Notes: generated by a model not told the origin, from the letters alone. A stretch of DNA of 64,000 nucleotides from Gemmatimonadota bacterium (GCA_025357945.1 JANYLJ010000011.1:124001-188000); one strand, 5' to 3'; positions 1 to 64,000 are shown, numbered from the stretch's first letter. Numbers and translations are program-made.

Positions 1-7
1 AGGGGTC

Positions 8-1246
8 ATGGCCGACTTGTTGCCCCACCGCACCGCAGCACTCGACCGCCGGGACTTCCTGGCGTCGCTCGGCGCGATGTCGGCTGCCGGATTCAGCCAT
101 CCCGTGCCGGCAACCGAGCCGCGCGGGCTCGCCCCGGCGTCGAGCGATTTCATGTTCGCGCCGGGGCTCACTTACCTGCAAACTGGATCCCTCGGGCCCA
201 CACCGCGTCCGGTCATGGAGCGCACCATCGCGGCGTGGCATGAACTCGAGCTCGATCCGGTGTATTACGGCTACGGCCCGCAGGAAAAGGCGATGGACAT
301 GGTCAGGGAGAAGGCGGCAGCGTTCCTCGGCTGCAAGACCGAAGAACTCGTCCTGACCAAGTGCACCACCGACGGCATCAACGCCGTGGCGCAGGGACTC
401 ACGTTCGCCGCTGGCGATCGGATCCTCACCACTGACCAGGAGCATCCCGGCGGCCGTGTTGGCTGGAACTACGTCGCCCGCCGTTTCGGTGTGACGATCG
501 ACATCGTGGTGATCCCGCCAGGCGAGAACGACGCGCAGTCCATCATCGACCGCTTCGCGAAACAGATCTCGCCGCGCACGCGCGTGCTCTCATTCTCGCA
601 CCTGCTCACGTCCACCGGGCTCGGCATGCCGGTGGCCGAGCTTTCGGCGCTGGCCCGTTCGCGAGGGTGCATCGCGGTGGTGGACGGCGCCCAGGCGGTG
701 GGCGGCATCGCCGTGAACGTGAAGGCACTGGGCTGTCACGCCTACGCCACCAGCGGTCACAAGTGGCTGCTCGGACCCAAGGGCACCGGGCTGCTCTACC
801 TGAGCGAAGAGCTTGGCAGGACGGTTGATCCGATCGCCCTGCAGAGCGGGCGGGCGGCGTACTCGGAGTCGTCGGGGGTCACCAATATTCCCGGCGTGCT
901 GGGGCTCGGCGCGGCGATCGACTACCACCTGCGCGTCGGGACCGCGCGCATCGAGGCGCACAATCTCGACCTGCGCAATCGAGTCTATGAGGCGCTCAAA
1001 GCGTTACCGGTGCTCGACGTTGTCAGCGCGCCGCCCGGGCCGCTCGCATCACCGCTTGTCAGCTACCGCCTTCCCGACGCCGTCGATGCGGGTGCGCTGC
1101 ACACCCGCCTGCGCGACAAGCACAAGGTAGTCGTGAAGGTGGTGCCGAAGAACTGGTTCAACGGGCAGCGGATCTCGACGCATCTGTTCAACACCGAGCG
1201 AGATGCCGCTGCGCTGGTGAAGGCACTGCGAGTTGAGCTGCGATGA
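8..1246 (+). CDS. Tat-exported PLP-dependent class V aminotransferase (cysteine desulfurase / isopenicillin N epimerase-like)
   Basis: 412 aa. The N-terminus carries a twin-arginine signal (DRRDFLAS near residues 14-21) and a small-residue hydrophobic stretch, so export of the folded PLP enzyme is likely. The class V fold is shown by the DGAQAVGG motif, whose Asp would contact the PLP ring nitrogen, and by SGHKWLLGPKGTG, whose Lys would bind PLP as a Schiff base. The start ATG follows AGGGG closely. The family includes desulfurases, epimerases and selenocysteine lyases, and nothing here fixes the substrate. An exported member is unusual because most are cytoplasmic. Fold assignment is firm; function is open. 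Confidence 0.85.
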   Translation: MADLLPHRTAALDRRDFLASLGAMSAAGFSHPVPATEPRGLAPASSDFMFAPGLTYLQTGSLGPTPRPVMERTIAAWHELELDPVYYGYGPQEKAMDMVREKAAAFLGCKTEELVLTKCTTDGINAVAQGLTFAAGDRILTTDQEHPGGRVGWNYVARRFGVTIDIVVIPPGENDAQSIIDRFAKQISPRTRVLSFSHLLTSTGLGMPVAELSALARSRGCIAVVDGAQAVGGIAVNVKALGCHAYATSGHKWLLGPKGTGLLYLSEELGRTVDPIALQSGRAAYSESSGVTNIPGVLGLGAAIDYHLRVGTARIEAHNLDLRNRVYEALKALPVLDVVSAPPGPLASPLVSYRLPDAVDAGALHTRLRDKHKVVVKVVPKNWFNGQRISTHLFNTERDAAALVKALRVELR

Positions 1247-1421
1247 GCGAGAGCGCGGACGGTCGAAATGCTGATTGGACTGCATCGGACCGGACATTCG
1301 CGAAATCCGGTGTGCGCCAAGCACGTTCTGCAATCATTGGCGCGATAGAATCCCCATTCTGACCGTACGCGCAGGTATTTCCTCGCTGCACAGGACGGTC
1401 ACCGAAATCGAAGGAATGGCC

Positions 1422-2651
1422 ATGCGAATAGCCCGCCTGGCGAAGTTGACCTTCAAATTCCTTGCAGGACTGGTGATTCTTGGGGTCGTTGGGATCGGCG
1501 TCATACTGGGCTCCATGTGGTTGGACCACAGGACAGCAACCACCCTGCCGCCGCCCACAGGACCTTTCGCGGTGGGCCGCACGAGCTACGCCTGGGTTGA
1601 TGACACGCAGACGGACGAACTGGCGCCGCGTCCCGGGATTCCCCGAGAACTTGTTGTTTGGATCTGGTACCCCGCGGCAGGTCATTCGGCGGCGCCGATG
1701 GCCGACTACCTGCCAGTTCCATGGCGCGTGGCGGTCGAACAATACCGTGGCACGTTTGTCAGCAACTTCTTGGAGCGGGATCTGTCGCGGGTTCGAACCC
1801 ATAGCGCACGGGACCCCGACGTGTCACCGCAACAGCCGGCGTTTCCCGTGGCGATCATGCGTCCGGGCGCATCGGCCCTAACCGCAGAGTATGCCGTTCT
1901 TGCCGAAGATCTGGCGAGTCACGGTTACGTTGTGGTCGGATTCGATGCTCCGTATCGTACCCAGGTTGTGGTTTTCCCTGACGCACGGGTAATCACAAGG
2001 GCACCCGACAACAATCCGGAGCTGTTCTTCGGTGCAGACCTGGAGCGCGTAGGCAACAAGTTACTGGAAGCCTGGACTTCCGACATGGTGTTGGTACTCG
2101 ACAGGCTGGAAAGGCTGAACGCCGCTGATCCAGCCGGGAAATTCACGGGACGCCTGGATTTGGATCACGTCGGCGTTTTTGGCCACTCACTGGGTGGGGC
2201 CACGGCCTTGCAGTTCTGCCACGACGACCATCGTTGCAAGGCAGGTGTCGACATCGATGGCCTCGCGCTCGGCAATGTCGTCCGCGAAGGTCTGCACAAG
2301 CCGTTCATGTTCCTGATGAGTGACCACAGCAGCGAGGCGGCCGATCCGGCCACCGGCCGCATCGAAGCGGATCTCAAGGCCATCTATGACCGCCTGCCAT
2401 CAGGTGAAAGGTTCTGGATCATGATTCGGAACGCAAATCATTACGGATTCAGCGACGGCGCGGTACTGAGGAGTCCGCAAATGCAGCGGGTTTTGCGAAT
2501 ACTCGGGGTGATTGGTGTCGACGGCCCGCGGCAACTTGCCATCACAACCTACTACTTGCACAGTTTTTTTGACGTCTACCTGAAAGGATCATCGCGGTCG
2601 ACTCTCGACCGCCCGTCGCCTCTTTACCCCGAGACCCAGATGAGCTATTGA
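1422..2651 (+). CDS. Alpha/beta hydrolase, PAF-acetylhydrolase/dienelactone-hydrolase-like, membrane-anchored or secreted
   Basis: 409 aa from ATG 1422, chosen because GAAGGA lies about 8 nt upstream; the open frame runs back to 1275 without a ribosome site. Residues about 10-30 form a hydrophobic signal or anchor helix after a basic start (MRIARLAK). The nucleophile elbow is GHSLGGA (serine nucleophile), preceded by RLDLDHVGVF. The D(V/I)DG strand after it and a late His (NANHYGFSD) can complete the triad. The layout resembles platelet-activating-factor acetylhydrolase II-type lipases. Substrate unknown; a secreted esterase or lipase is the likely role. Confidence 0.8.
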   Translation: MRIARLAKLTFKFLAGLVILGVVGIGVILGSMWLDHRTATTLPPPTGPFAVGRTSYAWVDDTQTDELAPRPGIPRELVVWIWYPAAGHSAAPMADYLPVPWRVAVEQYRGTFVSNFLERDLSRVRTHSARDPDVSPQQPAFPVAIMRPGASALTAEYAVLAEDLASHGYVVVGFDAPYRTQVVVFPDARVITRAPDNNPELFFGADLERVGNKLLEAWTSDMVLVLDRLERLNAADPAGKFTGRLDLDHVGVFGHSLGGATALQFCHDDHRCKAGVDIDGLALGNVVREGLHKPFMFLMSDHSSEAADPATGRIEADLKAIYDRLPSGERFWIMIRNANHYGFSDGAVLRSPQMQRVLRILGVIGVDGPRQLAITTYYLHSFFDVYLKGSSRSTLDRPSPLYPETQMSY

Positions 2652-2781
2652 ACCCTTGGCGGAGACCGAAGGCTACCGCTCGCCAGGTCACCGCATTCCA
2701 GCGCCCGAAGTGTTGCACTTAGTAAACGAATCTGCCGGCCTGGCGATGCTGCGCCTCTGCCGCGCCGCCGCACCGAAGGTT

Positions 2782-3192
2782 TCACGACAGATTCCGTCGT
2801 ATCGCGGCGACGACGGCCTGCAGCTTGGCCTGATCCGTTGACCGGATGGAGACCGAAAACACGATGGTTCCCTCACGATACATGCCGCCCACCAGACCGC
2901 TTCCCGCAGGTGGCGTAGCGCCTCGGCGCTTGAGCATGGCGTCGGCCTGGGGTGCTGTCGCCACCTCGGTAAAGATCATGAATTGTCCGCCTTGGCCAGC
3001 CGGCCCGGTGTAAAAGCAACTTGTTGCAGTGGATCCGGTCTTGTCGATGGACGCCGTATAGCCCATGATCCGGCCGAATGCTTCCGCCGTCAACACTTTG
3101 CACGGATCGTGGAGCCTTACGGCGGGGCTGGCCACAAAAGCCGACAAAGCGAGCGCGGTACTCAGGGCGACGACAGGTGGGGGCAAGCGCAT
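2782..3192 (-). CDS. Small exported protein of unknown function
   Basis: 136 aa with a signal peptide (MRLPPPVVALSTALALSAFVASPA). The mature part starts with DPCKVLTAEAFGRIMG and has a second Cys (TSCFYTGP), so one disulfide is possible. The pattern 'C..LT..E....MG' followed by a 'C.Y' segment and a beta-rich C-terminus resembles small periplasmic proteins of the DUF3558 type, but this is only a visual resemblance. It is convergent with the upstream hydrolase. No function is assigned. Confidence 0.65.
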   Translation of the reverse strand: MRLPPPVVALSTALALSAFVASPAVRLHDPCKVLTAEAFGRIMGYTASIDKTGSTATSCFYTGPAGQGGQFMIFTEVATAPQADAMLKRRGATPPAGSGLVGGMYREGTIVFSVSIRSTDQAKLQAVVAAIRRNLS

Positions 3193-3800
3193 AGCGTGAC
3201 CTCTCCTTCAAGGATTGCGGGTGACGATCTCGTGCACGATGGACCGGAGTCCGCCGACGCGCCATCGAATGCAACCCGCCATGAAGGCCTTGAGCAGGCG
3301 TCCAGCCTTCTCCGTCCGGTGGGTCGACATCGGGCGTCGAAAGTGGGTGGGCGATCCCGCAGGAAAGATACCACGTTCATTGCCTGTAGGACGGATCGTG
3401 CTGACGCAACCTGTGACCAGGACCGACTAGGGCTGATCCGGTGCGTCATGCCGAGGGCGGGACACCGGCGGCGAGATGTATTCGGCCGGGGATCAACGTT
3501 CGCGATCTGGTCAACGACATTGTGGGACCGGGGCGCGCATTTACGTCTTGGGTTTTAGCTATGGAGCCGAGAATTTGAACCGATTACTCTCCACCTTGCC
3601 TGCGTTCACCGGGCATCGAAGCGGAACGGCCTGCGGGTCAGGAGACGGCGAGAAGCAGGAGGTTTCCGATTATTTCGGAGGGAAGATTGACCTTGGCAAT
3701 GCTGATGAAACCATTTTGCCGGGCTTGAAACGGATGCCACAGCTTCGAACTTCTTAGCACCTCGGAGACCACCACGCTCAACATCGACGCCGAAATCCGA
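3193..3800. other. 608-base stretch without a convincing gene
   Basis: Several short open frames cross this stretch, but none has a recognisable motif or ribosome site. Around 3560-3580 the sequence TGGAGCCGAGAATTTGAACC looks like the reverse complement of the 3' end of a tRNA (T-loop plus acceptor strand), but the matching 5' T-stem is absent. It may be an old integration scar or chance. The stretch lies directly upstream of an HNH gene that has lost a clear start. Confidence 0.5.
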
Positions 3801-4706
3801 TTGGCCGCTTTCGCGGCCCTGGCCCAGATCACCGCGCCGAGCGGCGGGGTGATGACGCGGGAACAGATGACGGCAGGATTCGTCTTCGGCGGCGAGCGGA
3901 TTCCGTTCGCGAACCGGGCCGTCGGCATCTGGCGACCACGGCAACTGAGTGACGTCGACGGCGCGGCGCTGTCGATTACGACGTCGGCCCCACGGGTTGG
4001 AGTCACTCCACGCTATACCGATGAAATCCGCTCCGACGGCTGGTTCAGCTACAAGTACCAGGGCGCCGATCGCGACAATCATTTCAATCGCTCGCTCCGT
4101 CGCGCCTTCACCGAGCGGCGACCGCTGATCTACTTCTATGGATTGGCAGCCGGTGTGTACGAAGCGCTCTTCCCGGTGTACGTCCTCGAGGACCATCCGG
4201 AAACACTGAGCGTTCTCGTGGCACCGGATGTGGCGGCACAGGGCGATCTCACCTTGCTGCACGGCGGATCTGAAGTGCCGTTGAAAGCCTACGTGACGCG
4301 TGCGGTCAAGCAGCGGTTGCATCAGCACAAGTTCCGCGAGCTCGTGCTCGGTGCGTACCGGCACCGGTGCACGGTGTGCTCGATCGGAGCGAAGGATCGA
4401 CTGGTGTCGCTGCTTGACGCTGCCCACATCCTGGCGGATCACGATGAGCGCGGCTTGCCTGAGATTCCGAATGGCCTGTCCCTGTGCAAGATCCACCATT
4501 CGGCGTATGACCTGAATATCCTGGGGATTGCTCCGGATCTGCGTGTCCACATTCGAGAGGACATCCTGGCCGAAGTCGATGGCCCGATGCTGCAGCATGG
4601 GATCAAGGAGATGCAGGGCCGGGTGATCCGGGTACCCGGACGCGAGGTGCATCAGCCGCGAAAGGACTTCCTGGCAGAACGGTTTCAACAGTTTGAGGCG
4701 GCGTAG
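3801..4706 (+). CDS. HNH endonuclease of the restriction-associated type; start unclear
   Basis: About 301 aa from TTG 3801. The C-terminal third holds the HNH nuclease: a Cys pair (CTVCS), AAHI with the first His, NGLSLC with the Asn and Cys, then HHSAYD. This matches the HNH_2 group often found in type IV or orphan restriction nucleases. In-frame, protein-like sequence (NIDAEIRLAAFAAL) continues upstream of 3801 to a stop at 3726-3728, but contains no ATG, GTG or TTG. The original start was therefore probably lost, or initiation is at TTG 3801 and removes part of the first helix. No partner methylase is present. Confidence 0.7.
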   Translation: MAAFAALAQITAPSGGVMTREQMTAGFVFGGERIPFANRAVGIWRPRQLSDVDGAALSITTSAPRVGVTPRYTDEIRSDGWFSYKYQGADRDNHFNRSLRRAFTERRPLIYFYGLAAGVYEALFPVYVLEDHPETLSVLVAPDVAAQGDLTLLHGGSEVPLKAYVTRAVKQRLHQHKFRELVLGAYRHRCTVCSIGAKDRLVSLLDAAHILADHDERGLPEIPNGLSLCKIHHSAYDLNILGIAPDLRVHIREDILAEVDGPMLQHGIKEMQGRVIRVPGREVHQPRKDFLAERFQQFEAA

Positions 4707-4864
4707 AAACCAATGAGTACCTCGCTCGCGATTCGAAGCAACGGGCAGAGGCGCTCGCCGGTTTCGAGCGTGAGAAGGGCAGAGGGTGGCACGCCCTCAG
4801 GCGCAACTTTGCGTCCGAGCTGCGCCACGTTGGATTGCGAGACCGTTGCGACCTGGGCGGCTGG
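4685..4864 (-). pseudogene. Possible fragment of a helix-turn-helix regulator
   Basis: On the minus strand about 59 residues read LPAAQVATVSQSNVAQLGRK and onward. The spacing resembles a helix-turn-helix (AAQVA-x-VSQSNVAQL) like those of XRE-type antitoxins or regulators. The open frame continues upstream to 5065, but that part is low-complexity and Arg-rich and looks non-coding. The fragment overlaps the end of the HNH gene. It is best read as a remnant in a decayed accessory patch; it could also be chance. Confidence 0.3.
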
Positions 4865-5038
4865 AAGGATCCGATGACGGTGGTGAGGTGTTACCAGCGG
4901 CCGAGTGAGGATGCGATGCGCGCGGCACCGGCGAGCAGGAGAGCGTTGGAGGGTTGATCTACGCGTTTTGTGGTTCCGCCCGGTTTGCGGAGCGGGATCT
5001 GACGCTCCATCTTTCGGAAGATTCTTTTTGGAGGCTCC

Positions 5039-5341
5039 ATGACTCGCGAAGTCCTTGAAGCTCAATTATTGCGGCTTCCGAATGAAGAACGGGCGCACCT
5101 GGCGAGGGTACTGATCGACAGTCTTGACGATCAGCCTGAGCTTGACCCGTCCTGGCTTCTTGAAGCCAAGCGCCGTGCAGAAGAACTTGCGTCTGGCGTG
5201 ATCAATTCGGTGCCGGCTGCGGAGGCTTTCGCCAACGCCCAGCGTCGTATCGCGGACGGTATTGGGCTGGTCGTGCTGAGAGCTTGGCGCAGGAGTGATG
5301 CAAAGGTCGCTTTAGCGACATCAGCCGAGGCGGGGCTTTAG
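5039..5341 (+). CDS. Orphan antitoxin, addiction-module component (Unstab_antitox-like) with repeat-derived C-terminus
   Basis: 100 aa. The first ~72 residues match the small antitoxin family typified by 'LxLPxxERAxLAxxLIxSLD ... WxxEAxRRxxExxSG': here LLRLPNEERAHLARVLIDSLDDQPELDPSWLLEAKRRAEELASG. Family members are usually about 70-80 aa. The residues after ~73 (GIGLVVLRAWRRSD...) are encoded by a duplicated repeat and are probably not native. No ParE/RelE-type toxin follows, so the module appears broken. GGAGG sits just before the ATG. Confidence 0.7.
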   Translation: MTREVLEAQLLRLPNEERAHLARVLIDSLDDQPELDPSWLLEAKRRAEELASGVINSVPAAEAFANAQRRIADGIGLVVLRAWRRSDAKVALATSAEAGL

Positions 5342-5411
5342 CCCCTGCCTCATTCGCGCGGGACCGAGGTCCTTCGACTTCGGCGCTTCGCGCCTTCGCT
5401 CAGGATGACAA
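5257..5411. repeat. Long imperfect direct repeat, copy A
   Basis: About 155 bases that recur at 5587-5765. The shared core includes GGTCGCTTTAGCGACATCAG, CCGAGGCGGGG, and a tail ending in CGCTCAGGATGACAA. The copy starts inside the antitoxin gene and supplies its last ~27 codons and stop. The tail contains the CTTCG-rich palindromic unit found at several other intergenic places in the window. Confidence 0.85.
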
Positions 5412-5451
5412 AACAACAAAAGGTCCGTAGCTGTCAGCTGGCGATTTGACC

Positions 5452-5475
5452 AACGGACACCCTAACGGACACCCC
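5452..5475. repeat. Tandem 12-base repeat
   Basis: AACGGACACCCT is followed directly by AACGGACACCCC. It lies in the 175-base spacer between the two long repeat copies. It may be part of an old recombination site, but no integrase is present. Confidence 0.5.
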
Positions 5476-5586
5476 AGCGAAAAAATCACCACAAAAAAGA
5501 ATCCCACCTGCTCACCAACCGCAGACGGGGCAACGTGTTAGAAAGTATGGGCCCGGAGGGGGTCGAGCCGACGGCGAGCGAGGCCG

Positions 5587-5765
5587 CGGTATTGGGCGAG
5601 TCGTGCCGAGAGCTGAGCACAAGAGTGATGCGAGGGTCGCTTTAGCGACATCAGCCGAGGCGGGGCGCCTGCCCTGAGCGTAGTCGAAGGGTCAGCCCCT
5701 GCCGCATTCGCGCGGGACCGAGGTCCTTCGACTTCGGCGCTGCGCGCCTTCGCTCAGGATGACAA
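5587..5765. repeat. Long imperfect direct repeat, copy B
   Basis: Second copy of the repeat at 5257-5411, in the same orientation, with about 25 extra bases (GCCTGCCCTGAGCGTAGTCG region) inserted in the middle. The region 5342-5786 otherwise holds no gene, and this copy ends just before the kinase stop codon. Confidence 0.85.
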
Positions 5766-5786
5766 CGTGTTTGCGACGGTAGCGCC

Positions 5787-7532
5787 TCAACTGCCCAGTA
5801 ACCTCGCCGCCAGCCGTGCCAGCTCGCTCCCCTTTCGCCGCAGCCCCTTCTGTACCGCCTCTTCGATGGCGCTGCGGAACTCGCCGGCCGACGCCCAGCG
5901 TGCCGTCACGTCGTTGCGCAGGCCGCGCGCCAGCACCGCCGACAGCGCCTCGTTGACATCCGGTCGCTCGATGGCGAGATCCGGTACGATGTCGCTGGTT
6001 TGCTTGGCAAGAATCTGCTCGACAGTGCTGCCGACGAACGGGGGTCGGCCGAGGAGCGCGAAGAGCGCAACAGCGGCCAGCGAGTAGAGGTCGGTGCGCT
6101 GGTCGACGCGTTCGCCGAGTAGCTGTTCTGGCGAAGCGAACTGCGGCGTACCGCTCTGCGAGGTGGCGCCACCGAACCTGCCGCTACCCCGGAGTGCCAG
6201 GGCGAGGCCGAAGTCGGTGATCCTGAGCGATCCGTCTTTCTCCAGCAGCATGTTCTCTGGCTTGATGTCGCGGTGGACCAGCCCGAGAGAATGGGCGTGG
6301 CCGAGCGCCGACAACGCTTCCCGGAGCAGCCGCAGCACGCGATCGACGGGCATCGCTCCTTCCGCCTCGACAAGTTGTCCGAGGTTGGGTCCATCGACGA
6401 TTTCCATCGTGTACCAGAGCAGCCCCGAGCGTCCGGCGATGTCGTAGATGCTGACGATATTCGGATGCGTCAGGCGCGCAGCCAACTGCGCTTCGCGACG
6501 GAATCGTTCCACCGTTTCGGCGTCCTGCGTGAGGTGCGGGTGCAGCACCTTGAGCGCGACCTGTCGCTCGAGGTGGAGATCGCGCACCCGATACACTCGC
6601 CCGAAGCCACCCTCACCCAACAGGGAAAGCAGCTCGTAATCGTCGCCGAGCGCGCGGCGCAGGCGCGCCTCCCAGAGCGGTCCTTCACCCAGGTCGCCCG
6701 GCAGCGGCGTCAGCGACACGCTCGCGCTCTCGAACACGCCGGCTTCGTTGGTGAAGTCCTCCAGCATTTCGCTCGCCGTCAGGTAGCGTTGGCGCGGATC
6801 AGGCTCCAGTGCGCGCTGGATCACCCGTTCAAGCGCCGCGGGGATGACCGATCGAATCGCCCGCGGCGGGACCAGCTGGTTCGCGTCCAGTGGCGGAACG
6901 GTCCCGGTGACGGTGTAGTAGAGGATCGCGCCGGCGGTGTAGATGTCGCTGGTGGGATCCCCGGTGCGGCCCTCGCGCACCTCGGGGGCGAGGAACGGCA
7001 TGCCGCTCGGCTTCTCGCCCGCCGGGATTTCCGGGAGGGTCAGGTTGCAGAACCGGAGATCGGTGACGCAGCCACGGCCCGAGGATGTCAACAGGAGCCC
7101 CGCCGGGACGATCCGGCGCAGGATGACGCCACGCGCGTGGGCGTGCTCCAAGGCGCCGAGCAGGTCGCGCGCGAGGACATGCACCGACGGAATCGGCCGT
7201 GGGCCCCGTTGCACCGCCTCGGCGAGGCTCTCTCCCTCGATCCAGTTGCCGACGCGATAGGCGATATCGCCGGCGAGCCCAGCTTCGTAGACGTGCCGTA
7301 TCGCCGGATGATCGAGCCGGCCGAGGGCCTCGGCTTCCTTCATGAACCACCGGCGGAGGGCATCGGTGCCATCGATATTGACGCGGATCGACACGTTCCG
7401 CTTGAGCAACGTGTCGTAGCCGACAAAGAGGAGTCTCTCCGGCGAGGCGGCGATGGCCTCATCGAGCCGGAAGCGCGGCGTGAGCGTGGCTTCGACGCGA
7501 TGCAGTATCTGCTCGGGGACGGTGACGGCCAT
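5787..7532 (-). CDS. Tandem pseudokinase-Ser/Thr kinase fusion protein
   Basis: 581 aa from ATG 7532; the longer open frame upstream overlaps the HD gene and is not protein-like. Residues ~20-265 have a kinase fold without catalysis: no Gly-rich loop, Arg in place of the VAIK Lys (VSIRVN), ILRRIVPAG where HRDxxxxN should be, and DLR instead of DFG, while the APE segment (LAPEVREG) remains. Residues ~299-565 form a canonical Hanks kinase: GEGGFGRV (306-313), VALK (Lys 328), HRDIKPEN (420-427), DFG (440-442) and SPE. There is no transmembrane segment or PASTA domain, so it is cytoplasmic. It starts 14 nt after the HD gene, at the end of the queC-queE run. The first domain may regulate or dock substrate for the second (inference). 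Confidence 0.9.
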   Translation of the reverse strand: MAVTVPEQILHRVEATLTPRFRLDEAIAASPERLLFVGYDTLLKRNVSIRVNIDGTDALRRWFMKEAEALGRLDHPAIRHVYEAGLAGDIAYRVGNWIEGESLAEAVQRGPRPIPSVHVLARDLLGALEHAHARGVILRRIVPAGLLLTSSGRGCVTDLRFCNLTLPEIPAGEKPSGMPFLAPEVREGRTGDPTSDIYTAGAILYYTVTGTVPPLDANQLVPPRAIRSVIPAALERVIQRALEPDPRQRYLTASEMLEDFTNEAGVFESASVSLTPLPGDLGEGPLWEARLRRALGDDYELLSLLGEGGFGRVYRVRDLHLERQVALKVLHPHLTQDAETVERFRREAQLAARLTHPNIVSIYDIAGRSGLLWYTMEIVDGPNLGQLVEAEGAMPVDRVLRLLREALSALGHAHSLGLVHRDIKPENMLLEKDGSLRITDFGLALALRGSGRFGGATSQSGTPQFASPEQLLGERVDQRTDLYSLAAVALFALLGRPPFVGSTVEQILAKQTSDIVPDLAIERPDVNEALSAVLARGLRNDVTARWASAGEFRSAIEEAVQKGLRRKGSELARLAARLLGS

Positions 7533-7546
7533 CCTGAAAGATAGAC

Positions 7547-8155
7547 TCAGGCGTCGTCGGCCAGTGCAGCCTCGAGGCGGGTCTTCAGCGAGTGCAGCTC
7601 GTTCTTCATGCCGCGGGCGTGCCAATCGGTCCGGCGATCGAGCGCGGCGAGGATGTCGTCGTAGCAGCAGAGCTCTGGCGCACTCGACGGCAGGCCATGC
7701 AGCGAGAGGTACTCGCCGCCGAGTCGCTCGACGATCGCGAGCGACGTGCCGCACTGGTGAATCTCGTCGGCGCAGCAGATGTCGATGGCGCGGGGTGACA
7801 TCACCAGCAGCTGGTGCAGCAGCGTGCGCTTGCGCTGCAGCCACGACAGCGGAATGCCGCGTTCGTCCTCGTAGCCTTCGAACGCCTCGCGGGCAAGGAG
7901 GAGCACCGCGACGCCGAATTTGTCCTCGATCTTGGCGCGGACGTCGGCGTGGTGCCGTTGCGGCGTGACTTCCAGCACGTGGTGGAGGATCCCGGCCACG
8001 AGGGTGACCTCGTCGGCGCCATGCCGCGCCAGGATTACGGCGACGTTGGCCGGGTGCGCCAGGAATGTCATGGCGCCCTCGACCGGCGCATATGGTGCCC
8101 GGTACTTGGTGGCGAACGCAAAGGCGTGGTTGATGTCGTCGCTGTAGCCGTTCAT
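7547..8155 (-). CDS. HD-domain protein of RelA/SpoT hydrolase type, degenerate metal site
   Basis: 202 aa from ATG 8155. MNGYSDDINHAFAFATKYRAPY, then FLAHPANVAVILARHGAD and LVAGILHHVLEVT, follow the pattern of (p)ppGpp hydrolase (MESH1/SpoT) HD domains. The usual HD dipeptide (AALLHDVVEDT) reads HH here, so one metal-ligand Asp is replaced by His. No synthetase or TGS domain follows. The gene lies 7 nt after queE and 14 nt before the kinase, suggesting one transcript. It may be an altered phosphohydrolase or a non-catalytic member. Confidence 0.75.
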   Translation of the reverse strand: MNGYSDDINHAFAFATKYRAPYAPVEGAMTFLAHPANVAVILARHGADEVTLVAGILHHVLEVTPQRHHADVRAKIEDKFGVAVLLLAREAFEGYEDERGIPLSWLQRKRTLLHQLLVMSPRAIDICCADEIHQCGTSLAIVERLGGEYLSLHGLPSSAPELCCYDDILAALDRRTDWHARGMKNELHSLKTRLEAALADDA

Positions 8156-8162
8156 TGCCCGC

Positions 8163-8801
8163 TCACGGAATGCCGAGAAACTTGTGGGTCTGCAGCGACA
8201 AGGACCAGCGCGGATGGGCCAGGCAGTAGGCCAGCGCGGCCTGCGTGTTCGCGTCGCGCAGCGGGCCATCCATCGGCTGGAGCATGAAGTGGCGGAATTC
8301 GAGGTGGGCGAATCGTTCCGGCTCGGCACCGGGTTGCGGGAAGACGAGCTTGAGTTCGTCGCCGGAGCGTTGTGCCAGCACGGTCCCCGCCTTGGGCGAA
8401 ATGCAGATCCAGTCGATGCCCGGCGGCATCGGCACGGTGCCGTTCGACTCGACGGCGATCTCGAAGTCACGCGCGTGTAACGCGGCGATCACCGCGTCGT
8501 CGAGCTGCAGGGTTGGTTCGCCGCCCGTGCACACCACGAAGCGCCGCGCGAGTGGGTCGGCGGCGGGCCACGCCGCAGTCACCGCGTCCGCAAGTGCGTC
8601 GGCCGTGCTGAACTTGCCGCCGCCGGGCCCGTCGGTCCCGACGAAGTCGGTGTCACAGAACCGGCACACGGCAGATTTCCGGTCCATCTCCCGGCCCGTC
8701 CACAGGTTGCACCCGGCAAATCGGCAGAACACCGCCGGGCGGCCGGCCTGGCGTCCTTCACCTTGCAGCGTGAAGAAGATTTCCTTGACCGCGTATGCCA
8801 T
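8163..8801 (-). CDS. queE: 7-carboxy-7-deazaguanine synthase
   Basis: 212 aa radical-SAM enzyme that makes CDG from 6-carboxytetrahydropterin in preQ0/queuosine biosynthesis. The start EIFFTLQGEGRQAGRPAVFCRFAGCNL is typical. The cluster Cys follow the family's variant C-x14-C-x2-C spacing (GCNLWTG ... AVCRFC) rather than CxxxCxxC. CTGGEPTLQ (SAM/Mg site) and SNGT are present. It lies 1 nt after queC. No queD homologue is in the window; QueD would supply the substrate. Confidence 0.95.
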   Translation of the reverse strand: MAYAVKEIFFTLQGEGRQAGRPAVFCRFAGCNLWTGREMDRKSAVCRFCDTDFVGTDGPGGGKFSTADALADAVTAAWPAADPLARRFVVCTGGEPTLQLDDAVIAALHARDFEIAVESNGTVPMPPGIDWICISPKAGTVLAQRSGDELKLVFPQPGAEPERFAHLEFRHFMLQPMDGPLRDANTQAALAYCLAHPRWSLSLQTHKFLGIP

Positions 8802-8802
8802 C

Positions 8803-9513
8803 CTAGCCCGTCACGTACGGCGCGGGGTCGGCGAGCCCGCGCTCGGCAAAGGCCGTGAGCCGGAGTCGGCAGGCATCGCACCGACCGCAGCCGCGGCCGT
8901 CGTCATCGGGATCGTAACAGGTGCGCGTGATGCCAAAATCGACGCCGAGCGATTGCCCCTTGGCAACGATCTCCGCCTTGGTCATCCGCAGCAGCGGGGC
9001 GCGGATGGTGAGATCGGTGAGGCGCGTCCCGAGCCGAGCCGTCGCCTGAAACGCGGCGATGAACGCCGGCCGACAATCGGGGTAGCCGGAAAAATCGACT
9101 GCGTTCACGCCGATGTAGATGTCGCGCGCGCCGATCACTTCGGCGTGCGCCAGCGCGTAGCTGAGGAACACGGTGTTGCGCGCCGGCACATACGTCAGCG
9201 GGATATCCCGGCCGATCTCCGCCGGCGTCCGATCAGCCGGGACGTCGATATCGTCGGTGAGGGCGGACCCGCCAAAGGCGCGCAGGTCGATGTCGACCAG
9301 ACGGTGCTCGGCGACGCCAAGTGCCCGCGCCACGGCGCCGGCCGCATCGAGTTCGGACGCGTGGCGTTGCCCGTACTGAAACGAGAGCGCGTGACATTCG
9401 AAGCCGAGCGCACGCGCGATGGCGAGGCAGACGGCGGAGTCCATGCCGCCGGAGAGGAGGACGATGGCGCGGGGCGGTGAGTTGGGCACCGTGAAAGCTA
9501 CTGCGCCGGTCAT
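8803..9513 (-). CDS. queC: 7-cyano-7-deazaguanine (preQ0) synthase
   Basis: 236 aa from ATG 9513. It converts CDG, ammonia and ATP to preQ0. The PP-loop SGGMDSAV binds ATP; the C-terminal Cys set CYDP...GCGRCDACRLR binds zinc; FQYGQRH and NAVDFSGYPDCRPAFI are QueC hallmarks. The ATG lies inside a dispersed palindromic repeat (CGCTTCGCTCAGGATGAC on the coding strand). GTG 9489 (VPNSPPRAIVLLSGG) is an alternative start; neither has a strong ribosome site. It leads queC-queE-HD-kinase. Confidence 0.93.
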   Translation of the reverse strand: MTGAVAFTVPNSPPRAIVLLSGGMDSAVCLAIARALGFECHALSFQYGQRHASELDAAGAVARALGVAEHRLVDIDLRAFGGSALTDDIDVPADRTPAEIGRDIPLTYVPARNTVFLSYALAHAEVIGARDIYIGVNAVDFSGYPDCRPAFIAAFQATARLGTRLTDLTIRAPLLRMTKAEIVAKGQSLGVDFGITRTCYDPDDDGRGCGRCDACRLRLTAFAERGLADPAPYVTG

Positions 9514-9560
9514 CCTGAGCGAAGCGAAGGGCGTCAGCCTTCGGCTGCGCTCAGGCTGAC
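9509..9560. repeat. Dispersed palindromic repeat unit
   Basis: GTCATCCTGAGCGAAGCGAA pairs imperfectly with CCTTCGGCTGCGCTCAGGCTGAC. The same unit ends the long repeats near 5.4 and 5.76 kb. It fills the space between the SDR stop and queC and supplies the proposed queC ATG. Confidence 0.8.
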
Positions 9561-10447
9561 AGAAGCAAATGCCCCAGCGCCCCACCCAACGCCGGAAACC
9601 GGAACCGGAAGCCGCTCGCCACCAGTCGTTCGGACGACACGCGCAAGCTCGCCAGAAGCGTCACGTCCGCCATTTCGCCGAACACCATGCGCAACACCGG
9701 TGCGGGTAGCGGGAGGATCGCCGGTCGGCGCAACACGGCCGCCAGCGTGCGGGTGAACGCCACGTTCCGCACGGGCTCGGGCGCCGCGAAATTCACCGGA
9801 CCGGCCAACGCCGTGCTCGTAATGGCATGGAGCAATCCGGCGACGACATCGTCGATGGCGATCCACGACATCCATTGTGACCCCGTCCCGAGGCGTCCCC
9901 CCAATCCCAGGCGAAACGGAGGCACCATCCTGGCGAGCGCGCCGCCGTCCGGCGACAGGATCAATCCGATCCGGGGATGGACCACACGGATGCCGGCGGC
10001 GCGAGCTGGATCAGCCGCAGCTTCCCAGGCGGCGCAGAGGCGGGCGAGAAAGTCGTCGCCCGCCGGCATCGTCTCGTCCAGCCATTCGTCGGCGTGTCGA
10101 TGCCCGTAGTAGCCAATTGCCGATGCGCTGACCAGCACGCGCGGGAGGCGGGACCGGCTCGCCAGTGCCGCGCTGAGGATGCCGGTACCCCGGACACGAC
10201 TCTCCCATATCCGTCGCTTGACGCTGTCGCTCCACCGACCAGCCGCAAGGTTCTCGCCGGCGAGGTGGACCGCCGCGTCTACCCCCTCGAGACCCCCGGC
10301 GTCGATTTCGCCGTGCTCGGGGTCCCAGAGGACCCCGCCCGGAATGCGACGACGCGAGACCGGCACGACCTGATGCCCGCCTGCGTGGAGCGAGGAACTC
10401 AGCGCCCTCCCGACCATCCCGGTGGCGCCCGTGATCGCAATGTGCAT
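9551..10447 (-). CDS. TIGR01777-family NAD(P)-binding SDR (YfcH-like epimerase)
   Basis: 298 aa from ATG 10447, preceded by GAGGAG. The Rossmann motif ITGATGMVGRALSSSLHAGGHQV begins at residue 4. AVHLAGENLAAGRWSDSVKRRIWESRVRGT and SASAIGYYG are signatures of the TIGR01777 group (E. coli YfcH), whose reaction is not established. The C-terminal DUF1731-like part ends in SGFRFRFPALGGALGHLL. Its last bases overlap the repeat before queC. The opposite strand upstream holds the divergent speA. Confidence 0.88.
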   Translation of the reverse strand: MHIAITGATGMVGRALSSSLHAGGHQVVPVSRRRIPGGVLWDPEHGEIDAGGLEGVDAAVHLAGENLAAGRWSDSVKRRIWESRVRGTGILSAALASRSRLPRVLVSASAIGYYGHRHADEWLDETMPAGDDFLARLCAAWEAAADPARAAGIRVVHPRIGLILSPDGGALARMVPPFRLGLGGRLGTGSQWMSWIAIDDVVAGLLHAITSTALAGPVNFAAPEPVRNVAFTRTLAAVLRRPAILPLPAPVLRMVFGEMADVTLLASLRVSSERLVASGFRFRFPALGGALGHLLLSA

Positions 10448-10492
10448 TAAGTTCTCCTCGACCTCATCCGGATCTACCCGCAGGAGCTGCTG

Positions 10493-12445
10493 ATGACTGC
10501 AACCGCTGTTCCGATCATCCCCGCCACGGCGCCGGCACCCGAGCCGCCGCGCTGGACGGTGCGCGATGCCGAGAAGCTGTACAACATGAAGGGTTGGGGC
10601 CTCGGCTACTTCCGGGTCAACGACGAAGGTCACGTCACGGTGCACCCGGATGGATCACCGGGGCGCCACATTGATCTCTACAACATCGCCATGGACCTCA
10701 GCGCGCAGGGTGTCGGCTTGCCGTTGCTGCTTCGCTTCTCCGACATCCTCCAGTCACGCATTGCCGAACTCGCGCATCGCTTCAAGGCCGCGATCGAGGA
10801 ATTCGGCTACGCAGGAACCTACACCACCGTTTACCCGGTGAAGGTGAACCAGCAGCGCCACGTCGTGCAGGAGATCGTGGAGTTCGGTGCCGCGCACGGT
10901 GTCGGCCTCGAGTGCGGCTCCAAGCCGGAACTGATGGCCGTCCTGGGCCTCAACGAGAACAGCCGCGGCCTGATCGTCTGCAACGGGTACAAGGACGAGG
11001 AGTTCATGCGCCTCGCCCTGATCGGCCAGCAGCTGGGCCACACCGTGATGATCGTGCTGGAGCAGCCCAACGAACTCGACGTGTTGCTCAAGGTGGCCGC
11101 GGAGATGGGGATCGACCCGACGCTCGGCGTGCGCATCAAGCTGGCGACCGAGGGGTCCGGCCGCTGGGCCAAGAGCGGCGGCGAAAAGTCGAAGTTCGGG
11201 TTGTCAGCCGTGGAGCTGGTCCGCCTGCTCGACAAGCTGCAGGCCGCCGGGAAGGCGCACCTGCTCAAGCTGGTGCACTTTCACCTCGGCAGCCAGGTCA
11301 CCGACATCCGCTTTGTGAAGACCGGGCTCGAGGAGGTCGGTCGCTACTACGTCGAATTGCGGAAGATGGGCTTCGACATCACCTACGTGGACGTCGGCGG
11401 CGGGCTCGGTGTCGATTACGACGGCTCGCGGACCACGCGCCCAGCGTCGATGAATTACACCATGCGCGAGTATGCGAACGACGTGGTGTACACCATCGGT
11501 GGGATCTGCCGCAACGAAGAGCTGCCGATGCCGACGCTGATCTCCGAGTCGGGCCGCGCGATCACGGCGCATCATTCGCTGCTTTTGGTCAACGTGATCG
11601 ACTGCGAATCGCAATTCGAGCCCCGTCCGGTCGCGCTCGGCGCGGACGCCCAGCCGTTGCTGGTGGAGATGAAAGAAAACCTCGAGGCGCTGAGTATCGA
11701 CCGCGTGGAGGAAGCCTTCCACGACGCCGTGTTCGCCAAGGGGCGCGCCCAGGAATACTTCGCCAGCGGCCTCTACTCGCTGCGCGACCGCGCCGACGCG
11801 GAACAGCTGTACCTCACCACGCTCAATGTGCTCGCCGCGACGATCGGCGATGACCGGGCACTCTACCCCGAGATCACCAGCCATCTCGAGAGCGCGCTGG
11901 TGGACCGTTACTTCTGCAATTTTTCGCTCTTCCAGTCGCTGCCCGACAACTGGGCGATCGACCAGCTGTTCCCGATCATGCCGATCCACCGCCTGCTCGA
12001 GTCGCCATCACGCCGCGGCACCATTCAGGACGTGACCTGCGACTCCGACGGGGTCATCGACCGCTTCGCCGGTGGCCGGAAGGGGAAGGCGTCGCTCGAG
12101 CTGCATCCCTGGAGCGAGAGCGAGCCCTACATCCTCGGCATTTTCCTCACTGGGGCATACCAGGAAATCCTCGGCGACCTGCACAACCTCTTCGGCGACA
12201 CCAATGCCGTGCACGTGCGCCTGAAGGACGACGGCTACGAGATCACCGACCTCGTTCACGGCGATACCGTCACCGAAGTGCTGACCTATGTGCAGTTCCA
12301 CGCGTCCGATTTGCTGGCGACGTTTCGCCGCAAGGTCGCGCGGGCGCCGTCGCTGTCGCGACAGGACGCCAACGCCTTTATCGCGGACTATGTGGCGGGA
12401 CTCGAGGGATACACCTACTTGGAGGGGGACCTCCCGGAAGGGTGA
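10493..12445 (+). CDS. speA: Biosynthetic arginine decarboxylase
   Basis: 650 aa, typical for the PLP-dependent fold III SpeA, which makes agmatine for polyamine synthesis. VYPVKVNQQRHVV carries the PLP Lys; GLECGSKPEL, KLVHFHLGSQ and the DVGGGLGVDYDGS phosphate-binding loop are all present. The C-terminal half contains CDSDGVIDRF, a conserved active-site Cys region of SpeA. AGGAG lies 7-8 nt before the ATG. It is divergent from the SDR gene with a 45-bp gap and convergent with the RCC1 gene. Confidence 0.96.
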   Translation: MTATAVPIIPATAPAPEPPRWTVRDAEKLYNMKGWGLGYFRVNDEGHVTVHPDGSPGRHIDLYNIAMDLSAQGVGLPLLLRFSDILQSRIAELAHRFKAAIEEFGYAGTYTTVYPVKVNQQRHVVQEIVEFGAAHGVGLECGSKPELMAVLGLNENSRGLIVCNGYKDEEFMRLALIGQQLGHTVMIVLEQPNELDVLLKVAAEMGIDPTLGVRIKLATEGSGRWAKSGGEKSKFGLSAVELVRLLDKLQAAGKAHLLKLVHFHLGSQVTDIRFVKTGLEEVGRYYVELRKMGFDITYVDVGGGLGVDYDGSRTTRPASMNYTMREYANDVVYTIGGICRNEELPMPTLISESGRAITAHHSLLLVNVIDCESQFEPRPVALGADAQPLLVEMKENLEALSIDRVEEAFHDAVFAKGRAQEYFASGLYSLRDRADAEQLYLTTLNVLAATIGDDRALYPEITSHLESALVDRYFCNFSLFQSLPDNWAIDQLFPIMPIHRLLESPSRRGTIQDVTCDSDGVIDRFAGGRKGKASLELHPWSESEPYILGIFLTGAYQEILGDLHNLFGDTNAVHVRLKDDGYEITDLVHGDTVTEVLTYVQFHASDLLATFRRKVARAPSLSRQDANAFIADYVAGLEGYTYLEGDLPEG

Positions 12446-12454
12446 GGCCGGATT

Positions 12455-12548
12455 GTCATCCTCCAGCGAATACGAAGGCGAAGGACCTCGGCTCCGAGCG
12501 CAGAAGTGACACTCCGCGCGTGGAGCCGACGCTGACTTCGGGCAGGGG
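12455..12548. repeat. Degenerate dispersed repeat between convergent genes
   Basis: GTCATCCTCCAGCGAATACG opens the unit and GACTTCGGGCAGGGGA closes it; the inner CCGCGCGTGGAGCCGA recurs as CCGCGCGTGGAACCGA at about 16062. This is the same repeat family as at 5.4, 9.5, 16.1 and 33.1 kb. It sits between speA and the end of the RCC1 gene. Confidence 0.6.
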
Positions 12549-12583
12549 ACGGTCATTGGGGTTCGCTCTTGAGGCGACCGAGC

Positions 12584-15500
12584 TCACCACAGGACCGGTC
12601 CCGGCGCCGTCACGTATCCGAAGATCCCGTTTCCCAGCCCGCCATTGTCCTGTCGTCCCCAGCAGTGAGCAGCACCACCCGACGTCAGGCCGCAGGAGCT
12701 GAGGAGAAAACCGCTGGCAATCGAGGAAAAACCCGGACCCGCGACGGCAGTTGGCGCGAGCGGCGACGGGCTTTCCGCCGTGGTGTGGACCTGCCCATTT
12801 CCGAGCGTCCCATTTTCCGGATCTCCCCAGCAGTACGCCGTGCCCGAGGTGGCGAGTCCGCAGCTGTAGCTGGAGGCGGTCACCATGGTGAACTTGAGTC
12901 CGCCGCTCACCATGATTGGAACGGTAGAACCTGCTCCGCTGCTTCCAAGCGCACCGGCGTCGTTGTTTCCCCAGCAGTACCCGTCGCCATTCGTGGCCAC
13001 GCCACACGAGTGGAGATATCCTGCCGCAATCGAGGTGAATGTCAAAATACCGGCCACCGGGACGGGGGAGACGCGGCTCGACCTCGTACCATCTCCAATC
13101 TCGCCGTCGTAGTTGACGCCCCAACACCATGCCGCACCGCTGCGGATGCCACAGATGTGCCTGTCCCCGGCCGCGACTTGCGAGTACACGCCGCCGCCGG
13201 GCACGAGCACCGGGACGTTGCTCGTTATCAGGAAGCTGACCCCGTCGATCGGCCCCCGGCCCCAGCAGTACAGGGCGTTCGCTGTGGTGACGCCACAAGT
13301 GACCTCGGGTCCCGACGTCAGTCCCGTGAAGCTGAGCCCACCCGACACGGGAACCGGAACGCCGCTGCTCCCAAACGTGCCATTCCCGAGCTGTCCCACG
13401 GAGTTGTCGCCCCAGCAGTATGTCGCCGCGCCTGTCGTGATCGCGCAGAAGGCCCCTCCTCGGGAGAATACCTTCGACCAGGTCTGCGGCCCGGCGATCA
13501 GGAACGGTGCGGCGCGATCGTGGTATTGCCCATCCGACGGGTCGAATACGTTTCCCCCCCAGCAATAAAGTTTTTGGAGAGTCGATACGGCGCACGCCCC
13601 ATTGCCGTTGACGGCAATGGCGGCAAACGTCAATCCTCCGGTGACCGGCACCGGTGCCGGCGCCCAGGCGATCTGCCCATTGCCGAGGAGTCCGTCGCCC
13701 TTCGTCCCCCAGCAGTACGCGATGTTGCTGGTGGTCACCCCGCACGTCGCCCATAGGCCGGCGGACACTGCGCGCCACCCCAGGCCTCCTGACACCTGAA
13801 CAGGCACGCTCGACGACGCCACCAGCCCGTTACCCAGTTCACCGTTCGTCCCGGTCCCCCAGCAGTATGTGGCGCCCGCGGTGGTGATCCCGCAGGTATG
13901 GGCATTGCCCGCGCTGACCGAGACGAACGTGAGCCCGCCTGAGACGGCAACCGGAATCTGGCTGCCGAAGGGCCCGCCGTTTCCGAGTTCTCCCGAGGTT
14001 CCGAGCCCCCAGCAGTACGCCGCCCCGGCGACCGTGACCGCGCAGGCGTGGCTGGTGCCCGCGCTGATCGCGGTGAATATCATGCCGCCTGAAACCGCTA
14101 CCGGGGACGAGGCATTCGCCGACGCGCCGTTGCCGAGGCTGCCGTCGGCGCCCGATCCCCAGCAGTACGCGTGGCCAACGGTCGAGAGACCACAGCTGAA
14201 ATCTCCACGTGCCGACAACGCGACAAACGTCAGGCCGCCGGCGACGGCTGTTGGTAGCGTCTGAGTCGTGACGCTGCCGTTGCCGATCTGCCCGGAGGTT
14301 CCGTTCCCCCAGCAATAGGCCGCCCCGGTGAGCGCGAGGGCGCAGAAGTGCGCAACCCCCACCTGAATCACCCGAAATGACAGCGCCCCCGGGGCGGGCA
14401 TGGGCACATTGACAGTGCCGCCGACGAACCCCCAGCAATACGCCGCGTTCGACACAGTCACCAGACAACTTCGCGATGCGTTGGCCCCCTCGGCCCCCGC
14501 GATCTGCCGCCCAGTGAGCCCGCCGCTCACCGACACCGGCGTGGACGACAGATTGGTATTCGTGCCGTTCCCGAGTTGGCCATGCTCGCCGTCGCCCCAA
14601 CAGTATGCCGTACCGTCGTTCTTGACGCCGCACGCGGCGTTGTCGCTCATCGCGATGGCCATCACCGGGGCCACGGTGAACGTCTGCGATCCGGACGTCC
14701 CTCCGCCGGGCCCGGCGGTGAACACCGTGACCGGCGCTGTCGTCGTTGCCGCGAGGTCAGCCGCGGTGACCGTCGCCGTGAGCTGCGTCGCCGAAACGAA
14801 GGTCGTGGTGCGCGCCACGCCATTCCAGCGCACCTGCGAACCCGCCACGAAGCTCGAGCCGTTGAGCGTGATGGTAAGCGCTGGCTCGCCCGCGATCGCG
14901 GTCGCCGGCAGCATGAATGCCACCGTCGGAACCGGATTGGTGACCGACACGGCGAGCTGGGCCGACGTGCCGCCGCCGGGCATCGGGTTGAAGATGGTGA
15001 CCTGCGCCGTGCCGGCGGTGGCGACGTCGGACGCTGGAATCGCCGCCGTGAGTTGCGTCGGTGATACGAACGTTGTCGGACGCGCCGATCCGTTCCAATT
15101 CACCACCGAACCGACCACGAAGTTGGTCCCGGTCACCGCGAGCGTGAACGCACCGCTCCCGATCGCGGCGATGGCCGGTGAGAGTGAGGTCAGGATCGGC
15201 ACTGGGATGGGCTGCTCGTGTACCGCGTAAATGCTGAAGCTCGAGGTCTGGCCCGTCGCGACGCTCGTCGGCAGGTTCACGGTGCTCCCGGTCAGCGCCG
15301 CCCAAATGGTACCCGTCCACTTGTAGACCCGGAGTTGCGAGGGCGTGAACCCAGCCGCCACCTGCGCCGGATCGTACTTGATCGCGAGCGTCACCGGTTG
15401 CGCGAACTGTGTCCCGGTCGGCCCGAGGTCGTACGCCGTCCCCGGCACCAACTTTGGGTCTGCTGGTGGGCTGCTCACCAATGCGATGCTGATAGCCGTG

Positions 15501-15958
15501 TTCACGGCCAATGCGCCAGCGGGTACGGTGACCGTCACGTTGCCGTTGTATCCGGTCGCGGTGCCACCCGCAGGCCCGAGGAAGGCGCCATTGAGGATGG
15601 TGATCGTGGCCGCCGCGCTTTTCCCTTCGCTTTGCGCCGTGACCGAGGCGGTGCCAGCGGCAACCGCCGCGACCAGTCCGGTCGCATCCACCGTGCCGAC
15701 GGCCGGGGCGTCGGAGCTCCAGGTGATGGTGCGACCGCTCAAAGCGGTGCCGGCCGCGTCCTTCGGCGTGGCTACCAGCTGTAGCGTCTGTTGCGGCACC
15801 AAGGTGGCCGCGTTGAGGGTCAGGGAGACGCTCGCGACGGGAGCGGGCGGCGGCGGTGGTGGTGGCGGTGGTGGCGAGACCGGATTGCCTCCGCCGCAAG
15901 CGATGAGGGTTGCCAGTCCAAGCAACAGTGGCGTCGGGCCGCGCATGGAAGCCGTCAC
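12584..15958 (-). CDS. Large lipoprotein with Ig-like, IPT/TIG and 14 RCC1-type repeats
   Basis: 1124 aa from GTG 15958, preceded by GAGGGA at 6 nt; ATG 15946 is the alternative. A lipobox (ATLIACGGG) and a ten-Pro linker lead to a Big2-like domain (VASVSLTLNAATLVPQQTLQL...), a beta-sandwich with GNVTVTVPAGAL resembling ZU5-type domains, and two IPT/TIG domains (SLSPAIAAIGSGAFTLAVTG...; FMLPATAIAGEPALTITLNG...). The second half is 14 repeats of ~50 aa, each with YCWG/HCWG and mostly G-x-LGNG, plus a second Cys (SCGLTTxG), suggesting a disulfide per blade. Fourteen blades equal two seven-bladed propellers. It is likely anchored in the outer membrane or surface-exposed; ligand unknown. Confidence 0.85.
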   Translation of the reverse strand: MTASMRGPTPLLLGLATLIACGGGNPVSPPPPPPPPPPAPVASVSLTLNAATLVPQQTLQLVATPKDAAGTALSGRTITWSSDAPAVGTVDATGLVAAVAAGTASVTAQSEGKSAAATITILNGAFLGPAGGTATGYNGNVTVTVPAGALAVNTAISIALVSSPPADPKLVPGTAYDLGPTGTQFAQPVTLAIKYDPAQVAAGFTPSQLRVYKWTGTIWAALTGSTVNLPTSVATGQTSSFSIYAVHEQPIPVPILTSLSPAIAAIGSGAFTLAVTGTNFVVGSVVNWNGSARPTTFVSPTQLTAAIPASDVATAGTAQVTIFNPMPGGGTSAQLAVSVTNPVPTVAFMLPATAIAGEPALTITLNGSSFVAGSQVRWNGVARTTTFVSATQLTATVTAADLAATTTAPVTVFTAGPGGGTSGSQTFTVAPVMAIAMSDNAACGVKNDGTAYCWGDGEHGQLGNGTNTNLSSTPVSVSGGLTGRQIAGAEGANASRSCLVTVSNAAYCWGFVGGTVNVPMPAPGALSFRVIQVGVAHFCALALTGAAYCWGNGTSGQIGNGSVTTQTLPTAVAGGLTFVALSARGDFSCGLSTVGHAYCWGSGADGSLGNGASANASSPVAVSGGMIFTAISAGTSHACAVTVAGAAYCWGLGTSGELGNGGPFGSQIPVAVSGGLTFVSVSAGNAHTCGITTAGATYCWGTGTNGELGNGLVASSSVPVQVSGGLGWRAVSAGLWATCGVTTSNIAYCWGTKGDGLLGNGQIAWAPAPVPVTGGLTFAAIAVNGNGACAVSTLQKLYCWGGNVFDPSDGQYHDRAAPFLIAGPQTWSKVFSRGGAFCAITTGAATYCWGDNSVGQLGNGTFGSSGVPVPVSGGLSFTGLTSGPEVTCGVTTANALYCWGRGPIDGVSFLITSNVPVLVPGGGVYSQVAAGDRHICGIRSGAAWCWGVNYDGEIGDGTRSSRVSPVPVAGILTFTSIAAGYLHSCGVATNGDGYCWGNNDAGALGSSGAGSTVPIMVSGGLKFTMVTASSYSCGLATSGTAYCWGDPENGTLGNGQVHTTAESPSPLAPTAVAGPGFSSIASGFLLSSCGLTSGGAAHCWGRQDNGGLGNGIFGYVTAPGPVLW

Positions 15959-16045
15959 GGGTGTCCCTCTCTGATGTTGTTGGAGGAGGCTTCCGCAGAA
16001 TCTGCGTCGCGCAGCTGGATTCAGCAATGATGGGATTGCGTCGGG

Positions 16046-16125
16046 GCGCCGAGGCGACATCCCGCGCGTGGAACCGAGGTCTTTCGATTGCGGGCAGCCT
16101 AGCGCCGTCCCCCGCTCAGGATGAC
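16046..16125. repeat. Degenerate dispersed repeat
   Basis: GCGCCGAGGCGACATCCCGC through CCCGCTCAGGATGAC. It shares CCGCGCGTGGA(A/G)CCGA with the copy at 12.5 kb and the CTCAGGATGAC end with the copies near 5.4 and 5.76 kb. It separates the RCC1 gene from the end of gltA. Confidence 0.65.
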
Positions 16126-16140
16126 GACCGCTGTTTCGCT

Positions 16141-17427
16141 CTACTTCCGCTTCTCCCTCGGCACATACGGCCGCTCGTCGTGCCCGGTGTAGATCTGCCG
16201 CGGGCGCGCGATCTTCTGTTCCTTGTCGTTGATCATCTCTTCCCACTGCGCCAGCCATCCCGGCAGGCGACCGATCGCGAAGATCACCGTGAAGTAGTCG
16301 GTCGGATATCCCATCGCCTGGTAGATCAGCCCGGAGTAGAAGTCGACGTTCGGGTAGAGCTTCCGCTTGATGAAGTATTCATCGCTGAGGGCGATGCGCT
16401 CCAGCTCGAGGGCGATCTCGAGCTTCTTGTTGAGGCCGGTCTGGGCAAAGACATCATCGGCGACCTTCTTGATCAGCTTGGCGCGCGGGTCATACGACTT
16501 GTAGACCCGGTGACCAAAGCCCATCAGGCGCCCGTGCCCTGCCTTGACGCTGTCGATGAAGGCAGGGATCCGGTCCTTGCTGCCGATGTCGTCGAGCATG
16601 CGGAGGACCGCTTCATTGGCACCGCCGTGCAGCGGGCCATACAGGGCCGCGATGCCGGCAGAGACGGCCGAGAACGGATCCACGCCCGACGAGCCCACCG
16701 CACGCACGGCGCTGGTGGAGCAGTTCTGCTCGTGGTCGGCGTGCAGAATCAGCAGGATCTCGAGCGCGCGCTGCAACACAGGGTTCGGCTCATGCTTGCC
16801 GCCGATGCTGAACATCATGTTGACGTAGTTGCCGATGTAGTCGAGGTCGTTGCGCGGAAACTCATAGGGCAGTCCGCGGGAGTGCCGGAACAGGAACGCC
16901 GCGAGGGTCGGGAGCTTGGCCATCAGCCGGATCCGCTGGATGTAGCGATTCTGCGGGTCTTCGATGTCCTTCGCATCCGGGTAGAACGTGGACAGGCCGC
17001 CAACGATCCCCAGCAGCATCCCCATCGGGTGCGCGTCGTAGCGGTACCCTTCGAGGAACTTGATCAGGTTGGTGTGCACGTAGGTGTGGTAGCGGATGTC
17101 CTGCGTCCACTTGTCGAGTTGCGCCTGATTGGGCAGTTCGCCCTCGAACAGCAGGTACGCCACCTCGAGGAAGGTCGCCTTGTCAGCAATTTGTTCGATT
17201 GGATAGCCGCGATAGCGCAGGAGGCCGCGGTCGCCGTCGATGTAGGTGATCGCGCTACGACACGCGGCGGTATTCATGAACGCCGGATCGTACGTCATCA
17301 TCCCGAAGTCGTCGTCCTTGACCTTGATCTGGCGCAAGTCGAGCGCACGAATCGTGTCGTCGGTGATCGGGACTTCGTACAATTTTCCGGTGCGGTTGTC
17401 AGTGATGGTGAGCGTATCGGCGGCCAC
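16141..17427 (-). CDS. gltA: Citrate synthase
   Basis: 428 aa, the length of hexameric type II citrate synthases. It condenses acetyl-CoA and oxaloacetate in the TCA cycle. The catalytic residues are visible: His in LYGPLHGGANEAV, His in MGFGHRVYKSYDPRA and Asp in NVDFYSGLIY. LRYRGYPIEQIA and the C-terminal RPRQIYTGHDERPYVP are family hallmarks. The N-terminal extension (DNRTGKLYEVPITDDTIRALDLRQI) is the beta-strand domain of type II enzymes. It is divergent from the ARH-like gene. Confidence 0.97.
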   Translation of the reverse strand: MAADTLTITDNRTGKLYEVPITDDTIRALDLRQIKVKDDDFGMMTYDPAFMNTAACRSAITYIDGDRGLLRYRGYPIEQIADKATFLEVAYLLFEGELPNQAQLDKWTQDIRYHTYVHTNLIKFLEGYRYDAHPMGMLLGIVGGLSTFYPDAKDIEDPQNRYIQRIRLMAKLPTLAAFLFRHSRGLPYEFPRNDLDYIGNYVNMMFSIGGKHEPNPVLQRALEILLILHADHEQNCSTSAVRAVGSSGVDPFSAVSAGIAALYGPLHGGANEAVLRMLDDIGSKDRIPAFIDSVKAGHGRLMGFGHRVYKSYDPRAKLIKKVADDVFAQTGLNKKLEIALELERIALSDEYFIKRKLYPNVDFYSGLIYQAMGYPTDYFTVIFAIGRLPGWLAQWEEMINDKEQKIARPRQIYTGHDERPYVPREKRK

Positions 17428-17521
17428 GGTTTCGCCTCTTGTGCCAGGTGTTGCGGAGTTGCTGTTTGCCCGACCTGCAAGATACCCATGCCGGGAACCC
17501 AGGCGCCCTTATGTTGCCCGG

Positions 17522-18391
17522 ATGCAACCGCCTGACCCGCCGACCGCCGCCGCGTCGGGCGCCCGCCGGGAGGGATTTCTGGTGGGCGCTGTCGTTGGCG
17601 CTGCCCTCACGGCGTCGCCAGAGGGTGGCGGCGTGGCAGTCGCGCCGCCACCGGGACGCCGGCGGGCGGCGACCGCGCTGGCGGACGCCCTGCTGATTGA
17701 GCTCATCGACGGCGCCGTTGACCTGCGGCGCCTGGCCGGACGCTGGCTTGATTGGCAGCGGGAGGACGGTCTCGCTTGCGATCCCCTCCTTGGTATGGCT
17801 CTGAACCACCTGCGCGACTACGATGCGCCGATTCCGGAACTTCCCTCCGGCAGCGTGGTAGCGCTCGCGGCGGTGCTCCCGGCGGCCCTCGCCAGCGCGT
17901 CGCCGCGGGCGATGATCGCGGGAAGTTTCCATGTCGCGCGGATGCTGGACCCGCGGGAGACCACGGCCCTCGCGGCCATGGCAGTCGTGCTCGCGGCCGC
18001 CGCGTTCCTGGAAGGGCGTCGCGATTTCGTTCCCGACGTCGTTGCCGCGCTCAGGGCGAACGACGCGAGCGCGGAATTGCTCGACGCGATCCGGGCCATC
18101 CCGCGCGACCCCGGCGCGGAGCCGACCATGCCGCGCGGTGCCACACCCGATCCGATCGTGGCCGCCACCTGGGTCCTTTGGGTGGCACACCATCGGCCGC
18201 GCGGGGTCATCCTGTTGCGCGAGGTCGCGCTGGTGGGCGGTCTGGCCCCGCCGGTCGGCGCCGTGCTCGGAGCGCTCCTGGGCGCGCGCGATGGACTCGA
18301 GCGGTGGCCGGCCGCATGGTTCGCCGGGGCGGGGGAGGAGGTTGCGCTGAGACGGGCGCTGGCGAGCCGGTTGGGGAAACCGTCGTCCTGA
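17522..18391 (+). CDS. ADP-ribosylglycohydrolase-like protein lacking metal-binding motifs
   Basis: 289 aa from ATG 17522. The all-helical layout follows the ARH/DraG fold: an N-terminal G-x3-G-x-x-x-G segment (GFLVGAVVGAALTASPEGG), a central LASASPRAMIAGSFHVARMLDPRETTALAAM segment, and an end GGLAPPVGAVLGALLGARDGLERWPAAW. Active members read GDALG, TDD and GGDTDT at these places; here the Asp residues are missing (GAAL; no TDD; GGLAPP). It may therefore bind ADP-ribose-type ligands without hydrolysis, or have drifted. Its stop codon lies in a dispersed repeat. The family call rests on motif spacing only. Confidence 0.6.
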   Translation: MQPPDPPTAAASGARREGFLVGAVVGAALTASPEGGGVAVAPPPGRRRAATALADALLIELIDGAVDLRRLAGRWLDWQREDGLACDPLLGMALNHLRDYDAPIPELPSGSVVALAAVLPAALASASPRAMIAGSFHVARMLDPRETTALAAMAVVLAAAAFLEGRRDFVPDVVAALRANDASAELLDAIRAIPRDPGAEPTMPRGATPDPIVAATWVLWVAHHRPRGVILLREVALVGGLAPPVGAVLGALLGARDGLERWPAAWFAGAGEEVALRRALASRLGKPSS

Positions 18392-18406
18392 GCGAAGCAA
18401 AGGGCG
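18386..18406. repeat. Short dispersed repeat unit supplying a stop codon
   Basis: GTCCTGAGCGAAGCAAAGGG is the same unit as at 9.5 kb. Its TGA (18389-18391) is the stop codon of the ARH-like gene. Confidence 0.7.
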
Positions 18407-18415
18407 CCCAAGGGA

Positions 18416-20248
18416 TCACCTCTCGCCGCCGGCCAACCCGGCTTCGATCCACGCAAATTCGTCGGCCATCACCCGCTGCGCCAGGCGATACGTCGTCACA
18501 TCCTCCGGCCCGAACGTGTCGCGGAACAATCCATCCACGCGGCGTCGCGCATGCTGACAGAACAGGTCCGCGACTTCGACTGCCGTGCGATCGTTGTCGC
18601 TGGCGAGCGCGTGCGCCCGCGTGACGGCGGCGCTCATCGCGAGCAACTCGGCCCCCACGTCCACCAGCCGGAAGAGCACTGCCTGGCGCAGCTCGAGCTT
18701 GGGGCCGAAGCGTACCATCGCATGAAACAACGTTCGCGCCAGCTTGCGAGAACGGCGTTCGACGAATCGCACGTGTCGCGCGAGTTGACCGAACTCGGCG
18801 TATCGCGGCCAGTGACCCCATCCGAGCCACTGCCGCGGGTACCACACGGCATAGAAGAGGGCACACCGCAGTAGCGCCTGCAGCCGTTTCCCCGTAGCGG
18901 CCTTGGGGTTGATCAGGTCGCCAGCGATCACCAGGTGCGTGTCGAGCGCCTCGCGCGCGATGAAGAGCCGCATGATCTCGCTCGACCCCTCGAAGATCCG
19001 GTTGATCCGGAAATCGCGCGCCATCCGTTCCACCGGATCGGGCCGCTCGCCGCGCAAGCGGAGGGAGTCGGCGGTCTCGTAGCCGCGCCCGCCACGAATC
19101 TGCAGACAGTCGTCAACCACGCGAAAGCCGACCTCGGAATTCCACAATTTGGCGATCGCCGCTTCGAGGCGGATGTCGGTGGTACCGCGATCAGCCAGCA
19201 ATGACGCGAGGTCGGACACGGCGTCCATCGCAAACACGTCGGCCGCCATGCGCCCAAGCTTCTGCGCGATCGCATCATGCTGGCCGATCGGCTTCCCCCA
19301 TTGGACCCGCTCGCGCGCCCACTGGCGCGAGATCTGTAACGCCCGCCTGGCCCCCGCCGCGCACGACGCCGGCAGTGTCAGGCGACCGGTGTTCAACGTC
19401 GTCAGCGCCAGCTTGAGTCCCTTGCCCGCGCCCCAGATCACGTTTGCTGCCGGCACGCGAACATTGTGGAAGCGCAGGACACCGTTCTCCATGCCGCGCA
19501 GGCCCATGAACTGGAGCCGGTGCACCACCTCGACGCCTGGCCAACTCGCCTCGACGATGAACGCGGTGATCTTCGTGTCGGTCCGCGCCATCACCACCAG
19601 CAGCTCGGCGATCGGGCCATTGGTACACCAGAGCTTTTCGCCGTTGAGGATCCAGTGCGTGCCATCCGCCGCGAGTTCGGCATGGGTGGTGAGACCGGCC
19701 GGATCGGAGCCAGCGGCCTGCTCGGTGAGCGCGAACGCCGAGATGGCGCCCTTGGCGATCCGCGGGAGGTAGCGACGCTTCTGTTCGTCGGTGCCGAAGA
19801 GCTGCAGTGGCACCGCGACGCCGATCGACTGGCTGGCCGAGAGCAACGCCGTGAGCGAGCCATCCCATGACGTGACCAGGCCGATCGCGTGCGTGTACAT
19901 CAGCTGGGACAGCCCGAGTCCGCCGTACACCTCCGGGATCTTGATGCCGAAGGCGCCGAGTGCGCGCAGGCCGTCGATCACGTCGGCGGGGACCTGGCCT
20001 TCGCGGTCAATGCGATCGGAGTCCACGCGCTCGATGAGAAATCGTTCCAGCGCGTCGAAGAACGGTTTCGCCTTGGCCACATCGGCGGGGTCGGCAGCGG
20101 GGAAGGGGTGGATCAGGCCGAGGCGGAGTCGACCCTCGAATAGTTCACGAACGAAACTGCGCGACGTCCACTCCGTTTCGCGCGCCGCCTCGGCGACGGC
20201 GCGGGCGTCGTCGGCGGAATGGGACGGGTGCTCCATTTCACCTTTCAT
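18416..20248 (-). CDS. Acyl-CoA dehydrogenase, very-long-chain (VLCAD/ACAD9-like)
   Basis: 610 aa, matching two-part VLCAD-type enzymes of fatty-acid beta-oxidation: a ~400-residue ACAD core plus a ~180-residue helical C-terminal domain. The core shows FGIKIPEVYGGLGLS, FALTEQAAGSDPAGL, WILNGEKLWCTNGPIA (flavin contacts), CLQIRGGRGYE and RINRIFEGSSEIMRLFIA, where the Glu of FEGSSE is at the VLCAD catalytic base position. The C-terminal part is Arg-rich and may contact membrane, as in VLCAD. It ends 3 nt before queF begins. Confidence 0.92.
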   Translation of the reverse strand: MKGEMEHPSHSADDARAVAEAARETEWTSRSFVRELFEGRLRLGLIHPFPAADPADVAKAKPFFDALERFLIERVDSDRIDREGQVPADVIDGLRALGAFGIKIPEVYGGLGLSQLMYTHAIGLVTSWDGSLTALLSASQSIGVAVPLQLFGTDEQKRRYLPRIAKGAISAFALTEQAAGSDPAGLTTHAELAADGTHWILNGEKLWCTNGPIAELLVVMARTDTKITAFIVEASWPGVEVVHRLQFMGLRGMENGVLRFHNVRVPAANVIWGAGKGLKLALTTLNTGRLTLPASCAAGARRALQISRQWARERVQWGKPIGQHDAIAQKLGRMAADVFAMDAVSDLASLLADRGTTDIRLEAAIAKLWNSEVGFRVVDDCLQIRGGRGYETADSLRLRGERPDPVERMARDFRINRIFEGSSEIMRLFIAREALDTHLVIAGDLINPKAATGKRLQALLRCALFYAVWYPRQWLGWGHWPRYAEFGQLARHVRFVERRSRKLARTLFHAMVRFGPKLELRQAVLFRLVDVGAELLAMSAAVTRAHALASDNDRTAVEVADLFCQHARRRVDGLFRDTFGPEDVTTYRLAQRVMADEFAWIEAGLAGGER

Positions 20249-20251
20249 GTC

Positions 20252-20644
20252 TCACCGCTCACCGGTCAACGTCACCGTGCATGTCGTCTCGAACCCGCCG
20301 CGCACATTGTACGTCATCGTGACGGTCAAGCGCTGGGCGTTCAAGGCGCGCTGGAGATCTTCGGCAACGCGCGCGGTGGCGTGTTCCTGGAAGATGCCGA
20401 CGCTGCGATAGCTCATGATGTAATACTTGAGGCTCTTCAGCTCGACGCAGCAATCGGACGGGACATAGCGCACGGTGAGGTCGGCGACGTCTGGCAGACC
20501 GCTGTACGGGCACACTGCGCTGAATTCGCGCGTGGTGGTGACGATCTCCTGTTCGGGGCCCGCGTACGCGAACGTTTCCAGCGCGGTGGCGTCGATCGCC
20601 TCGGGGCCGGTAAACGGTAGGGTACGACCTTCGGCGGTTGCCAT
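20252..20644 (-). CDS. queF: NADPH-dependent preQ0 reductase
   Basis: 130 aa unimodular QueF, which reduces preQ0 to preQ1 in queuosine biosynthesis. EFSAVCPYSGLPD contains the catalytic Cys that forms the thioimide and the following Asp; ELKSLKYYIMSYRSVGIFQEH is the QueF/NADPH motif. It lies 11 kb from queC-queE, so the pathway is split. It immediately precedes the acyl-CoA dehydrogenase (4-nt gap), so the two may share a transcript without a functional link. Confidence 0.95.
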   Translation of the reverse strand: MATAEGRTLPFTGPEAIDATALETFAYAGPEQEIVTTTREFSAVCPYSGLPDVADLTVRYVPSDCCVELKSLKYYIMSYRSVGIFQEHATARVAEDLQRALNAQRLTVTMTYNVRGGFETTCTVTLTGER

Positions 20645-20714
20645 CCGGCAGCTCCCTGCAAGGGTGAAAGCCGGGCGCCCGGCGCACGGCTCCTCCCAAA
20701 TCTACCGCCGTCGC

Positions 20715-21884
20715 TCACCGATTCTTCCCCCGCACGCTGCCGCTGTGCACCGCAGCGAACCCGAAACGGGCGCGGACGCGGTCCACCGCGTCGGTGAGTT
20801 CGCGTCGACGTGTCCGGCCCGGCGCTTCGAACAGGTCGGGGGCCTCGGTGGGCGCGAGTCGGACTGCCGCGATGCCCAAGAGGCGGATCCCTTGCCGACG
20901 CGCGCGGGCGGCGGCGAAGGCCGGTGCAAGCAACTCCCGTGCGGGTGCCAACAGTTCGCCATCCAGCGCGGTCGGCGCCGACAGCGCCCGCCGGCGGGTG
21001 ACCGTGACAAAATCGCCGTGGCGCAGCTTGAGGACGATCGCGCCGGCCACCAGCCCCTCGTCCCGCAACTGGCCGGCAACGCGCGCGGTGAGCAGGAGAA
21101 GCACGCGGTCCAGTTCTGCCACAGCGGACACGTCGCGGTTGAACGTGGTTTCCCGGCTCACCGATTTGGGCAGGTCGGGCGACCGCAGGACGGTGCCGCC
21201 GCGACCCTCGGCCCGGCGAACCAGCCACGCCGCCTCATCGCGACCGACGAGGCGTTCCAAGTCGCCGAGTGGCGTCGCCTGAACTTGCGCGACGTCGGTG
21301 AGGCCCCGTTCGGTGAGGCGTTTCGCCGTCTTCGGGCCGATCCCGGGAAGTGCGGCCAGGGTGAGGCCGGCAGCGAAGCCGCGCTCCCAGCCCGGCCGCA
21401 CCTCGCAGATCGCCCGCGGCTTGGCGTAATCGCTGGCGATCTTGGCGATCATCCGGTTGGGGCCGATCCCGATCGAACAGTCGAGCCCGGTCGCGGCCCG
21501 AATCTCGTTGCGGACCTGCTCGGCGAGCTCGAGAAGGGAGACCGGGTAGAGGAGGTCGGTGCCGCTCAGATCGAGATACCCTTCGTCCAGACCGGTCATC
21601 ACGGCGGCCGGCGCATGGCGTTCGATCACGGCGCGTACCGCGTGCGATGCGTCGCGGTAATGCACGAAGTCCCCCTTCACGAATGTCGCCTGAGGGCAGA
21701 GACGCGCGGCGTGACCGATCGGCATGCCCGACCGCACGCCGAACTTGCGGGCGCCGTAACTCGCCGATTGCACCACACCACGCGACTCGCGACGACCGCC
21801 GACGATCAGCAGGTCGACGTCGCGAAGTTCAGGTTGCCGTTGGCGGCAGACTTCGACGAAGAAGGCGTCGAGGTCGACGTGCAT
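20715..21884 (-). CDS. dinB: Y-family DNA polymerase IV
   Basis: 389 aa translesion polymerase. MHVDLDAFFVEV supplies the first catalytic Asp, SYGARKFGVRSGMP the fingers motif, GLDEGYLDLSGT the catalytic Asp-Glu pair, and SIGIGPNRMIAKIASDYAKP and LPGIGPKTAKRL the palm and helix-hairpin-helix segments. The little-finger domain occupies about 240-350. The C-terminus lacks an obvious beta-clamp QLxLF motif; APDLFEAPG may substitute. It is divergent from the oxidoreductase at 21960. Confidence 0.95.
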   Translation of the reverse strand: MHVDLDAFFVEVCRQRQPELRDVDLLIVGGRRESRGVVQSASYGARKFGVRSGMPIGHAARLCPQATFVKGDFVHYRDASHAVRAVIERHAPAAVMTGLDEGYLDLSGTDLLYPVSLLELAEQVRNEIRAATGLDCSIGIGPNRMIAKIASDYAKPRAICEVRPGWERGFAAGLTLAALPGIGPKTAKRLTERGLTDVAQVQATPLGDLERLVGRDEAAWLVRRAEGRGGTVLRSPDLPKSVSRETTFNRDVSAVAELDRVLLLLTARVAGQLRDEGLVAGAIVLKLRHGDFVTVTRRRALSAPTALDGELLAPARELLAPAFAAARARRQGIRLLGIAAVRLAPTEAPDLFEAPGRTRRRELTDAVDRVRARFGFAAVHSGSVRGKNR

Positions 21885-21959
21885 GATGCGGATGGACAGG
21901 TTCGGCCTCTGGCGTGGTCGTGGTGCGCCTAGATTCTACCGACTTACGAGGAGCTCGTC

Positions 21960-22850
21960 ATGCGGCTGGGATTTGCAGGTCTCGGTGCCATCGGCCGGCC
22001 GATGGCCGCGCGGTGTGCCGCCGGGCACGAACTGGCGGTGTGGAATCGCACCCGGGCACGCGCCACGGAGTTCGCCGCGGCGCACCCCGGCGTCCGGGTG
22101 GCCGAGTCGCCTCGCGCGCTCGCCGAACACGCCGACGCCGTGATCACTTGCCTGCCGACCTCGGCGGATGTCGCCGCGTTGCTCGACGGCGCGGACGGCT
22201 TGCTGGCCGGCTTGGAGCGCGGGACGATCCTCGTCGATTGCACGTCCGGTGACCCGGCGACGTCGCAACGGATCGCCGCCCTGCTTGCCGCGCGCGGCGT
22301 GAGCTTCGTGGATGCGCCGCTCAGCGGCGGCCCGCCGCTCGCCGCGACGGGCAAGCTCACGGTCATGTGCGGCGGATCGGCCGCCGACGTTGCGCGCGCC
22401 GAAGTGATCGTCGCACCGTTCGCGGCGAAGGTCGTGCACATGGGGCCGGTCGGCGCGGGTCACGCGATGAAGGCGGTGAACAATGCGCTGCTCGCGCTCA
22501 ATATCCTCGGCCTCGCCGAAGGGTTGGTCACCTTGGCGAAGGCGGGCTTGGCGCCGCGGGCGATGCTCGACGTGCTCAATGCGTCGAGTGGTCGGTCGTT
22601 CGTGAGCGAGGTGCTGGTGCCCGAACGCGTCCTCACCGGCACGTGGCCACCGCTCTTCCGGCTCGCCCTGCTGGAAAAGGACATTGGCATCGCCCACGAC
22701 CTCGCCCGGGAACTCGGCGTAGCCGACTCGGTGCTTGCCGCAGCCCGCGAACGATGCCGGGTGTTGCGCGCGGAACTTGGCGAATCGGCCGACTACCTCG
22801 AGCCGATTCGCGCGGCGGAGCAGGCCGCCGGCGTCGAGCTGCGCGGGTGA
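21960..22850 (+). CDS. 3-hydroxyisobutyrate dehydrogenase-family oxidoreductase
   Basis: 296 aa beta-hydroxyacid dehydrogenase. GFAGLGAIGRPMA is the Rossmann NAD(P) motif, followed by VWNRTRA, so an Arg follows strand 2 and NADPH is possible. DAPLSGGPPLAATGKLTVMCGG is the substrate motif, and GHAMKAVNNALLALNI has the catalytic Lys and conserved Asn. GAGGAG lies 6 nt before the ATG. It overlaps the next gene by 4 nt (GTGA). The substrate could be 3-hydroxyisobutyrate, tartronate semialdehyde or succinic semialdehyde. Confidence 0.9.
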   Translation: MRLGFAGLGAIGRPMAARCAAGHELAVWNRTRARATEFAAAHPGVRVAESPRALAEHADAVITCLPTSADVAALLDGADGLLAGLERGTILVDCTSGDPATSQRIAALLAARGVSFVDAPLSGGPPLAATGKLTVMCGGSAADVARAEVIVAPFAAKVVHMGPVGAGHAMKAVNNALLALNILGLAEGLVTLAKAGLAPRAMLDVLNASSGRSFVSEVLVPERVLTGTWPPLFRLALLEKDIGIAHDLARELGVADSVLAAARERCRVLRAELGESADYLEPIRAAEQAAGVELRG

Positions 22851-23611
22851 GTGACGAAGTGCTGGGCGTGCCGCCGGTGCTCGTCCTGGTGGCCGTGCAG
22901 GATCTCGTCAACCTCGCGTCGTGCATTCGCGTGGCGAAGAACTTCGGCATCGATACGATCCGCCTGGTGGCGCCGGAGTGTCCGGTCGATTTCTACCGGA
23001 TCGAAGGCGTAGCGCACAACACCGCCGACGTGCTCGAGCGGATGACCGTGCACGAGACGCTCGACGAGGCGTTCGCCGACCTGACCTACGTGCATGGGCT
23101 CACCGGCCGCGAGCGGACCGCCAAACGCACGGTGCTGCGGCCACGACCGGCGGCGGCCGACCTCGCGGCACGGAGTGGCGTGGGGCGCGTTGGCATCCTC
23201 GCCGGGAGGGAAGACCACGGGCTGAGCAACGAAGAGCTCGACCGGTGTGACGCGCTCGTCACCATCAGCGCCAATCCCGAGTACAACTCGCTCAACCTGG
23301 CGCAGTCGGTCGCGGTCTATTGCCACGAGGTCTGGGTGGCGCGCGGCGGCGACGCGTTGCCGTTCAAGCCGCCGCGGCACGCGGCGGATCCAGCCAGCCA
23401 CGAGCAGCTCGAGGCGCTCTTCGGCAGTTGGGAGGCGTCGCTGCACGAGATCGAGTTTCTCAAGACCCGGCAACCGGACCTGGTGATGCGGACCTTTCGC
23501 GAGATCATTTTCCGGGCAAACCCGGACAGCCGGGAGGCGTCCTTGCTGCGGGCGATCGGACTGGAGATCGGCCATTTCCTCCGACGCAAAGGGGTGCTGC
23601 CCCGCCGCTAG
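22847..23611 (+). CDS. TrmH/SpoU-family RNA 2'-O-methyltransferase (TrmJ-like)
   Basis: 254 aa from GTG 22847, overlapping the upstream stop. Three SPOUT motifs are visible: LASCIRVAKNFGI (motif 1, catalytic Arg), VGILAGREDHGLSNEEL (motif 2, knot) and SANPEYNSLNLAQSVAVYCHEV (motif 3, SAM pocket). The order and the helical C-terminal extension (LEALFGSWEASLHEIEFL...) resemble TrmJ, which methylates tRNA position 32. The exact RNA target is inferred. Confidence 0.88.
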   Translation: MSDEVLGVPPVLVLVAVQDLVNLASCIRVAKNFGIDTIRLVAPECPVDFYRIEGVAHNTADVLERMTVHETLDEAFADLTYVHGLTGRERTAKRTVLRPRPAAADLAARSGVGRVGILAGREDHGLSNEELDRCDALVTISANPEYNSLNLAQSVAVYCHEVWVARGGDALPFKPPRHAADPASHEQLEALFGSWEASLHEIEFLKTRQPDLVMRTFREIIFRANPDSREASLLRAIGLEIGHFLRRKGVLPRR

Positions 23612-23675
23612 TTGAACGGACCCCCGTGGTCCGCTACTTTTTCGGCTCTTCCAACTCCTTGGGCGGTCACGGGAT

Positions 23676-24254
23676 ATGCGACAGCGGTTCCTCGTCGGCG
23701 TCGGCACCCTGATGATGGTGGCCGCCGCGCTGGTGATTGTGTCCCGCCAAAGCGGTGCTCAGCAACCCACCACGGGAGCGCCGGCAGTCGCCGCGATCGA
23801 TTCTTCGTCGCTCAAGGGACCGCGGCAGCCGATCTTCTTCCGCCACGACATTCACGTCGGCCAGAAGCAGATGGCCTGTCAGTACTGCCACTACTCGGCC
23901 GGTGTGTCGAACGAACCCGGTATCCCGAGCATGCAGACCTGCATGGGCTGTCACTACCTGATGGTCAACGGCAGCACGCCGGCGAACGTGGTGGAGATCA
24001 AGAAGCTGAAGACCGCGTGGAACACCAGGAAACCGGTTGAGTGGGTGCGGGTGCACATGGTCGCCCGCCACGTGCACTTCCCGCACTCGGTGCACCTCAA
24101 GGGGCTCGGCCCCCAGGCATGCGCTACCTGCCACGGCAACGTCGCCCGGATGCCCCAGGTGTACAAGGTCAACAACGTGAACAACATGGGCTTCTGCATC
24201 AGCTGCCATCTGGAGCGCAAGGTGTCGCGCGACTGCACCGTGTGTCACTACTGA
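23676..24254 (+). CDS. actA: Alternative complex III, pentaheme cytochrome c subunit
   Basis: 192 aa with an N-terminal hydrophobic anchor. Five CxxCH heme sites: CQYCH, CMGCH, CATCH, CISCH and CTVCH. HDIHV and HFPHSVH supply possible axial His. ActA is the periplasmic multiheme subunit that passes electrons from the quinol:acceptor complex to a soluble or oxidase-bound cytochrome. It is the first gene of actABCDEF. The ATG lies 35 nt after a GTT-AACGG-type spacer from the upstream methyltransferase. Confidence 0.95.
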   Translation: MRQRFLVGVGTLMMVAAALVIVSRQSGAQQPTTGAPAVAAIDSSSLKGPRQPIFFRHDIHVGQKQMACQYCHYSAGVSNEPGIPSMQTCMGCHYLMVNGSTPANVVEIKKLKTAWNTRKPVEWVRVHMVARHVHFPHSVHLKGLGPQACATCHGNVARMPQVYKVNNVNNMGFCISCHLERKVSRDCTVCHY

Positions 24255-24288
24255 CATGACCGCTCGCCTACCAGAAGACGGAGCCGCG

Positions 24289-27200
24289 ATGGCCGACCAG
24301 AACCGATCCGAAGGCGTTGATCGGCGGCAGTTCCTCAAGGTGCTCGGGACCACCGGCGCCGGCGCGGCGGTCCTCGGCGGCTGTTCCACCGACCGCGTGG
24401 CCAAGCTGGTGCCGTATATGGTCCAGTCAGAGGACCAGGTGCCGGGCATCGCGACGTGGTACGCCAGCACCTGCAGCGAGTGCAACAGCGGCTGCGGTCT
24501 GCACGTCAAGACGCGCGAAGGGCGCCCGATCAAGCTCGAAGGGAACCCCGAGCATCCCGTCAACGCCGGCAGGCTCTGCAGCCGCGGCCAGGCGGGATTG
24601 CAGGCGCTCTACAATCCGGATCGACTCGCCGGCCCGATGGCCAAGAACGCGGCGGGCAAGTGGGACGAGATCAAGTGGGACGACGCCATCGCGCGACTCG
24701 CCGCCAAGATTGGTGCAGCGCACGGTGAGCTTGCGGTGATCAACGGGTATGCCGCGTCCACCTTCTCGACCATGCTGACCAAGTGGACCACCGCGCTCGG
24801 TGGCGTGATCACGAATTTCGAGCCGTTCTCGCGTGAAGCGGAGCGCCTGGCCAACCAGAAGACGTGGGGCCGCACCGACCTGCCGGTCTACGACTTCGCG
24901 GCGGCCAAGTACATCGTGTCCTTCGGTGCCGACTTCCTCGAGACGTGGGGTTCGGTCGTCGAACAGCAACGCGGCTTCGCGGCGTCGCACGGCTTCCACG
25001 ACGGCGGCATGTCGCGCGCCGTGTTCGTCGGCCCCCGAATGTCGCTCACCGCGGCGAACGCCGACGAATGGCTCAACGTGCCCGCCGGATCCGAGACGCT
25101 CGTCGCGCTCGCGATGGCGCACGTGGTCGCCACGAAGCATGGCCACGCCCGGGCGGCCTCGCTGAGCGCCTATGCGCCGGAACAGGTGGCCGGGGACACC
25201 GGACTTACCGCGGCGCAGATCACGGTACTTGCCGAAGCATTTGCGGCGGCGGCCCCATCGCTGGCCGTCGCCGGCGGCGTGGGTGCGCAGCATCGCGGTT
25301 CGATCGAGCTCTGCCACGCCGTCAACCTGTTGAACGAAGTTGCCGGCAACATCGGCAAGACGGTCACGTTTGGCAGCGCCCCGGCCATGAGCGAGGGCGA
25401 TGGCAGGATCCAGCCGCTGTTCGACCGGATGGCAAAGGGCGAGTTCCAGGTCGTGCTGGTACACGACGCGAATCCGCTCTACACGCTGCCCAGGAGCGGC
25501 AAGTTTGCCGAGGCGTTCGCCAAGGTGCCGTTCAAGGTGTCGACGGCGGCGGTGCTCGACGAGACGGCGGCGGCGTGTGACCTGATCCTGCCGAACCTGC
25601 ATGGCCTGGAGCGCTGGGACGACCAGAACACCCGCAGCGGCGTCACCGGGATGATGCAGCCGGTCGTCGAGCCGGTGCGTGGCGGCATGCACACCGGCGA
25701 CGTCCTGCTCAAGGTCGCCAAGGTGGTCGGCGGCGCGGTGGCGAGCTTCAACGCCCCGTCGTTCGAGGCGCACCTCAAGGGCGAGTGGCAGAAGAACATC
25801 AAGGCGATCGACTTTGCCACCGCGATGTGCGAGGCGCTCGGCCGCGGTGGCATTTTCGCCGCGAGCACGCCGAACGAGCAGCCCAGGGCGGCCGCCGGGG
25901 CGGTCAGTTATACCAAGCCCACGTTCGATGGCGCCGGCGACTACGTCTTCATGCCGTACCCGTCGATGCTGTATCACGACGGCCGCGGTGCCAACAAGCC
26001 ATGGTTGCTCGAGAACCCGGACCCGATCACCAAGATCACCTGGCAGTCATGGGTGGAGGTGCATCCCGACACCGCCGCGAAGCTGGACGTGCGCGAGGGT
26101 GAGATTGTCGAGCTCACGTCGCCGCACGGAAAGCTCCGTGCCCAGGTGTACGTCTACGCCGGGGTGCGTCCCGACACGCTCGCGATGCCGCTCGGGCTCG
26201 GTCACACCGAGTATGGTCGGTACGCCAAGGGTCGCGGCGTCAACCCGCTCGACTTGCTCGGTGCCGCCGACGGTCAGGGATTCCTCCCCTACGTCGCCAC
26301 CAGGGTTTCGGTCGCCCGCACCGGTGACTATCAGAAGGTCGCCCGCGTCGATGGCACACCGCGACAGCTCGGACGCGGGATCATCCAGTCGATGCCGGTG
26401 GCGTACGCCGCGAAGGGGATGACACCCGAAGAGTCATACAAGGCGGCTGGCCGCCCGACCGCCGAGACGAACACCGAGCTCGAGCGCACCGCGATCGAGG
26501 GGTGGCACGAGAAGCAGATCGCAGCCAGCCAGCTCGGTAACTACGCTGACGCACCACATCCCAAGTGGGGGATGGCGGTCGACCTGTCGCGCTGCACCGG
26601 GTGTTCCGCCTGTGTGACGGCGTGCTACGCCGAGAACAACATTCCGACGGTGGGCGAGGAGCAGGTGTTCCGGCGGCGCGAGATGAGCTGGCTGCGGATC
26701 GAGCGCTACTGGGAGGGCGGCACCGATGGCGAGCCGTTGCAGGCACGCTTCGCCCCCGTGATGTGCCAGCATTGTGACAACGCGCCGTGCGAACCGGTCT
26801 GCCCGGTATACGCCGCGTATCACACGCCCGACGGGTTGAACGGCCAGGTCTACAACCGTTGCGTCGGCACGCGCTACTGCAGCAACAACTGCCCGTTCAA
26901 GGTGCGCTACTTCAACTGGCTCAAGTACAACGAGACGGCGTGGCCCGAGCCGCTCAACCTGCAGCTCAATCCCGACGTGGTCACCCGCTCCCGCGGCGTG
27001 ATGGAGAAGTGCACCTTCTGCATCCAGCGCATCCGCGGGGCGCAGCACACGGCCCGGCTGGAGGACCGCGACGTTCGCGACGGCGAGGTTGTCACCGCGT
27101 GCCAGCAGGGCTGCCCGTCGGGCGCGATCACGTTCGGCAACGTCAAGGATGCCGCGGCCGAGGTGGTGCAATGGAAACGCGATCACCGCGGGTACGTGAT

Positions 27201-27294
27201 GCTCGAGGAAACCAACGTCCGTCCGGCGGTGACCTACCTCGCCAAGGTGCTCAACATCGAGCCCGCGGCGTTCCACGGCGCGGAGGAACACTGA
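24289..27294 (+). CDS. actB: Alternative complex III, Mo-oxidoreductase-like iron-sulfur subunit
   Basis: 1001 aa from ATG 24289 (GGAG at 5 nt); ATG 24256 is possible but lacks a ribosome site. A Tat signal (DRRQFLKVLGTTGAGAAVLGGC) is followed by a MopB-like domain starting TCSECNSGCGLHVKTREGRP and ending near 730. In known ActB this domain has lost the molybdopterin. The C-terminal ferredoxin-like domain has four Cys groups: CTGCSACVTAC, CQHCDNAPCEPVC, CVGTRYCSNNCPF and CTFCIQRI...CQQGCPSG, for the electron wire to ActA. ActB is periplasmic and peripheral. Confidence 0.95.
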   Translation: MADQNRSEGVDRRQFLKVLGTTGAGAAVLGGCSTDRVAKLVPYMVQSEDQVPGIATWYASTCSECNSGCGLHVKTREGRPIKLEGNPEHPVNAGRLCSRGQAGLQALYNPDRLAGPMAKNAAGKWDEIKWDDAIARLAAKIGAAHGELAVINGYAASTFSTMLTKWTTALGGVITNFEPFSREAERLANQKTWGRTDLPVYDFAAAKYIVSFGADFLETWGSVVEQQRGFAASHGFHDGGMSRAVFVGPRMSLTAANADEWLNVPAGSETLVALAMAHVVATKHGHARAASLSAYAPEQVAGDTGLTAAQITVLAEAFAAAAPSLAVAGGVGAQHRGSIELCHAVNLLNEVAGNIGKTVTFGSAPAMSEGDGRIQPLFDRMAKGEFQVVLVHDANPLYTLPRSGKFAEAFAKVPFKVSTAAVLDETAAACDLILPNLHGLERWDDQNTRSGVTGMMQPVVEPVRGGMHTGDVLLKVAKVVGGAVASFNAPSFEAHLKGEWQKNIKAIDFATAMCEALGRGGIFAASTPNEQPRAAAGAVSYTKPTFDGAGDYVFMPYPSMLYHDGRGANKPWLLENPDPITKITWQSWVEVHPDTAAKLDVREGEIVELTSPHGKLRAQVYVYAGVRPDTLAMPLGLGHTEYGRYAKGRGVNPLDLLGAADGQGFLPYVATRVSVARTGDYQKVARVDGTPRQLGRGIIQSMPVAYAAKGMTPEESYKAAGRPTAETNTELERTAIEGWHEKQIAASQLGNYADAPHPKWGMAVDLSRCTGCSACVTACYAENNIPTVGEEQVFRRREMSWLRIERYWEGGTDGEPLQARFAPVMCQHCDNAPCEPVCPVYAAYHTPDGLNGQVYNRCVGTRYCSNNCPFKVRYFNWLKYNETAWPEPLNLQLNPDVVTRSRGVMEKCTFCIQRIRGAQHTARLEDRDVRDGEVVTACQQGCPSGAITFGNVKDAAAEVVQWKRDHRGYVMLEETNVRPAVTYLAKVLNIEPAAFHGAEEH

Positions 27295-27295
27295 G

Positions 27296-28654
27296 ATGGC
27301 CGTGATCGCTCACGACCCCAGCATGCCGACGCAGACGCACGCGGAAGTCACCCGCGACGTCATCCGGACCATCACCGAGAAGCCGACGCGCGGCTACTAT
27401 ATCCTCGCCGGCACGATGGCGTTCCTCACGCTGGTGATGTTCGGCACCCTTGGGGCGCTGCTCAAGTACGGCCTCGGTCTCGCCGGGTACTCGCCGCCGA
27501 TCATGTGGTCGGTGTACATCACGACGTTCGTCTTCTGGATCGGTATCGGCCACGCCGGCACGCTGATCTCGGCGATTCTCTACCTGTTCCGGTCGCGCTG
27601 GCGTACGGCGGTGTATCGCTCGACCGAGGCGATGACCGTGTTCGCCGTCATGACGGCCGCGCTCTTCCCGATCATCCACATCGGCCGCCAGTGGCTCTTC
27701 TACTGGCTGCTGCCGTATCCCAACCAGCGCTACCTCTGGCCCAACTTCAAGTCGCCGCTGATCTGGGACGTGTTTGCGATCTCGACCTACCTCACGGTGT
27801 CGTCAACGTTCCTGATGGTGGGCCTGGTGCCCGACATCGCCGCAGTGCGCGACCACGTCAGCGGCTGGAAGAAGAAGTTGTACGGCTGGCTCTCCCTGGG
27901 GTGGACCGGCGCCGACTCGCAGTGGCGGCACTACACGCGCGCCTATCTCTACCTCGCCGCACTCTGCACGCCGCTGGTGCTCTCGGTGCACTCGGTCGTC
28001 TCCTGGGACTTCGCGATGTCGATCGTTCCCGGCTGGCACGGCACGATCTTCGCGCCCTACTTCGTCGCCGGCGCCATCTATTCGGGTGTCGGCATGGTGA
28101 TGACGCTGATCATCCCGCTCCGCAAGGTGCTGCGGATCGAGCACATGATCACCGACTACCACTTCGACAACCTCGCCAAGCTCACGCTGCTGACCGGGTC
28201 GATCCTCTTCTACGCCTATGCGATGGAATACTTCGTCGCGTGGTACTCGGGGAACCCGTTTGAACAGATGACATTCTGGCGCCGCGCCTTCGGCCCGAAC
28301 TGGTGGGCCGGCTGGTCGATGATCATCTGCAACGCCTTCGTGTCGCAACTGCTCTGGTTCCCCAGGATTCGCACCAACCTCACGGCACTGTTCGTGATCT
28401 CGGTCTTCATCAACATCGGCATGTGGTTCGAGCGCTACGTGATCGTGGTCGGCTCGCTGGCGAACGACTACCTCCCGTATGTGTGGGGCCAGATCAACCC
28501 GACCTGGGCGGACTGGTGCATCCTCGCCGGCTCGTTCGGCTGGTTCGGACTCTGGTTCACGCTCTTCTACAAGAACTTCCCGATCGTCGCGATCCAGGAG
28601 ATCAAGGAAATGATCCCGATGCAGCGGCGCAGCGCCGCGGCCAGGGGGCACTGA
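27296..28654 (+). CDS. actC: Alternative complex III, NrfD-like quinol-binding membrane subunit
   Basis: 452 aa polytopic protein with about ten hydrophobic segments (for example residues 38-60, 70-95, 115-135). The PSRC/NrfD family fold binds menaquinol or ubiquinol. WSVYITTFVFWIGIGHAGTLISAIL and IIHIGRQWLFYW are typical, with a buried His and Asp (WDVFAISTYL). The ATG lies 1 nt after the actB stop and the gene overlaps actD by 1 nt (TGATG). Confidence 0.95.
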   Translation: MAVIAHDPSMPTQTHAEVTRDVIRTITEKPTRGYYILAGTMAFLTLVMFGTLGALLKYGLGLAGYSPPIMWSVYITTFVFWIGIGHAGTLISAILYLFRSRWRTAVYRSTEAMTVFAVMTAALFPIIHIGRQWLFYWLLPYPNQRYLWPNFKSPLIWDVFAISTYLTVSSTFLMVGLVPDIAAVRDHVSGWKKKLYGWLSLGWTGADSQWRHYTRAYLYLAALCTPLVLSVHSVVSWDFAMSIVPGWHGTIFAPYFVAGAIYSGVGMVMTLIIPLRKVLRIEHMITDYHFDNLAKLTLLTGSILFYAYAMEYFVAWYSGNPFEQMTFWRRAFGPNWWAGWSMIICNAFVSQLLWFPRIRTNLTALFVISVFINIGMWFERYVIVVGSLANDYLPYVWGQINPTWADWCILAGSFGWFGLWFTLFYKNFPIVAIQEIKEMIPMQRRSAAARGH

Positions 28655-29163
28655 TGGCAACCGCCATGTCGGGCGTACTGGCCGCGTTCGATCACATCGA
28701 CGCCGCCTGCGGCGCGATCCGCGAGCTGAAAGCCACCGGGCACCAGGACCTCACCGTCTACTCGGCCGCGCCCTACCATGAGCTCGAGGCGGCGATCGGC
28801 GATCCGGTGTCGCCGGTGCGTCTGTTCACGCTGATCGGCGGGCTGATTGGCTGCGCCGCCGGGTTCGGCGTCGCGATCTGGATGTCGCGTGACTGGCCGT
28901 TGCTGGTTGGTGGCAAGCCAATCGCCGCGATTCCGGCGTACGTGGTCATCGGCTTCGAACTGACCATCATGGTCGGCGCGTTGTCCACCGTCGCCGGCAT
29001 CATCATCCTGTCGATGATGAAGTCGCTCAAGGGGCGGCCGTACTCGCCACGGTTCAGCGACGACCAGATCGGCGTCTTCGTGCCGTGCCGGGCAGATCAG
29101 GCAGCGGGAGTCGAGATGCTGATGACACAGCATGGATCGGTGGCGGTGTCCCGTGATGCGTAA
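28654..29163 (+). CDS. actD: Alternative complex III subunit D (DUF3341)
   Basis: 169 aa with two central transmembrane segments (LFTLIGGLIGCAAGFGVAIW and YVVIGFELTIMVGALSTVAGII). The N-terminal part VLAAFDHIDAACGAIRELKATGHQDLTVYSAAP and the end FSDDQIGVFVPCR are characteristic of DUF3341/ActD, which packs against ActC. It overlaps actC by 1 nt and actE by 8 nt. Confidence 0.93.
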   Translation: MATAMSGVLAAFDHIDAACGAIRELKATGHQDLTVYSAAPYHELEAAIGDPVSPVRLFTLIGGLIGCAAGFGVAIWMSRDWPLLVGGKPIAAIPAYVVIGFELTIMVGALSTVAGIIILSMMKSLKGRPYSPRFSDDQIGVFVPCRADQAAGVEMLMTQHGSVAVSRDA

Positions 29164-29773
29164 GGCGATGCTCGCGATCGGGTTGCTCGGCCTCGGCGGC
29201 TGCAACTGGTGGTACAACGACGTGCCGTCACCGGACGACCTGATGCACAAGATTCCGTGGTTCGATCACATGATCGTGTCCAAGGCGATCCAGCCGTACC
29301 AGGGGAGCGACATGCCGCGAAACACTCCGATCGGCGCGGTACCGGTCGGCGGCGGCGAGGCCGACTGGCGCGCCGGGGATCCGCGCGCGCTGGTGTTCTT
29401 CTTCGACACGGTGGTGGCCAAGCGGCTGGTGCGTCCCGCGTTCACGCCGCGCCCCGATTCGCGCAGCGGCGACGAGCTGTACCACACGTATTGCGCGGTG
29501 TGTCATGGTCCCCAGGGCACCGGTGCCGCGGACGCGTCGGTCAAGGAGATGGCGGCGCCGTCCTTGCTGACCACGAAGGCGCGCGGCTACAACGACGGAT
29601 ACCTCTACAGCATGGTTCGCTACGGTCGCCTTCTCATGCCGCAATACGGTGACAAGATCGTTCGCATCGATGAGCGATGGGCAGTGGTGGATTATGTCCG
29701 ATCGCTCCAGGCCCGGTCACCCGCTCCGGCGCCAACACCGGCCGCCGCCGCGGTGAAGAAGGGGGCGCCCTGA
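29156..29773 (+). CDS. actE: Alternative complex III, monoheme cytochrome c lipoprotein
   Basis: 205 aa lipoprotein (lipobox LGLGGC; mature N-terminus CNWWYND). One heme site, YCAVCHGPQGTG, with a later Met (LMPQYGD) as likely axial ligand. The segment SKAIQPYQGSDMPRNTP is typical of ActE. ATG 29156 overlaps the actD end; GTG 29153 is equally possible. An Ala/Pro-rich tail ends the protein. It overlaps actF by 1 nt (TGATG). Confidence 0.94.
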   Translation: MRKAMLAIGLLGLGGCNWWYNDVPSPDDLMHKIPWFDHMIVSKAIQPYQGSDMPRNTPIGAVPVGGGEADWRAGDPRALVFFFDTVVAKRLVRPAFTPRPDSRSGDELYHTYCAVCHGPQGTGAADASVKEMAAPSLLTTKARGYNDGYLYSMVRYGRLLMPQYGDKIVRIDERWAVVDYVRSLQARSPAPAPTPAAAAVKKGAP

Positions 29774-31047
29774 TGTCGTTTGATGCCGCGACTGTCCGCG
29801 CTCGCCTGGTGGAGAAGAGCGTCAGCGCCAATTACAACACGTTCTTCGTCGGCGGCCTGGTGCTCGCCATCGCGGGTGCGGTGCTGTTCGTCCTCTCGGC
29901 CAACGCGACCGGTGTCCATCATCGCGCCTGGCAGGCGTTTCACGTCAACTGGATCTTCTGGACCGGGATCACCGGCGGGTCCATCGCGATCACCGCGGTG
30001 CACAAGTTGTCCGGGGCCAAGTGGTCCGGCGTCATCATCCGTCTCTCCCAGGCGACGGCCTTCTTCATCCCGGTGTCCCTCGTCGGTCTGCTCCTGATCA
30101 TGACCGTGGGCTACGACGACATCTACGGCAACATGGTCGCCTCGCTCGGCGGTCTGTCGGCGGGCAAGGCGCGGTGGTTGTCGCACTCCTGGATGGCGGT
30201 CCGCATGTTCGCCGCGTTGGGCCTTCTCTACGCCCTCGGGATCCGGATGATCCGCAGCGAGCTGCTCCCGGATCTGAACGACGTCAAGGCGAAGGTCACC
30301 GGTACGCGGCGCGACCGCTTTGACAAGATGCTGCTCGGCTACGATGAATCGGCAAATCAGAAGCGCCTCTTCCGGTCGGCCGCGATCTATGCGCCGCTCT
30401 ATGCCTTCGTCATGACGATCGTGGCGTTTGACGGAATCATGGCGCTGCAGCCCCACTGGTTCTCCAACCTGCTCGGCGGCTGGTACTTCATGGGCGCCTG
30501 GCTCGGCGCCTTGATGTTCCAGGCGCTGATGATGCTCTACGCCCGCAAGGCGGCAGGCCTCGACGAGTTCATCTCGCAGAAGCAGCGCCACGATCTCGGC
30601 AAGCTCTGCTTCGGCTTCACGATCTTCTGGACCTACCTCATGTGGGCCCAGTTCCTGGTGATCTGGTACGGTAACCTTCCCGAAGAAACCGGCTTCGTGT
30701 TCGCGCGCCTCTGGGGCCCGTGGCGTCCGATCGGCGCGGCGGTCGGCGCCGGCGTGTTCATTATTCCGTTCGCTGGCCTGCTTGGCGTCGCCCCGAAAAA
30801 GGCGCCGTTCACCCTGGGGCTGATCGCGACGATCTCCCTGGTCGCATTGTGGCTGGAGCGCTATCTGCTGGTCACGCCATCGGTGACGCTCGAAGCCGGC
30901 CCGGTATTCGGCCTGCCGGAACTGGGGCCGATCCTGCTCTTCGTCGGCCTGTTCCTGTTCTGCTACGCCCTCTTCGCGCGGACGTTCCCGATGGTGTCGC
31001 CGCGGCTGGCGATGATTACGTTGGAGCAGGAGGCAGCGCATCACTAG
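29773..31047 (+). CDS. actF: Alternative complex III, second polytopic membrane subunit
   Basis: 424 aa with about ten transmembrane segments, structurally related to ActC. HRAWQAFHVNWIFWTGITGGSIA, the VGYDDIYG loop and WAQFLVIWYGNLPEET are characteristic of ActF. The two large membrane subunits may form the proton path. It is the last act gene; a strong hairpin follows and no cytochrome oxidase genes come after it. Confidence 0.94.
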   Translation: MSFDAATVRARLVEKSVSANYNTFFVGGLVLAIAGAVLFVLSANATGVHHRAWQAFHVNWIFWTGITGGSIAITAVHKLSGAKWSGVIIRLSQATAFFIPVSLVGLLLIMTVGYDDIYGNMVASLGGLSAGKARWLSHSWMAVRMFAALGLLYALGIRMIRSELLPDLNDVKAKVTGTRRDRFDKMLLGYDESANQKRLFRSAAIYAPLYAFVMTIVAFDGIMALQPHWFSNLLGGWYFMGAWLGALMFQALMMLYARKAAGLDEFISQKQRHDLGKLCFGFTIFWTYLMWAQFLVIWYGNLPEETGFVFARLWGPWRPIGAAVGAGVFIIPFAGLLGVAPKKAPFTLGLIATISLVALWLERYLLVTPSVTLEAGPVFGLPELGPILLFVGLFLFCYALFARTFPMVSPRLAMITLEQEAAHH

Positions 31048-31066
31048 GCTGGGGCCTTCCCAGCGA

Positions 31067-31102
31067 CGTGGGGCCCGCTGCCATTGGCGAGCGGGCCCCG
31101 CG
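31067..31102 (+). terminator. Hairpin closing the act operon
   Basis: A 13-bp stem (CGTGGGGCCCGCT with AGCGGGCCCCGCG, one G-U pair) and a 10-base loop lie 20 nt after actF. The run after it is only GTTCTT, so termination efficiency is uncertain. The hairpin overlaps the likely 5' part of the next lipoprotein gene. Confidence 0.6.
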
Positions 31103-31117
31103 TGCGTTCTTGCCGCC

Positions 31118-31471
31118 GTGTTCGTTGCATCGTGCAGTTCCAACAACGGCCAGGTGTGTACCGCGAACTTTGCGTCCGTCACGGCCACGGCCGTCGATGC
31201 ATCGGGCCAGCCGGTGTCCAATCTGGCCATCACAGACACCGTGGTGCGCACCGGAGACGGCTTCGACGTCCAGCAGAACGGGTTCTTCAACGCGGCCGGG
31301 GTTCTCGTGGTGTTCAGCGACAACTACATCGGCCACGTTCGCGGGTCCGGTGATTCGGTGCGGGTAACTGGCACCGGGGCGGCGAAGAGCTTCACCGCGA
31401 CGTATCAATTCGGGACAGACGGCTGCCACGTGCGAAAGATCTCCGGGCCGGACACCGTGGTCGTACGGTAG
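31118..31471 (+). CDS. Small lipoprotein with beta-sandwich-like domain; start uncertain
   Basis: At least 117 aa from GTG 31118. A lipobox (FVASCSS) is present, but from this GTG the signal peptide would be only five residues. In-frame hydrophobic sequence continues upstream (ACVLAAVFVASC) without ATG, GTG or TTG; the only candidate there is CTG 31049. The mature part (FASVTATAVDASGQPVSNLAITDTVVRTGDGF) resembles a carboxypeptidase regulatory-like/Ig fold. Function unknown. Confidence 0.55.
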   Translation: MFVASCSSNNGQVCTANFASVTATAVDASGQPVSNLAITDTVVRTGDGFDVQQNGFFNAAGVLVVFSDNYIGHVRGSGDSVRVTGTGAAKSFTATYQFGTDGCHVRKISGPDTVVVR

Positions 31472-31482
31472 CCGCCAGAACG

Positions 31483-31522
31483 CGACACGAGGCAGCGCGC
31501 ATTGCCGCGCTGCCCCGTGTCG
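31483..31522. terminator. Bidirectional hairpin between convergent genes
   Basis: A 17-bp stem with one mismatch (CGACACGAGGCAGCGCG with CGCGCTGCCCCGTGTCG), loop of six bases, between the lipoprotein stop and the anti-sigma stop. It probably ends both transcripts. Confidence 0.6.
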
Positions 31523-31554
31523 TACGCTCGATCCCCCATACCGGCGGGCGCGGT

Positions 31555-32460
31555 CTAGCGAACCACCAGTTTCTGCGCCAGGACGTTCAGCGAATCGACG
31601 GGGAGATATCCCACGACTCGTACCATCCGCACGGTGATCGTCGTCTGTGCGCCGGTGCCCACGTAATCGGGCCGCGTTCTCGTCGCCGCGCTCATGGCGA
31701 TCCCGCTCGCCTGCAACAGCTGTTCGACCGGTGCGACGTCACCCTCCAGTCCTTCGACCACCCAAACGAAACGCCCGTCGGCCAGTTCCTGACGAATCAG
31801 GAAGGTCGGCCGCCCGCCGGCCGCGCTGGGGTGGATCCGCACCAGCCTGACCGGGATGTCCGCGACACGCGCCAGCCTTCCGTTGGCAGCCTTGAGCGCA
31901 TCGTCCATCGTGGCAAACGTCCACTCGCTCGTCACCACCGGATCGACTTCGGTGCCCGTCCCGATCAACAGTGGCCGCAGGAACTGGGGCGCGGCCCGAC
32001 CGGCTTGAACCTGCGGCGCCGCGATCGTCCGCATCGCCATGGCCAGCTGGCGGTCGCGAAGGGCAGCCAGGTCGGCATCGCCATGGCCGAGGCGGAAGAA
32101 GTCGACGAGTCCGAGCGACGTTGCCAACTGCGTCGGCCTGCGCTCGCCGTCGCTGGGCGGTACCAACAACCAGGCTCCCCCGCCGATGATGGCGACGGCG
32201 GCCGCGATCATCATGCGCGACGCCCGCCGTGGGCGCCGTGCCGGCGGCACGACGCGGCGACCGATCTGTCGCGGCGAGGCGATTGCCAGCAGCGTCGTCA
32301 CGCGGGCGCGCAGCTCCGCGACTTCCGCGTGCTGCGCCCGACAGATCAGGCAGCCCAGCAGGTGCTCGGCGATCTCCACGCGCTGCGACGGCGAGAGCTC
32401 GCCGTCGCAGTATGCGTGCAGCTCGGCTTCAGGAACGTGCGTTCGCGCGATGTTCGGCAC
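31555..32460 (-). CDS. Anti-sigma factor with zinc-finger domain
   Basis: 301 aa from GTG 32460 with GGAGGG at 5 nt. LHAYCDGELSPSQRVEIAEHLLGCLICRAQ is the zf-HC2 anti-sigma domain (HxxxCxxC type), which binds the sigma factor in the cytoplasm. One transmembrane helix follows (MMIAAAVAIIGGGAWLLV, about 84-101), then a ~190-residue periplasmic part with no known fold that probably senses the signal. The gene overlaps the sigma gene by 32 nt, typical of translational coupling. Confidence 0.9.
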   Translation of the reverse strand: MPNIARTHVPEAELHAYCDGELSPSQRVEIAEHLLGCLICRAQHAEVAELRARVTTLLAIASPRQIGRRVVPPARRPRRASRMMIAAAVAIIGGGAWLLVPPSDGERRPTQLATSLGLVDFFRLGHGDADLAALRDRQLAMAMRTIAAPQVQAGRAAPQFLRPLLIGTGTEVDPVVTSEWTFATMDDALKAANGRLARVADIPVRLVRIHPSAAGGRPTFLIRQELADGRFVWVVEGLEGDVAPVEQLLQASGIAMSAATRTRPDYVGTGAQTTITVRMVRVVGYLPVDSLNVLAQKLVVR

Positions 32461-32953
32461 GCTGTCCCTCCATGCTGTCGTGTGCCTCGACCACTCGCTG
32501 GCGCGCTCGCGCCAAGGTGGTCCCCACGGCGCCAAGCGCGAGCTGCGTCTGTTCGGCGATTTCGGGATACGACAGCCCGGCATCCCAGAGCAACAAGACC
32601 TCGCGATCGCGCGGCGTCAGCATCGCCAGCGCGCGCTTGACCTCGGCTTCCTGCTCGGCGTGGTCCATCGCTTCCTCGACATCGTCGTTCGCAGCCGGCG
32701 CGGCGCTGGGTTCGTGGCTGATCAGGACGAGATGCTTTCGGCGACGGAAGGCCGCCCGGGCTTCGTCGCGCGCGATGTTCGCCGCGACGGCAAAGACCCA
32801 GGATCGCGGCTTTTCCGGCTGATGGGCGAGGGCGCGCATGAAGACCTCCTGCGCGAGGTCTTCGGCGCGGTCGGCGTCCCACACCTTCCGGTAGAGGAAT
32901 CGGACAACGGAGTCGTAAGTCGTTCGGTAGAGGCCTTCAAGATCGAACGCCAC
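32429..32953 (-). CDS. ECF-type RNA polymerase sigma factor
   Basis: 174 aa from GTG 32953, with AGGAGG exactly 5 nt upstream; the longer frame to 3139 bases further up is not protein-like at its start. Region 2: YDSVVRFLYRKVWDADRAEDLAQEVFMRAL. Region 4: MLTPRDREVLLLWDAGLSYPEIAEQTQLALGAVGTTLARARQRV, a helix-turn-helix for the -35 element. An acidic linker (NDDVEEAMDHAEQEAEVK) joins them. Its partner is the downstream anti-sigma factor. Confidence 0.93.
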   Translation of the reverse strand: MAFDLEGLYRTTYDSVVRFLYRKVWDADRAEDLAQEVFMRALAHQPEKPRSWVFAVAANIARDEARAAFRRRKHLVLISHEPSAAPAANDDVEEAMDHAEQEAEVKRALAMLTPRDREVLLLWDAGLSYPEIAEQTQLALGAVGTTLARARQRVVEAHDSMEGQRAEHRANARS

Positions 32954-33039
32954 GCCGACCTCCTGATTCACGTGTGGGGGGTTACTCAAATTGGAGACGA
33001 CCCTTTGGTTGGAAAGTACACACGTGGGAGAGCCTGTTT

Positions 33040-33114
33040 GTCGTCCCGCGGGGGTGAAACGACCGCAGGATCGGCCTGTCCCGGGACGATCCGGCACTTC
33101 GTTCGGGATGACAA
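33040..33114. repeat. Diverged dispersed repeat
   Basis: GTCGTCCCGCGGGGGTGAAA through GTTCGGGATGACAA, with the inner pair TGTCCCGGGACGA. Its ends resemble the repeats at 5.4, 12.5 and 16.1 kb. It fills the space upstream of the sigma gene, so it may lie in its promoter region. Confidence 0.5.
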
Positions 33115-33143
33115 TACAGCCCAAACCATTATCCAACAACCAC

Positions 33144-33899
33144 TTACAACGGGATCTTGCGGCTCCTGAAGGCGCACCCCGGGTGCAACCCGGTCCGCTT
33201 GTCCGGCCAGTGTGAGCACATCACCGGTTTGGCGGGGCGCCCATCGCGGCGGCTGCGACCATGGAGGTCGCAGCCGCCGTCGTCCTTGAGGAACCCGCAG
33301 GCCGAAATGACCTCCACGACGATCAGCTCGCTGTTCTCCCGGACCGGCTTGCACAGATACGGCGATTTCCGGTTGCAGATCAACGCCTCGAGCATCGTCT
33401 GCTGCTCGGTGCAGCAGATGTCCACCTGAATGTCGCGACAACAGGCGTCCCCGCGCTTGTTGTCCGACGTCCGGCAGGGCGTGCCGGCACACGGATTGAG
33501 CGTCGGTGCGAGTGGGAGTGCGCGCCGCGGCGTTGCCGGCGGATCGAGCTTGCGGGTGGTGAGCCGCTTCCGGTCGACGATCGCAAAGCGATCCCGACCG
33601 AGGCGCCGTGCGGCTGCTGTGTGCGACACGGGTGCGACCCGTCCGGCAAAGCCATGCGCCGTGCAGCGTGCCGCGCGATCGTCGGCGCCCGTGGCGAGGA
33701 AGCGACACGGCACGTGAATGCTCGCATCGCACCAGAGTTCGCCGTCACGCTCGAACATCGGTCCAAACTCGATCCGCTCGGTGTGGCCAAGGAGCCAGGT
33801 CGCGTCGTGGTCCTCGTCGCCTTCGATGGCGGCGACGCGGATGGTGACATCAAGGGTACGGCAATGCCGCCCAAGTCGGCGGCACGGTGGGGGGGCCAA
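33144..33899 (-). CDS. Cys-rich putative metal-binding protein (cysteine-cluster type)
   Basis: Up to 251 aa from TTG 33899; no ATG or ribosome site marks the start, and internal starts are possible. The C-terminal half has many Cys: CAGTPCRTS, GDACCRDIQVDICCTE, LICNRKSPYLCKPV, SACGFLKDDGGCDLHGRSRRDGRPAKP and MCSHWP. The last part, CGFL..GGC.LH..R....KP..C..WP, matches the pattern of YkgJ/UPF0153-type cysteine-cluster proteins thought to bind zinc or iron. It lies upstream of the sigma gene on the same strand. Function unknown. Confidence 0.6.
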   Translation of the reverse strand: MAPPPCRRLGRHCRTLDVTIRVAAIEGDEDHDATWLLGHTERIEFGPMFERDGELWCDASIHVPCRFLATGADDRAARCTAHGFAGRVAPVSHTAAARRLGRDRFAIVDRKRLTTRKLDPPATPRRALPLAPTLNPCAGTPCRTSDNKRGDACCRDIQVDICCTEQQTMLEALICNRKSPYLCKPVRENSELIVVEVISACGFLKDDGGCDLHGRSRRDGRPAKPVMCSHWPDKRTGLHPGCAFRSRKIPL

Positions 33900-33934
33900 T
33901 GAAGCTCCGGGTGCAGAGTGATCGGCGTTGCGCG

Positions 33935-34073
33935 CGCTAGGAAACTAGCGGAGTTGAGCTGGGAGCCAGGTGCTGGGAGCTAGCAGCCATTCCGCTCCGT
34001 GAAGCCATCCTCGCGCCAGACGGATCAACTCCGAGCGCCTGGCCCCCACCTCAGGGCTCATTTCGCTCCCAGC
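33935..34073. repeat. Palindromic intergenic repeat region
   Basis: CGCTAG-GAAA-CTAGCG forms a perfect 6-bp hairpin (33935-33950). GCTGGGAGC occurs at 33958-33966 and 33972-33980, and its inverse GCTCCCAGC at 34065-34073. The stretch 33900-34176 otherwise holds no gene. A weak -10-like TATTAT at 34082-34087 may serve the copper-protein gene, but no good -35 is seen. Confidence 0.5.
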
Positions 34074-34176
34074 GGTCCCTTTATTATGTTGTCCACGGCC
34101 CGGATCGGGGCGGAGCATGACGCAGCTGCCAGGGGGCAGCGACGCGACCAACAATCGGATGTGAGGCAATTTCAGA

Positions 34177-34635
34177 ATGCGTGTTACAGCGATGCTGGCC
34201 GGGGCGGCCTTGATGGTGGCAGCTTGCGGCGGGAAGAAGGACGCGGCGGCTTCGACCGACGCGACGACGACGCCGGCGACGACCGCAGCTACGACGACGG
34301 GCGCCACCCACACGATCGAGATGGTGATGGAGAGCGCGACCAGCTACAAGTTCAGCCCGGTAAACACGACGATCAAGGCGGGTGACGTCGTCATCTTCAA
34401 GAGCGTCTCGGGTCTTGCCCACGACGTCGCCTTCATCGACGACAGCATACCTGCCGGCGCCAAGGCGGTGCTGACAGCCGCCGTCACGGGCGGCCCGCAG
34501 GACATGGCCACCGCGATGACGCCGGAAGGTCAGTCGGTCTCGGTGTCGTTCGCCGGAGCGCCGGTCGGCGTCTACCACTTCTACTGCATCCCGCACGCGC
34601 CGATGAACATGCGCGGCTCGATTACGGTGCAGTAA
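34177..34635 (+). CDS. Plastocyanin-like blue copper lipoprotein
   Basis: 152 aa. Lipobox MVAACGG, then a Thr/Ala-rich linker, then a cupredoxin domain. The type 1 copper ligands are visible: His in GLAHDVAF, then Cys, His and Met in YCIPHAPMNMRG. KAGDVVIFKSVSG and VYHFYCIPH are typical of plastocyanin/pseudoazurin-like electron carriers. It could carry electrons from alternative complex III, but that link is inference from the 3-kb distance. A rho-independent terminator follows. Confidence 0.9.
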   Translation: MRVTAMLAGAALMVAACGGKKDAAASTDATTTPATTAATTTGATHTIEMVMESATSYKFSPVNTTIKAGDVVIFKSVSGLAHDVAFIDDSIPAGAKAVLTAAVTGGPQDMATAMTPEGQSVSVSFAGAPVGVYHFYCIPHAPMNMRGSITVQ

Positions 34636-34657
34636 CGAGAGCGACGAGGGACGAGAG

Positions 34658-34690
34658 AAGGGGCTCCGCGAAACGCCGAGCCCCTTTTTT
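34658..34690 (+). terminator. Rho-independent terminator after the copper protein
   Basis: AAGGGGCTC pairs with GAGCCCCTT, with loop CGCGAAACGCC, followed by a run of six T. This is a canonical strong terminator, and it also lies after the stop of the minus-strand ceramide operon. Confidence 0.9.
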
Positions 34691-34712
34691 CTTGTCGCGT
34701 CTCGCGTCTCGC

Positions 34713-35594
34713 CTAGCTCCGTCTCGTCACCACTCCCGCGACGACCATTCCCAGGATCACACCCGCGGCGCTGTCGATGACATAGTGCATCTGGCAGTAC
34801 ACGACGCCGACCGCGAGCAGTCCCGTGGGAATCACCATGACCAATCCCAGGCGCCGCGAGCCGCGCCACGCGCCAATCGTCGCCGCCACGGTCGCCGCCA
34901 CATGGGACGACGGGAACGCGGCGCCGAACGCACTGCCACCACTCAGTGCGGCGTATACCATGCGCGCTGGCAGGTTCGCCACAAACGCACCGCTGGGGCG
35001 CTCGAACTGGTAGTACGGTCCGGCAACCGGCATGAACAGGTAGAAGAGGTAACAGACCAGGTACGTCGCGAGCAGGCCGTTGAGGTAGCGTTCGAGCGCG
35101 TCGTTGCGGCGTTGCACCAGGAACACGATCATCGGCGTCACGATCAGCAGGTAGTACGAGAGGTACGCCGAGTGGAACGTCGCCGACCAGAAGGCGCTTG
35201 GATGCATGCGCCACCAGTCGCGGCTCGGTTGCATCCCGAACATCGCGAACTCCAACGCCTGGATCTGGTGATCCCACGTTGGCGCCGCTCCAAACCGGTT
35301 GAGCACATCGATCGCCGAGTACAGTCCGATCAGCAACGCGACGGGATAGATGCCGCGCAGGACACGCGCGAGCGGGGTCGGTGGCGCGTGTGCCACCAGC
35401 CACGCGAGCGCCGGGATCGCCAGGTGGGCGACGAGAACGCCCGGCACACCCTGCTGGTGGAGGCGGGTGAGGGCCAGCAACACGACGACGATGCCGTATA
35501 CCGCGAGCATCCGATCGACGAGACGCCAGTGCGGCCTGGCATTGCTGGTGTCGCGACTGACGTCCGACGGGCGCGTCAGGGGGGTCAGATCCAC
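34713..35594 (-). CDS. PAP2-family phosphotransferase, AUR1/inositol-phosphorylceramide-synthase-like
   Basis: 293 aa from GTG 35594, which overlaps the upstream stop by 10 nt; ATG 35660 would overlap more. About six transmembrane segments. The PAP2_3 (AUR1-like) catalytic residues are in AAFPSSHVAATVAA (His) and YCQMHYVIDSAAG (His-Asp), and WDHQIQALEFAMFG is the conserved early motif of this group. AUR1 enzymes move a phospho-head group to ceramide. As the last gene of a putative ceramide operon it probably makes a phosphosphingolipid (inference); a phosphatase role is the alternative. Confidence 0.8.
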   Translation of the reverse strand: MDLTPLTRPSDVSRDTSNARPHWRLVDRMLAVYGIVVVLLALTRLHQQGVPGVLVAHLAIPALAWLVAHAPPTPLARVLRGIYPVALLIGLYSAIDVLNRFGAAPTWDHQIQALEFAMFGMQPSRDWWRMHPSAFWSATFHSAYLSYYLLIVTPMIVFLVQRRNDALERYLNGLLATYLVCYLFYLFMPVAGPYYQFERPSGAFVANLPARMVYAALSGGSAFGAAFPSSHVAATVAATIGAWRGSRRLGLVMVIPTGLLAVGVVYCQMHYVIDSAAGVILGMVVAGVVTRRS

Positions 35595-36559
35595 CGCTCC
35601 GCGCGATACCACGCGCCGGTATCGGCGATCCCGCGCTCCAGGTTCCACGTGGGTTGCCACCCGGTCGCGCGCATGAACGGCGACGGATCAGCGGTCCAGG
35701 CCGCCTGGTAGAACTCGTGCACCTTGTCCGGGTGGAGGATTGTTCGCCGGTGGCGGACCTCCGCCCAGGTCCCCGTGATCGTCAGCGCGATTCGCGCCGC
35801 CCACTTGGGGATCGGCAGCCGGAGCACCGAACGCTGCATCTGGAGCGCGATGCCGCGCATCAGGTCCGCCCCCGTGGTGATCTCCGGATGATTCACGTAG
35901 AAGACCTCGCCAACAACGTCGGCCGCGCTGCCTGCAGCGACGATTGCATCGGCGAGGTCAGCCACGTGGATGAGCGAGATTTCCATCGAGCCGTCGCCGA
36001 ACATCGGCGCGAGACCCCAGCGCGCGGCCATGAACAGGGGCAGGAGTCCTTCGCGATCGCGCGGCCCGTACACCACCGGCGGCCGGACGACCGTCCACGG
36101 AACCGACAGCGCGGCGAGTTCCCGCTCGCCGGCGAGCTTGCTTCGGCCGTACATCGTAACCGGGTGATCGTCTCCGTCGGCGACCTTTGGCGTGCCGCGG
36201 CGCGCCGGCCCCCCCGCCGCCATCGAGGAGATCAGGACCAGGCGCGGCGCCGCCGCCTCGGCCGCGCAGGCCTCCGCCACGCGACGTGTCCCGTCGCGGT
36301 TCGCGGCCATCAGGTCGGCTTCACTCGCCGCGCCGAGCAACCCCGCCACGTGATACACCACCTGTTGTCCACGTACCGCCTCGGCGATTGCCTTCGTGGC
36401 GGCGAGGTCGCCCACGACCAGGCGCACGCCGCGTTCCGCGAGCGACATCGCCCCGGCCGATGAACGAACGAGCGCGGTGACGGTGTCACCGCGCTCGAGC
36501 AGGCGATCGACGAGGTGACCGCCCACGAAACCGGTCGCCCCGGTGACCAGCACGTTCAT
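35585..36559 (-). CDS. Ceramide-reductase-like extended SDR (CerR-like)
   Basis: 324 aa from ATG 36559, whose ATGA overlaps the upstream stop. The Rossmann motif VTGATGFVGGHLVDRLLERG starts at residue 4; the catalytic Tyr-Lys are in TMYGRSKLAGE. It is an extended SDR of the 3-beta-HSD/epimerase group. In Caulobacter a similar epimerase-annotated protein (CerR) reduces 3-ketoceramide, and the gene order here, after an SPT-like and a GNAT-like gene, matches that pathway. Assignment rests on context plus family. Confidence 0.75.
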   Translation of the reverse strand: MNVLVTGATGFVGGHLVDRLLERGDTVTALVRSSAGAMSLAERGVRLVVGDLAATKAIAEAVRGQQVVYHVAGLLGAASEADLMAANRDGTRRVAEACAAEAAAPRLVLISSMAAGGPARRGTPKVADGDDHPVTMYGRSKLAGERELAALSVPWTVVRPPVVYGPRDREGLLPLFMAARWGLAPMFGDGSMEISLIHVADLADAIVAAGSAADVVGEVFYVNHPEITTGADLMRGIALQMQRSVLRLPIPKWAARIALTITGTWAEVRHRRTILHPDKVHEFYQAAWTADPSPFMRATGWQPTWNLERGIADTGAWYRAERWI

Positions 36560-37692
36560 GTGGGACGGTCGAGAATGCGGAACGTCTGATACGGCGTGAA
36601 GCCGGCCTTGCTGAGGCCCTGGATGATGCCGACGTTGTCCTCGAGCAGCCAGCTCGCCTCTCCCCAGCCCGCGCCGCGCTCGCCCGCCTTGGTCCACAGC
36701 CAGTGGTACAGTGCGGAGTCGATGCCCTTGCCACGCCATTCGGGCAGCACGCCGAGCAGCAGCACGCGAGTCCGGGCCAGCTTCTTCATCTTGAGCTTGT
36801 ACATCATCGTCAGCGACGCCGGAAACATGCGGCCGTTGCGATTGTTGCGGAGCAACTCGTTGAGGTCGGGCAGGGCGAGGCCGAATGCGATCGGCTTGCC
36901 GTCCTGCTCCACAAACGGCACCAGCTCGGGAATCACGACCGGCTTGAACGCCTTGGCCAGCGCGTCAATCTCGGCGTCGGTCATCGGGATGAAGCCCCAG
37001 TTGTCTTCCCAACAGTCGTTGTACAGCTGCTTCACCAGCTCTACCTCGGCCGCAAATCGCTTCATGTTGAGCGGCCGGATGGTGATGCCGTAGCGCTGCT
37101 TGAGGAGCCTGACCGCGCGCTCGGTCCGCTCGGGCGGCTTGACCGGGGCCAGGAGCGACCCGCCCTGCAGTGCCACGAGGTCCTTCGCCTTCTTGAAGCC
37201 GGCGGTTTCCATCAGCGTGAGGTAATACGGCGGGTTGTGCGGCATCATGATCGAATTCGGCATGTCGAAGCCGGCGATCAGCAGCCCGCACTCGTCATTC
37301 ACCGAGAACGACATCGGACCGCGCAGCGTGTCGAGCCCGCGCGCCTTGACCCACTCGCTCGCCGTATCGAACAGCGCCGCGGCGACCTCGAAGTCGTTGA
37401 TGCACTCCCAGAAGCCGAAGAAGCCGACGTTGTCCTTGTGGTACTCATTGTGCAGGACGTTGTGGATGGCGGCGATGCGACCGACCACTTCGCCATTCCG
37501 TTCGGCGATGAAGTAGTCGGCCTCGGCGTGTTGAAAGAACGGATTGTGCTTGCGGTCGAGGAGCTTCTTCACTTCGGCGCGAAACGGCGGGACCCAATTG
37601 AGGTCCCGCCGGTGCAGCCGGTAGGGCAGGTCGATGAACCGCGCCAGATCCCTGGCCGTCTCGACGCGCCGGATCGCCGGCGCGTTGCTCAG
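36556..37692 (-). CDS. GNAT-fold acyltransferase, bacterial ceramide synthase-like (bCerS)
   Basis: 378 aa if started at CTG 37692, which overlaps the TGA of the upstream gene (CTGA). No ATG, GTG or TTG lies near the expected N-terminus; in-frame ATGs exist only deep in the previous gene. The protein begins APAIRRVETARDLARFIDLPYRLHRRDLNWVPPFR, typical of a two-lobed ~370-aa GNAT group. The C-terminal GNAT lobe shows LLLGVLPEWRGKGIDSALYHWLW (acyl-CoA site) and ASWLLEDNVGII. Caulobacter bCerS, which acylates 3-ketosphinganine, is of this type. Cytoplasmic. Confidence 0.78.
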   Translation of the reverse strand: MSNAPAIRRVETARDLARFIDLPYRLHRRDLNWVPPFRAEVKKLLDRKHNPFFQHAEADYFIAERNGEVVGRIAAIHNVLHNEYHKDNVGFFGFWECINDFEVAAALFDTASEWVKARGLDTLRGPMSFSVNDECGLLIAGFDMPNSIMMPHNPPYYLTLMETAGFKKAKDLVALQGGSLLAPVKPPERTERAVRLLKQRYGITIRPLNMKRFAAEVELVKQLYNDCWEDNWGFIPMTDAEIDALAKAFKPVVIPELVPFVEQDGKPIAFGLALPDLNELLRNNRNGRMFPASLTMMYKLKMKKLARTRVLLLGVLPEWRGKGIDSALYHWLWTKAGERGAGWGEASWLLEDNVGIIQGLSKAGFTPYQTFRILDRPT

Positions 37693-38897
37693 ATGACCCC
37701 CAACTCCTTGCCGATGCGGCCGAACGCCTCGAGCGCGAAGTCGATCTGGGCCGCCGTGTGGGTCGCCATCACGCTGTTGCGCAGCCGACATTGCGACGGT
37801 GGCACCGCCGGCGGGCACACGGGGTTGGTGAACACGCCCTCATCGAACAGCTTCCGCCAGAACAGGAAGGTCTTCTCGAGCGGCCCGATCAGCACCGGAA
37901 CGATCGGCGATTGCGTCGGCCCGATATCGAACCCAAGCGAACGGAAACCGTCCTGCAGTCGCTTGGCATTCTGCCACAGTGCCGGACGGCGCTCCGGTTC
38001 CTGCTGCATCACCTCGAGCGCGGCCAGCACGCCGGCGGTGTTCGCCGGCGGCAGCGACGCGGTGAAGATGAACGGCCGCGAGTGATGCTTGAGGAAATGG
38101 ATCACCGATTCGTCGGCAGCGAGGAAGCCGCCGACCGAGGCGAGCGACTTGGAGAACGTGCCCGCGATGATGTCGATATCTGCCTGCATGCCGAAGTGAC
38201 CGCCGGTGCCCTCACCGCGGGGCCCAAGGACGCCAAGGGCGTGCGCGTCGTCGACCACCAGCGCCGCCCCGAACTTGCGTGCGATCCGCACCAGCTCGGG
38301 GATGTTGGCGATGTCGCCTTCCATCGAGTAGATGCCGTCAACCACGATCATGGTGCCCTTGCCACTGGTATTGCGTTCCAGCTGAAAGGTCAGGTGCGCC
38401 ATGTCGTCGTGGTTGAACCGCTCGCACTTGCCGAACGCGAGTTTGGCCCCGTCGACGATGCAGGCGTGATCGAGCTTGTCGAGGTAGACCGTCTCGTTGC
38501 GACCGAGGATGCCGGAGATCAGGCCGAGGTTTGCACCGTATCCGGTCGAGAACACCATGCATGCTTCCTTGCCCAGAAACTCGGCCAAGGCGCTCTCGAG
38601 CCGTTCATGGAGGTCGAGCGAACCGTTCAGGAAGCGAGAGCCAGTGCACCCCGACCCATACCGGTGCAGGGCCTTGGCGGCCGCTTCGAGTACCTTGGGG
38701 TGGTGGGTCAGCCCGAGGTAGTTGTTCGAGCCCAGCATCAGCCGCTTCTTGCCTTCAATCACGACGTCGGTGTCGTCCGACTCCGAGATGGCTTTGAAAT
38801 AGGGATAGAGGCCGGCAGCTTGCACTTCACGCGCGGCGGTAAAATTCCGGCACTTGTCGAAGAGTGCCACCTGGGACTGGAGCGTGTCTGTCGCCAC
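37689..38897 (-). CDS. Serine palmitoyltransferase-like alpha-oxoamine synthase
   Basis: 402 aa PLP enzyme of the AONS/KBL/SPT family. LMLGSNNYLGLTHHPKVLEAA, CTGSRFLNGSLDLHERLE, FSTGYGANLG, LDKLDHACIVDG, VVDGIYSMEGD, VVDDAHALGVLG and GTFSKSLASVGGF (PLP Lys in TFSKS) are all present. Biotin (BioF) and threonine (Kbl) enzymes share these motifs, but the sequence GLYPYFKAISESDDTDVVIEGKKRLMLG and the downstream ceramide-type genes favour serine palmitoyltransferase, which condenses L-serine with an acyl thioester. It leads the four-gene operon and is divergent from the M6 peptidase. Confidence 0.85.
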   Translation of the reverse strand: MATDTLQSQVALFDKCRNFTAAREVQAAGLYPYFKAISESDDTDVVIEGKKRLMLGSNNYLGLTHHPKVLEAAAKALHRYGSGCTGSRFLNGSLDLHERLESALAEFLGKEACMVFSTGYGANLGLISGILGRNETVYLDKLDHACIVDGAKLAFGKCERFNHDDMAHLTFQLERNTSGKGTMIVVDGIYSMEGDIANIPELVRIARKFGAALVVDDAHALGVLGPRGEGTGGHFGMQADIDIIAGTFSKSLASVGGFLAADESVIHFLKHHSRPFIFTASLPPANTAGVLAALEVMQQEPERRPALWQNAKRLQDGFRSLGFDIGPTQSPIVPVLIGPLEKTFLFWRKLFDEGVFTNPVCPPAVPPSQCRLRNSVMATHTAAQIDFALEAFGRIGKELGVI

Positions 38898-38978
38898 GGG
38901 CCCTCACGGAGCTCGGGTGGAACTGCATCGGATCGCGAAGCAAGGTTGCTACTCGTACCAGGATGCAAAGATAAAAAC

Positions 38979-41225
38979 GTGACCAGACCGACACAAGCCG
39001 AACATCGGCCTCGCCGCTGGCCCCGAGGCGCTAACCTCCACTGGCTCATGGGGTTGGCCGCATTGTTTCTGATCGCGGCGCCGGCCGGCGGTCAGTACCC
39101 GCGGGCGCGATTTGGTGAATTCGAGGTGCGTGGCTTCGACTTCGACATTAACGGCGGTTGGCGGCGCATGGCTGGCCGGGTGATGGCCGAGCGCCGCGCA
39201 ATGTTGCGGGCCGGAAGCGTGGCCCTGCTCAACAACGCCGGAAGCAAGCCGGTGGTGCGGGGCAACTACTTCGTGCCGGTGGTGCCGATCACCTACCCCG
39301 ACGTCTCGCCGCCGTTCGCCGTCGAGCGGTATCAGGACCTCTTCTTCTCGCCGACGCCAACCGGGCGCGCGTGGAGCGTGAGGACGTATTACGCCTCGGC
39401 GTCACGCGGCAACGTCTCGCTCGACGGGCACGTCTTCGGCTGGGTCACCGTCGAGCACCCAGCCGACTACTACCAGGACGGCTGCAACGGCATCGGCGTG
39501 CTGAGGGCGTGTCCGAGTCACGCCAGGTCGCGCATGGGCGAGCTGCTGCTGGCGGCGCTCGACTCGATCTCGAACGGTCCCGGGGCCGACACGGTCTGGA
39601 ATCGTTACGACAACGACGGGCCGGACGGGATTCCCAACTCCGGCGATGACGATGGCGTGATCGACGTCGTCGCGTTCCTGCAACCGGGTGTCGACGGCGC
39701 GTGCGGTGCACCGGGGATCTGGTCGCATCGGGCGACGATCGCGCTCTGGAACAACGGCCAGCCGTACCTGACCCGGACACCGCGCCGTGATGCGGGTGGT
39801 CGCCCGATTCCGGGGCAATTCCTGACCATCAATTCCTACACGATCCAGTCGGCGGTCGGCGGTGATCAGGCATGCACCGGCGGCCAGATCATGCCGATTG
39901 GTACCGTGACGCACGAAACCGGGCACGCCTTCGGCCTGCCAGATCTCTACGACACCGATCCGAATTCGGGTACCCAGGGCGCCGGTGAATGGAGCCTGAT
40001 GGCGTCGGGCACTTATGCGCGTCCCTATTCGCCGTCGTCGTTCGACGCGTGGTCGCTGGTGCAGCTGGGCTGGGCCAACATCGATACGTTGGTCAGCGGC
40101 GCGTTGCGCACCGCGGCACCGGTGCAGACGAGCAACACGGTCTACTACGCCCGGACCGCGGCGAGCCTCTATTTCCTGCTGGAGAATCGCGGCGCGGTTG
40201 GTACCGACACCGCGCAGATGAACCCGACCTGGGCTCGTGCCAAGAAGCCGGGCTTGCTGATCTGGCAGATCGACGACGATCGCATTGCGCAGGGCATCCT
40301 GCCTCTGAACCGCGTGAACACCGGGCCCCGGCAAGGCGTGTCGTTGATCCAGGCCGATGGCTTGAACCAGCTCCGCACGCCGTTCGGCGGGAATCGCGGC
40401 GACGCGGGGGACTCGTATCCGGGTACTACCGGCAATCATGACTTTGGTCTCGCGACGCTGCCCGCCGCCGTGAACTGGGACGGCACGTCACTCGACTTCC
40501 GCCTCGACCACCTCACGCTGGCGCCAGATGGGAGCGTGACGTTTCGATATCTGCAACGCCAGCCGAGTCGCATTGCGTCGCAGCTGCCGATCGCGCGGAT
40601 TCGGGTCGGCGGCGTGGCGACATCGTCCTACGTCGAAGTGCTTGCACCGGGCGACGTGCTCGCGCTGTCCGCAGACTCGACCCAGCTTTCGTTCGACGGG
40701 CGCAGCAGCGCCCGCTTCGTCTCCTGGAGCGACGGCGGTGCGCGCGACCACACCGTTGTCGCCCGGGCCGGCGCGCCGGACACGGTGACGGCGAACTTCG
40801 CGATCAGTAATCGCGTACGGATTGCGGTGTCGGGCCCGGGCACGGTCACGTCAACACTTCCGGGATCGGTCGGTGCCGGAGCGTTCGTCGACGCCGCCAC
40901 GCTGGTGCAGCTTGTCGCCACGCCGAGTGCGGGCGCGGAGTTCATTGGCTGGCGCGGTGACACCACCGCCACGACAAGCCTTCACCTGACCGTGATGCAC
41001 GCCTATGACCTCACGGCAACGTTCCTGAACACCGTTTCGATTGATGTCAGTGCGGCCGCTCGCGCCCTGCTTGGCGGCCCACCGCTGAGCGCGGAGGCCG
41101 CGGCGTACCTCGACGCCATCGGCAACCAGAACGGCGGCTACGACATTGGCGACTACGCGGCGTGGCTCCAGCGAACGGGGCAGCGCGTACCCGCGGCGCT
41201 CAAGCAACCGGCCGGTGTGCCATGA
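38979..41225 (+). CDS. Secreted M6-family metalloprotease with dockerin-like C-terminus
   Basis: 748 aa from GTG 38979; ATG 39048 would remove the basic n-region of the signal peptide (RRWPRGANLHWLMGLAALFLIAAPAGG). The zinc site is HETGHAFGLPDLYD. An Asp-rich stretch (DNDGPDGIPNSGDDDGVIDV) may bind calcium. GEWSLMASG is the met-turn region of immune-inhibitor-A-like peptidases. Beta-rich domains follow, including Bacterial_Ig-like/InlB-type repeats (FVSWSDGGARDHTV; FIGWRGDTTAT). The last ~25 residues (DAIGNQNGGYDIGDYAAWL) resemble half a dockerin. ATGA couples it to the next gene. Confidence 0.85.
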   Translation: MTRPTQAEHRPRRWPRGANLHWLMGLAALFLIAAPAGGQYPRARFGEFEVRGFDFDINGGWRRMAGRVMAERRAMLRAGSVALLNNAGSKPVVRGNYFVPVVPITYPDVSPPFAVERYQDLFFSPTPTGRAWSVRTYYASASRGNVSLDGHVFGWVTVEHPADYYQDGCNGIGVLRACPSHARSRMGELLLAALDSISNGPGADTVWNRYDNDGPDGIPNSGDDDGVIDVVAFLQPGVDGACGAPGIWSHRATIALWNNGQPYLTRTPRRDAGGRPIPGQFLTINSYTIQSAVGGDQACTGGQIMPIGTVTHETGHAFGLPDLYDTDPNSGTQGAGEWSLMASGTYARPYSPSSFDAWSLVQLGWANIDTLVSGALRTAAPVQTSNTVYYARTAASLYFLLENRGAVGTDTAQMNPTWARAKKPGLLIWQIDDDRIAQGILPLNRVNTGPRQGVSLIQADGLNQLRTPFGGNRGDAGDSYPGTTGNHDFGLATLPAAVNWDGTSLDFRLDHLTLAPDGSVTFRYLQRQPSRIASQLPIARIRVGGVATSSYVEVLAPGDVLALSADSTQLSFDGRSSARFVSWSDGGARDHTVVARAGAPDTVTANFAISNRVRIAVSGPGTVTSTLPGSVGAGAFVDAATLVQLVATPSAGAEFIGWRGDTTATTSLHLTVMHAYDLTATFLNTVSIDVSAAARALLGGPPLSAEAAAYLDAIGNQNGGYDIGDYAAWLQRTGQRVPAALKQPAGVP

Positions 41226-41599
41226 AGCGATTCTGGTCGGGTCTCTTGCTGCTGCTCGCCGCGTGCACGAGCAGGGATGCCGGTGCGGCGCGCGCTGGTA
41301 CGCTCATATTGCGGCTGGTGGGTGCGACCGGCAACGACGGTGCCGTGCTCGTGATCGTGAGCGGTGGTCCGGTCTCGTCGGTCGCTGCACCGGCGGGGTA
41401 CCAGATCGTGAGCCACGCGGACGGTGCGGGCACCCACGTCATGGTGGTCGGAAATCTGACGCCCGGTGCGATCGCGACGATCAACGTGCCGGACGTGTCA
41501 CAGGAGTCGACGTATGTCGCGACAGTCGTGCAGGTGGCGGATCGCACCGCATTCGCGCTGCTCGATCCGGTGCGCTATCAGGTAACCGTCAGCAAATGA
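41222..41599 (+). CDS. Small lipoprotein coupled to the M6 protease, possibly cohesin-like
   Basis: 125 aa, lipobox LLLAACTS. The mature part is beta-rich: GTLILRLVGATGNDGAVLVIVSGG, HVMVVGNLTPGAIATINVPDV and YVATVVQVADRT. It overlaps the protease stop (ATGA) and the next gene (ATGA). The pattern of strands could fit a cohesin-like or Ig-like domain that would hold the protease's dockerin-like tail, but this is speculation; no family is recognised with certainty. Confidence 0.7.
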   Translation: MKRFWSGLLLLLAACTSRDAGAARAGTLILRLVGATGNDGAVLVIVSGGPVSSVAAPAGYQIVSHADGAGTHVMVVGNLTPGAIATINVPDVSQESTYVATVVQVADRTAFALLDPVRYQVTVSK

Positions 41600-42978
41600 C
41601 GACGCCGCGCGTCGCCGTGATCGGCGGCGGTCTGGCCGGACTCGCGGCCGCCGGCGCGCTGTGCGGTCTCGGCGTCACGCCGTTCGTCTTCGAGCGCGAC
41701 GATGACGTGGGCGGCGTGGTGCGCACACGGCAACGTGACGGCTGGGTGATCGACACGGGGCCGTGCCTGGCGGCCGAGCCGGACGTCGCGGTCCGGGCGA
41801 TGCTTGACCGCGCCGGATTGGACCAGTGCACGGTGCGCGCCATGCCCGCTGCTGCAACGCGCTACATCGTGCTCGATGGGGCGCCGGTGCCGCTGCCGCG
41901 GACCACGTCGGAGTTGAGCGCCTCACCGTTGCTCTCGCTCGCTGGACGCCTTCGCCTCCTCAAGGAGCGATTCATTCCGGCCGAACGCGAGGCCACCGAC
42001 GAATCGGTGGACAGTTTCGCCCGTCGCCGTTTTGGCGACGAGATGGCCGATCGGATGTTCGATCCCCTGATCGCGAGCACCTCGGCGGGCGATCCCAGGC
42101 AGATCGTGGCGCGGTACGCCTTCCCCAGCCTGGTCGGCCACGAACACCGCGCTGGATCAGGATTGCAGGGAAGTGCCCGCGCCGGCATGGCGGCGCGGCG
42201 CCGCGCCAAGGGACCGCCGATGGGCAGCTGGAGTTGCGCCGCCGGCATGCAACAACTCCCGCGCCGGCTCGCCGGCTGGATCGGTCGGGTGCGCACTGGT
42301 GCGCGCGTCGACGCGGTGGCCGCGACAAGTACCGGTGTGGCCGTGTCCGTCAGCGGCGATTCCGAGTCCTTCGACGCCGTCGTGTTCGCGACGCCGACGA
42401 GCGCGCTCGGCAGGATTCACATCGACCTGCCTGAGGCGCATCGACTGCGGGAGGTGACGTCGATGCCGCAGGCATCAATCGCGTCCGTATCGCTCGGCTA
42501 TCGACGCGACCAGGTCGCGCACCCGCTCGATTGTTCCAGACTCCTGGTGCCTGCGGTCGAGCGTCGCGCCATCCTGTCCGTGGTGTTTCCGTCGTCGGCG
42601 TTCCCGGGTCGCGCACCGCATGATCATGTGCTATTAACGACGTTCGTCGGTGGCGCCCGTCGGCCCGAACTGCTCGATCGCAGCGAGCCGGAGCTGATCG
42701 CCTTGGTGCAGGCGGAACTGGCCGAGCTGCTCGGCGCCGAGGGCGCTCCCGTCATGAGCGATGTCACGATCTGGAAAGACGCGCTGCCGCAAGCGGTAGC
42801 GGGACACGGCGACCGGCTGGCGGCAGCGGACGCGATCGAGGCGGCTTGCGGCCGCATCGCGTTCGCCGGCGCGTGGCGCGACGGCCTTTCGGTCGGCGAG
42901 GTGATGCTTGGCGGAATGCGCGCAGCCGAGCGGCTGGCGCAACGGTTCGGCAGGCGACCTGTTTCATCTTCTACCTAG
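41596..42978 (+). CDS. Protoporphyrinogen/coproporphyrinogen oxidase-like flavoprotein
   Basis: 460 aa. VAVIGGGLAGLAAAGALCGLGVTPFVFERDDDVGG is the FAD Rossmann motif followed by the GG doublet; DTGPCLAAEPD and the C-terminal RIAFAGAWRDGLSVGEVMLGGMRAAERL are typical of the HemY/HemG (PPOX) group in heme synthesis. MFDPLIASTSAGDPRQI matches the PPOX segment 'pfv.GiyaGdp..l', though diverged. Its coupling by ATGA to a secreted protease and lipoprotein is odd. No other hem gene is near. Confidence 0.8.
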   Translation: MTTPRVAVIGGGLAGLAAAGALCGLGVTPFVFERDDDVGGVVRTRQRDGWVIDTGPCLAAEPDVAVRAMLDRAGLDQCTVRAMPAAATRYIVLDGAPVPLPRTTSELSASPLLSLAGRLRLLKERFIPAEREATDESVDSFARRRFGDEMADRMFDPLIASTSAGDPRQIVARYAFPSLVGHEHRAGSGLQGSARAGMAARRRAKGPPMGSWSCAAGMQQLPRRLAGWIGRVRTGARVDAVAATSTGVAVSVSGDSESFDAVVFATPTSALGRIHIDLPEAHRLREVTSMPQASIASVSLGYRRDQVAHPLDCSRLLVPAVERRAILSVVFPSSAFPGRAPHDHVLLTTFVGGARRPELLDRSEPELIALVQAELAELLGAEGAPVMSDVTIWKDALPQAVAGHGDRLAAADAIEAACGRIAFAGAWRDGLSVGEVMLGGMRAAERLAQRFGRRPVSSST

Positions 42979-42989
42979 AGGGTTAATCG

Positions 42990-45770
42990 ATGCAGCGAAC
43001 GCTGTTGATCCTGGGGTTTTGTGCCGTCGCCGGTCCGGTGGCGGCACAGCAATCGGCCGCCAAGCCGGTCGTGGCAGCGCCGGCAACGCTGGTGAAGGGC
43101 GCGACGGTCGAGGGTGTGACCGAATTCACGCTGGCCAACGGGCTGCGAGTGCTGCTCTTTCCCGACGCCTCGAAGCCGACGACCACGGTAAACATCACCT
43201 ATCTCGTCGGCTCGCGATCGGAGGCGTACGGCGAGAGCGGGATGGCGCACCTGCTCGAGCACATGGTCTTCAAGGGGAGCACCAGGCATCGTAACATTCC
43301 GCAGGAACTGACCGAGCGCGGTGCCTCGCCGAACGGAAGCACGTGGTATGACCGCACCAACTACTTCGAGACGTTTCCGGCGAAGGAAGCCAACCTGCGT
43401 TGGGCGCTCGATCTCGAGGCCGACCGCATGGTGCACTCGTTCATCGCCAAGAAGGATCTGGAGAGCGAGATGACCGTGGTGCGCAACGAGTTCGAGGCGG
43501 GCGAGAACAATCCGCAGAACATCCTGGTGGAGCGAGTCCTGTCGACGGCGTTTCTCTGGCACAACTACGGCAAGAGCACCATCGGCCCGAAGTCTGACCT
43601 GGAGCACGTGCCGATCGAGCGGCTGCAGGGGTTCTACCACAAGTATTACCAACCCGACAACGCGGTGCTCGTGATCGCCGGGAAGTTTGATCCGGCCGTG
43701 GCGTTACGCCTGGTGCAACCGACGTTCGGCGTCGTCCCGCGCCCGCGGCGCGACGGTAACATGAAGATCTGGCCGACCTACACACTCGACCCGCCACAGG
43801 ACGGCGAACGGTTCGTCACGCTGCGTCGTGTGGGCGACGTGCAATCGATTGCAATGGCGTGGCACGTCCCGGCGGGCTCGCACCCGGATTTTGCGGCGAT
43901 CGAGGTGCTGTCCGAGGTGCTCGGCTCGCAGCCGACTGGTCGCCTGTACAAGGCGGTGGTCGAGACCAGGAAGGCATCGAGCGTCGCGGCGTTTGGCTAC
44001 CAGCTTCGTGAACCGGGTGTCGAGCTGGTCATCGCCGACGTGAAGAAGGAGGACGACGTCAACGCCGCGCGGCAGGCGATCGAACAGGCGATCGATTCGC
44101 TCCTCACCAAGGCACCGGCGACGAAGGAAGAGGTCGAGCGCGGGCAGGCGGCGCTCCTGAAGGGCATCAATCTCGGACTGACGAACTCGGAGCAGGTCGG
44201 GCTCGCCTTCTCCGAGTGGGCGGCGATGGGTGACTGGCGTCTTCTGTATATCGATCGCGACCGGATCAAGCAGGTCACGCCGGCGGACGTAATGCGCGTC
44301 GCGCGGGCGTACCTCAAGCCGTCGAACCGTACCACCGGCATCTTCATTCCCGACGCAACGCCCGATCGCGCCGAGATCCCGGCGACGCCGGCCGTCGCAG
44401 CGGTCGTGGCGAGTTACCGCGGGGACACCGCGCTCGTCGCGGGCGAGGCGTTCGATGCAAGTCCGGGAAATATCGACACGCGCACTCGCACGGGCCGACT
44501 CGCCGGCGGGCCCAAGTACGCGTTCCTCGTGAAGAAGACGCTTGGCAGCACGGTCAACGCGCGGGTCACACTCCACTTTGGCACGGCGCAGGCGTTGATG
44601 AACAAGGGAGCCGCGCCCGAGCTGGCCGGTGCCATGCTCATGCGTGGTACCGAGCGGCGCACGCGACAGCAGATGACCGACACGCTCAACCGCCTGCAGG
44701 CGCAGGTTGTTGTCGATGGCTCGGCCGCCACCGCGTTCGCGTCGATCACGGTCAAGCGGGAGCACTTCGCCGACGCGCTGCGGCTGGCCATCGAGATGCT
44801 GCGCCAGCCGAGCTTCGATGCCAAGGAGTTCGACCTGCTCAAGCAGGAAAACATTGCCAACCTCGAATCGCAGCGATCCGAACCGCAGATGCAGGCGATC
44901 ATCACGCTGCAACGCCACCTTTCGCCGTTCCCGAAGGGCCACCCGAACTACGTCGGCACGCTCGACGAACAACTTGCCGATCTGCAGGCCGCGACGCTCG
45001 ACCACGCGAAGGTCTTCTACCACGAGTTCTACGGCGCCTCGAACGGCGAGATCTCCGCCGTCGGTGATTTCGATCCCGACTCGGTACGCGCGATCCTGGG
45101 TGCGGGACTGGACGCCTGGAAGAGTCCGACGCCGTTCGTGCGGATTGCCCAGCCGTCGCGCACGAGCCAGCCGCTCAATGTCGCGCTCGAGACGCCAGAC
45201 AAGGCGAATTCGATGTTCGTTGCCGGCAAGGTCCTGCCGCTCAACGACATGTCGCCGGACTACCCCTCGCTCGTGCTCGCGAATTACTTGTTGGGGGGCG
45301 GCTTTCTGAACTCCCGCCTCGCCACGCGAATTCGGCAGCAGGACGGCTTGTCCTACGGCGTCGGGTCGCAGTTCACTGCGTCGGCGACGGATACGGCCGG
45401 CCAGTTCATGGCCTATGCGATCTATGCGCCGGAGAATCGGGACAAGCTGGAGAAAGCCTTTCAGGAGGAAATGGTCCGCGCGGCGAAGGATGGATTCACC
45501 CCGGAGGAAATCAGCAAGGCGAAGGAGGGGTGGACCGAAAGTCGCAAACTGAGTCGCGCTAGCGACGGCTCCCTGGCGAGCAGCCTCACCGCCAACCTGT
45601 TCCTCGGGCGGAGCTTCGCCAACGCAGCGGCGCTCGAGGCGAAGGTCAACGCCGTCACGGCGTCGCAACTGCACGCCGTGGTCGCGAAGTACCTTGATCC
45701 GGCCACGATGGCGGTGGTCAAGGCCGGCGATTTCGCGAAGAAAGGGGCGCCGCCGCCGCTCAAGCCGTAA
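42990..45770 (+). CDS. Secreted M16-family zinc peptidase, two-domain
   Basis: 926 aa with a signal peptide (MQRTLLILGFCAVAGPVAAQ). The inverted zinc motif HLLEH (in GMAHLLEHMVFKG) lies near residue 87, with the downstream Glu in EMTVVRNEFEAGEN. Two M16 repeats are fused: the first active, the second (about 500-900) lacking HxxEH. This is the pitrilysin/PqqL-like arrangement for degrading peptides in the periplasm. AGAGGG precedes the ATG. A hairpin follows the stop. Confidence 0.93.
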   Translation: MQRTLLILGFCAVAGPVAAQQSAAKPVVAAPATLVKGATVEGVTEFTLANGLRVLLFPDASKPTTTVNITYLVGSRSEAYGESGMAHLLEHMVFKGSTRHRNIPQELTERGASPNGSTWYDRTNYFETFPAKEANLRWALDLEADRMVHSFIAKKDLESEMTVVRNEFEAGENNPQNILVERVLSTAFLWHNYGKSTIGPKSDLEHVPIERLQGFYHKYYQPDNAVLVIAGKFDPAVALRLVQPTFGVVPRPRRDGNMKIWPTYTLDPPQDGERFVTLRRVGDVQSIAMAWHVPAGSHPDFAAIEVLSEVLGSQPTGRLYKAVVETRKASSVAAFGYQLREPGVELVIADVKKEDDVNAARQAIEQAIDSLLTKAPATKEEVERGQAALLKGINLGLTNSEQVGLAFSEWAAMGDWRLLYIDRDRIKQVTPADVMRVARAYLKPSNRTTGIFIPDATPDRAEIPATPAVAAVVASYRGDTALVAGEAFDASPGNIDTRTRTGRLAGGPKYAFLVKKTLGSTVNARVTLHFGTAQALMNKGAAPELAGAMLMRGTERRTRQQMTDTLNRLQAQVVVDGSAATAFASITVKREHFADALRLAIEMLRQPSFDAKEFDLLKQENIANLESQRSEPQMQAIITLQRHLSPFPKGHPNYVGTLDEQLADLQAATLDHAKVFYHEFYGASNGEISAVGDFDPDSVRAILGAGLDAWKSPTPFVRIAQPSRTSQPLNVALETPDKANSMFVAGKVLPLNDMSPDYPSLVLANYLLGGGFLNSRLATRIRQQDGLSYGVGSQFTASATDTAGQFMAYAIYAPENRDKLEKAFQEEMVRAAKDGFTPEEISKAKEGWTESRKLSRASDGSLASSLTANLFLGRSFANAAALEAKVNAVTASQLHAVVAKYLDPATMAVVKAGDFAKKGAPPPLKP

Positions 45771-45785
45771 CCCCGCTGGACCGGG

Positions 45786-45835
45786 TGTGATGCCCGGGGG
45801 CGGCCTGAGCGTCTCCCGGGTATCACATTCTTCCC
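45786..45835 (+). terminator. Hairpin after the M16 peptidase
   Basis: TGTGATGCCCGGG pairs with CCCGGGTATCACA (13 bp, one G-U), loop 16 bases, followed by TTCTTCCC. It is a probable terminator, or an attenuator before the short gene at 45847. Confidence 0.6.
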
Positions 45836-45846
45836 ACGAGGCTTTT

Positions 45847-46134
45847 GTGTCGAATGTCACCCGGTCCCTCCGCGCGCTCCTCCCGATCGTCGCGTGTGCG
45901 CTGAGCGTCACCGCGATCGCCGTTCCCTGCCGCGCAGGCGCGCAGATCGTCGCGACACCCGGCGCCTCGACAATGGCACCGGGGCCCCGTTTGCCGCTCG
46001 AACGTATTCCCTCTCGCGTCACGCTACGCGGCGAACGCGCCGCGGCCACGCGGGTCGCCCATCGTGATACGACATTCCGCATGTCCACGCTGGCCATCGT
46101 TCTCGCCGTCATCCTGCTGGTGATCCTCATCTAG
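45847..46134 (+). CDS. Small envelope protein with C-terminal transmembrane helix
   Basis: 95 aa from GTG 45847 (GAGG at 5 nt). A signal peptide (SLRALLPIVACALSVTAIAVPCRAGAQ) is followed by a Pro/Arg-rich stretch, and the last 17 residues (MSTLAIVLAVILLVILI) form a hydrophobic helix ending at the stop. No family is recognised. The tail-anchored look after a signal peptide is uncommon. Confidence 0.6.
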   Translation: MSNVTRSLRALLPIVACALSVTAIAVPCRAGAQIVATPGASTMAPGPRLPLERIPSRVTLRGERAAATRVAHRDTTFRMSTLAIVLAVILLVILI

Positions 46135-46223
46135 CACGGTGCCGCCCCGTGTGTGCGCCGGGCCACCCACCGGCGTCATGTCGGAGGCAGGATCACGCAT
46201 GGACCCAGCAAGGAGGAATACGC

Positions 46224-46805
46224 ATGCGCATCACATCAGGCCTGAGCATCTGCGCGATTATGGCCATAAGCACCCCGACCGCCGCGAACGCACAGATGTC
46301 GCTCGGCGTCAAGGGTGGCCTCTCGTTCGGCACCCTTTCCAACAAGTCGCCCGACTGGAAGAGTCGGACCGGATTCGCGGTCGGATTGGCGCTCGATCCC
46401 CACGCCAAGGTGATCGGCATCCAGCCCGAAGTGCTCTACGTCCAGAAGGGCGTCGAATTCGATGGCTCACCATCGTCATCGTCCGATGCACCGAAGCTGA
46501 GCTACATCGAGGTACCGGTGTTGCTGAAGGTCACGATTCCGACGCCGGGCGTTCAGCCGATGATCTACGCCGGCCCGTCGGTGATGTTCCGGCTGACCTG
46601 CTCGTTCGCGGGGGTCGACTGCAAGAACCTGGTGAAGAGCACGGACTACGGCGCGGTGCTCGGCGGTGGCCTCCGCTTCGGCGGCAAGCACGGCCTGACC
46701 GTTGAGGGCCGCTACACGTGGGGCCTCAAGGACATCAACGACCCCGGCGCCGGGGTGAAGCAGCAGACCCGGACATTCCTGCTCCTCGCCGGCGTGTCCT
46801 TCTAG
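46224..46805 (+). CDS. Outer-membrane beta-barrel protein (PorT-like)
   Basis: 193 aa from ATG 46224; AGGAGG lies 7 nt upstream. Signal peptide to NAQ, then MSLGVKGGLSFGTL and alternating strands (GIQPEVLYVQKGVEF, LSYIEVPVLLKV, PMIYAGPSVMFRL, GGGLRFGGKHGLTVEGRYTWGL), ending in Phe (LLLAGVSF) as in outer-membrane barrels recognised by the Bam system. It belongs to the OMP_b-brl_2 type; function unknown. Confidence 0.85.
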   Translation: MRITSGLSICAIMAISTPTAANAQMSLGVKGGLSFGTLSNKSPDWKSRTGFAVGLALDPHAKVIGIQPEVLYVQKGVEFDGSPSSSSDAPKLSYIEVPVLLKVTIPTPGVQPMIYAGPSVMFRLTCSFAGVDCKNLVKSTDYGAVLGGGLRFGGKHGLTVEGRYTWGLKDINDPGAGVKQQTRTFLLLAGVSF

Positions 46806-46827
46806 TCGGCACGAACGCCTCGTCACG

Positions 46828-46860
46828 CGCCCCGGGGGGGATCTTGCCCTCCGGGGCGTT
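46828..46860 (+). terminator. Terminator-like hairpin
   Basis: CGCCCCGGGGGG pairs with CCCTCCGGGGCG (12 bp, one G-U), loop GATCTTG, followed by TTGTG. It separates the beta-barrel gene from the efflux operon. Confidence 0.65.
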
Positions 46861-46959
46861 GTGCTGCCCAGGCTGGTCAATTCGCTGCGCCCGAACGGGG
46901 TTCGCTACTTTTCGCGCCGAACGCGTCGTCCATCCGTCATCCGTCCGTTGAGGCCACCT

Positions 46960-48099
46960 GTGCCCGCTGCGCCCCGAACCTCCGTTCACGCGACCGCGCT
47001 CGTGCTCGTCGTGCTCTCGCTGATCGTATCGTGCGCCAAGCCGCCGGCGCAGTCTCCGCCACCACCGACCGTGACGGTGGTGGCCGCCACGCCGGCGCGC
47101 GTCGCCGAGACAGCGGAATTTGCGGGCGAGGTGCAGGCGGTGCGCCGGGTCGAGGTGCGTTCGCCGGTCGCGGGTGTCATCGTTGGGCAGCCGATCGCCG
47201 AGGGCTCCCAGGTGGCCGCGGGCGACGTGTTATTCCGCATCGATCCGACCGTGTACGACGCGGCGTGGCGCGGGGCACAAGCGCGACTGGCGCAGGCGCA
47301 GGCGCGATTCGACAACAGCAGCCGGGCCCTGGCGCGCCTCCGGCCGTTGCTCGCGGAACACGCGGTGGCACAGCGTGATGTCGACGACGCCGAAGCGGCG
47401 GACGCCCAGGCCCGCGCGGCGGTCGATGAGGCCAAGGCATCCGTGGATCGGGCGCGCAAGGACCTGAACGACGCCACGATCAAGGCGGAAATCGCCGGAC
47501 GCGTCGGTATCGCCCGCCTCATGCTCGGAGCGCGCGTCACCGGGCCGGCCGACCTGTTGACAACGATCGACGTGCTGGATCCGGTCCGCGTCACGTTCCG
47601 TCCGTCCATGCAGCAGGTCCTTGCCTGGCGTCGCGACCCGCGCGCCACGCTGGCGTTGCGGGCGGGCGGGTCTGCCCGCGTCCACATCGTCCTGCCCGAC
47701 GGTGTGGAGTACCCCGAATCGGCCAGGATCGACTTCGTCGCACCGGTCGTGGATTCTGCGACGGGTACCCAGGCGTTCCGGGCGGAAGTGCCCAATCACC
47801 AGCACCTGCTCGTGCCGGGACAGTTCGTGCGTGTTCGCGTCGAAGGGCTCGTGCGCGACGGCGCGATCCTGATCCCGCAGCGCGCCGTCATCCAGTCGCT
47901 CGGCCGGCAATCGGTGTACGTGCTGGGGGCGGGCGACACGGTGCGGAGCCGCGACGTTCGCGCAACCGCGTGGGTGGGCGAGCGCTGGTTGATCGACTCC
48001 GGCCTGGTCGCGGGCGATCGGGTCGTGGTGGACGGCGTGCAAAAGGTGCGCCCGGGCGGCGTCGCGAAGCCCACGCCGCCGGCGGCGAGGACGCCGTGA
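46960..48099 (+). CDS. RND efflux periplasmic adaptor (membrane fusion protein)
   Basis: 379 aa lipoprotein from GTG 46960 (GAGG at 6 nt); lipobox LIVSCAK. AcrA/MexA-type order: barrel-sandwich half (VRSPVAGVIVGQPIAEGSQVAAGDVLFRIDP), alpha-hairpin (about 95-160, Ala/Arg-rich), second lipoyl half (ATIKAEIAGRVGIARLMLGARV), beta-barrel and membrane-proximal domain. It overlaps the pump gene by 4 nt. The substrate cannot be read from sequence. Confidence 0.94.
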   Translation: MPAAPRTSVHATALVLVVLSLIVSCAKPPAQSPPPPTVTVVAATPARVAETAEFAGEVQAVRRVEVRSPVAGVIVGQPIAEGSQVAAGDVLFRIDPTVYDAAWRGAQARLAQAQARFDNSSRALARLRPLLAEHAVAQRDVDDAEAADAQARAAVDEAKASVDRARKDLNDATIKAEIAGRVGIARLMLGARVTGPADLLTTIDVLDPVRVTFRPSMQQVLAWRRDPRATLALRAGGSARVHIVLPDGVEYPESARIDFVAPVVDSATGTQAFRAEVPNHQHLLVPGQFVRVRVEGLVRDGAILIPQRAVIQSLGRQSVYVLGAGDTVRSRDVRATAWVGERWLIDSGLVAGDRVVVDGVQKVRPGGVAKPTPPAARTP

Positions 48100-51000
48100 G
48101 CGCACACCCGCCGCCGGTGGCGCCAGACGACATCAAGTACTTCTTCATCCGCCGTCCGGTGATGGCGGGTGTGATTGCGATCGTGATCACGGTGCTGGGG
48201 CTGGTGTCGCTGCAATACCTCCCGGTCAATCGCTACCCCTCGATCACGCCGCCATCGATCCGCATTACGGCGGCCTACCCTGGTGCGACGGCAGCGGTGG
48301 TCGCGAGTTCGGTCGCCGCACCGATCGAACAGCAGCTCTCCGGATTGCGGAGCTTGCTGTACTTCAAGTCGTCGAATTCCAGCGACGGCTCGATGAGCCT
48401 CCAGGTGTTCTTCGACATCTCACGCGACCAGGACCTCGCCGCCGTCGACGTGCAGAACGCGGTCAAGCGGGCCGAGCCGCAGCTGCCGGGTGAGGTGACC
48501 CGCAACGGCGTCGTCGTCACGAAAGCGCAGACCGACATCCTCCTCGTCGCGGCGCTCTCCTCGGATGACCCGCGCTACGACGCAAACTACCTCACGAACT
48601 ACGCCACGCTGTACGTGGCGGACGAGGTGAAACGCCTGCCCGGCGTCGGCGACGCCACCGTGTTCGGTGGCGGTCAGTTCGCCATGTTGTTGCGCCTCGA
48701 TCCGGAGCGGATGTCGCAACTCGGGCTCACCGTGGAAGACGTTGCGGCGGCGGTGCGTGAGCAGAACGCGCCGGCGCCAGCGGGGCGAATCGGCCGGGAG
48801 CCGGCGCCGCCGGGCACCGAGTTCACGCTGCCGGTCACCGCCCTGGGTCGGCTCGAGACGGTTGACCAGTTCAAGGGAATCATCGTCCGCGCCCGCCCGG
48901 ATGGATCGGTGGTCCACCTGAGCGACATCGCGAACGTCACACTGGGGGGCCAAAGCGCCGACCTTGAGGGGCGACTCAACGGCAAGCCGACGACATTCTT
49001 CCTCCTGTACCTGCAGCCCGGCGCCAACGCCCTTCGAGTCAAGCAGGAGTTGGTAACCCGGCTCGACGAGCTGCAGAAGGCGTTCCCGCCGGGGATCCGC
49101 TGGTCGGTGCCGTTCGACACCACGCCGTTCATCGCGTCGTCGATCACGGAGGTCACCAAGACGCTGCTCGAGGCGATGGCCCTGGTGACTCTGGTGGTCT
49201 TCCTCTTCCTGCAGAGCTGGCGAGCCACCCTGATCCCGGTGCTGGCCGTGCCGGTGTCGGTGATCGGCACGTTTGTCGGCCTGCTCGCACTCGGCTTTTC
49301 GGTCAACGTGCTGACGCTCTTCGGCCTGGTGCTCGCGATCGGCATCGTGGTGGACGACGCGATCGTCGTGATCGAAAATGTCGAACGGATCATGAATGAC
49401 GAAGGCCTCGACGCGCGGCACGCCGCGGACAAGGCGATGCAACAGGTGGCCGGCGCGCTGGTGGCGATCGTCCTGTCGCTCTGCGCTGTGTTCATCCCGG
49501 TGGCGTTCCTCGGTGGGATCACCGGGTCGATGTTCCGCCAGTTCGCGGTCACGATCGTGATCGCCGTGGTGCTCTCCGGGATTGTCGCCCTGACCTTGAC
49601 TCCGGCGCTCTGTGCGGCGCTGCTCAAGGACTCACCCGAGCACGCCGAGCACGGCCGCTTCTTCACCGTGTTCAATCGGTTCTTTGACCGGCTGCGCGGC
49701 GGGTACGTCGGCAGCGTCGACGGCGTGTTGCGCCGGCCACGGGCGTTCCTCGCGGCGTTCGCCGTGATCCTGGCGCTGATTGTCGTGTTGTATCGCCACG
49801 TCCCGACCGGGTTCCTCCCCACCGAAGACAAGGGCTTCTTTGTCGTCGCCGCACAGCTGCCGAGCGGTGCGTCGCTGCAGCGCACGCGCGCCGTCGTGCA
49901 ACAACTCGAGCAGATCCTGCACCAGGACAAGGGCGTTCGGTCGACGGTGGCGCTGGTTGGTCTCGACATCCTCGCGTCGGCCAACCAGCCCAACTCTGCC
50001 GTGATCTTCGTCGGGCTCCAGCCGTGGGACGAGCGCGGCACGAACGAAACCGCCGACGCAATCCTCAAGCGGGTCAACGGCGCCTTGTACGGCATGCCCG
50101 ACGCGCTCGCGTTCGGCTTTAATTTCCCGGAAATTCCCGGCCTCGGCACCACGTCCGGCCTGGAGCTCAACCTGCAGGCGCGCGCCGGACAGAGCGTCGG
50201 GGAATTCAACGAACAGGTCAGCACCTTCATGCAGTCCCTCGCGAAGCAGCCGGAGGTGGTGGGTGGGGCGACGACGTTCCGGATCGACGCGCCGCAGATC
50301 TTTCTCAATGTGGATCGCGACGCCGTCAAGGCGCACAACGTCAAGTTGGGGACGCTGTTCCTGACGCTGCAGACGATGCTCTCCACGCTGTACATCAATG
50401 ACTTCAACTTGTTCGGTCGGACCTATCGCGTGCAGGCAGAGGCGGCGCCGGAGTTTCGGCGGTCCCCCGACGACATCGGGCGGCTGTACGTGCGCAGTGA
50501 TGATGGCCAGATGATTCCGATCTCGACGCTTGCCCGCCCGGAGTTCCGGACCGGGCCGAGCGTGCTGTCGCGCTTCAACGGGTTCACGTCGGCACTCGTG
50601 ACCGCGCAGCCATCCCCCGGTCACAGCTCGGGCCAGATGCTCGCCGCCGTCGAACAATTGATCGACCGCGACTTCGCCAGCAAGGGGGTCGGTTATGCCT
50701 ACAGCGGGCAATCGTTCCAGGAGAAGGTATCGAGCGGGCAGGGGGGACTGATCTTCGGCCTGGGCATCATGCTGGTGTTCCTGGTGCTTGCCGCGCAGTA
50801 CGAGAGCTGGAGCATTCCGTTCGCCGTGCTCTTCGGGCTTCCCTTCGGGGCCCTCGGCGCATTGATCGGCGTCTGGTTGCGCGGCATGCCCGACGACATC
50901 TACTTCCAGGTCGCGCTGATCACGGTGATCGGCCTGGCCGCCAAGAACGCCATCCTGATCGTCGAATTTGCGACGACGCTCCGCCACCGCGGTCTCTCGG

Positions 51001-51254
51001 TGATGGACGCTGCCCGCGAAGCGGCGCGGGAACGGTTCCGTCCGATTCTGATGACCTCGCTCGCCTTCATCTTCGGTGTGTCGCCACTCCTGCTCGCCGG
51101 CGGCGCTGGCGCGCAGAGCCGGCATTCGCTCGGTACCGGCGTGTTTTTTGGCATGCTGATCGCGACGAGCGTAGGCATTTTCTTCATTCCGCTGTTCTTC
51201 ACCGTGATCCGCAGGCTCTCGGAGCCAAGACGCGTGACCGAGGAACGGCGATGA
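48096..51254 (+). CDS. RND-family inner-membrane efflux pump (HAE1 type)
   Basis: 1052 aa from GTG 48096, overlapping the adaptor stop (GTGA). AcrB-like: FFIRRPVMAGVIAIVITVLGL at the N-terminus, twelve transmembrane segments in two halves, and the proton-relay pair VVDDAIVVIENVERI in TM4. PIEQQLSGLRSLLYFKSSNSSDGS and FNFPEIPGLGTTSGLEL lie in the porter domain. HAE1 pumps export hydrophobic drugs or metabolites with proton import. It overlaps the outer-membrane gene by 4 nt. Confidence 0.96.
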   Translation: MSAHPPPVAPDDIKYFFIRRPVMAGVIAIVITVLGLVSLQYLPVNRYPSITPPSIRITAAYPGATAAVVASSVAAPIEQQLSGLRSLLYFKSSNSSDGSMSLQVFFDISRDQDLAAVDVQNAVKRAEPQLPGEVTRNGVVVTKAQTDILLVAALSSDDPRYDANYLTNYATLYVADEVKRLPGVGDATVFGGGQFAMLLRLDPERMSQLGLTVEDVAAAVREQNAPAPAGRIGREPAPPGTEFTLPVTALGRLETVDQFKGIIVRARPDGSVVHLSDIANVTLGGQSADLEGRLNGKPTTFFLLYLQPGANALRVKQELVTRLDELQKAFPPGIRWSVPFDTTPFIASSITEVTKTLLEAMALVTLVVFLFLQSWRATLIPVLAVPVSVIGTFVGLLALGFSVNVLTLFGLVLAIGIVVDDAIVVIENVERIMNDEGLDARHAADKAMQQVAGALVAIVLSLCAVFIPVAFLGGITGSMFRQFAVTIVIAVVLSGIVALTLTPALCAALLKDSPEHAEHGRFFTVFNRFFDRLRGGYVGSVDGVLRRPRAFLAAFAVILALIVVLYRHVPTGFLPTEDKGFFVVAAQLPSGASLQRTRAVVQQLEQILHQDKGVRSTVALVGLDILASANQPNSAVIFVGLQPWDERGTNETADAILKRVNGALYGMPDALAFGFNFPEIPGLGTTSGLELNLQARAGQSVGEFNEQVSTFMQSLAKQPEVVGGATTFRIDAPQIFLNVDRDAVKAHNVKLGTLFLTLQTMLSTLYINDFNLFGRTYRVQAEAAPEFRRSPDDIGRLYVRSDDGQMIPISTLARPEFRTGPSVLSRFNGFTSALVTAQPSPGHSSGQMLAAVEQLIDRDFASKGVGYAYSGQSFQEKVSSGQGGLIFGLGIMLVFLVLAAQYESWSIPFAVLFGLPFGALGALIGVWLRGMPDDIYFQVALITVIGLAAKNAILIVEFATTLRHRGLSVMDAAREAARERFRPILMTSLAFIFGVSPLLLAGGAGAQSRHSLGTGVFFGMLIATSVGIFFIPLFFTVIRRLSEPRRVTEERR

Positions 51255-52762
51255 GCCGTGAGCCCGCGTTGCCAGGCTCGGCGCCGTTGCCCGCGGATCG
51301 CGCCGAGGGTACCGTCAGCGGCGCATGGCTCATGGCGTTGTTGCTGAGCGGTTGTGCGTTCACGCCAGGCTACAACGCGCCCAGGGTAGTCCCCCCATCG
51401 GCGAGCGTGGCGACCGCCGCGACGACGAATGCCCCGTTGTTCGACTCGCTCGCCCGGGCCGGGCAGCTTGCGGCGCCGCTGCCACCCGGTGCCATGTTCG
51501 ACGCCACTGGCGCTCTGGCGCTCGCCTGGCTCGACGTGATGCGCGACACGACCCTCGTGCGATTGGTTCGGACGGCGCTTCAGGACAATCAGGAGATCCA
51601 CGGCGCGATCGCGCGGGTCAATGAGTACCGCGCCATTGCCGGTTCCGCGCGGAGTCACCTCCTGCCGGAGCTCGATGCCAACGCGTCCGTGAGCACGAAT
51701 CAGGTCGTCTTCGGCGGGTCGCCGCCGACGGCGTATCGCGCCGTCCGCGCGACCGCCGACCTGCAGTGGGAGCTCGACTTCTGGGGGCGGATTCGCAAGG
51801 GTGTCGCCGCGTCCGAGGCGGACCTGGCAGCGCGATCCAGCGATGAGCAGGCGATCGCGCTGACCCTCGTCGCGGATGTGGCCAATGCGTACCTCGAATT
51901 GCTCGAGGCGCGCGAGGATCGTGAGCTCGCACAACGTGCGCTGGCGTCGAGACAGGCCACGCTCGGCCTCGCGCGCCAGCGCTTCGCCCAGGGTGTGATC
52001 TCCGAGCTCGATGTGAGGCAGTTCGAGGCAGATGTGGCCGGCGCTGCCTCGAGCGTTGCCCAGTTCACCCGCGTCGCGTCGCAGCAGGAGCACGCCTTGT
52101 CGCTGCTGCTTGGGCACCCACCGGGCCCGCTGGCGGGCGGCGGGACGCTGGACGGCGCGATCACCGCTGCCGCTGTTCCGGATTCGATTCCAGCGGCGAT
52201 GCTGCTGCGGCGCCCCGACGTCATGAGCGCCGAGCGGGCACTGGCCGCGGAACAGGCACGCATCGGCGCGACACGCGCGGCGATCCTGCCGCGGTTTCTC
52301 ATCACCGGCGATTACGGCCGGCAAGCGCCGAACGCGGCCGACCTTTTTGGCTCCGATCATGAGATCTACACGCTGCAACTTGGCGTCTCAGTACCGCTGT
52401 TCGCCGGCGGCCGCGCTGCCTCCGAGTTGGCGGCCGCCCGCGCCCGAATCGATCAAGCGCGGGCTCGCTACGAGCAGGTGGTGTTGCGGGCGCTCAGTGA
52501 AGCGGCCGATGCACTGGTGGGCGTTCGCAGCGATCGCGAGCAACTGGCTGCGCTGACTGCCCAGGCCAACGCGTTGCGCCAGGCGTATCGCCTCGCCGAG
52601 CGGCGGTACCAGGGTGGCATCGCCAGCTATCTCGAGGTGCTGGAGGCACAGCGTGGGCTCTTCGCTTCGGAATTGGCGGTCACCCAGGGCCGCCGCGTCT
52701 ATCTGGAGGCGACGGTGCGGCTGTACCAGGCGCTCGGCGGACGGTGGACCGGCGCACCATGA
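51251..52762 (+). CDS. Outer-membrane efflux lipoprotein (TolC/NodT type)
   Basis: 503 aa, lipobox ALLLSGCAF followed by TPGYNAPRV. Two OEP repeats give the TolC barrel and coiled-coil tunnel; DLQWELDFWGRIRKGVAASEADL and AERRYQGGIASYLEVLEAQRGLF are hallmarks. It completes the tripartite pump and overlaps the pump gene (ATGA). The first ~25 residues before the signal (MSREPALPGSAPLPADRAEG) are unusual, and their first 15 bases recur at 54547, so the 5' end may derive from a repeat. Confidence 0.94.
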   Translation: MSREPALPGSAPLPADRAEGTVSGAWLMALLLSGCAFTPGYNAPRVVPPSASVATAATTNAPLFDSLARAGQLAAPLPPGAMFDATGALALAWLDVMRDTTLVRLVRTALQDNQEIHGAIARVNEYRAIAGSARSHLLPELDANASVSTNQVVFGGSPPTAYRAVRATADLQWELDFWGRIRKGVAASEADLAARSSDEQAIALTLVADVANAYLELLEAREDRELAQRALASRQATLGLARQRFAQGVISELDVRQFEADVAGAASSVAQFTRVASQQEHALSLLLGHPPGPLAGGGTLDGAITAAAVPDSIPAAMLLRRPDVMSAERALAAEQARIGATRAAILPRFLITGDYGRQAPNAADLFGSDHEIYTLQLGVSVPLFAGGRAASELAAARARIDQARARYEQVVLRALSEAADALVGVRSDREQLAALTAQANALRQAYRLAERRYQGGIASYLEVLEAQRGLFASELAVTQGRRVYLEATVRLYQALGGRWTGAP

Positions 52763-52829
52763 CATTCCCTGTCCGGGACCTCATTATTAGGTGCTTTTCA
52801 CAACCGACTCACGGACCACGGAGTTTGCC

Positions 52830-54539
52830 ATGACACGTCTTGCTCGTTCGCATGCGCTCGCTCTGGTCGGGGCGGCGAGCTTCGCGATGGCGTTGCCGCT
52901 CGCAGCGCAGGAAAAAGTTGACACGGCAACCATCGCCCGCATCCGGGCCGAAGCGATGGACCACTCGCAGATCATGGATATCATGAGCTGGTTGACGGAT
53001 GTCTACGGCCCACGGCTCACGTGGGGGCCGAACGTGAAAAAGGCCGCCGATTGGACGATGACCACGATGAAGTCGTGGGGCCTCGCGAATGTCCACCTGG
53101 AAAACTGGTACGTGCCGAACGCCCTTGGCTGGGCCAACGAATACTTTGCGCTGAACGCTGTTTCGCCGAATCCATTCATCGTCGCGGCCGTCCCACGGGC
53201 ATGGTCGGCGGGCACCAACGGCCGGGTGACCGGGCCGGCCGTACGTGTGCAGGTGGGTTGCCTCGCCGAGTTGCAGCAGAACTACGCCGGGAAGCTGAAG
53301 AACGCGTTCATCCTGCCGGCGGCGGCGTTTGCCGGCCCGGTGAATGAATTCCTGGCCATGGCGACGCGCAGCAGCGACTCCGCCCTGATGAACATTGCCT
53401 TCCCGGCTCCAACGGTCGGCCGGGGTGGGGCAGGCTTTCCGGGCGCCGGGAATGGCGGCGCGGCACCGCCGCCGTCGGCGATCTGCGCCCAAGCCGCTGC
53501 CGCGCAGGCGGTTGCCACGCCGGTCGCCGCCGGCGGTCGGGGTGGCGGTCGTGGCGGCTTCAACGTTACGGGTGACACCACCGCCCTTCGCTGGATGCAG
53601 GCGCAGGGCGTTGCCGCCGTCCTCCTCGGCGGTCGCGGCGGCAGCAACAGCATCGGCGGTGACATCGCCACCGACAACGGCGCGTCCAGGGTCACCGGCG
53701 CGCCGCGGGTGCCGATGGTGCATGTCGCCACCGAGTCGTACGGGCGCATCGTGCGGATGGTCGAGAGGAACGTACCGGTGACGCTCGCACTCGAGATGCA
53801 GAACCGGTTTTACCCGACGGATACGGCATCGTTCAACATCCTCGGCGAGATACCGGGCACTGACCCGGCACTCAAGGATGAAGTCGTGATGATCGGTGGG
53901 CACTTCGACTCGTGGCATTCAGGGACCGGTGCGACCGACAACGGTGCGGGCTCCGGCATCATGCTCGAAGCAATGCGCATCCTCAAGACGCTCAACCTGC
54001 AGCCGCGGCGCACCATCCGTATCGGCCTCTGGACCGGTGAAGAGCAGGGCCTTTACGGTTCGGCCGCGTACGTCAAGCAACACTACGGCGCGCGGGACAG
54101 CACCGGTTTCTACCCGACGCCGGAGCAGGCGAAGTTTGCCGCGTACTTCAACGTCGATAACGGCAGCGGCAAGATTCGCGGCGTCTACCTCCAGGGGATG
54201 AGCGCCGAGTGGCCGATCTTCGATGCGTGGATGGGACCGTTCAAGCGGGACGGCATGCGCACCCTCACCAATAGCAATACCGGTGGTACCGACCACCTCT
54301 CCTACGTCGCGGTCGGATTGCCCGGCTTCCAGTTCATCCAGGACCCGCTCGAGTATGGCGCTCGCACGCACCACACCAACCAGGATGTCTACGAACGACT
54401 CCAACCGGACGACATGAAGTGGAACGCTGCGGTCGTGGCGAGCTTCGCGTGGCAGGCGGCTCAGCGTGACGAGAAGTTGCCGCGGCCGCCGCAGCCCGGG
54501 GCGGTCACCGGTGGCCGCGGCGGTCGCGGCGGGCAGTAG
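52830..54539 (+). CDS. Secreted M28-family aminopeptidase
   Basis: 569 aa from ATG 52830 (GGAG at 6 nt), signal peptide to AAQ. The co-catalytic zinc set of M28 is visible: His in GGHFDSWHSG, Asp in TDNGAGSG, Glu-Glu in GEEQGLYGS, Asp in FNVDNGSG and the late His in RTHHTNQDVYERL. An inserted PA-like domain (about 130-330) contains Gly-rich loops (GRGGAGFPGAGNGG; GGRGGGRGG), and the tail is GGRGGRGGQ. Likely role: scavenging peptides outside the inner membrane. Confidence 0.93.
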   Translation: MTRLARSHALALVGAASFAMALPLAAQEKVDTATIARIRAEAMDHSQIMDIMSWLTDVYGPRLTWGPNVKKAADWTMTTMKSWGLANVHLENWYVPNALGWANEYFALNAVSPNPFIVAAVPRAWSAGTNGRVTGPAVRVQVGCLAELQQNYAGKLKNAFILPAAAFAGPVNEFLAMATRSSDSALMNIAFPAPTVGRGGAGFPGAGNGGAAPPPSAICAQAAAAQAVATPVAAGGRGGGRGGFNVTGDTTALRWMQAQGVAAVLLGGRGGSNSIGGDIATDNGASRVTGAPRVPMVHVATESYGRIVRMVERNVPVTLALEMQNRFYPTDTASFNILGEIPGTDPALKDEVVMIGGHFDSWHSGTGATDNGAGSGIMLEAMRILKTLNLQPRRTIRIGLWTGEEQGLYGSAAYVKQHYGARDSTGFYPTPEQAKFAAYFNVDNGSGKIRGVYLQGMSAEWPIFDAWMGPFKRDGMRTLTNSNTGGTDHLSYVAVGLPGFQFIQDPLEYGARTHHTNQDVYERLQPDDMKWNAAVVASFAWQAAQRDEKLPRPPQPGAVTGGRGGRGGQ

Positions 54540-54545
54540 TGCGGG

Positions 54546-54621
54546 CATGAGCCGTGAGCCCCGAGCGGTACGCTGGCGTTCGCGACGCGCGCTCGCTGAA
54601 CCCACGGGCTCGCGGCTCATG
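54546..54621. repeat. Long-stem palindromic repeat
   Basis: CATGAGCCGTGAGCCC (54546-54561) pairs with GGGCTCGCGGCTCATG (54606-54621), 16 bp with one G-U, loop 44 bases. ATGAGCCGTGAGCCC also begins the efflux gene at 51251. It lies between the M28 peptidase and a small gene and may act as a terminator. Confidence 0.6.
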
Positions 54622-54708
54622 GCTCGCTGCATTGATTCATGCGGCGCACCTCGCTATTCTCTCCGATCGCCCTCCCCCCGGAACAATTGCAATCGCAGGA
54701 GCTCAACC

Positions 54709-55014
54709 TTGTCGGTCATGTTCTTGAAGCAGCTTCGACTACATCGCGATTCGCTGGAATCCCGGTTGCATCGTCAGGGGGGCGCGTCGGTCGACCAGGA
54801 ACTCGCGCAGACCCGACAGTTTCTCTCGGCGACCAAGGATGAGAAGTGGCGCCGACAGCTGATCAAGCGCATCAAGCAATTGGAAGACTCGACCAAGACC
54901 GCTGACGAAAGTGGCGATGTGCAGAAGCGGTTCAAGATGGTCGACGACCTGTATCGCTACGTCGAAAAGCACGCCGATTACAACAAGACCCGCAAGCGGC
55001 GGAAGCCGGCGTAG
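54709..55014 (+). CDS. Small basic, coiled-coil-prone cytoplasmic protein
   Basis: 101 aa from TTG 54709, chosen because CAGGAG lies 7 nt upstream; ATG 54718 is three codons further in. It is highly charged and helical: MFLKQLRLHRDSLESRLHRQ, then QTRQFLSATKDEKWRRQLIKRIKQLED and an Arg/Lys-rich end. No family is recognised. Its place directly before tRNA-Ala and its basic character could suit RNA binding, but this is a guess. Confidence 0.6.
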   Translation: MSVMFLKQLRLHRDSLESRLHRQGGASVDQELAQTRQFLSATKDEKWRRQLIKRIKQLEDSTKTADESGDVQKRFKMVDDLYRYVEKHADYNKTRKRRKPA

Positions 55015-55086
55015 CGGCGTTCGGGACGGTCCGGGCGGAAGGCCCTTCGCGCCGCCCGCGACTCTACTAACTTATTCCCGGATATT

Positions 55087-55159
55087 GGGGCGGTAGCTCA
55101 GTTGGGAGAGCACCGCGTTTGCAACGCGGGGGTCAGGGGTTCGAGCCCCCTCCGCTCCA
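55087..55159 (+). tRNA. tRNA-Ala (anticodon TGC)
   Basis: A 73-base cloverleaf without encoded CCA: acceptor GGGGCGG with CCGCTCC including the G3-U70 pair that marks tRNA-Ala, D-arm AGCTCAGTTGGGAGAGC, anticodon stem CCGCG/CGCGG with loop TTTGCAA (anticodon TGC), and T-arm AGGGG-TTCGAGC-CCCCT. It reads GCA and other alanine codons. Confidence 0.97.
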
Positions 55160-55198
55160 TTCACCCTTCGTCGGTTCATCCTCGACCCGTGGTCGGCC

Positions 55199-56596
55199 AT
55201 GCGCCTCTCCGCCTCGTGGGCCCGCTCGTGCGCCGCGCTCGTGGCCACCAGCACATTTCTCCTGACCGGGTGCGGCGGCGGTGCGGTCGCGCCTGAAAAG
55301 GCTCGCGGTCAGGCCGTCGCCGAAGCCGCCGGCGGCACGCTGTCCGGCGCCACCCTCGATCAGTGGCTGCTCAAGTCTTCGGTCCCGCCCGACAAGGCGG
55401 TCGGCAGCGGTTTCGTGAGCGCGTGGATCAACACGGCGCTCCTGATCGACGCGATCCGACGCAACGTCCAGTTGGACGATGCGGCCACCACCGACAGCGT
55501 GATCATGGCCGATGCCGTGCGCGGGATGGTCGCCCAGTTCCTGGCGGCGCGCTTCACGCAGCGGCCTCCGGTCACCGAGAGGCAGACCGACTCATTGCTC
55601 GCGCGCGATCAGGTTCGAGTGTTCCAGCAGATCGTGTTGTATGTGCGATCCGGAACCGACACCGAGGCGATCAGGAAGACCTACGGCACGGCGAAGGGGC
55701 TGGTCGCCAAGCTCCAGGCGGGCGGCGACTTTACCGCGGCAGTCAAGCAATTTTCCGAGGACACCGCGACTCGCGCGCAGAACGGATACCTCCCGGCCCT
55801 CGCCGAGGCGGACGTACCGCAGCGGCTCACCCCGATCTGGAACCTTTTGCCAGGCGCCGTATCACCTCCGTTCGCTGGTGGCGCCGGGTTCCATATCCTT
55901 CGGCGGGCGACCCGGGATGAATCACGTTCGGCACTCAAGACCTGGCTGGCGCCGCGGCTGGCCCAGCGGGCAGACTCGCTCTTCATCGATTCGCTGGCGC
56001 GGGCGCACGATATTGTGATCGCGCCGGATGCCCGCCTCCGCGTCCGCGCGATGGCTTTGGAACCGGTCACCGTGTCCGAAGGCGGGCCGTTGGTGACGTG
56101 GAAGGGTGGCTCGCTCAGCCCAGCCTCGGTTCGCGAGGCGACCCTGATGCTGATGCCGGCGGAACGTGTCGCCCTCAGCGACGCATCGGACACGGTCGCG
56201 ACCCAGTTTCTCCTTGGGCTGTCGCGACGGGACATCCTGATGCTAGTCGTCAGCAAGGATCCGCCGCCGAACGCTGACGCCCGCGCCGCGCTCGGGCCGA
56301 AGTACCGTCAGTCCCTTGATTCGTTACGCGCTGCCGTGAAACGGCTGCCGGCCGATCTGTCCGCCGCCGACGCGGCGACGCGATACATCGACTCGGTGCT
56401 GGCACGGCGGGCGCCATTCCTGCCACTTCCTGGCGCGCTCGCCAGCGTCTTGCGCGCTCGGAGCACGGTCAAGGTGAATCGACCGGCATTCGACGGTGTG
56501 GTTCGTGGCGCAGGTCCGCGCTGGCAGGAAGCGCACAAGAATGACTCGACGGCGAAGCCCGGCGCGCCGCCCGGCGGGAAGCCGCCGGCAAAGTAG
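55199..56596 (+). CDS. Peptidyl-prolyl isomerase-like lipoprotein (PpiC/SurA-type)
   Basis: 465 aa, lipobox FLLTGCGGG. A SurA-like helical N-part is followed by a parvulin-like segment: AVKQFSEDTATRAQNGYLPALAEADVPQRLTPIWNLLPGAVSPPFAGGAGFHILRRA has the FS-D-x-G...PG-SP-F..GFHI pattern of PpiC. The later third is an uncharacterised helical region ending in a Pro/Lys-rich tail. It probably folds outer-membrane proteins. The parvulin domain is diverged, so activity is uncertain. Confidence 0.8.
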   Translation: MRLSASWARSCAALVATSTFLLTGCGGGAVAPEKARGQAVAEAAGGTLSGATLDQWLLKSSVPPDKAVGSGFVSAWINTALLIDAIRRNVQLDDAATTDSVIMADAVRGMVAQFLAARFTQRPPVTERQTDSLLARDQVRVFQQIVLYVRSGTDTEAIRKTYGTAKGLVAKLQAGGDFTAAVKQFSEDTATRAQNGYLPALAEADVPQRLTPIWNLLPGAVSPPFAGGAGFHILRRATRDESRSALKTWLAPRLAQRADSLFIDSLARAHDIVIAPDARLRVRAMALEPVTVSEGGPLVTWKGGSLSPASVREATLMLMPAERVALSDASDTVATQFLLGLSRRDILMLVVSKDPPPNADARAALGPKYRQSLDSLRAAVKRLPADLSAADAATRYIDSVLARRAPFLPLPGALASVLRARSTVKVNRPAFDGVVRGAGPRWQEAHKNDSTAKPGAPPGGKPPAK

Positions 56597-56617
56597 GCGG
56601 GAACCGATCACCGGCGC

Positions 56618-56667
56618 GCAACGCCAGGACGGGCGGCTCCGACTGGAGCCGCCCGTCCTGGCGTTGC
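56618..56667. terminator. Perfect 23-bp hairpin between convergent genes
   Basis: Bases 56618-56640 are exactly complementary to 56645-56667, with loop GACT. There is no T-run. It sits between the PpiC-like gene (+) and the gene at 56668 (-), whose stop abuts it, so it is probably a bidirectional terminator. Confidence 0.8.
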
Positions 56668-57156
56668 CTAGTTGCTCTCGACCGCTCGCCGCGCCGACAC
56701 GGCCAACAGCTGCCGCAGTCGCCGGCGCTCGCTTTTCGGGTATGGATGGCGCGGCGAGAGCCGAGCCCATCCGTCCGGTCCGTGTCCGACCCACAGGACA
56801 TCCAGCACCAGCACCAACTCGCGGGCGAGCACCGTCAGCGGGCAGGCGATCGAAACCGATCGCTCCTGCGACAGCACCATGTCCGCCGTGCCGGAACTGC
56901 GGTCCGCCCAACTGTGAATCCGCAGGTGGACGATCGCCTCGCGGCGTTCGAACGTCCACTCGTGCACGCCGGGCGCATCCTCCAGCACCACCGACGCGCG
57001 CTCCGCCCCTTCGAGCAGAGTCGCGATAGCGCGCGCGAGGTCGCCAAGCGCGTCGGTTTCGTCGGTCGCCTGCATCGCCACACGAAGGTCGTCGGCTTCG
57101 AGGGCGATCACCGCTCGCCCGGCCGTTGTCAGCGCATAGCGTAGTGACAGGGGCAT
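56668..57156 (-). CDS. Protein of unknown function
   Basis: 162 aa from ATG 57156 (GGAG about 8 nt upstream). It begins MPLSLRYALTTAGRAVIALEADDL, with no signal peptide or transmembrane segment. HEWTFERREAIVHLRIHSWAD and the basic end (SERRRLRQLLAVSARR) are the clearest features. No family is recognised; it is divergent from a membrane protein gene at 57223. Confidence 0.6.
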   Translation of the reverse strand: MPLSLRYALTTAGRAVIALEADDLRVAMQATDETDALGDLARAIATLLEGAERASVVLEDAPGVHEWTFERREAIVHLRIHSWADRSSGTADMVLSQERSVSIACPLTVLARELVLVLDVLWVGHGPDGWARLSPRHPYPKSERRRLRQLLAVSARRAVESN

Positions 57157-57222
57157 TACCCGTTCTCCATATGCGGTGGAGTATCGGTGGGAGAGTCGAT
57201 AATTCGCAATCACGGCTGGTGC

Positions 57223-58473
57223 ATGCGTGCGCGCGGCGCGAGATTGCCAGCGACCATGTCCTCCCTGCTGCTGTGGCTGGCGCTCCCGCTGCTACTGACC
57301 CCGTGGTTTGCCGGCGAGGACCGGATCGGCGCGGCGACCGGCCGGCTTGTGATGGCGGGCTTGGGACTCGCCGCGTTGCATCAGGGCGCCGGTACGCTCG
57401 ATCCGGGCGAACTCCGCACCATCGCCGACCAGTCGCTGCACGATGCCTGGTTTGTCGGGATCACGACGGGCGCGCTGATCGCTGGCGCCTGTCTCCCACC
57501 TGATATCCGCAACTGGCGCAAGGGTCTTCCGGCGTTGCCACTGCTGATCGCGCTACTTGTCGCCGGGCTTCCGCACTTGGCGCCGTTGGCGATCGGCCTT
57601 TGCATCGGCGGGATTCCGACGTTGCTGGGGAGGGTGACTGCCCGGACCGCGTCGTCGACTTCGGCGAGTCCGGTGACGGGCGATGCCGAACCGGCGGCGG
57701 GAAACGGGCTCGCCTCGCTCGCGCTCGCCAGCGTGACGGTGGCGGCCGCGCTGGTCGGGCCGGCGGTCCTCTGCATGCTTGCGCTTGGTGCCCTGGTGTG
57801 GCACGAGTGGTCTCGGCGGCCGAACGTTGCATCGCGCCCCCGCGTTCCGGTATTACCGGTCACCGCCACTCTGCTGCTGATCGGCTGGACGTGGCTCGCC
57901 CTGACGATCGCCGGATCGCCGCTCCTCTCGTTGTGTGCCATAGCCAATGACGCCCCGATATCGCCGGCAGCGGCTCAGGGGCTGGCACTCCTCGCGATCG
58001 GTTGGGCCATCGGCATCGCCGCACCCTGGCCGCTCGATGGGCTGACCCGGGCCACCGTGCAACTCCCGGTTGTCGCAATAGTGCTCCATCTCGCCGGTGT
58101 ACCGGTGGCGGCGGATGGGATCGCCCATTGGCAGCCGGTCGTCAGTACTGGGCTGGTCGTCGGCGCGCTTGCTGCCGGCGCATCCGACCGGTGGGATGGC
58201 GCGGCCGCAGCAACGATGCTGCTCGCGGCGACGCGCGGCGGAGCGATCGCCTTCATTGGCGCCGTGGTGATGGCGATGGCGCCGTCCATTCGCCGCCTTC
58301 ACCTACCCGCGAAGCTGCGGGGCGCGCTGGCGGGTGTGGCGGTGGCGCTGGTGATCGTCGTCCTCTTACGCGATCAGGTGCTGCTCTCGGTGATCCTCGC
58401 CGTGGGCGTCGCGTCGCTGGCGATTCGCGCCGACCACGTCGTTGCACGGGTCTCAGGACGCGGCCATCTTTAG
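57223..58473 (+). CDS. Polytopic membrane protein of unknown function
   Basis: 416 aa from ATG 57223, which keeps a basic N-terminus (MRARGARLPATM) before the first helix; ATG 57256 and GTG 57187 are alternatives and none has a strong ribosome site. About eleven hydrophobic segments, Ala/Leu/Gly-rich, few charges between them. No transporter signature is visible. It precedes the sod gene by 30 nt, so it may be cotranscribed with it. Confidence 0.65.
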   Translation: MRARGARLPATMSSLLLWLALPLLLTPWFAGEDRIGAATGRLVMAGLGLAALHQGAGTLDPGELRTIADQSLHDAWFVGITTGALIAGACLPPDIRNWRKGLPALPLLIALLVAGLPHLAPLAIGLCIGGIPTLLGRVTARTASSTSASPVTGDAEPAAGNGLASLALASVTVAAALVGPAVLCMLALGALVWHEWSRRPNVASRPRVPVLPVTATLLLIGWTWLALTIAGSPLLSLCAIANDAPISPAAAQGLALLAIGWAIGIAAPWPLDGLTRATVQLPVVAIVLHLAGVPVAADGIAHWQPVVSTGLVVGALAAGASDRWDGAAAATMLLAATRGGAIAFIGAVVMAMAPSIRRLHLPAKLRGALAGVAVALVIVVLLRDQVLLSVILAVGVASLAIRADHVVARVSGRGHL

Positions 58474-58503
58474 GGACTCAATCAACTTTGCAGGAGCTGA
58501 CGA

Positions 58504-59112
58504 ATGGCTTTCACGTTGCCGCCCCTCGGGTACGACTACACCGCCCTCGAGCCACACATCGACGAACAGACGATGCGAATCCACCACGACAAGCATCATG
58601 CCGCCTACGTCACCAACGTCAACGCCGCGCTCGACGGCGAGAACGCGCTTCAGTCCCTTTCGATCGAGCGCCTCCTCGGCGACCTCGGTCAGGTGCCCGA
58701 GGCGAAGCGTACGGCGGTGCGGAACAATGGCGGCGGCCACTACAATCACACCCTGTTCTGGGACATCATGGCGCCCGGCGGTGCCAAGGCGCCCGAGGGC
58801 AGGCTCGCGGCCGCGATCAACGGCGCCTTCGGCAGCTTCGACGCATTCAAGGAACAGTTCGCCAAGGCGTGCACCACGCGTTTCGGCAGCGGTTGGGGGT
58901 GGCTGGTGCGCGCCGCCGATGGGAAGCTGAGCATCGAAAGCACGCCCAACCAGGATTCGCCCATCATGGACGGGAAATACGCCGTGCTCGGCTGCGACGT
59001 GTGGGAGCACGCCTACTACCTCAAGTACCAGAATCGCCGGCCGGACTATCTCGCTGCGTGGTGGAACGTGGTGAACTGGTCGCGGGTCGCCGTTCGTTTC
59101 GAGGCAATGTGA
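58504..59112 (+). CDS. Superoxide dismutase, Fe/Mn type
   Basis: 202 aa. Metal ligands: His in [13 protein letters not shown], His in [11 protein letters not shown], and Asp and His in [26 protein letters not shown] is a family signature. The Gly-His-style residues [13 protein letters not shown] tend toward Mn, but metal cannot be settled by eye. AGGAG lies 8 nt upstream. The stop overlaps the peroxiredoxin start, so superoxide and the resulting peroxide are handled by coupled genes. Confidence 0.96.
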
Positions 59113-59588
59113 CCACGACCGTCACGGCGCCGTCGCTGCCCGTGGTCGGATCGCCGGCGCCGGATTTCACGTTGCGTTCGACGGCCGGCACCGACGTGAC
59201 ACTGTCGTCGTTTCGCGGTGGCAAGCATGTGCTGCTGGCGTTCTTCCCGCTGGCGTTCACCCGGACGTGCACGGCCGAGATGTGCGCATTCACCGACGAC
59301 GTCAGCCAGTTCGCGAGCCGCGACACGGTGGTGCTGCCGATCAGCGTGGATTCAACCGACACGCTCAGGGAATACCAGGGAAAGTACCACCTGTCGTTCG
59401 ACCTGTTGAGCGACTTCAAGCGCGTCGTCTCGCGGCTCTATGGCGTGCTGAACGACGAAAAGTTCTATGCCAACCGCGCCTACTTCGTGGTCGACAAGCA
59501 GGGCGTGGTGCGGTGGGCGTGGCAGGAGACGAAGAACGGCGAGTGGCGGGAGAATCCGCAATTGTTGGCGGAGTTAGCCAAGTTGTAA
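59109..59588 (+). CDS. Peroxiredoxin (AhpC/TSA, AhpE/BCP-like)
   Basis: 159 aa from GTG 59109, overlapping the sod stop (GTGA). Thioredoxin-fold peroxidase: [48 protein letters not shown], where the first Cys of TRTCTAEMC is the peroxidatic position and the second a possible resolving Cys at +5, as in BCP/Prx[13 protein letters not shown] follows. It reduces hydrogen peroxide or organic peroxides in the cytoplasm. Confidence 0.93.
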
Positions 59589-59660
59589 CCCGGTTGTCGT
59601 GAGGGGAGCGCCGGGCGTGAGGCCTTGGCATCGGGGCCTCTTCCCGCGCACTTTCAACGC

Positions 59661-60137
59661 GTGCCGCTCCGCCATCTGTTGTGTTCCGCCCTCGTCATCA
59701 CGCTCGTGCTCGCGTCCTGTCGCTTTCAGGACCGGACGCCCGGCGGGTCGCGCCATGATGAGGCCACCGTCCAGGCGGTGGTCGCCTCGTTCTATCAGGC
59801 CATCGCTACCAAGGACGCCGCCGGCGTGCAGCGTCTGGCACTTCCCTCCGCAACGGCGCTGGTCGCAGCCGACCGCAGCCCGCCGGTCCTCGTTCCACTG
59901 CGCACCATCATCGCCGTCCCGGAGCGCCGCAATCAGGGCGGCGGGGCGCGCATCGTCCGGACCGAACTTCGTCCCGACGGTGATGTCGCGACCGACCGGG
60001 TGGCGGTCGTTGCCAGAAGCGGTGACGGCCGGGGCGAGTACGAAGCCACCGATGTGCTCACGCTCGCCCGCCGCACCGGCGAGTGGCGCGTAGCGCACGC
60101 GCTGTTCGGCCCGTGGCGCACCCGGTCGGTGCCGTGA
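59661..60137 (+). CDS. Small lipoprotein with NTF2/SnoaL-like domain
   Basis: 158 aa from GTG 59661; lipobox LVLASCRF. The segment ATVQAVVASFYQAIATKDAAGVQRLALPSATALV, followed by beta strands to WRVAHALFGPW, resembles SnoaL-like/DUF4440 domains. It overlaps the downstream kinase by 4 nt (GTGA), so it may sense or report an envelope signal to that system (inference). Confidence 0.65.
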   Translation: MPLRHLLCSALVITLVLASCRFQDRTPGGSRHDEATVQAVVASFYQAIATKDAAGVQRLALPSATALVAADRSPPVLVPLRTIIAVPERRNQGGGARIVRTELRPDGDVATDRVAVVARSGDGRGEYEATDVLTLARRTGEWRVAHALFGPWRTRSVP

Positions 60138-61582
60138 CCGGGGCCCCGGCGGCGGGGCCGCCACCGTTGGCGGTCATCGTCGGAGCCGCCCGCGCCCTGG
60201 CGAGTGCGGACGCCGCCACGGAGCGGCTCGAGGCGCTGTGTCAGCACCTTCAGGCCGTCCTGCCGGCGACGGCAGTGCGCTTCCGTACCGGTGCGCGACG
60301 GTCGGATCGCACCACCGTGGGCAAGCGGGCGGTGACGCCGACGACGCTCGTCGTGGAGATTCCGTGGCGCGACGGGCGTCGGGCGGTGCTCGAGGTGGTC
60401 GAGTCGCCGCGCCCCCAGGCGGAACTCCGTCCCGTGCTCGACGCCGTCGCTGCGCTGCTGGCCGCCCTCCTCCCGGCGTTCGACGCCGAGGCACAGGACG
60501 ACGGTGGCGTGGTCGGCAAGCTCCACCGGATGACGATCGATTCCCTGCCGGTGGGGCTCTACGTCATCGATCGCGAGTACCGCGTGGTGTTGTGGAACCG
60601 CAAGCGCGAAACGGGCACGCAGGGCCTCCGCCGTGGCGACGTCCTCGGCAAGCGCGTCGTCGACGTGCTGCGACGCCAGCCCGCCGATGTCCTGCTGGCG
60701 GAGTTCGATCGCGTCTTCATGACGGGGGCGGTGCGCGTGCAAGAACAGGACGTGCACGTTGGTAACGACGTGCGCACCTACCGGACCACGCGGCTGCCGA
60801 TGCGCGTCGATGGCACTACGGTGTCCCACGTCATCACGATTGGCGAGGACGTCACGGAAACGCGTGCGTTTCAGCGTGCGATGCACCAGACCGAGAAGCT
60901 CGCGGCGGTCGGCCAGCTCGCCGCTGGCGTGATGCACGAGATCAACAACCCGCTCGCTATCATCGGCGGCTGCGCGGCCGCCATCTCCGCACGGCTCGGC
61001 GCGGCCACCGAACCCGTCGTTGCCGAGTACCTCGGGATCATCGACAGCGAAGTCACTCGTTGCACCAATATCGTTGGCGGACTGCTGGACTTCTCCCGCG
61101 CCGGGCGGAGCGGAATCACCCTCGAGCCGGCCGACCTCAACGTGCTGCTGGACCGGACGTTGCACCTGCTCCAGCACCACCAGCGGTTTCGCCGGTTGTC
61201 GGTCACGCGCGAGTTCGCCGATCACCTGCCGATGGTTCTCGGCAACGGTGAACGCCTCGTCCAGGCGGCAATGGCGATCCTGCTCAACGCTGCGGACGCC
61301 AGCTCCGGCCACGGCAACGTCATCGTCCGGACTCGAAAGGACGGTACCACCGTCATCGCAGAATTCGAGGACGACGGCTCCGGCATCGCCGCCGACGTGT
61401 TGCCCAGGATCTTCGACCCGTTCTTCACCACCAAGGGCCCCGCGCGCGGCACCGGCCTCGGCCTGGCAATCTGTTACGGCATTGTCGCCGATCACGGCGG
61501 CCAGCTGGATGTCCGCAGCGAGCCCGGCGTGCGCACGGTTTTCCGGATGACCCTGCCCGGGGCAGGCCAGGAGGCGCCGTGA
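60134..61582 (+). CDS. Soluble PAS-domain sensor histidine kinase (NtrB-like)
   Basis: 482 aa from GTG 60134. Residues ~1-130 may be a GAF-like domain; a PAS domain follows (LPVGLYVIDREYRVVLWNRKRE ... HVITIGEDVTET). HisKA: KLAAVGQLAAGVMHEINNPLAIIGG with the phospho-His. HATPase: LLNAADASSGHGN (N box), EDDGSGIAADVLPRIFDPFFTTK (G1/F) and GTGLGLAICYGIV (G2). No transmembrane segment. It overlaps the response regulator by 4 nt. Confidence 0.93.
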   Translation: MTGAPAAGPPPLAVIVGAARALASADAATERLEALCQHLQAVLPATAVRFRTGARRSDRTTVGKRAVTPTTLVVEIPWRDGRRAVLEVVESPRPQAELRPVLDAVAALLAALLPAFDAEAQDDGGVVGKLHRMTIDSLPVGLYVIDREYRVVLWNRKRETGTQGLRRGDVLGKRVVDVLRRQPADVLLAEFDRVFMTGAVRVQEQDVHVGNDVRTYRTTRLPMRVDGTTVSHVITIGEDVTETRAFQRAMHQTEKLAAVGQLAAGVMHEINNPLAIIGGCAAAISARLGAATEPVVAEYLGIIDSEVTRCTNIVGGLLDFSRAGRSGITLEPADLNVLLDRTLHLLQHHQRFRRLSVTREFADHLPMVLGNGERLVQAAMAILLNAADASSGHGNVIVRTRKDGTTVIAEFEDDGSGIAADVLPRIFDPFFTTKGPARGTGLGLAICYGIVADHGGQLDVRSEPGVRTVFRMTLPGAGQEAP

Positions 61583-62247
61583 AACTGCTCGTGGTGGAAG
61601 ACGACAAGACCGTGGGACAGTACGTCAAGCGCGGCCTCGAGGAGCAACAGTACATCGCTGATTGGGTGACCGATGGCGCGGAAGCGCTGCGCGTGGCATC
61701 CACCGTCCCATACGACCTCATCATCCTCGACCTGCGCCTGCCGGGAATGACCGGGATCGAGGTGCTCCGTGCGTTGCGCGATCGCGGACTCACGCTGCCG
61801 GTGCTGGTGCTTACCGCGCAGGACAGCGTCGAGTTCAAGGTGGAAGCCCTGCGCGCCGGCGCGGACGACTACGTCACCAAGCCGTTCTCGTTCGAGGAAC
61901 TTCTCGCCCGCGTCGAGGCGCTGTCGCGCCGCCCCAAGCTGCTCGCGGCGCGGTCACTGAAGATCGCCGATCTCGAGCTGGATCTCGAATCGCGCGACGT
62001 GCATCGCGGCGGCACCCCGATCGAACTCACCCCCAAGGAGTACGCCGTGCTCGAGTACCTGATGCGGCACACGGGTCGGGTGATGTCGCGCACCCTGATT
62101 ACTGAATATGCCTGGGACTATCACTTCGATCCGGGGACCAATATCGTGGACGTGGTCATCAACCGGCTGCGCAAGAAGGTGGACGCCGGCTACCCGCAGA
62201 AACTGGTACATACGGTGCGCGGCGTGGGATACGTGGTCAAAGGGTAG
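61579..62247 (+). CDS. OmpR/CusR-family response regulator
   Basis: 222 aa from GTG 61579. Receiver: VVEDDKTV (acidic pair), LIILDLRLPGMTG (phospho-Asp), LTAQ and ADDYVTKPF (Lys). The winged-helix output domain shows LTPKEYAVLEYLMRHTGRVMSR, TNIVDVVINRLRKKVD and VHTVRGVGYVV. It lies between two histidine kinase genes: 4-nt overlap with the first and immediately next to the second. Confidence 0.95.
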   Translation: MKLLVVEDDKTVGQYVKRGLEEQQYIADWVTDGAEALRVASTVPYDLIILDLRLPGMTGIEVLRALRDRGLTLPVLVLTAQDSVEFKVEALRAGADDYVTKPFSFEELLARVEALSRRPKLLAARSLKIADLELDLESRDVHRGGTPIELTPKEYAVLEYLMRHTGRVMSRTLITEYAWDYHFDPGTNIVDVVINRLRKKVDAGYPQKLVHTVRGVGYVVKG

Positions 62248-63729
62248 ATGCAATCGATCCGCTTCCGGCTGGCGGTGTATTACGCCCTCGCCCTGTCGGC
62301 AACCATGGTGGCGTTCGGGGCGGCGGTGTATTGGGAGCGAACCGCCACCGCGCCGCGTGAAGCCGAGTTGCGACTCGATGCCGCGCTCACGAGCGAAAGC
62401 GACCTGGCCGTCCGCGTGCTGGCGCAGCAAGCGCGGCTGCTGCGACACGGCCCGCACGCCCCGCCGGGCGTGACCAAGCCCGACAGCGAACGCATCCTCC
62501 TGGACGAGGTCGTTCCGTATTTCGACCCGGTGGCGGACTACGTCTTCCTCGCCCGACCGTCCGGGGAGATTCTCTACCTCTCCCCGTCGGCGAAGTCCCT
62601 CCCCGATACGACCGTGGCGGCGGTGCTGGCGCTGATGCTCCGCCGGCCGCCCCCGTTCGGCGCCGATACGCTCACGGCCGGATCGAACGACTCGCCGCTC
62701 CGCTACAACCTCGCCCGCGTCGATTCGGTGCCCGGCGTCGCTGCCGTGCTGATCGCGGCGCGGTTGCAGGTCGACACCAGCGCGGTGCGCGAGATCCTGC
62801 TGTCGATGTTGATGATGGCGCCGCTGATCCTGGTCGCGTCGGCCAGCCTCGGCTACTGGCTCGCGGGGCGGTCGCTCCGCCCCGTGGAAGTCATGATCGA
62901 GGAACTCGACGCCATCCAGGACGGCACGACGCTCAATCGCCGGCTCGCCGTGCCGCCGGGCGCCGACGAACTGTCGCGCCTGGCTGAACGTCTGAACAAC
63001 ATGCTCAGCCGGGTCGAACGCTCCTTCGTGGCGCTCCGTCGCTTTACGGCCGACGCATCGCACGAACTCAAGACGCCGCTGATGGTGCTGCGCGCCGGTG
63101 TGGAGCGGTCGCTGACCCATCCAGAGACGCCGGGCGAGATCATCCCCGCCCTCGACGAAACCCTGCGTCAGATCAACCAGATGAGCGACCTGGTGACGAA
63201 CCTGCTCACGCTGGCCCGCGCTGACGAGGGTCGCGCTTCGCTGGCGCTCACCGACACCGATCTCCGCACCCTCGTGGCCGACGCAGCCGAGACGGCGGAG
63301 ATTCTCGGTGAAGAACGCCAGGTGGCCATCCGGATCGAACTTCCGCTGGATCCCGTGATGCTGGCGGTCGATCCCGGCCGGATCCGGCAGTTGCTGATGA
63401 ATCTGGTCACCAATGCCGTCAAGTACACGACCCCTGGCGGTACCATCACGGTGCGGTTGGTCGACGGTGCCGAACGGGTCACCCTCGCGGTGCAGGACAC
63501 CGGCATCGGCATCGCGCCGGGCGATCTGCCCAACGTATTCGAGCGGTTCTGGCGAGCCGATATCGCCCGGACCCGCACTGGCGAGCACCCCGGCACCGGC
63601 CTCGGGCTGGCCATTGCCAAGTGGATCGTCGAGGCCCATGGCGGGACGATCGCCGCGCAAAGTCGGCCGGGACGCGGTAGTATATTCACCGCCACGCTTC
63701 CCAAAGACGGTCTGGCGCTGGCGCCCTGA
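62248..63729 (+). CDS. Membrane sensor histidine kinase
   Basis: 493 aa. Two transmembrane helices (about 10-27 and 188-208) flank a ~160-residue periplasmic sensor. A HAMP domain (SLRPVEVMIEELDAIQ...) leads to the HisKA box TADASHELKTPLMVLRAGVE, then NLVTNAVKYTTPGG, DTGIGIAPGDLPNVFERFWR and GTGLGLAIAKWIVEAHGG. This is the CusS/EnvZ-type partner expected for the preceding response regulator; the gene begins directly after its stop. Confidence 0.95.
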   Translation: MQSIRFRLAVYYALALSATMVAFGAAVYWERTATAPREAELRLDAALTSESDLAVRVLAQQARLLRHGPHAPPGVTKPDSERILLDEVVPYFDPVADYVFLARPSGEILYLSPSAKSLPDTTVAAVLALMLRRPPPFGADTLTAGSNDSPLRYNLARVDSVPGVAAVLIAARLQVDTSAVREILLSMLMMAPLILVASASLGYWLAGRSLRPVEVMIEELDAIQDGTTLNRRLAVPPGADELSRLAERLNNMLSRVERSFVALRRFTADASHELKTPLMVLRAGVERSLTHPETPGEIIPALDETLRQINQMSDLVTNLLTLARADEGRASLALTDTDLRTLVADAAETAEILGEERQVAIRIELPLDPVMLAVDPGRIRQLLMNLVTNAVKYTTPGGTITVRLVDGAERVTLAVQDTGIGIAPGDLPNVFERFWRADIARTRTGEHPGTGLGLAIAKWIVEAHGGTIAAQSRPGRGSIFTATLPKDGLALAP

Positions 63730-63879
63730 GGCCAGCGGGTGAGGGCGCGAACGAGTTCGTTTGGCGCCGCGTCATGCGGTTGTTACTGAATTGTCATCGG
63801 GCGGTGAGCCTCGCGCGAACTCGGCCGCCCAGATTCTCCGGTGAAGTGACACGCAGCCCTTCCGGTGGAGGTCGTATTC

Positions 63880-64000
63880 GTGTTTGACTACCTGATCGAG
63901 TCGAAGCCCAGGCGCGAGCGCAGCATCGGCCAGACTGCCGTTTCGGCGGTCGTGCATTTGATCGTCATCTTCGTGGCGGTGAAGCTCACGTCCGGTGCGG
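63880..64000 (+). CDS. TonB-family energy transducer, N-terminal part (cut by window end)
   Basis: The first ~40 codons from GTG 63880, with GGAGG 8 nt upstream. VFDYLIESKPRRERSIGQTAVSAVVHLIVIFVAVK gives a basic cytoplasmic start and a transmembrane helix with the conserved Ser/His (SAVVHLIV) of TonB anchors. The C-terminal domain lies beyond the window. The preceding 150 bases hold no gene and probably contain its promoter. Confidence 0.75.
   Translation, partial: MFDYLIESKPRRERSIGQTAVSAVVHLIVIFVAVKLTSGA

Follow-up and report, generated by a model that had tools for sequence, protein, structure and literature searches.

Gene layout of the locus

The window, a stretch of 64,000 nucleotides from a Gemmatimonadota genome (3.0 Mb, 99.8% complete), harbors four minus-strand genes at positions 34713-38897, each of which overlaps the next. 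The first one (37689..38897; 402 aa, GTG start) is assigned to a serine palmitoyltransferase (SPT) by profile scores, structure alignment and a phylogenetic tree. It is followed by the gene of a GNAT-fold N-acyltransferase (36556..37692; 378 aa, CTG start), a bCerS/YghO homologue according to its similarity to YghO and its predicted fold, and by that of an extended, epimerase-type SDR (35585..36559; 324 aa, ATG start), whose assignment as a CerR homologue is based on its similarity to the CerR counterpart of E. coli BL21 and on its motifs. The last gene (34713..35594; 293 aa, GTG start) encodes an AUR1/IPC-synthase-like membrane phosphotransferase of the PAP2_3 type, as judged from a PF14378 match, the predicted fold and the invariant residues His231, His270 and Asp274. 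The SPT stop codon (TGA) overlaps the GNAT start codon (CTG) within the tetranucleotide CTGA (37689..37692), which is read from the sequence and from the conservation of CTG or TTG at this site. The sequence further displays an ATGA overlap of the GNAT stop and the SDR start (36556..36559) and a 10-nt overlap of the SDR end and the PAP2 start (35585..35594), all on the minus strand. A preliminary description of the locus had listed four reading frames with overlaps of 4, 4 and 10 nt, which we confirmed from the sequence, with the qualification that the first 4-nt overlap requires CTG as the GNAT start. The four-gene layout does not reflect chance, because the same order recurs in most of the Gemmatimonadota loci examined.

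The operon converges with a cupredoxin gene on the plus strand (34177-34635), and a G+C-rich hairpin with a T-run on its plus-strand side (34658..34686; fold z -2.8) is located between the cupredoxin and PAP2 genes. The hairpin is the probable shared terminator of both genes; it was not picked up by a consensus terminator scan. Upstream, the operon is flanked by a divergent M6-peptidase gene, and a promoter scan found no sigma-70 promoter. Elsewhere in the window (24256-31047, plus strand), genes for a molybdopterin/Fe-S protein, NrfD and more membrane proteins are ordered like an alternative complex III cluster.

It is very likely that the operon encodes a ceramide pathway. The SPT would form 3-ketosphinganine by condensation of L-serine with an acyl thioester, the GNAT protein would N-acylate this product (or sphinganine), and the SDR would reduce the 3-keto group, resulting in dihydroceramide. 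The PAP2_3 protein is proposed to attach a phospho-head group, taken from a glycerophospholipid, to the 1-hydroxyl of the ceramide via its His-His-Asp active site, and the most likely donor, phosphatidylinositol, would provide a phosphoinositol head group. We infer the substrates, the reaction order and co-transcription, and conclude that the four genes likely constitute one transcription unit for building a phosphosphingolipid, whose head group is most likely phosphoinositol.

The PAP2 protein and its candidate head group

The operon PAP2 protein matches PF14378 (PAP2_3) with an E-value of 8e-17, and it is the best of three PAP2_3 matches in the genome and the sole one that spans the whole model. 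A Foldseek search of the PDB with its AlphaFold2 model (pLDDT 90) retrieved two significant matches, namely, a ceramide-containing IPC synthase structure (9vj4; TM 0.64) and the yeast Aur1-Kei1 complex (9ivc; TM 0.63), and both alignments run end to end over about 290 columns, documenting a common full-length fold at 15-16% identity. The fold matches to LpxE (TM 0.39), SMSr (TM 0.36, the fifth match) and PgpB-type enzymes are much lower, and those to LpxE and PgpB are partial. His231, His270 and Asp274 are invariant in 24/24 sequences, including those of Eisenbacteria and Latescibacterota, and IPC synthase and Aur1 possess a His-His-Asp catalytic arrangement. By its modelled fold, the protein is thus an AUR1/IPC-synthase-like member of PAP2_3, and the corresponding call of the preliminary description is borne out by the Pfam match, the full-length fold and the invariant triad. 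At the sequence level it falls outside the curated phosphoinositol dihydroceramide synthase family of the BT_1522 type (NF052609; 15 bits and E 0.012 versus a cut-off of 480 bits). None of the 21 genomes of relatives contains an NF052609 match over the cut-off, and the best member of the PAP2 family reaches 6e-4 against the curated IPC synthase model.

The genome provides candidate genes for an inositol donor. A PIP-synthase-type CDP-alcohol phosphatidyltransferase (157 bits versus a cut-off of 170 for the PIP synthase model) is directly followed by myo-inositol-1-phosphate synthase (MIPS), and this pair (L070 6372-8333, contig C18) is located on the same contig as the operon at a distance of about 50 kb. 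The corresponding activities feed the AUR1-like BT_1522 in Bacteroides thetaiotaomicron (PMC9246714). The adjoining position of the two genes on the operon's contig makes phosphoinositol the likeliest head group, and we give this assignment roughly an even chance. MIPS is found in 38/41 genomes including relatives without the operon, so that the link between inositol and the operon is not specific.

It is rather unlikely, yet the strongest alternative, that the operon makes ceramide and the PAP2 protein transfers another head group such as phosphoethanolamine or phosphoglycerol, comparable to the PE- or phosphoglycerol-dihydroceramides of Bacteroidota. The AUR1/sphingomyelin-synthase-type fold is used with several donors, and SMSr is among the fold matches. 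The occurrence of MIPS irrespective of the operon and the missing sequence-level match to the curated IPC synthase point in the same direction. The PAP2 fold is, however, clearly closest to two inositol-specific enzymes, and the adjacency of the MIPS and PIP synthase genes on the same contig likewise argues for phosphoinositol.

The distribution of the PAP2 gene bears on its role in the pathway. Among 150 genomes drawn across the phylum Gemmatimonadota, GNAT is present in 77 and PAP2 in 63; 62 genomes contain both, 15 only GNAT, a single one only PAP2 and 72 neither (Fisher p 2e-26, with genomes that are not independent). GNAT and PAP2 are located on one contig within 12 kb in 51 of the 62 genomes with both genes, and on the same strand with an SDR-sized gap in 40 of them, a layout defined by gap size rather than by gene-by-gene identity. 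The co-occurrence and the shared contig and strand layout tie PAP2 to the ceramide genes and identify it as more than a chance neighbor. The 15 genomes with GNAT and without the PAP2 enzyme include G067, G098, G106 and G119.

A head-group transferase that acts on the operon's ceramide is the probable function of the PAP2 protein. The alternative of a co-transcribed lipid phosphatase, acting on ceramide-1-phosphate, lipid A or undecaprenyl pyrophosphate, would leave a plain ceramide or one capped elsewhere, and we regard it as improbable. Members of the PAP2 family show weak profile matches to UppP and LpxE models, and the PDB sequence search returned LpxE/YodM only, with LpxE as the best match (E 0.0066), but these sequence matches cover the shared catalytic motifs alone, whereas the full-length fold favors Aur1 and IPC synthase over LpxE (TM 0.63-0.64 versus 0.39). 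The sequence PVAGPYY, at what we take to be the expected site of the phosphatase C1 motif, lacks the Lys/Arg that phosphatases presumably carry there. The near-strict co-occurrence with the ceramide genes also speaks against a phosphatase.

The predicted ceramide-forming enzymes

For our comparisons, the Caulobacter proteins CC_1154 and CC_1164 (CerR) were replaced by their equivalents in BL21 according to PMC9386255. This study assigns yghO (ECD_02850) to CC_1154, which is among the five genes that Caulobacter needs for ceramide formation. In Pfam, the GNAT protein yields no more than a generic Acetyltransf_1 match, and a PDB sequence search with it found nothing useful. It is 34% identical to BL21 YghO over 376 aa, i.e., its full length (E 2e-72), it is the only match when YghO is queried against the source genome, and its structure is predicted as a tandem-GNAT fold (pLDDT 91). 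The protein is thus a full-length bCerS/YghO homologue and a predicted ceramide synthase, as proposed previously.

The candidate start codon of the GNAT gene is the CTG of the CTGA overlap (37692-37690). There is no ATG, GTG or TTG at the GNAT/SPT overlap, and the nearest canonical in-frame alternatives upstream, an ATG at a distance of 99 nt and a GTG at 126 nt, are located within the SPT gene. The comparison of 51 in-phase loci, a few of which represent the same genome twice, revealed CTG (41) or TTG (10) as the overlap codon and ATG or GTG in none of them. An upstream ATG or GTG start was rejected, since seven of these 51 loci have no canonical start codon in the whole interval from the preceding in-frame stop to 30 nt beyond the CTG. 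Moreover, GNAT homologues with an ATG start begin within a few residues of the CTG position. The alternation of C and T in the start codon also tracks the wobble base of the last SPT codon (Ile or Val). Translation of the GNAT gene very likely initiates at the conserved CTG, as far as sequence comparison can tell, and gene callers restricted to ATG, GTG and TTG would mis-start or truncate such a gene.

The SDR shares 30% identity with the BL21 CerR counterpart (E 2e-33), a value that would be weak by itself, because SDRs form a very large superfamily. In the reverse search of the source genome, the operon SDR is the best match (1.3e-26), followed by one of 1e-14 that covers only 99 residues. 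GxxGFVG and YxxxK motifs are present, and the protein belongs to the extended (epimerase-type) SDRs, for which reason classical SDRs resembling TSC10, e.g., BT_0972, were rejected as its counterpart. These results support the proposed resemblance to CerR, and the location next to SPT and bCerS is in agreement with a predicted ketoreductase role of this CerR homologue. CerR of Caulobacter is periplasmic; the SDR reading frame begins directly with MNVLVTGATGFVGG, and inspection of the N-terminus by eye revealed no obvious signal peptide.

The first enzyme matches Aminotran_1_2 in Pfam, and its NCBIfam ranking is headed by the CFB-type SPT model NF047600 with 526 bits (below the equivalog cut-off of 640 bits), followed by bioF (384) and two Kbl models (374 and 316). 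Among solved structures, it is closest to the Sphingobacterium-type SPTs (427 bits, 388 residues aligned), and H144 and K250, which we assume to be the stacking histidine and the PLP lysine, align with the PLP site of Sphingobacterium SPT. In the phylogenetic tree, the protein groups with the SPTs of BL21 (42% identity), Roseomonas and others with a support of 100/100, and a branch of 2.65 lies between it and Kbl. We conclude that the enzyme is a Bacteroidota-type serine palmitoyltransferase with a predicted activity in serine condensation, and its earlier placement in the AONS/SPT family has thus been substantiated.

The use of another amino acid, i.e., cysteate as in sulfonolipids or alanine and glycine for 1-deoxy bases, would result in a capnine-like or deoxy lipid, and it is very improbable. 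Cysteate fatty acyltransferase belongs to the same superfamily, but its structure (28eh) scores 262 bits compared with 427 bits for the serine-using Sphingobacterium enzyme, on which grounds a cysteate acyltransferase was rejected; furthermore, a 1-deoxy or sulfonate base would offer no 1-hydroxyl to the operon's own PAP2 transferase. An identity of the first gene as bioF or kbl, in an operon unrelated to sphingolipids, as its membership of the BioF/Kbl/SPT superfamily and the lack of a bioF seen elsewhere in the genome might suggest, can practically be dismissed given the far higher SPT scores, the distance to Kbl in the tree, the conserved ceramide genes beside it and the presence of Kbl elsewhere in the genome. 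The latter is the sole other AONS-superfamily enzyme of the genome and exceeds the cut-off of one of the two glycine C-acetyltransferase (Kbl) models. No gene of the genome scores above the bioB cut-off; the organism therefore looks biotin-auxotrophic, and there is no biotin pathway for a BioF to serve. The preliminary description had named a best match to BioF or Kbl, missing biotin or threonine genes and dissimilar GNAT and SDR proteins as grounds for abandoning the sphingolipid reading, and this combination was not found. The Kbl gene belongs to a probable threonine dehydrogenase-Kbl pair (L061 8840-10365, contig C49), in which the end of the preceding dehydrogenase was recognized by eye.

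Distribution and comparison with known systems

The order SPT-GNAT-SDR-PAP2 recurs in close and family-level relatives, mostly with overlapping or nearly overlapping genes. All four genes are found in this order in 21/24 named Gemmatimonadota loci (L071-L094), while L080, L086 and L091 contain the first three only, two of them (L086, L091) being cut by contig ends. The complete set is also present in an Eisenbacteria locus (L144), whereas Ignavibacteria, Bacteroidota and others mostly exhibit SPT-GNAT with a divergent SDR and without PAP2. We tentatively propose, at somewhat less than even chances, a phylum-wide and possibly ancestral operon for the synthesis of inositol-phosphorylceramide from serine, whose IPC synthase would represent a lineage separate from the BT_1522 family and whose ceramide synthase would be translated from a conserved CTG start that overlaps the SPT stop codon. 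The original reading as a ceramide/sphingolipid operon is largely supported, as the SPT, GNAT, SDR and PAP2 assignments each passed a test, and the head group is inferred.

The same three enzyme families are known from Caulobacter crescentus (spt, cerR and bCerS; CC_1162, CC_1164, CC_1154) and from the yghO-aasR-cerR-acpR-spt gene cluster of E. coli BL21 (PMC9386255, PMC11087976, PMC11324152). Both organisms have a dedicated ACP and acyl-ACP synthetase and carry cerS in a separate operon, whereas here cerS is flanked by spt and cerR, which it overlaps at either end, and the operon contains neither a dedicated ACP nor an acyl-ACP synthetase (AasR). The head-group genes of Caulobacter encode a ceramide kinase and the CPG/CPG2 pathway; here an AUR1-like gene follows cerR. 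Bacteroides thetaiotaomicron possesses a PAP2/AUR1-like PI-dihydroceramide synthase, a PIP synthase and MIPS (BT_1522-BT_1526; PMC9246714), and all three kinds of enzymes also occur in the genome investigated here. In Bacteroides, the IPC synthase gene is a neighbor of the PIP synthase and MIPS genes and distant from SPT, whereas in our case it is part of the SPT operon and the PIP synthase-MIPS pair is located about 50 kb away.

Ceramide genes have been reported from metagenomes of about 40 phyla, often clustered, and the Spt-bCerS-CerR clusters represent the same three-gene ceramide module (PMC11334938); the main text of that study mentions neither Gemmatimonadota nor an operon nor a PAP2 head-group gene. 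The arrangement had initially been called striking. This holds for cerS within the operon together with a head-group-type gene, which is uncommon, but not for the clustering of the three ceramide genes, which was already described. The novelty is the combination of spt, cerS, cerR and a head-group-type enzyme in one overlapping operon. According to a published view, cerS is always located in a separate operon from the de novo genes, and a salvage role has been deduced from this separation (PMC11324152). The operon described here and a Streptomyces plasmid cluster (L065) argue against this separation as a general rule, and the proposed pathway, if true, would contradict this published view.

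No report of sphingolipid production in Gemmatimonadota was found in the open-licence literature. If the proposed pathway is correct, a widespread phylum without reported sphingolipids would make capped ones, encoded by a one-operon pathway that could be moved as a whole into a laboratory host, and AUR1-like head-group enzymes would comprise a second bacterial lineage. Gemmatimonadota would also become a candidate bacterial source for the ceramides of soil lipidomes, which have mostly been discussed as fungal (PMC9969633), and a conserved CTG-started gene would be mis-called by annotation pipelines.

Related gene clusters carry different proteins downstream of the SDR. On plasmid 1 of the actinobacterium Rubrobacter radiotolerans (L062 7701-13293), SPT-GNAT-SDR is followed by an LTA-synthase-family (sulfatase-fold) protein, possibly another ceramide head-group transferase. 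The four-gene order of Candidatus Eisenbacteria (L144 11438-14380) also precedes a sulfatase/phosphodiesterase-fold protein. On a plasmid of Streptomyces sp. NBC_01001 (L065 6748-11274), SPT, GNAT and SDR are joined by 4-nt overlaps and followed by a condensation-domain protein, which suggests a modified sphingolipid natural product.
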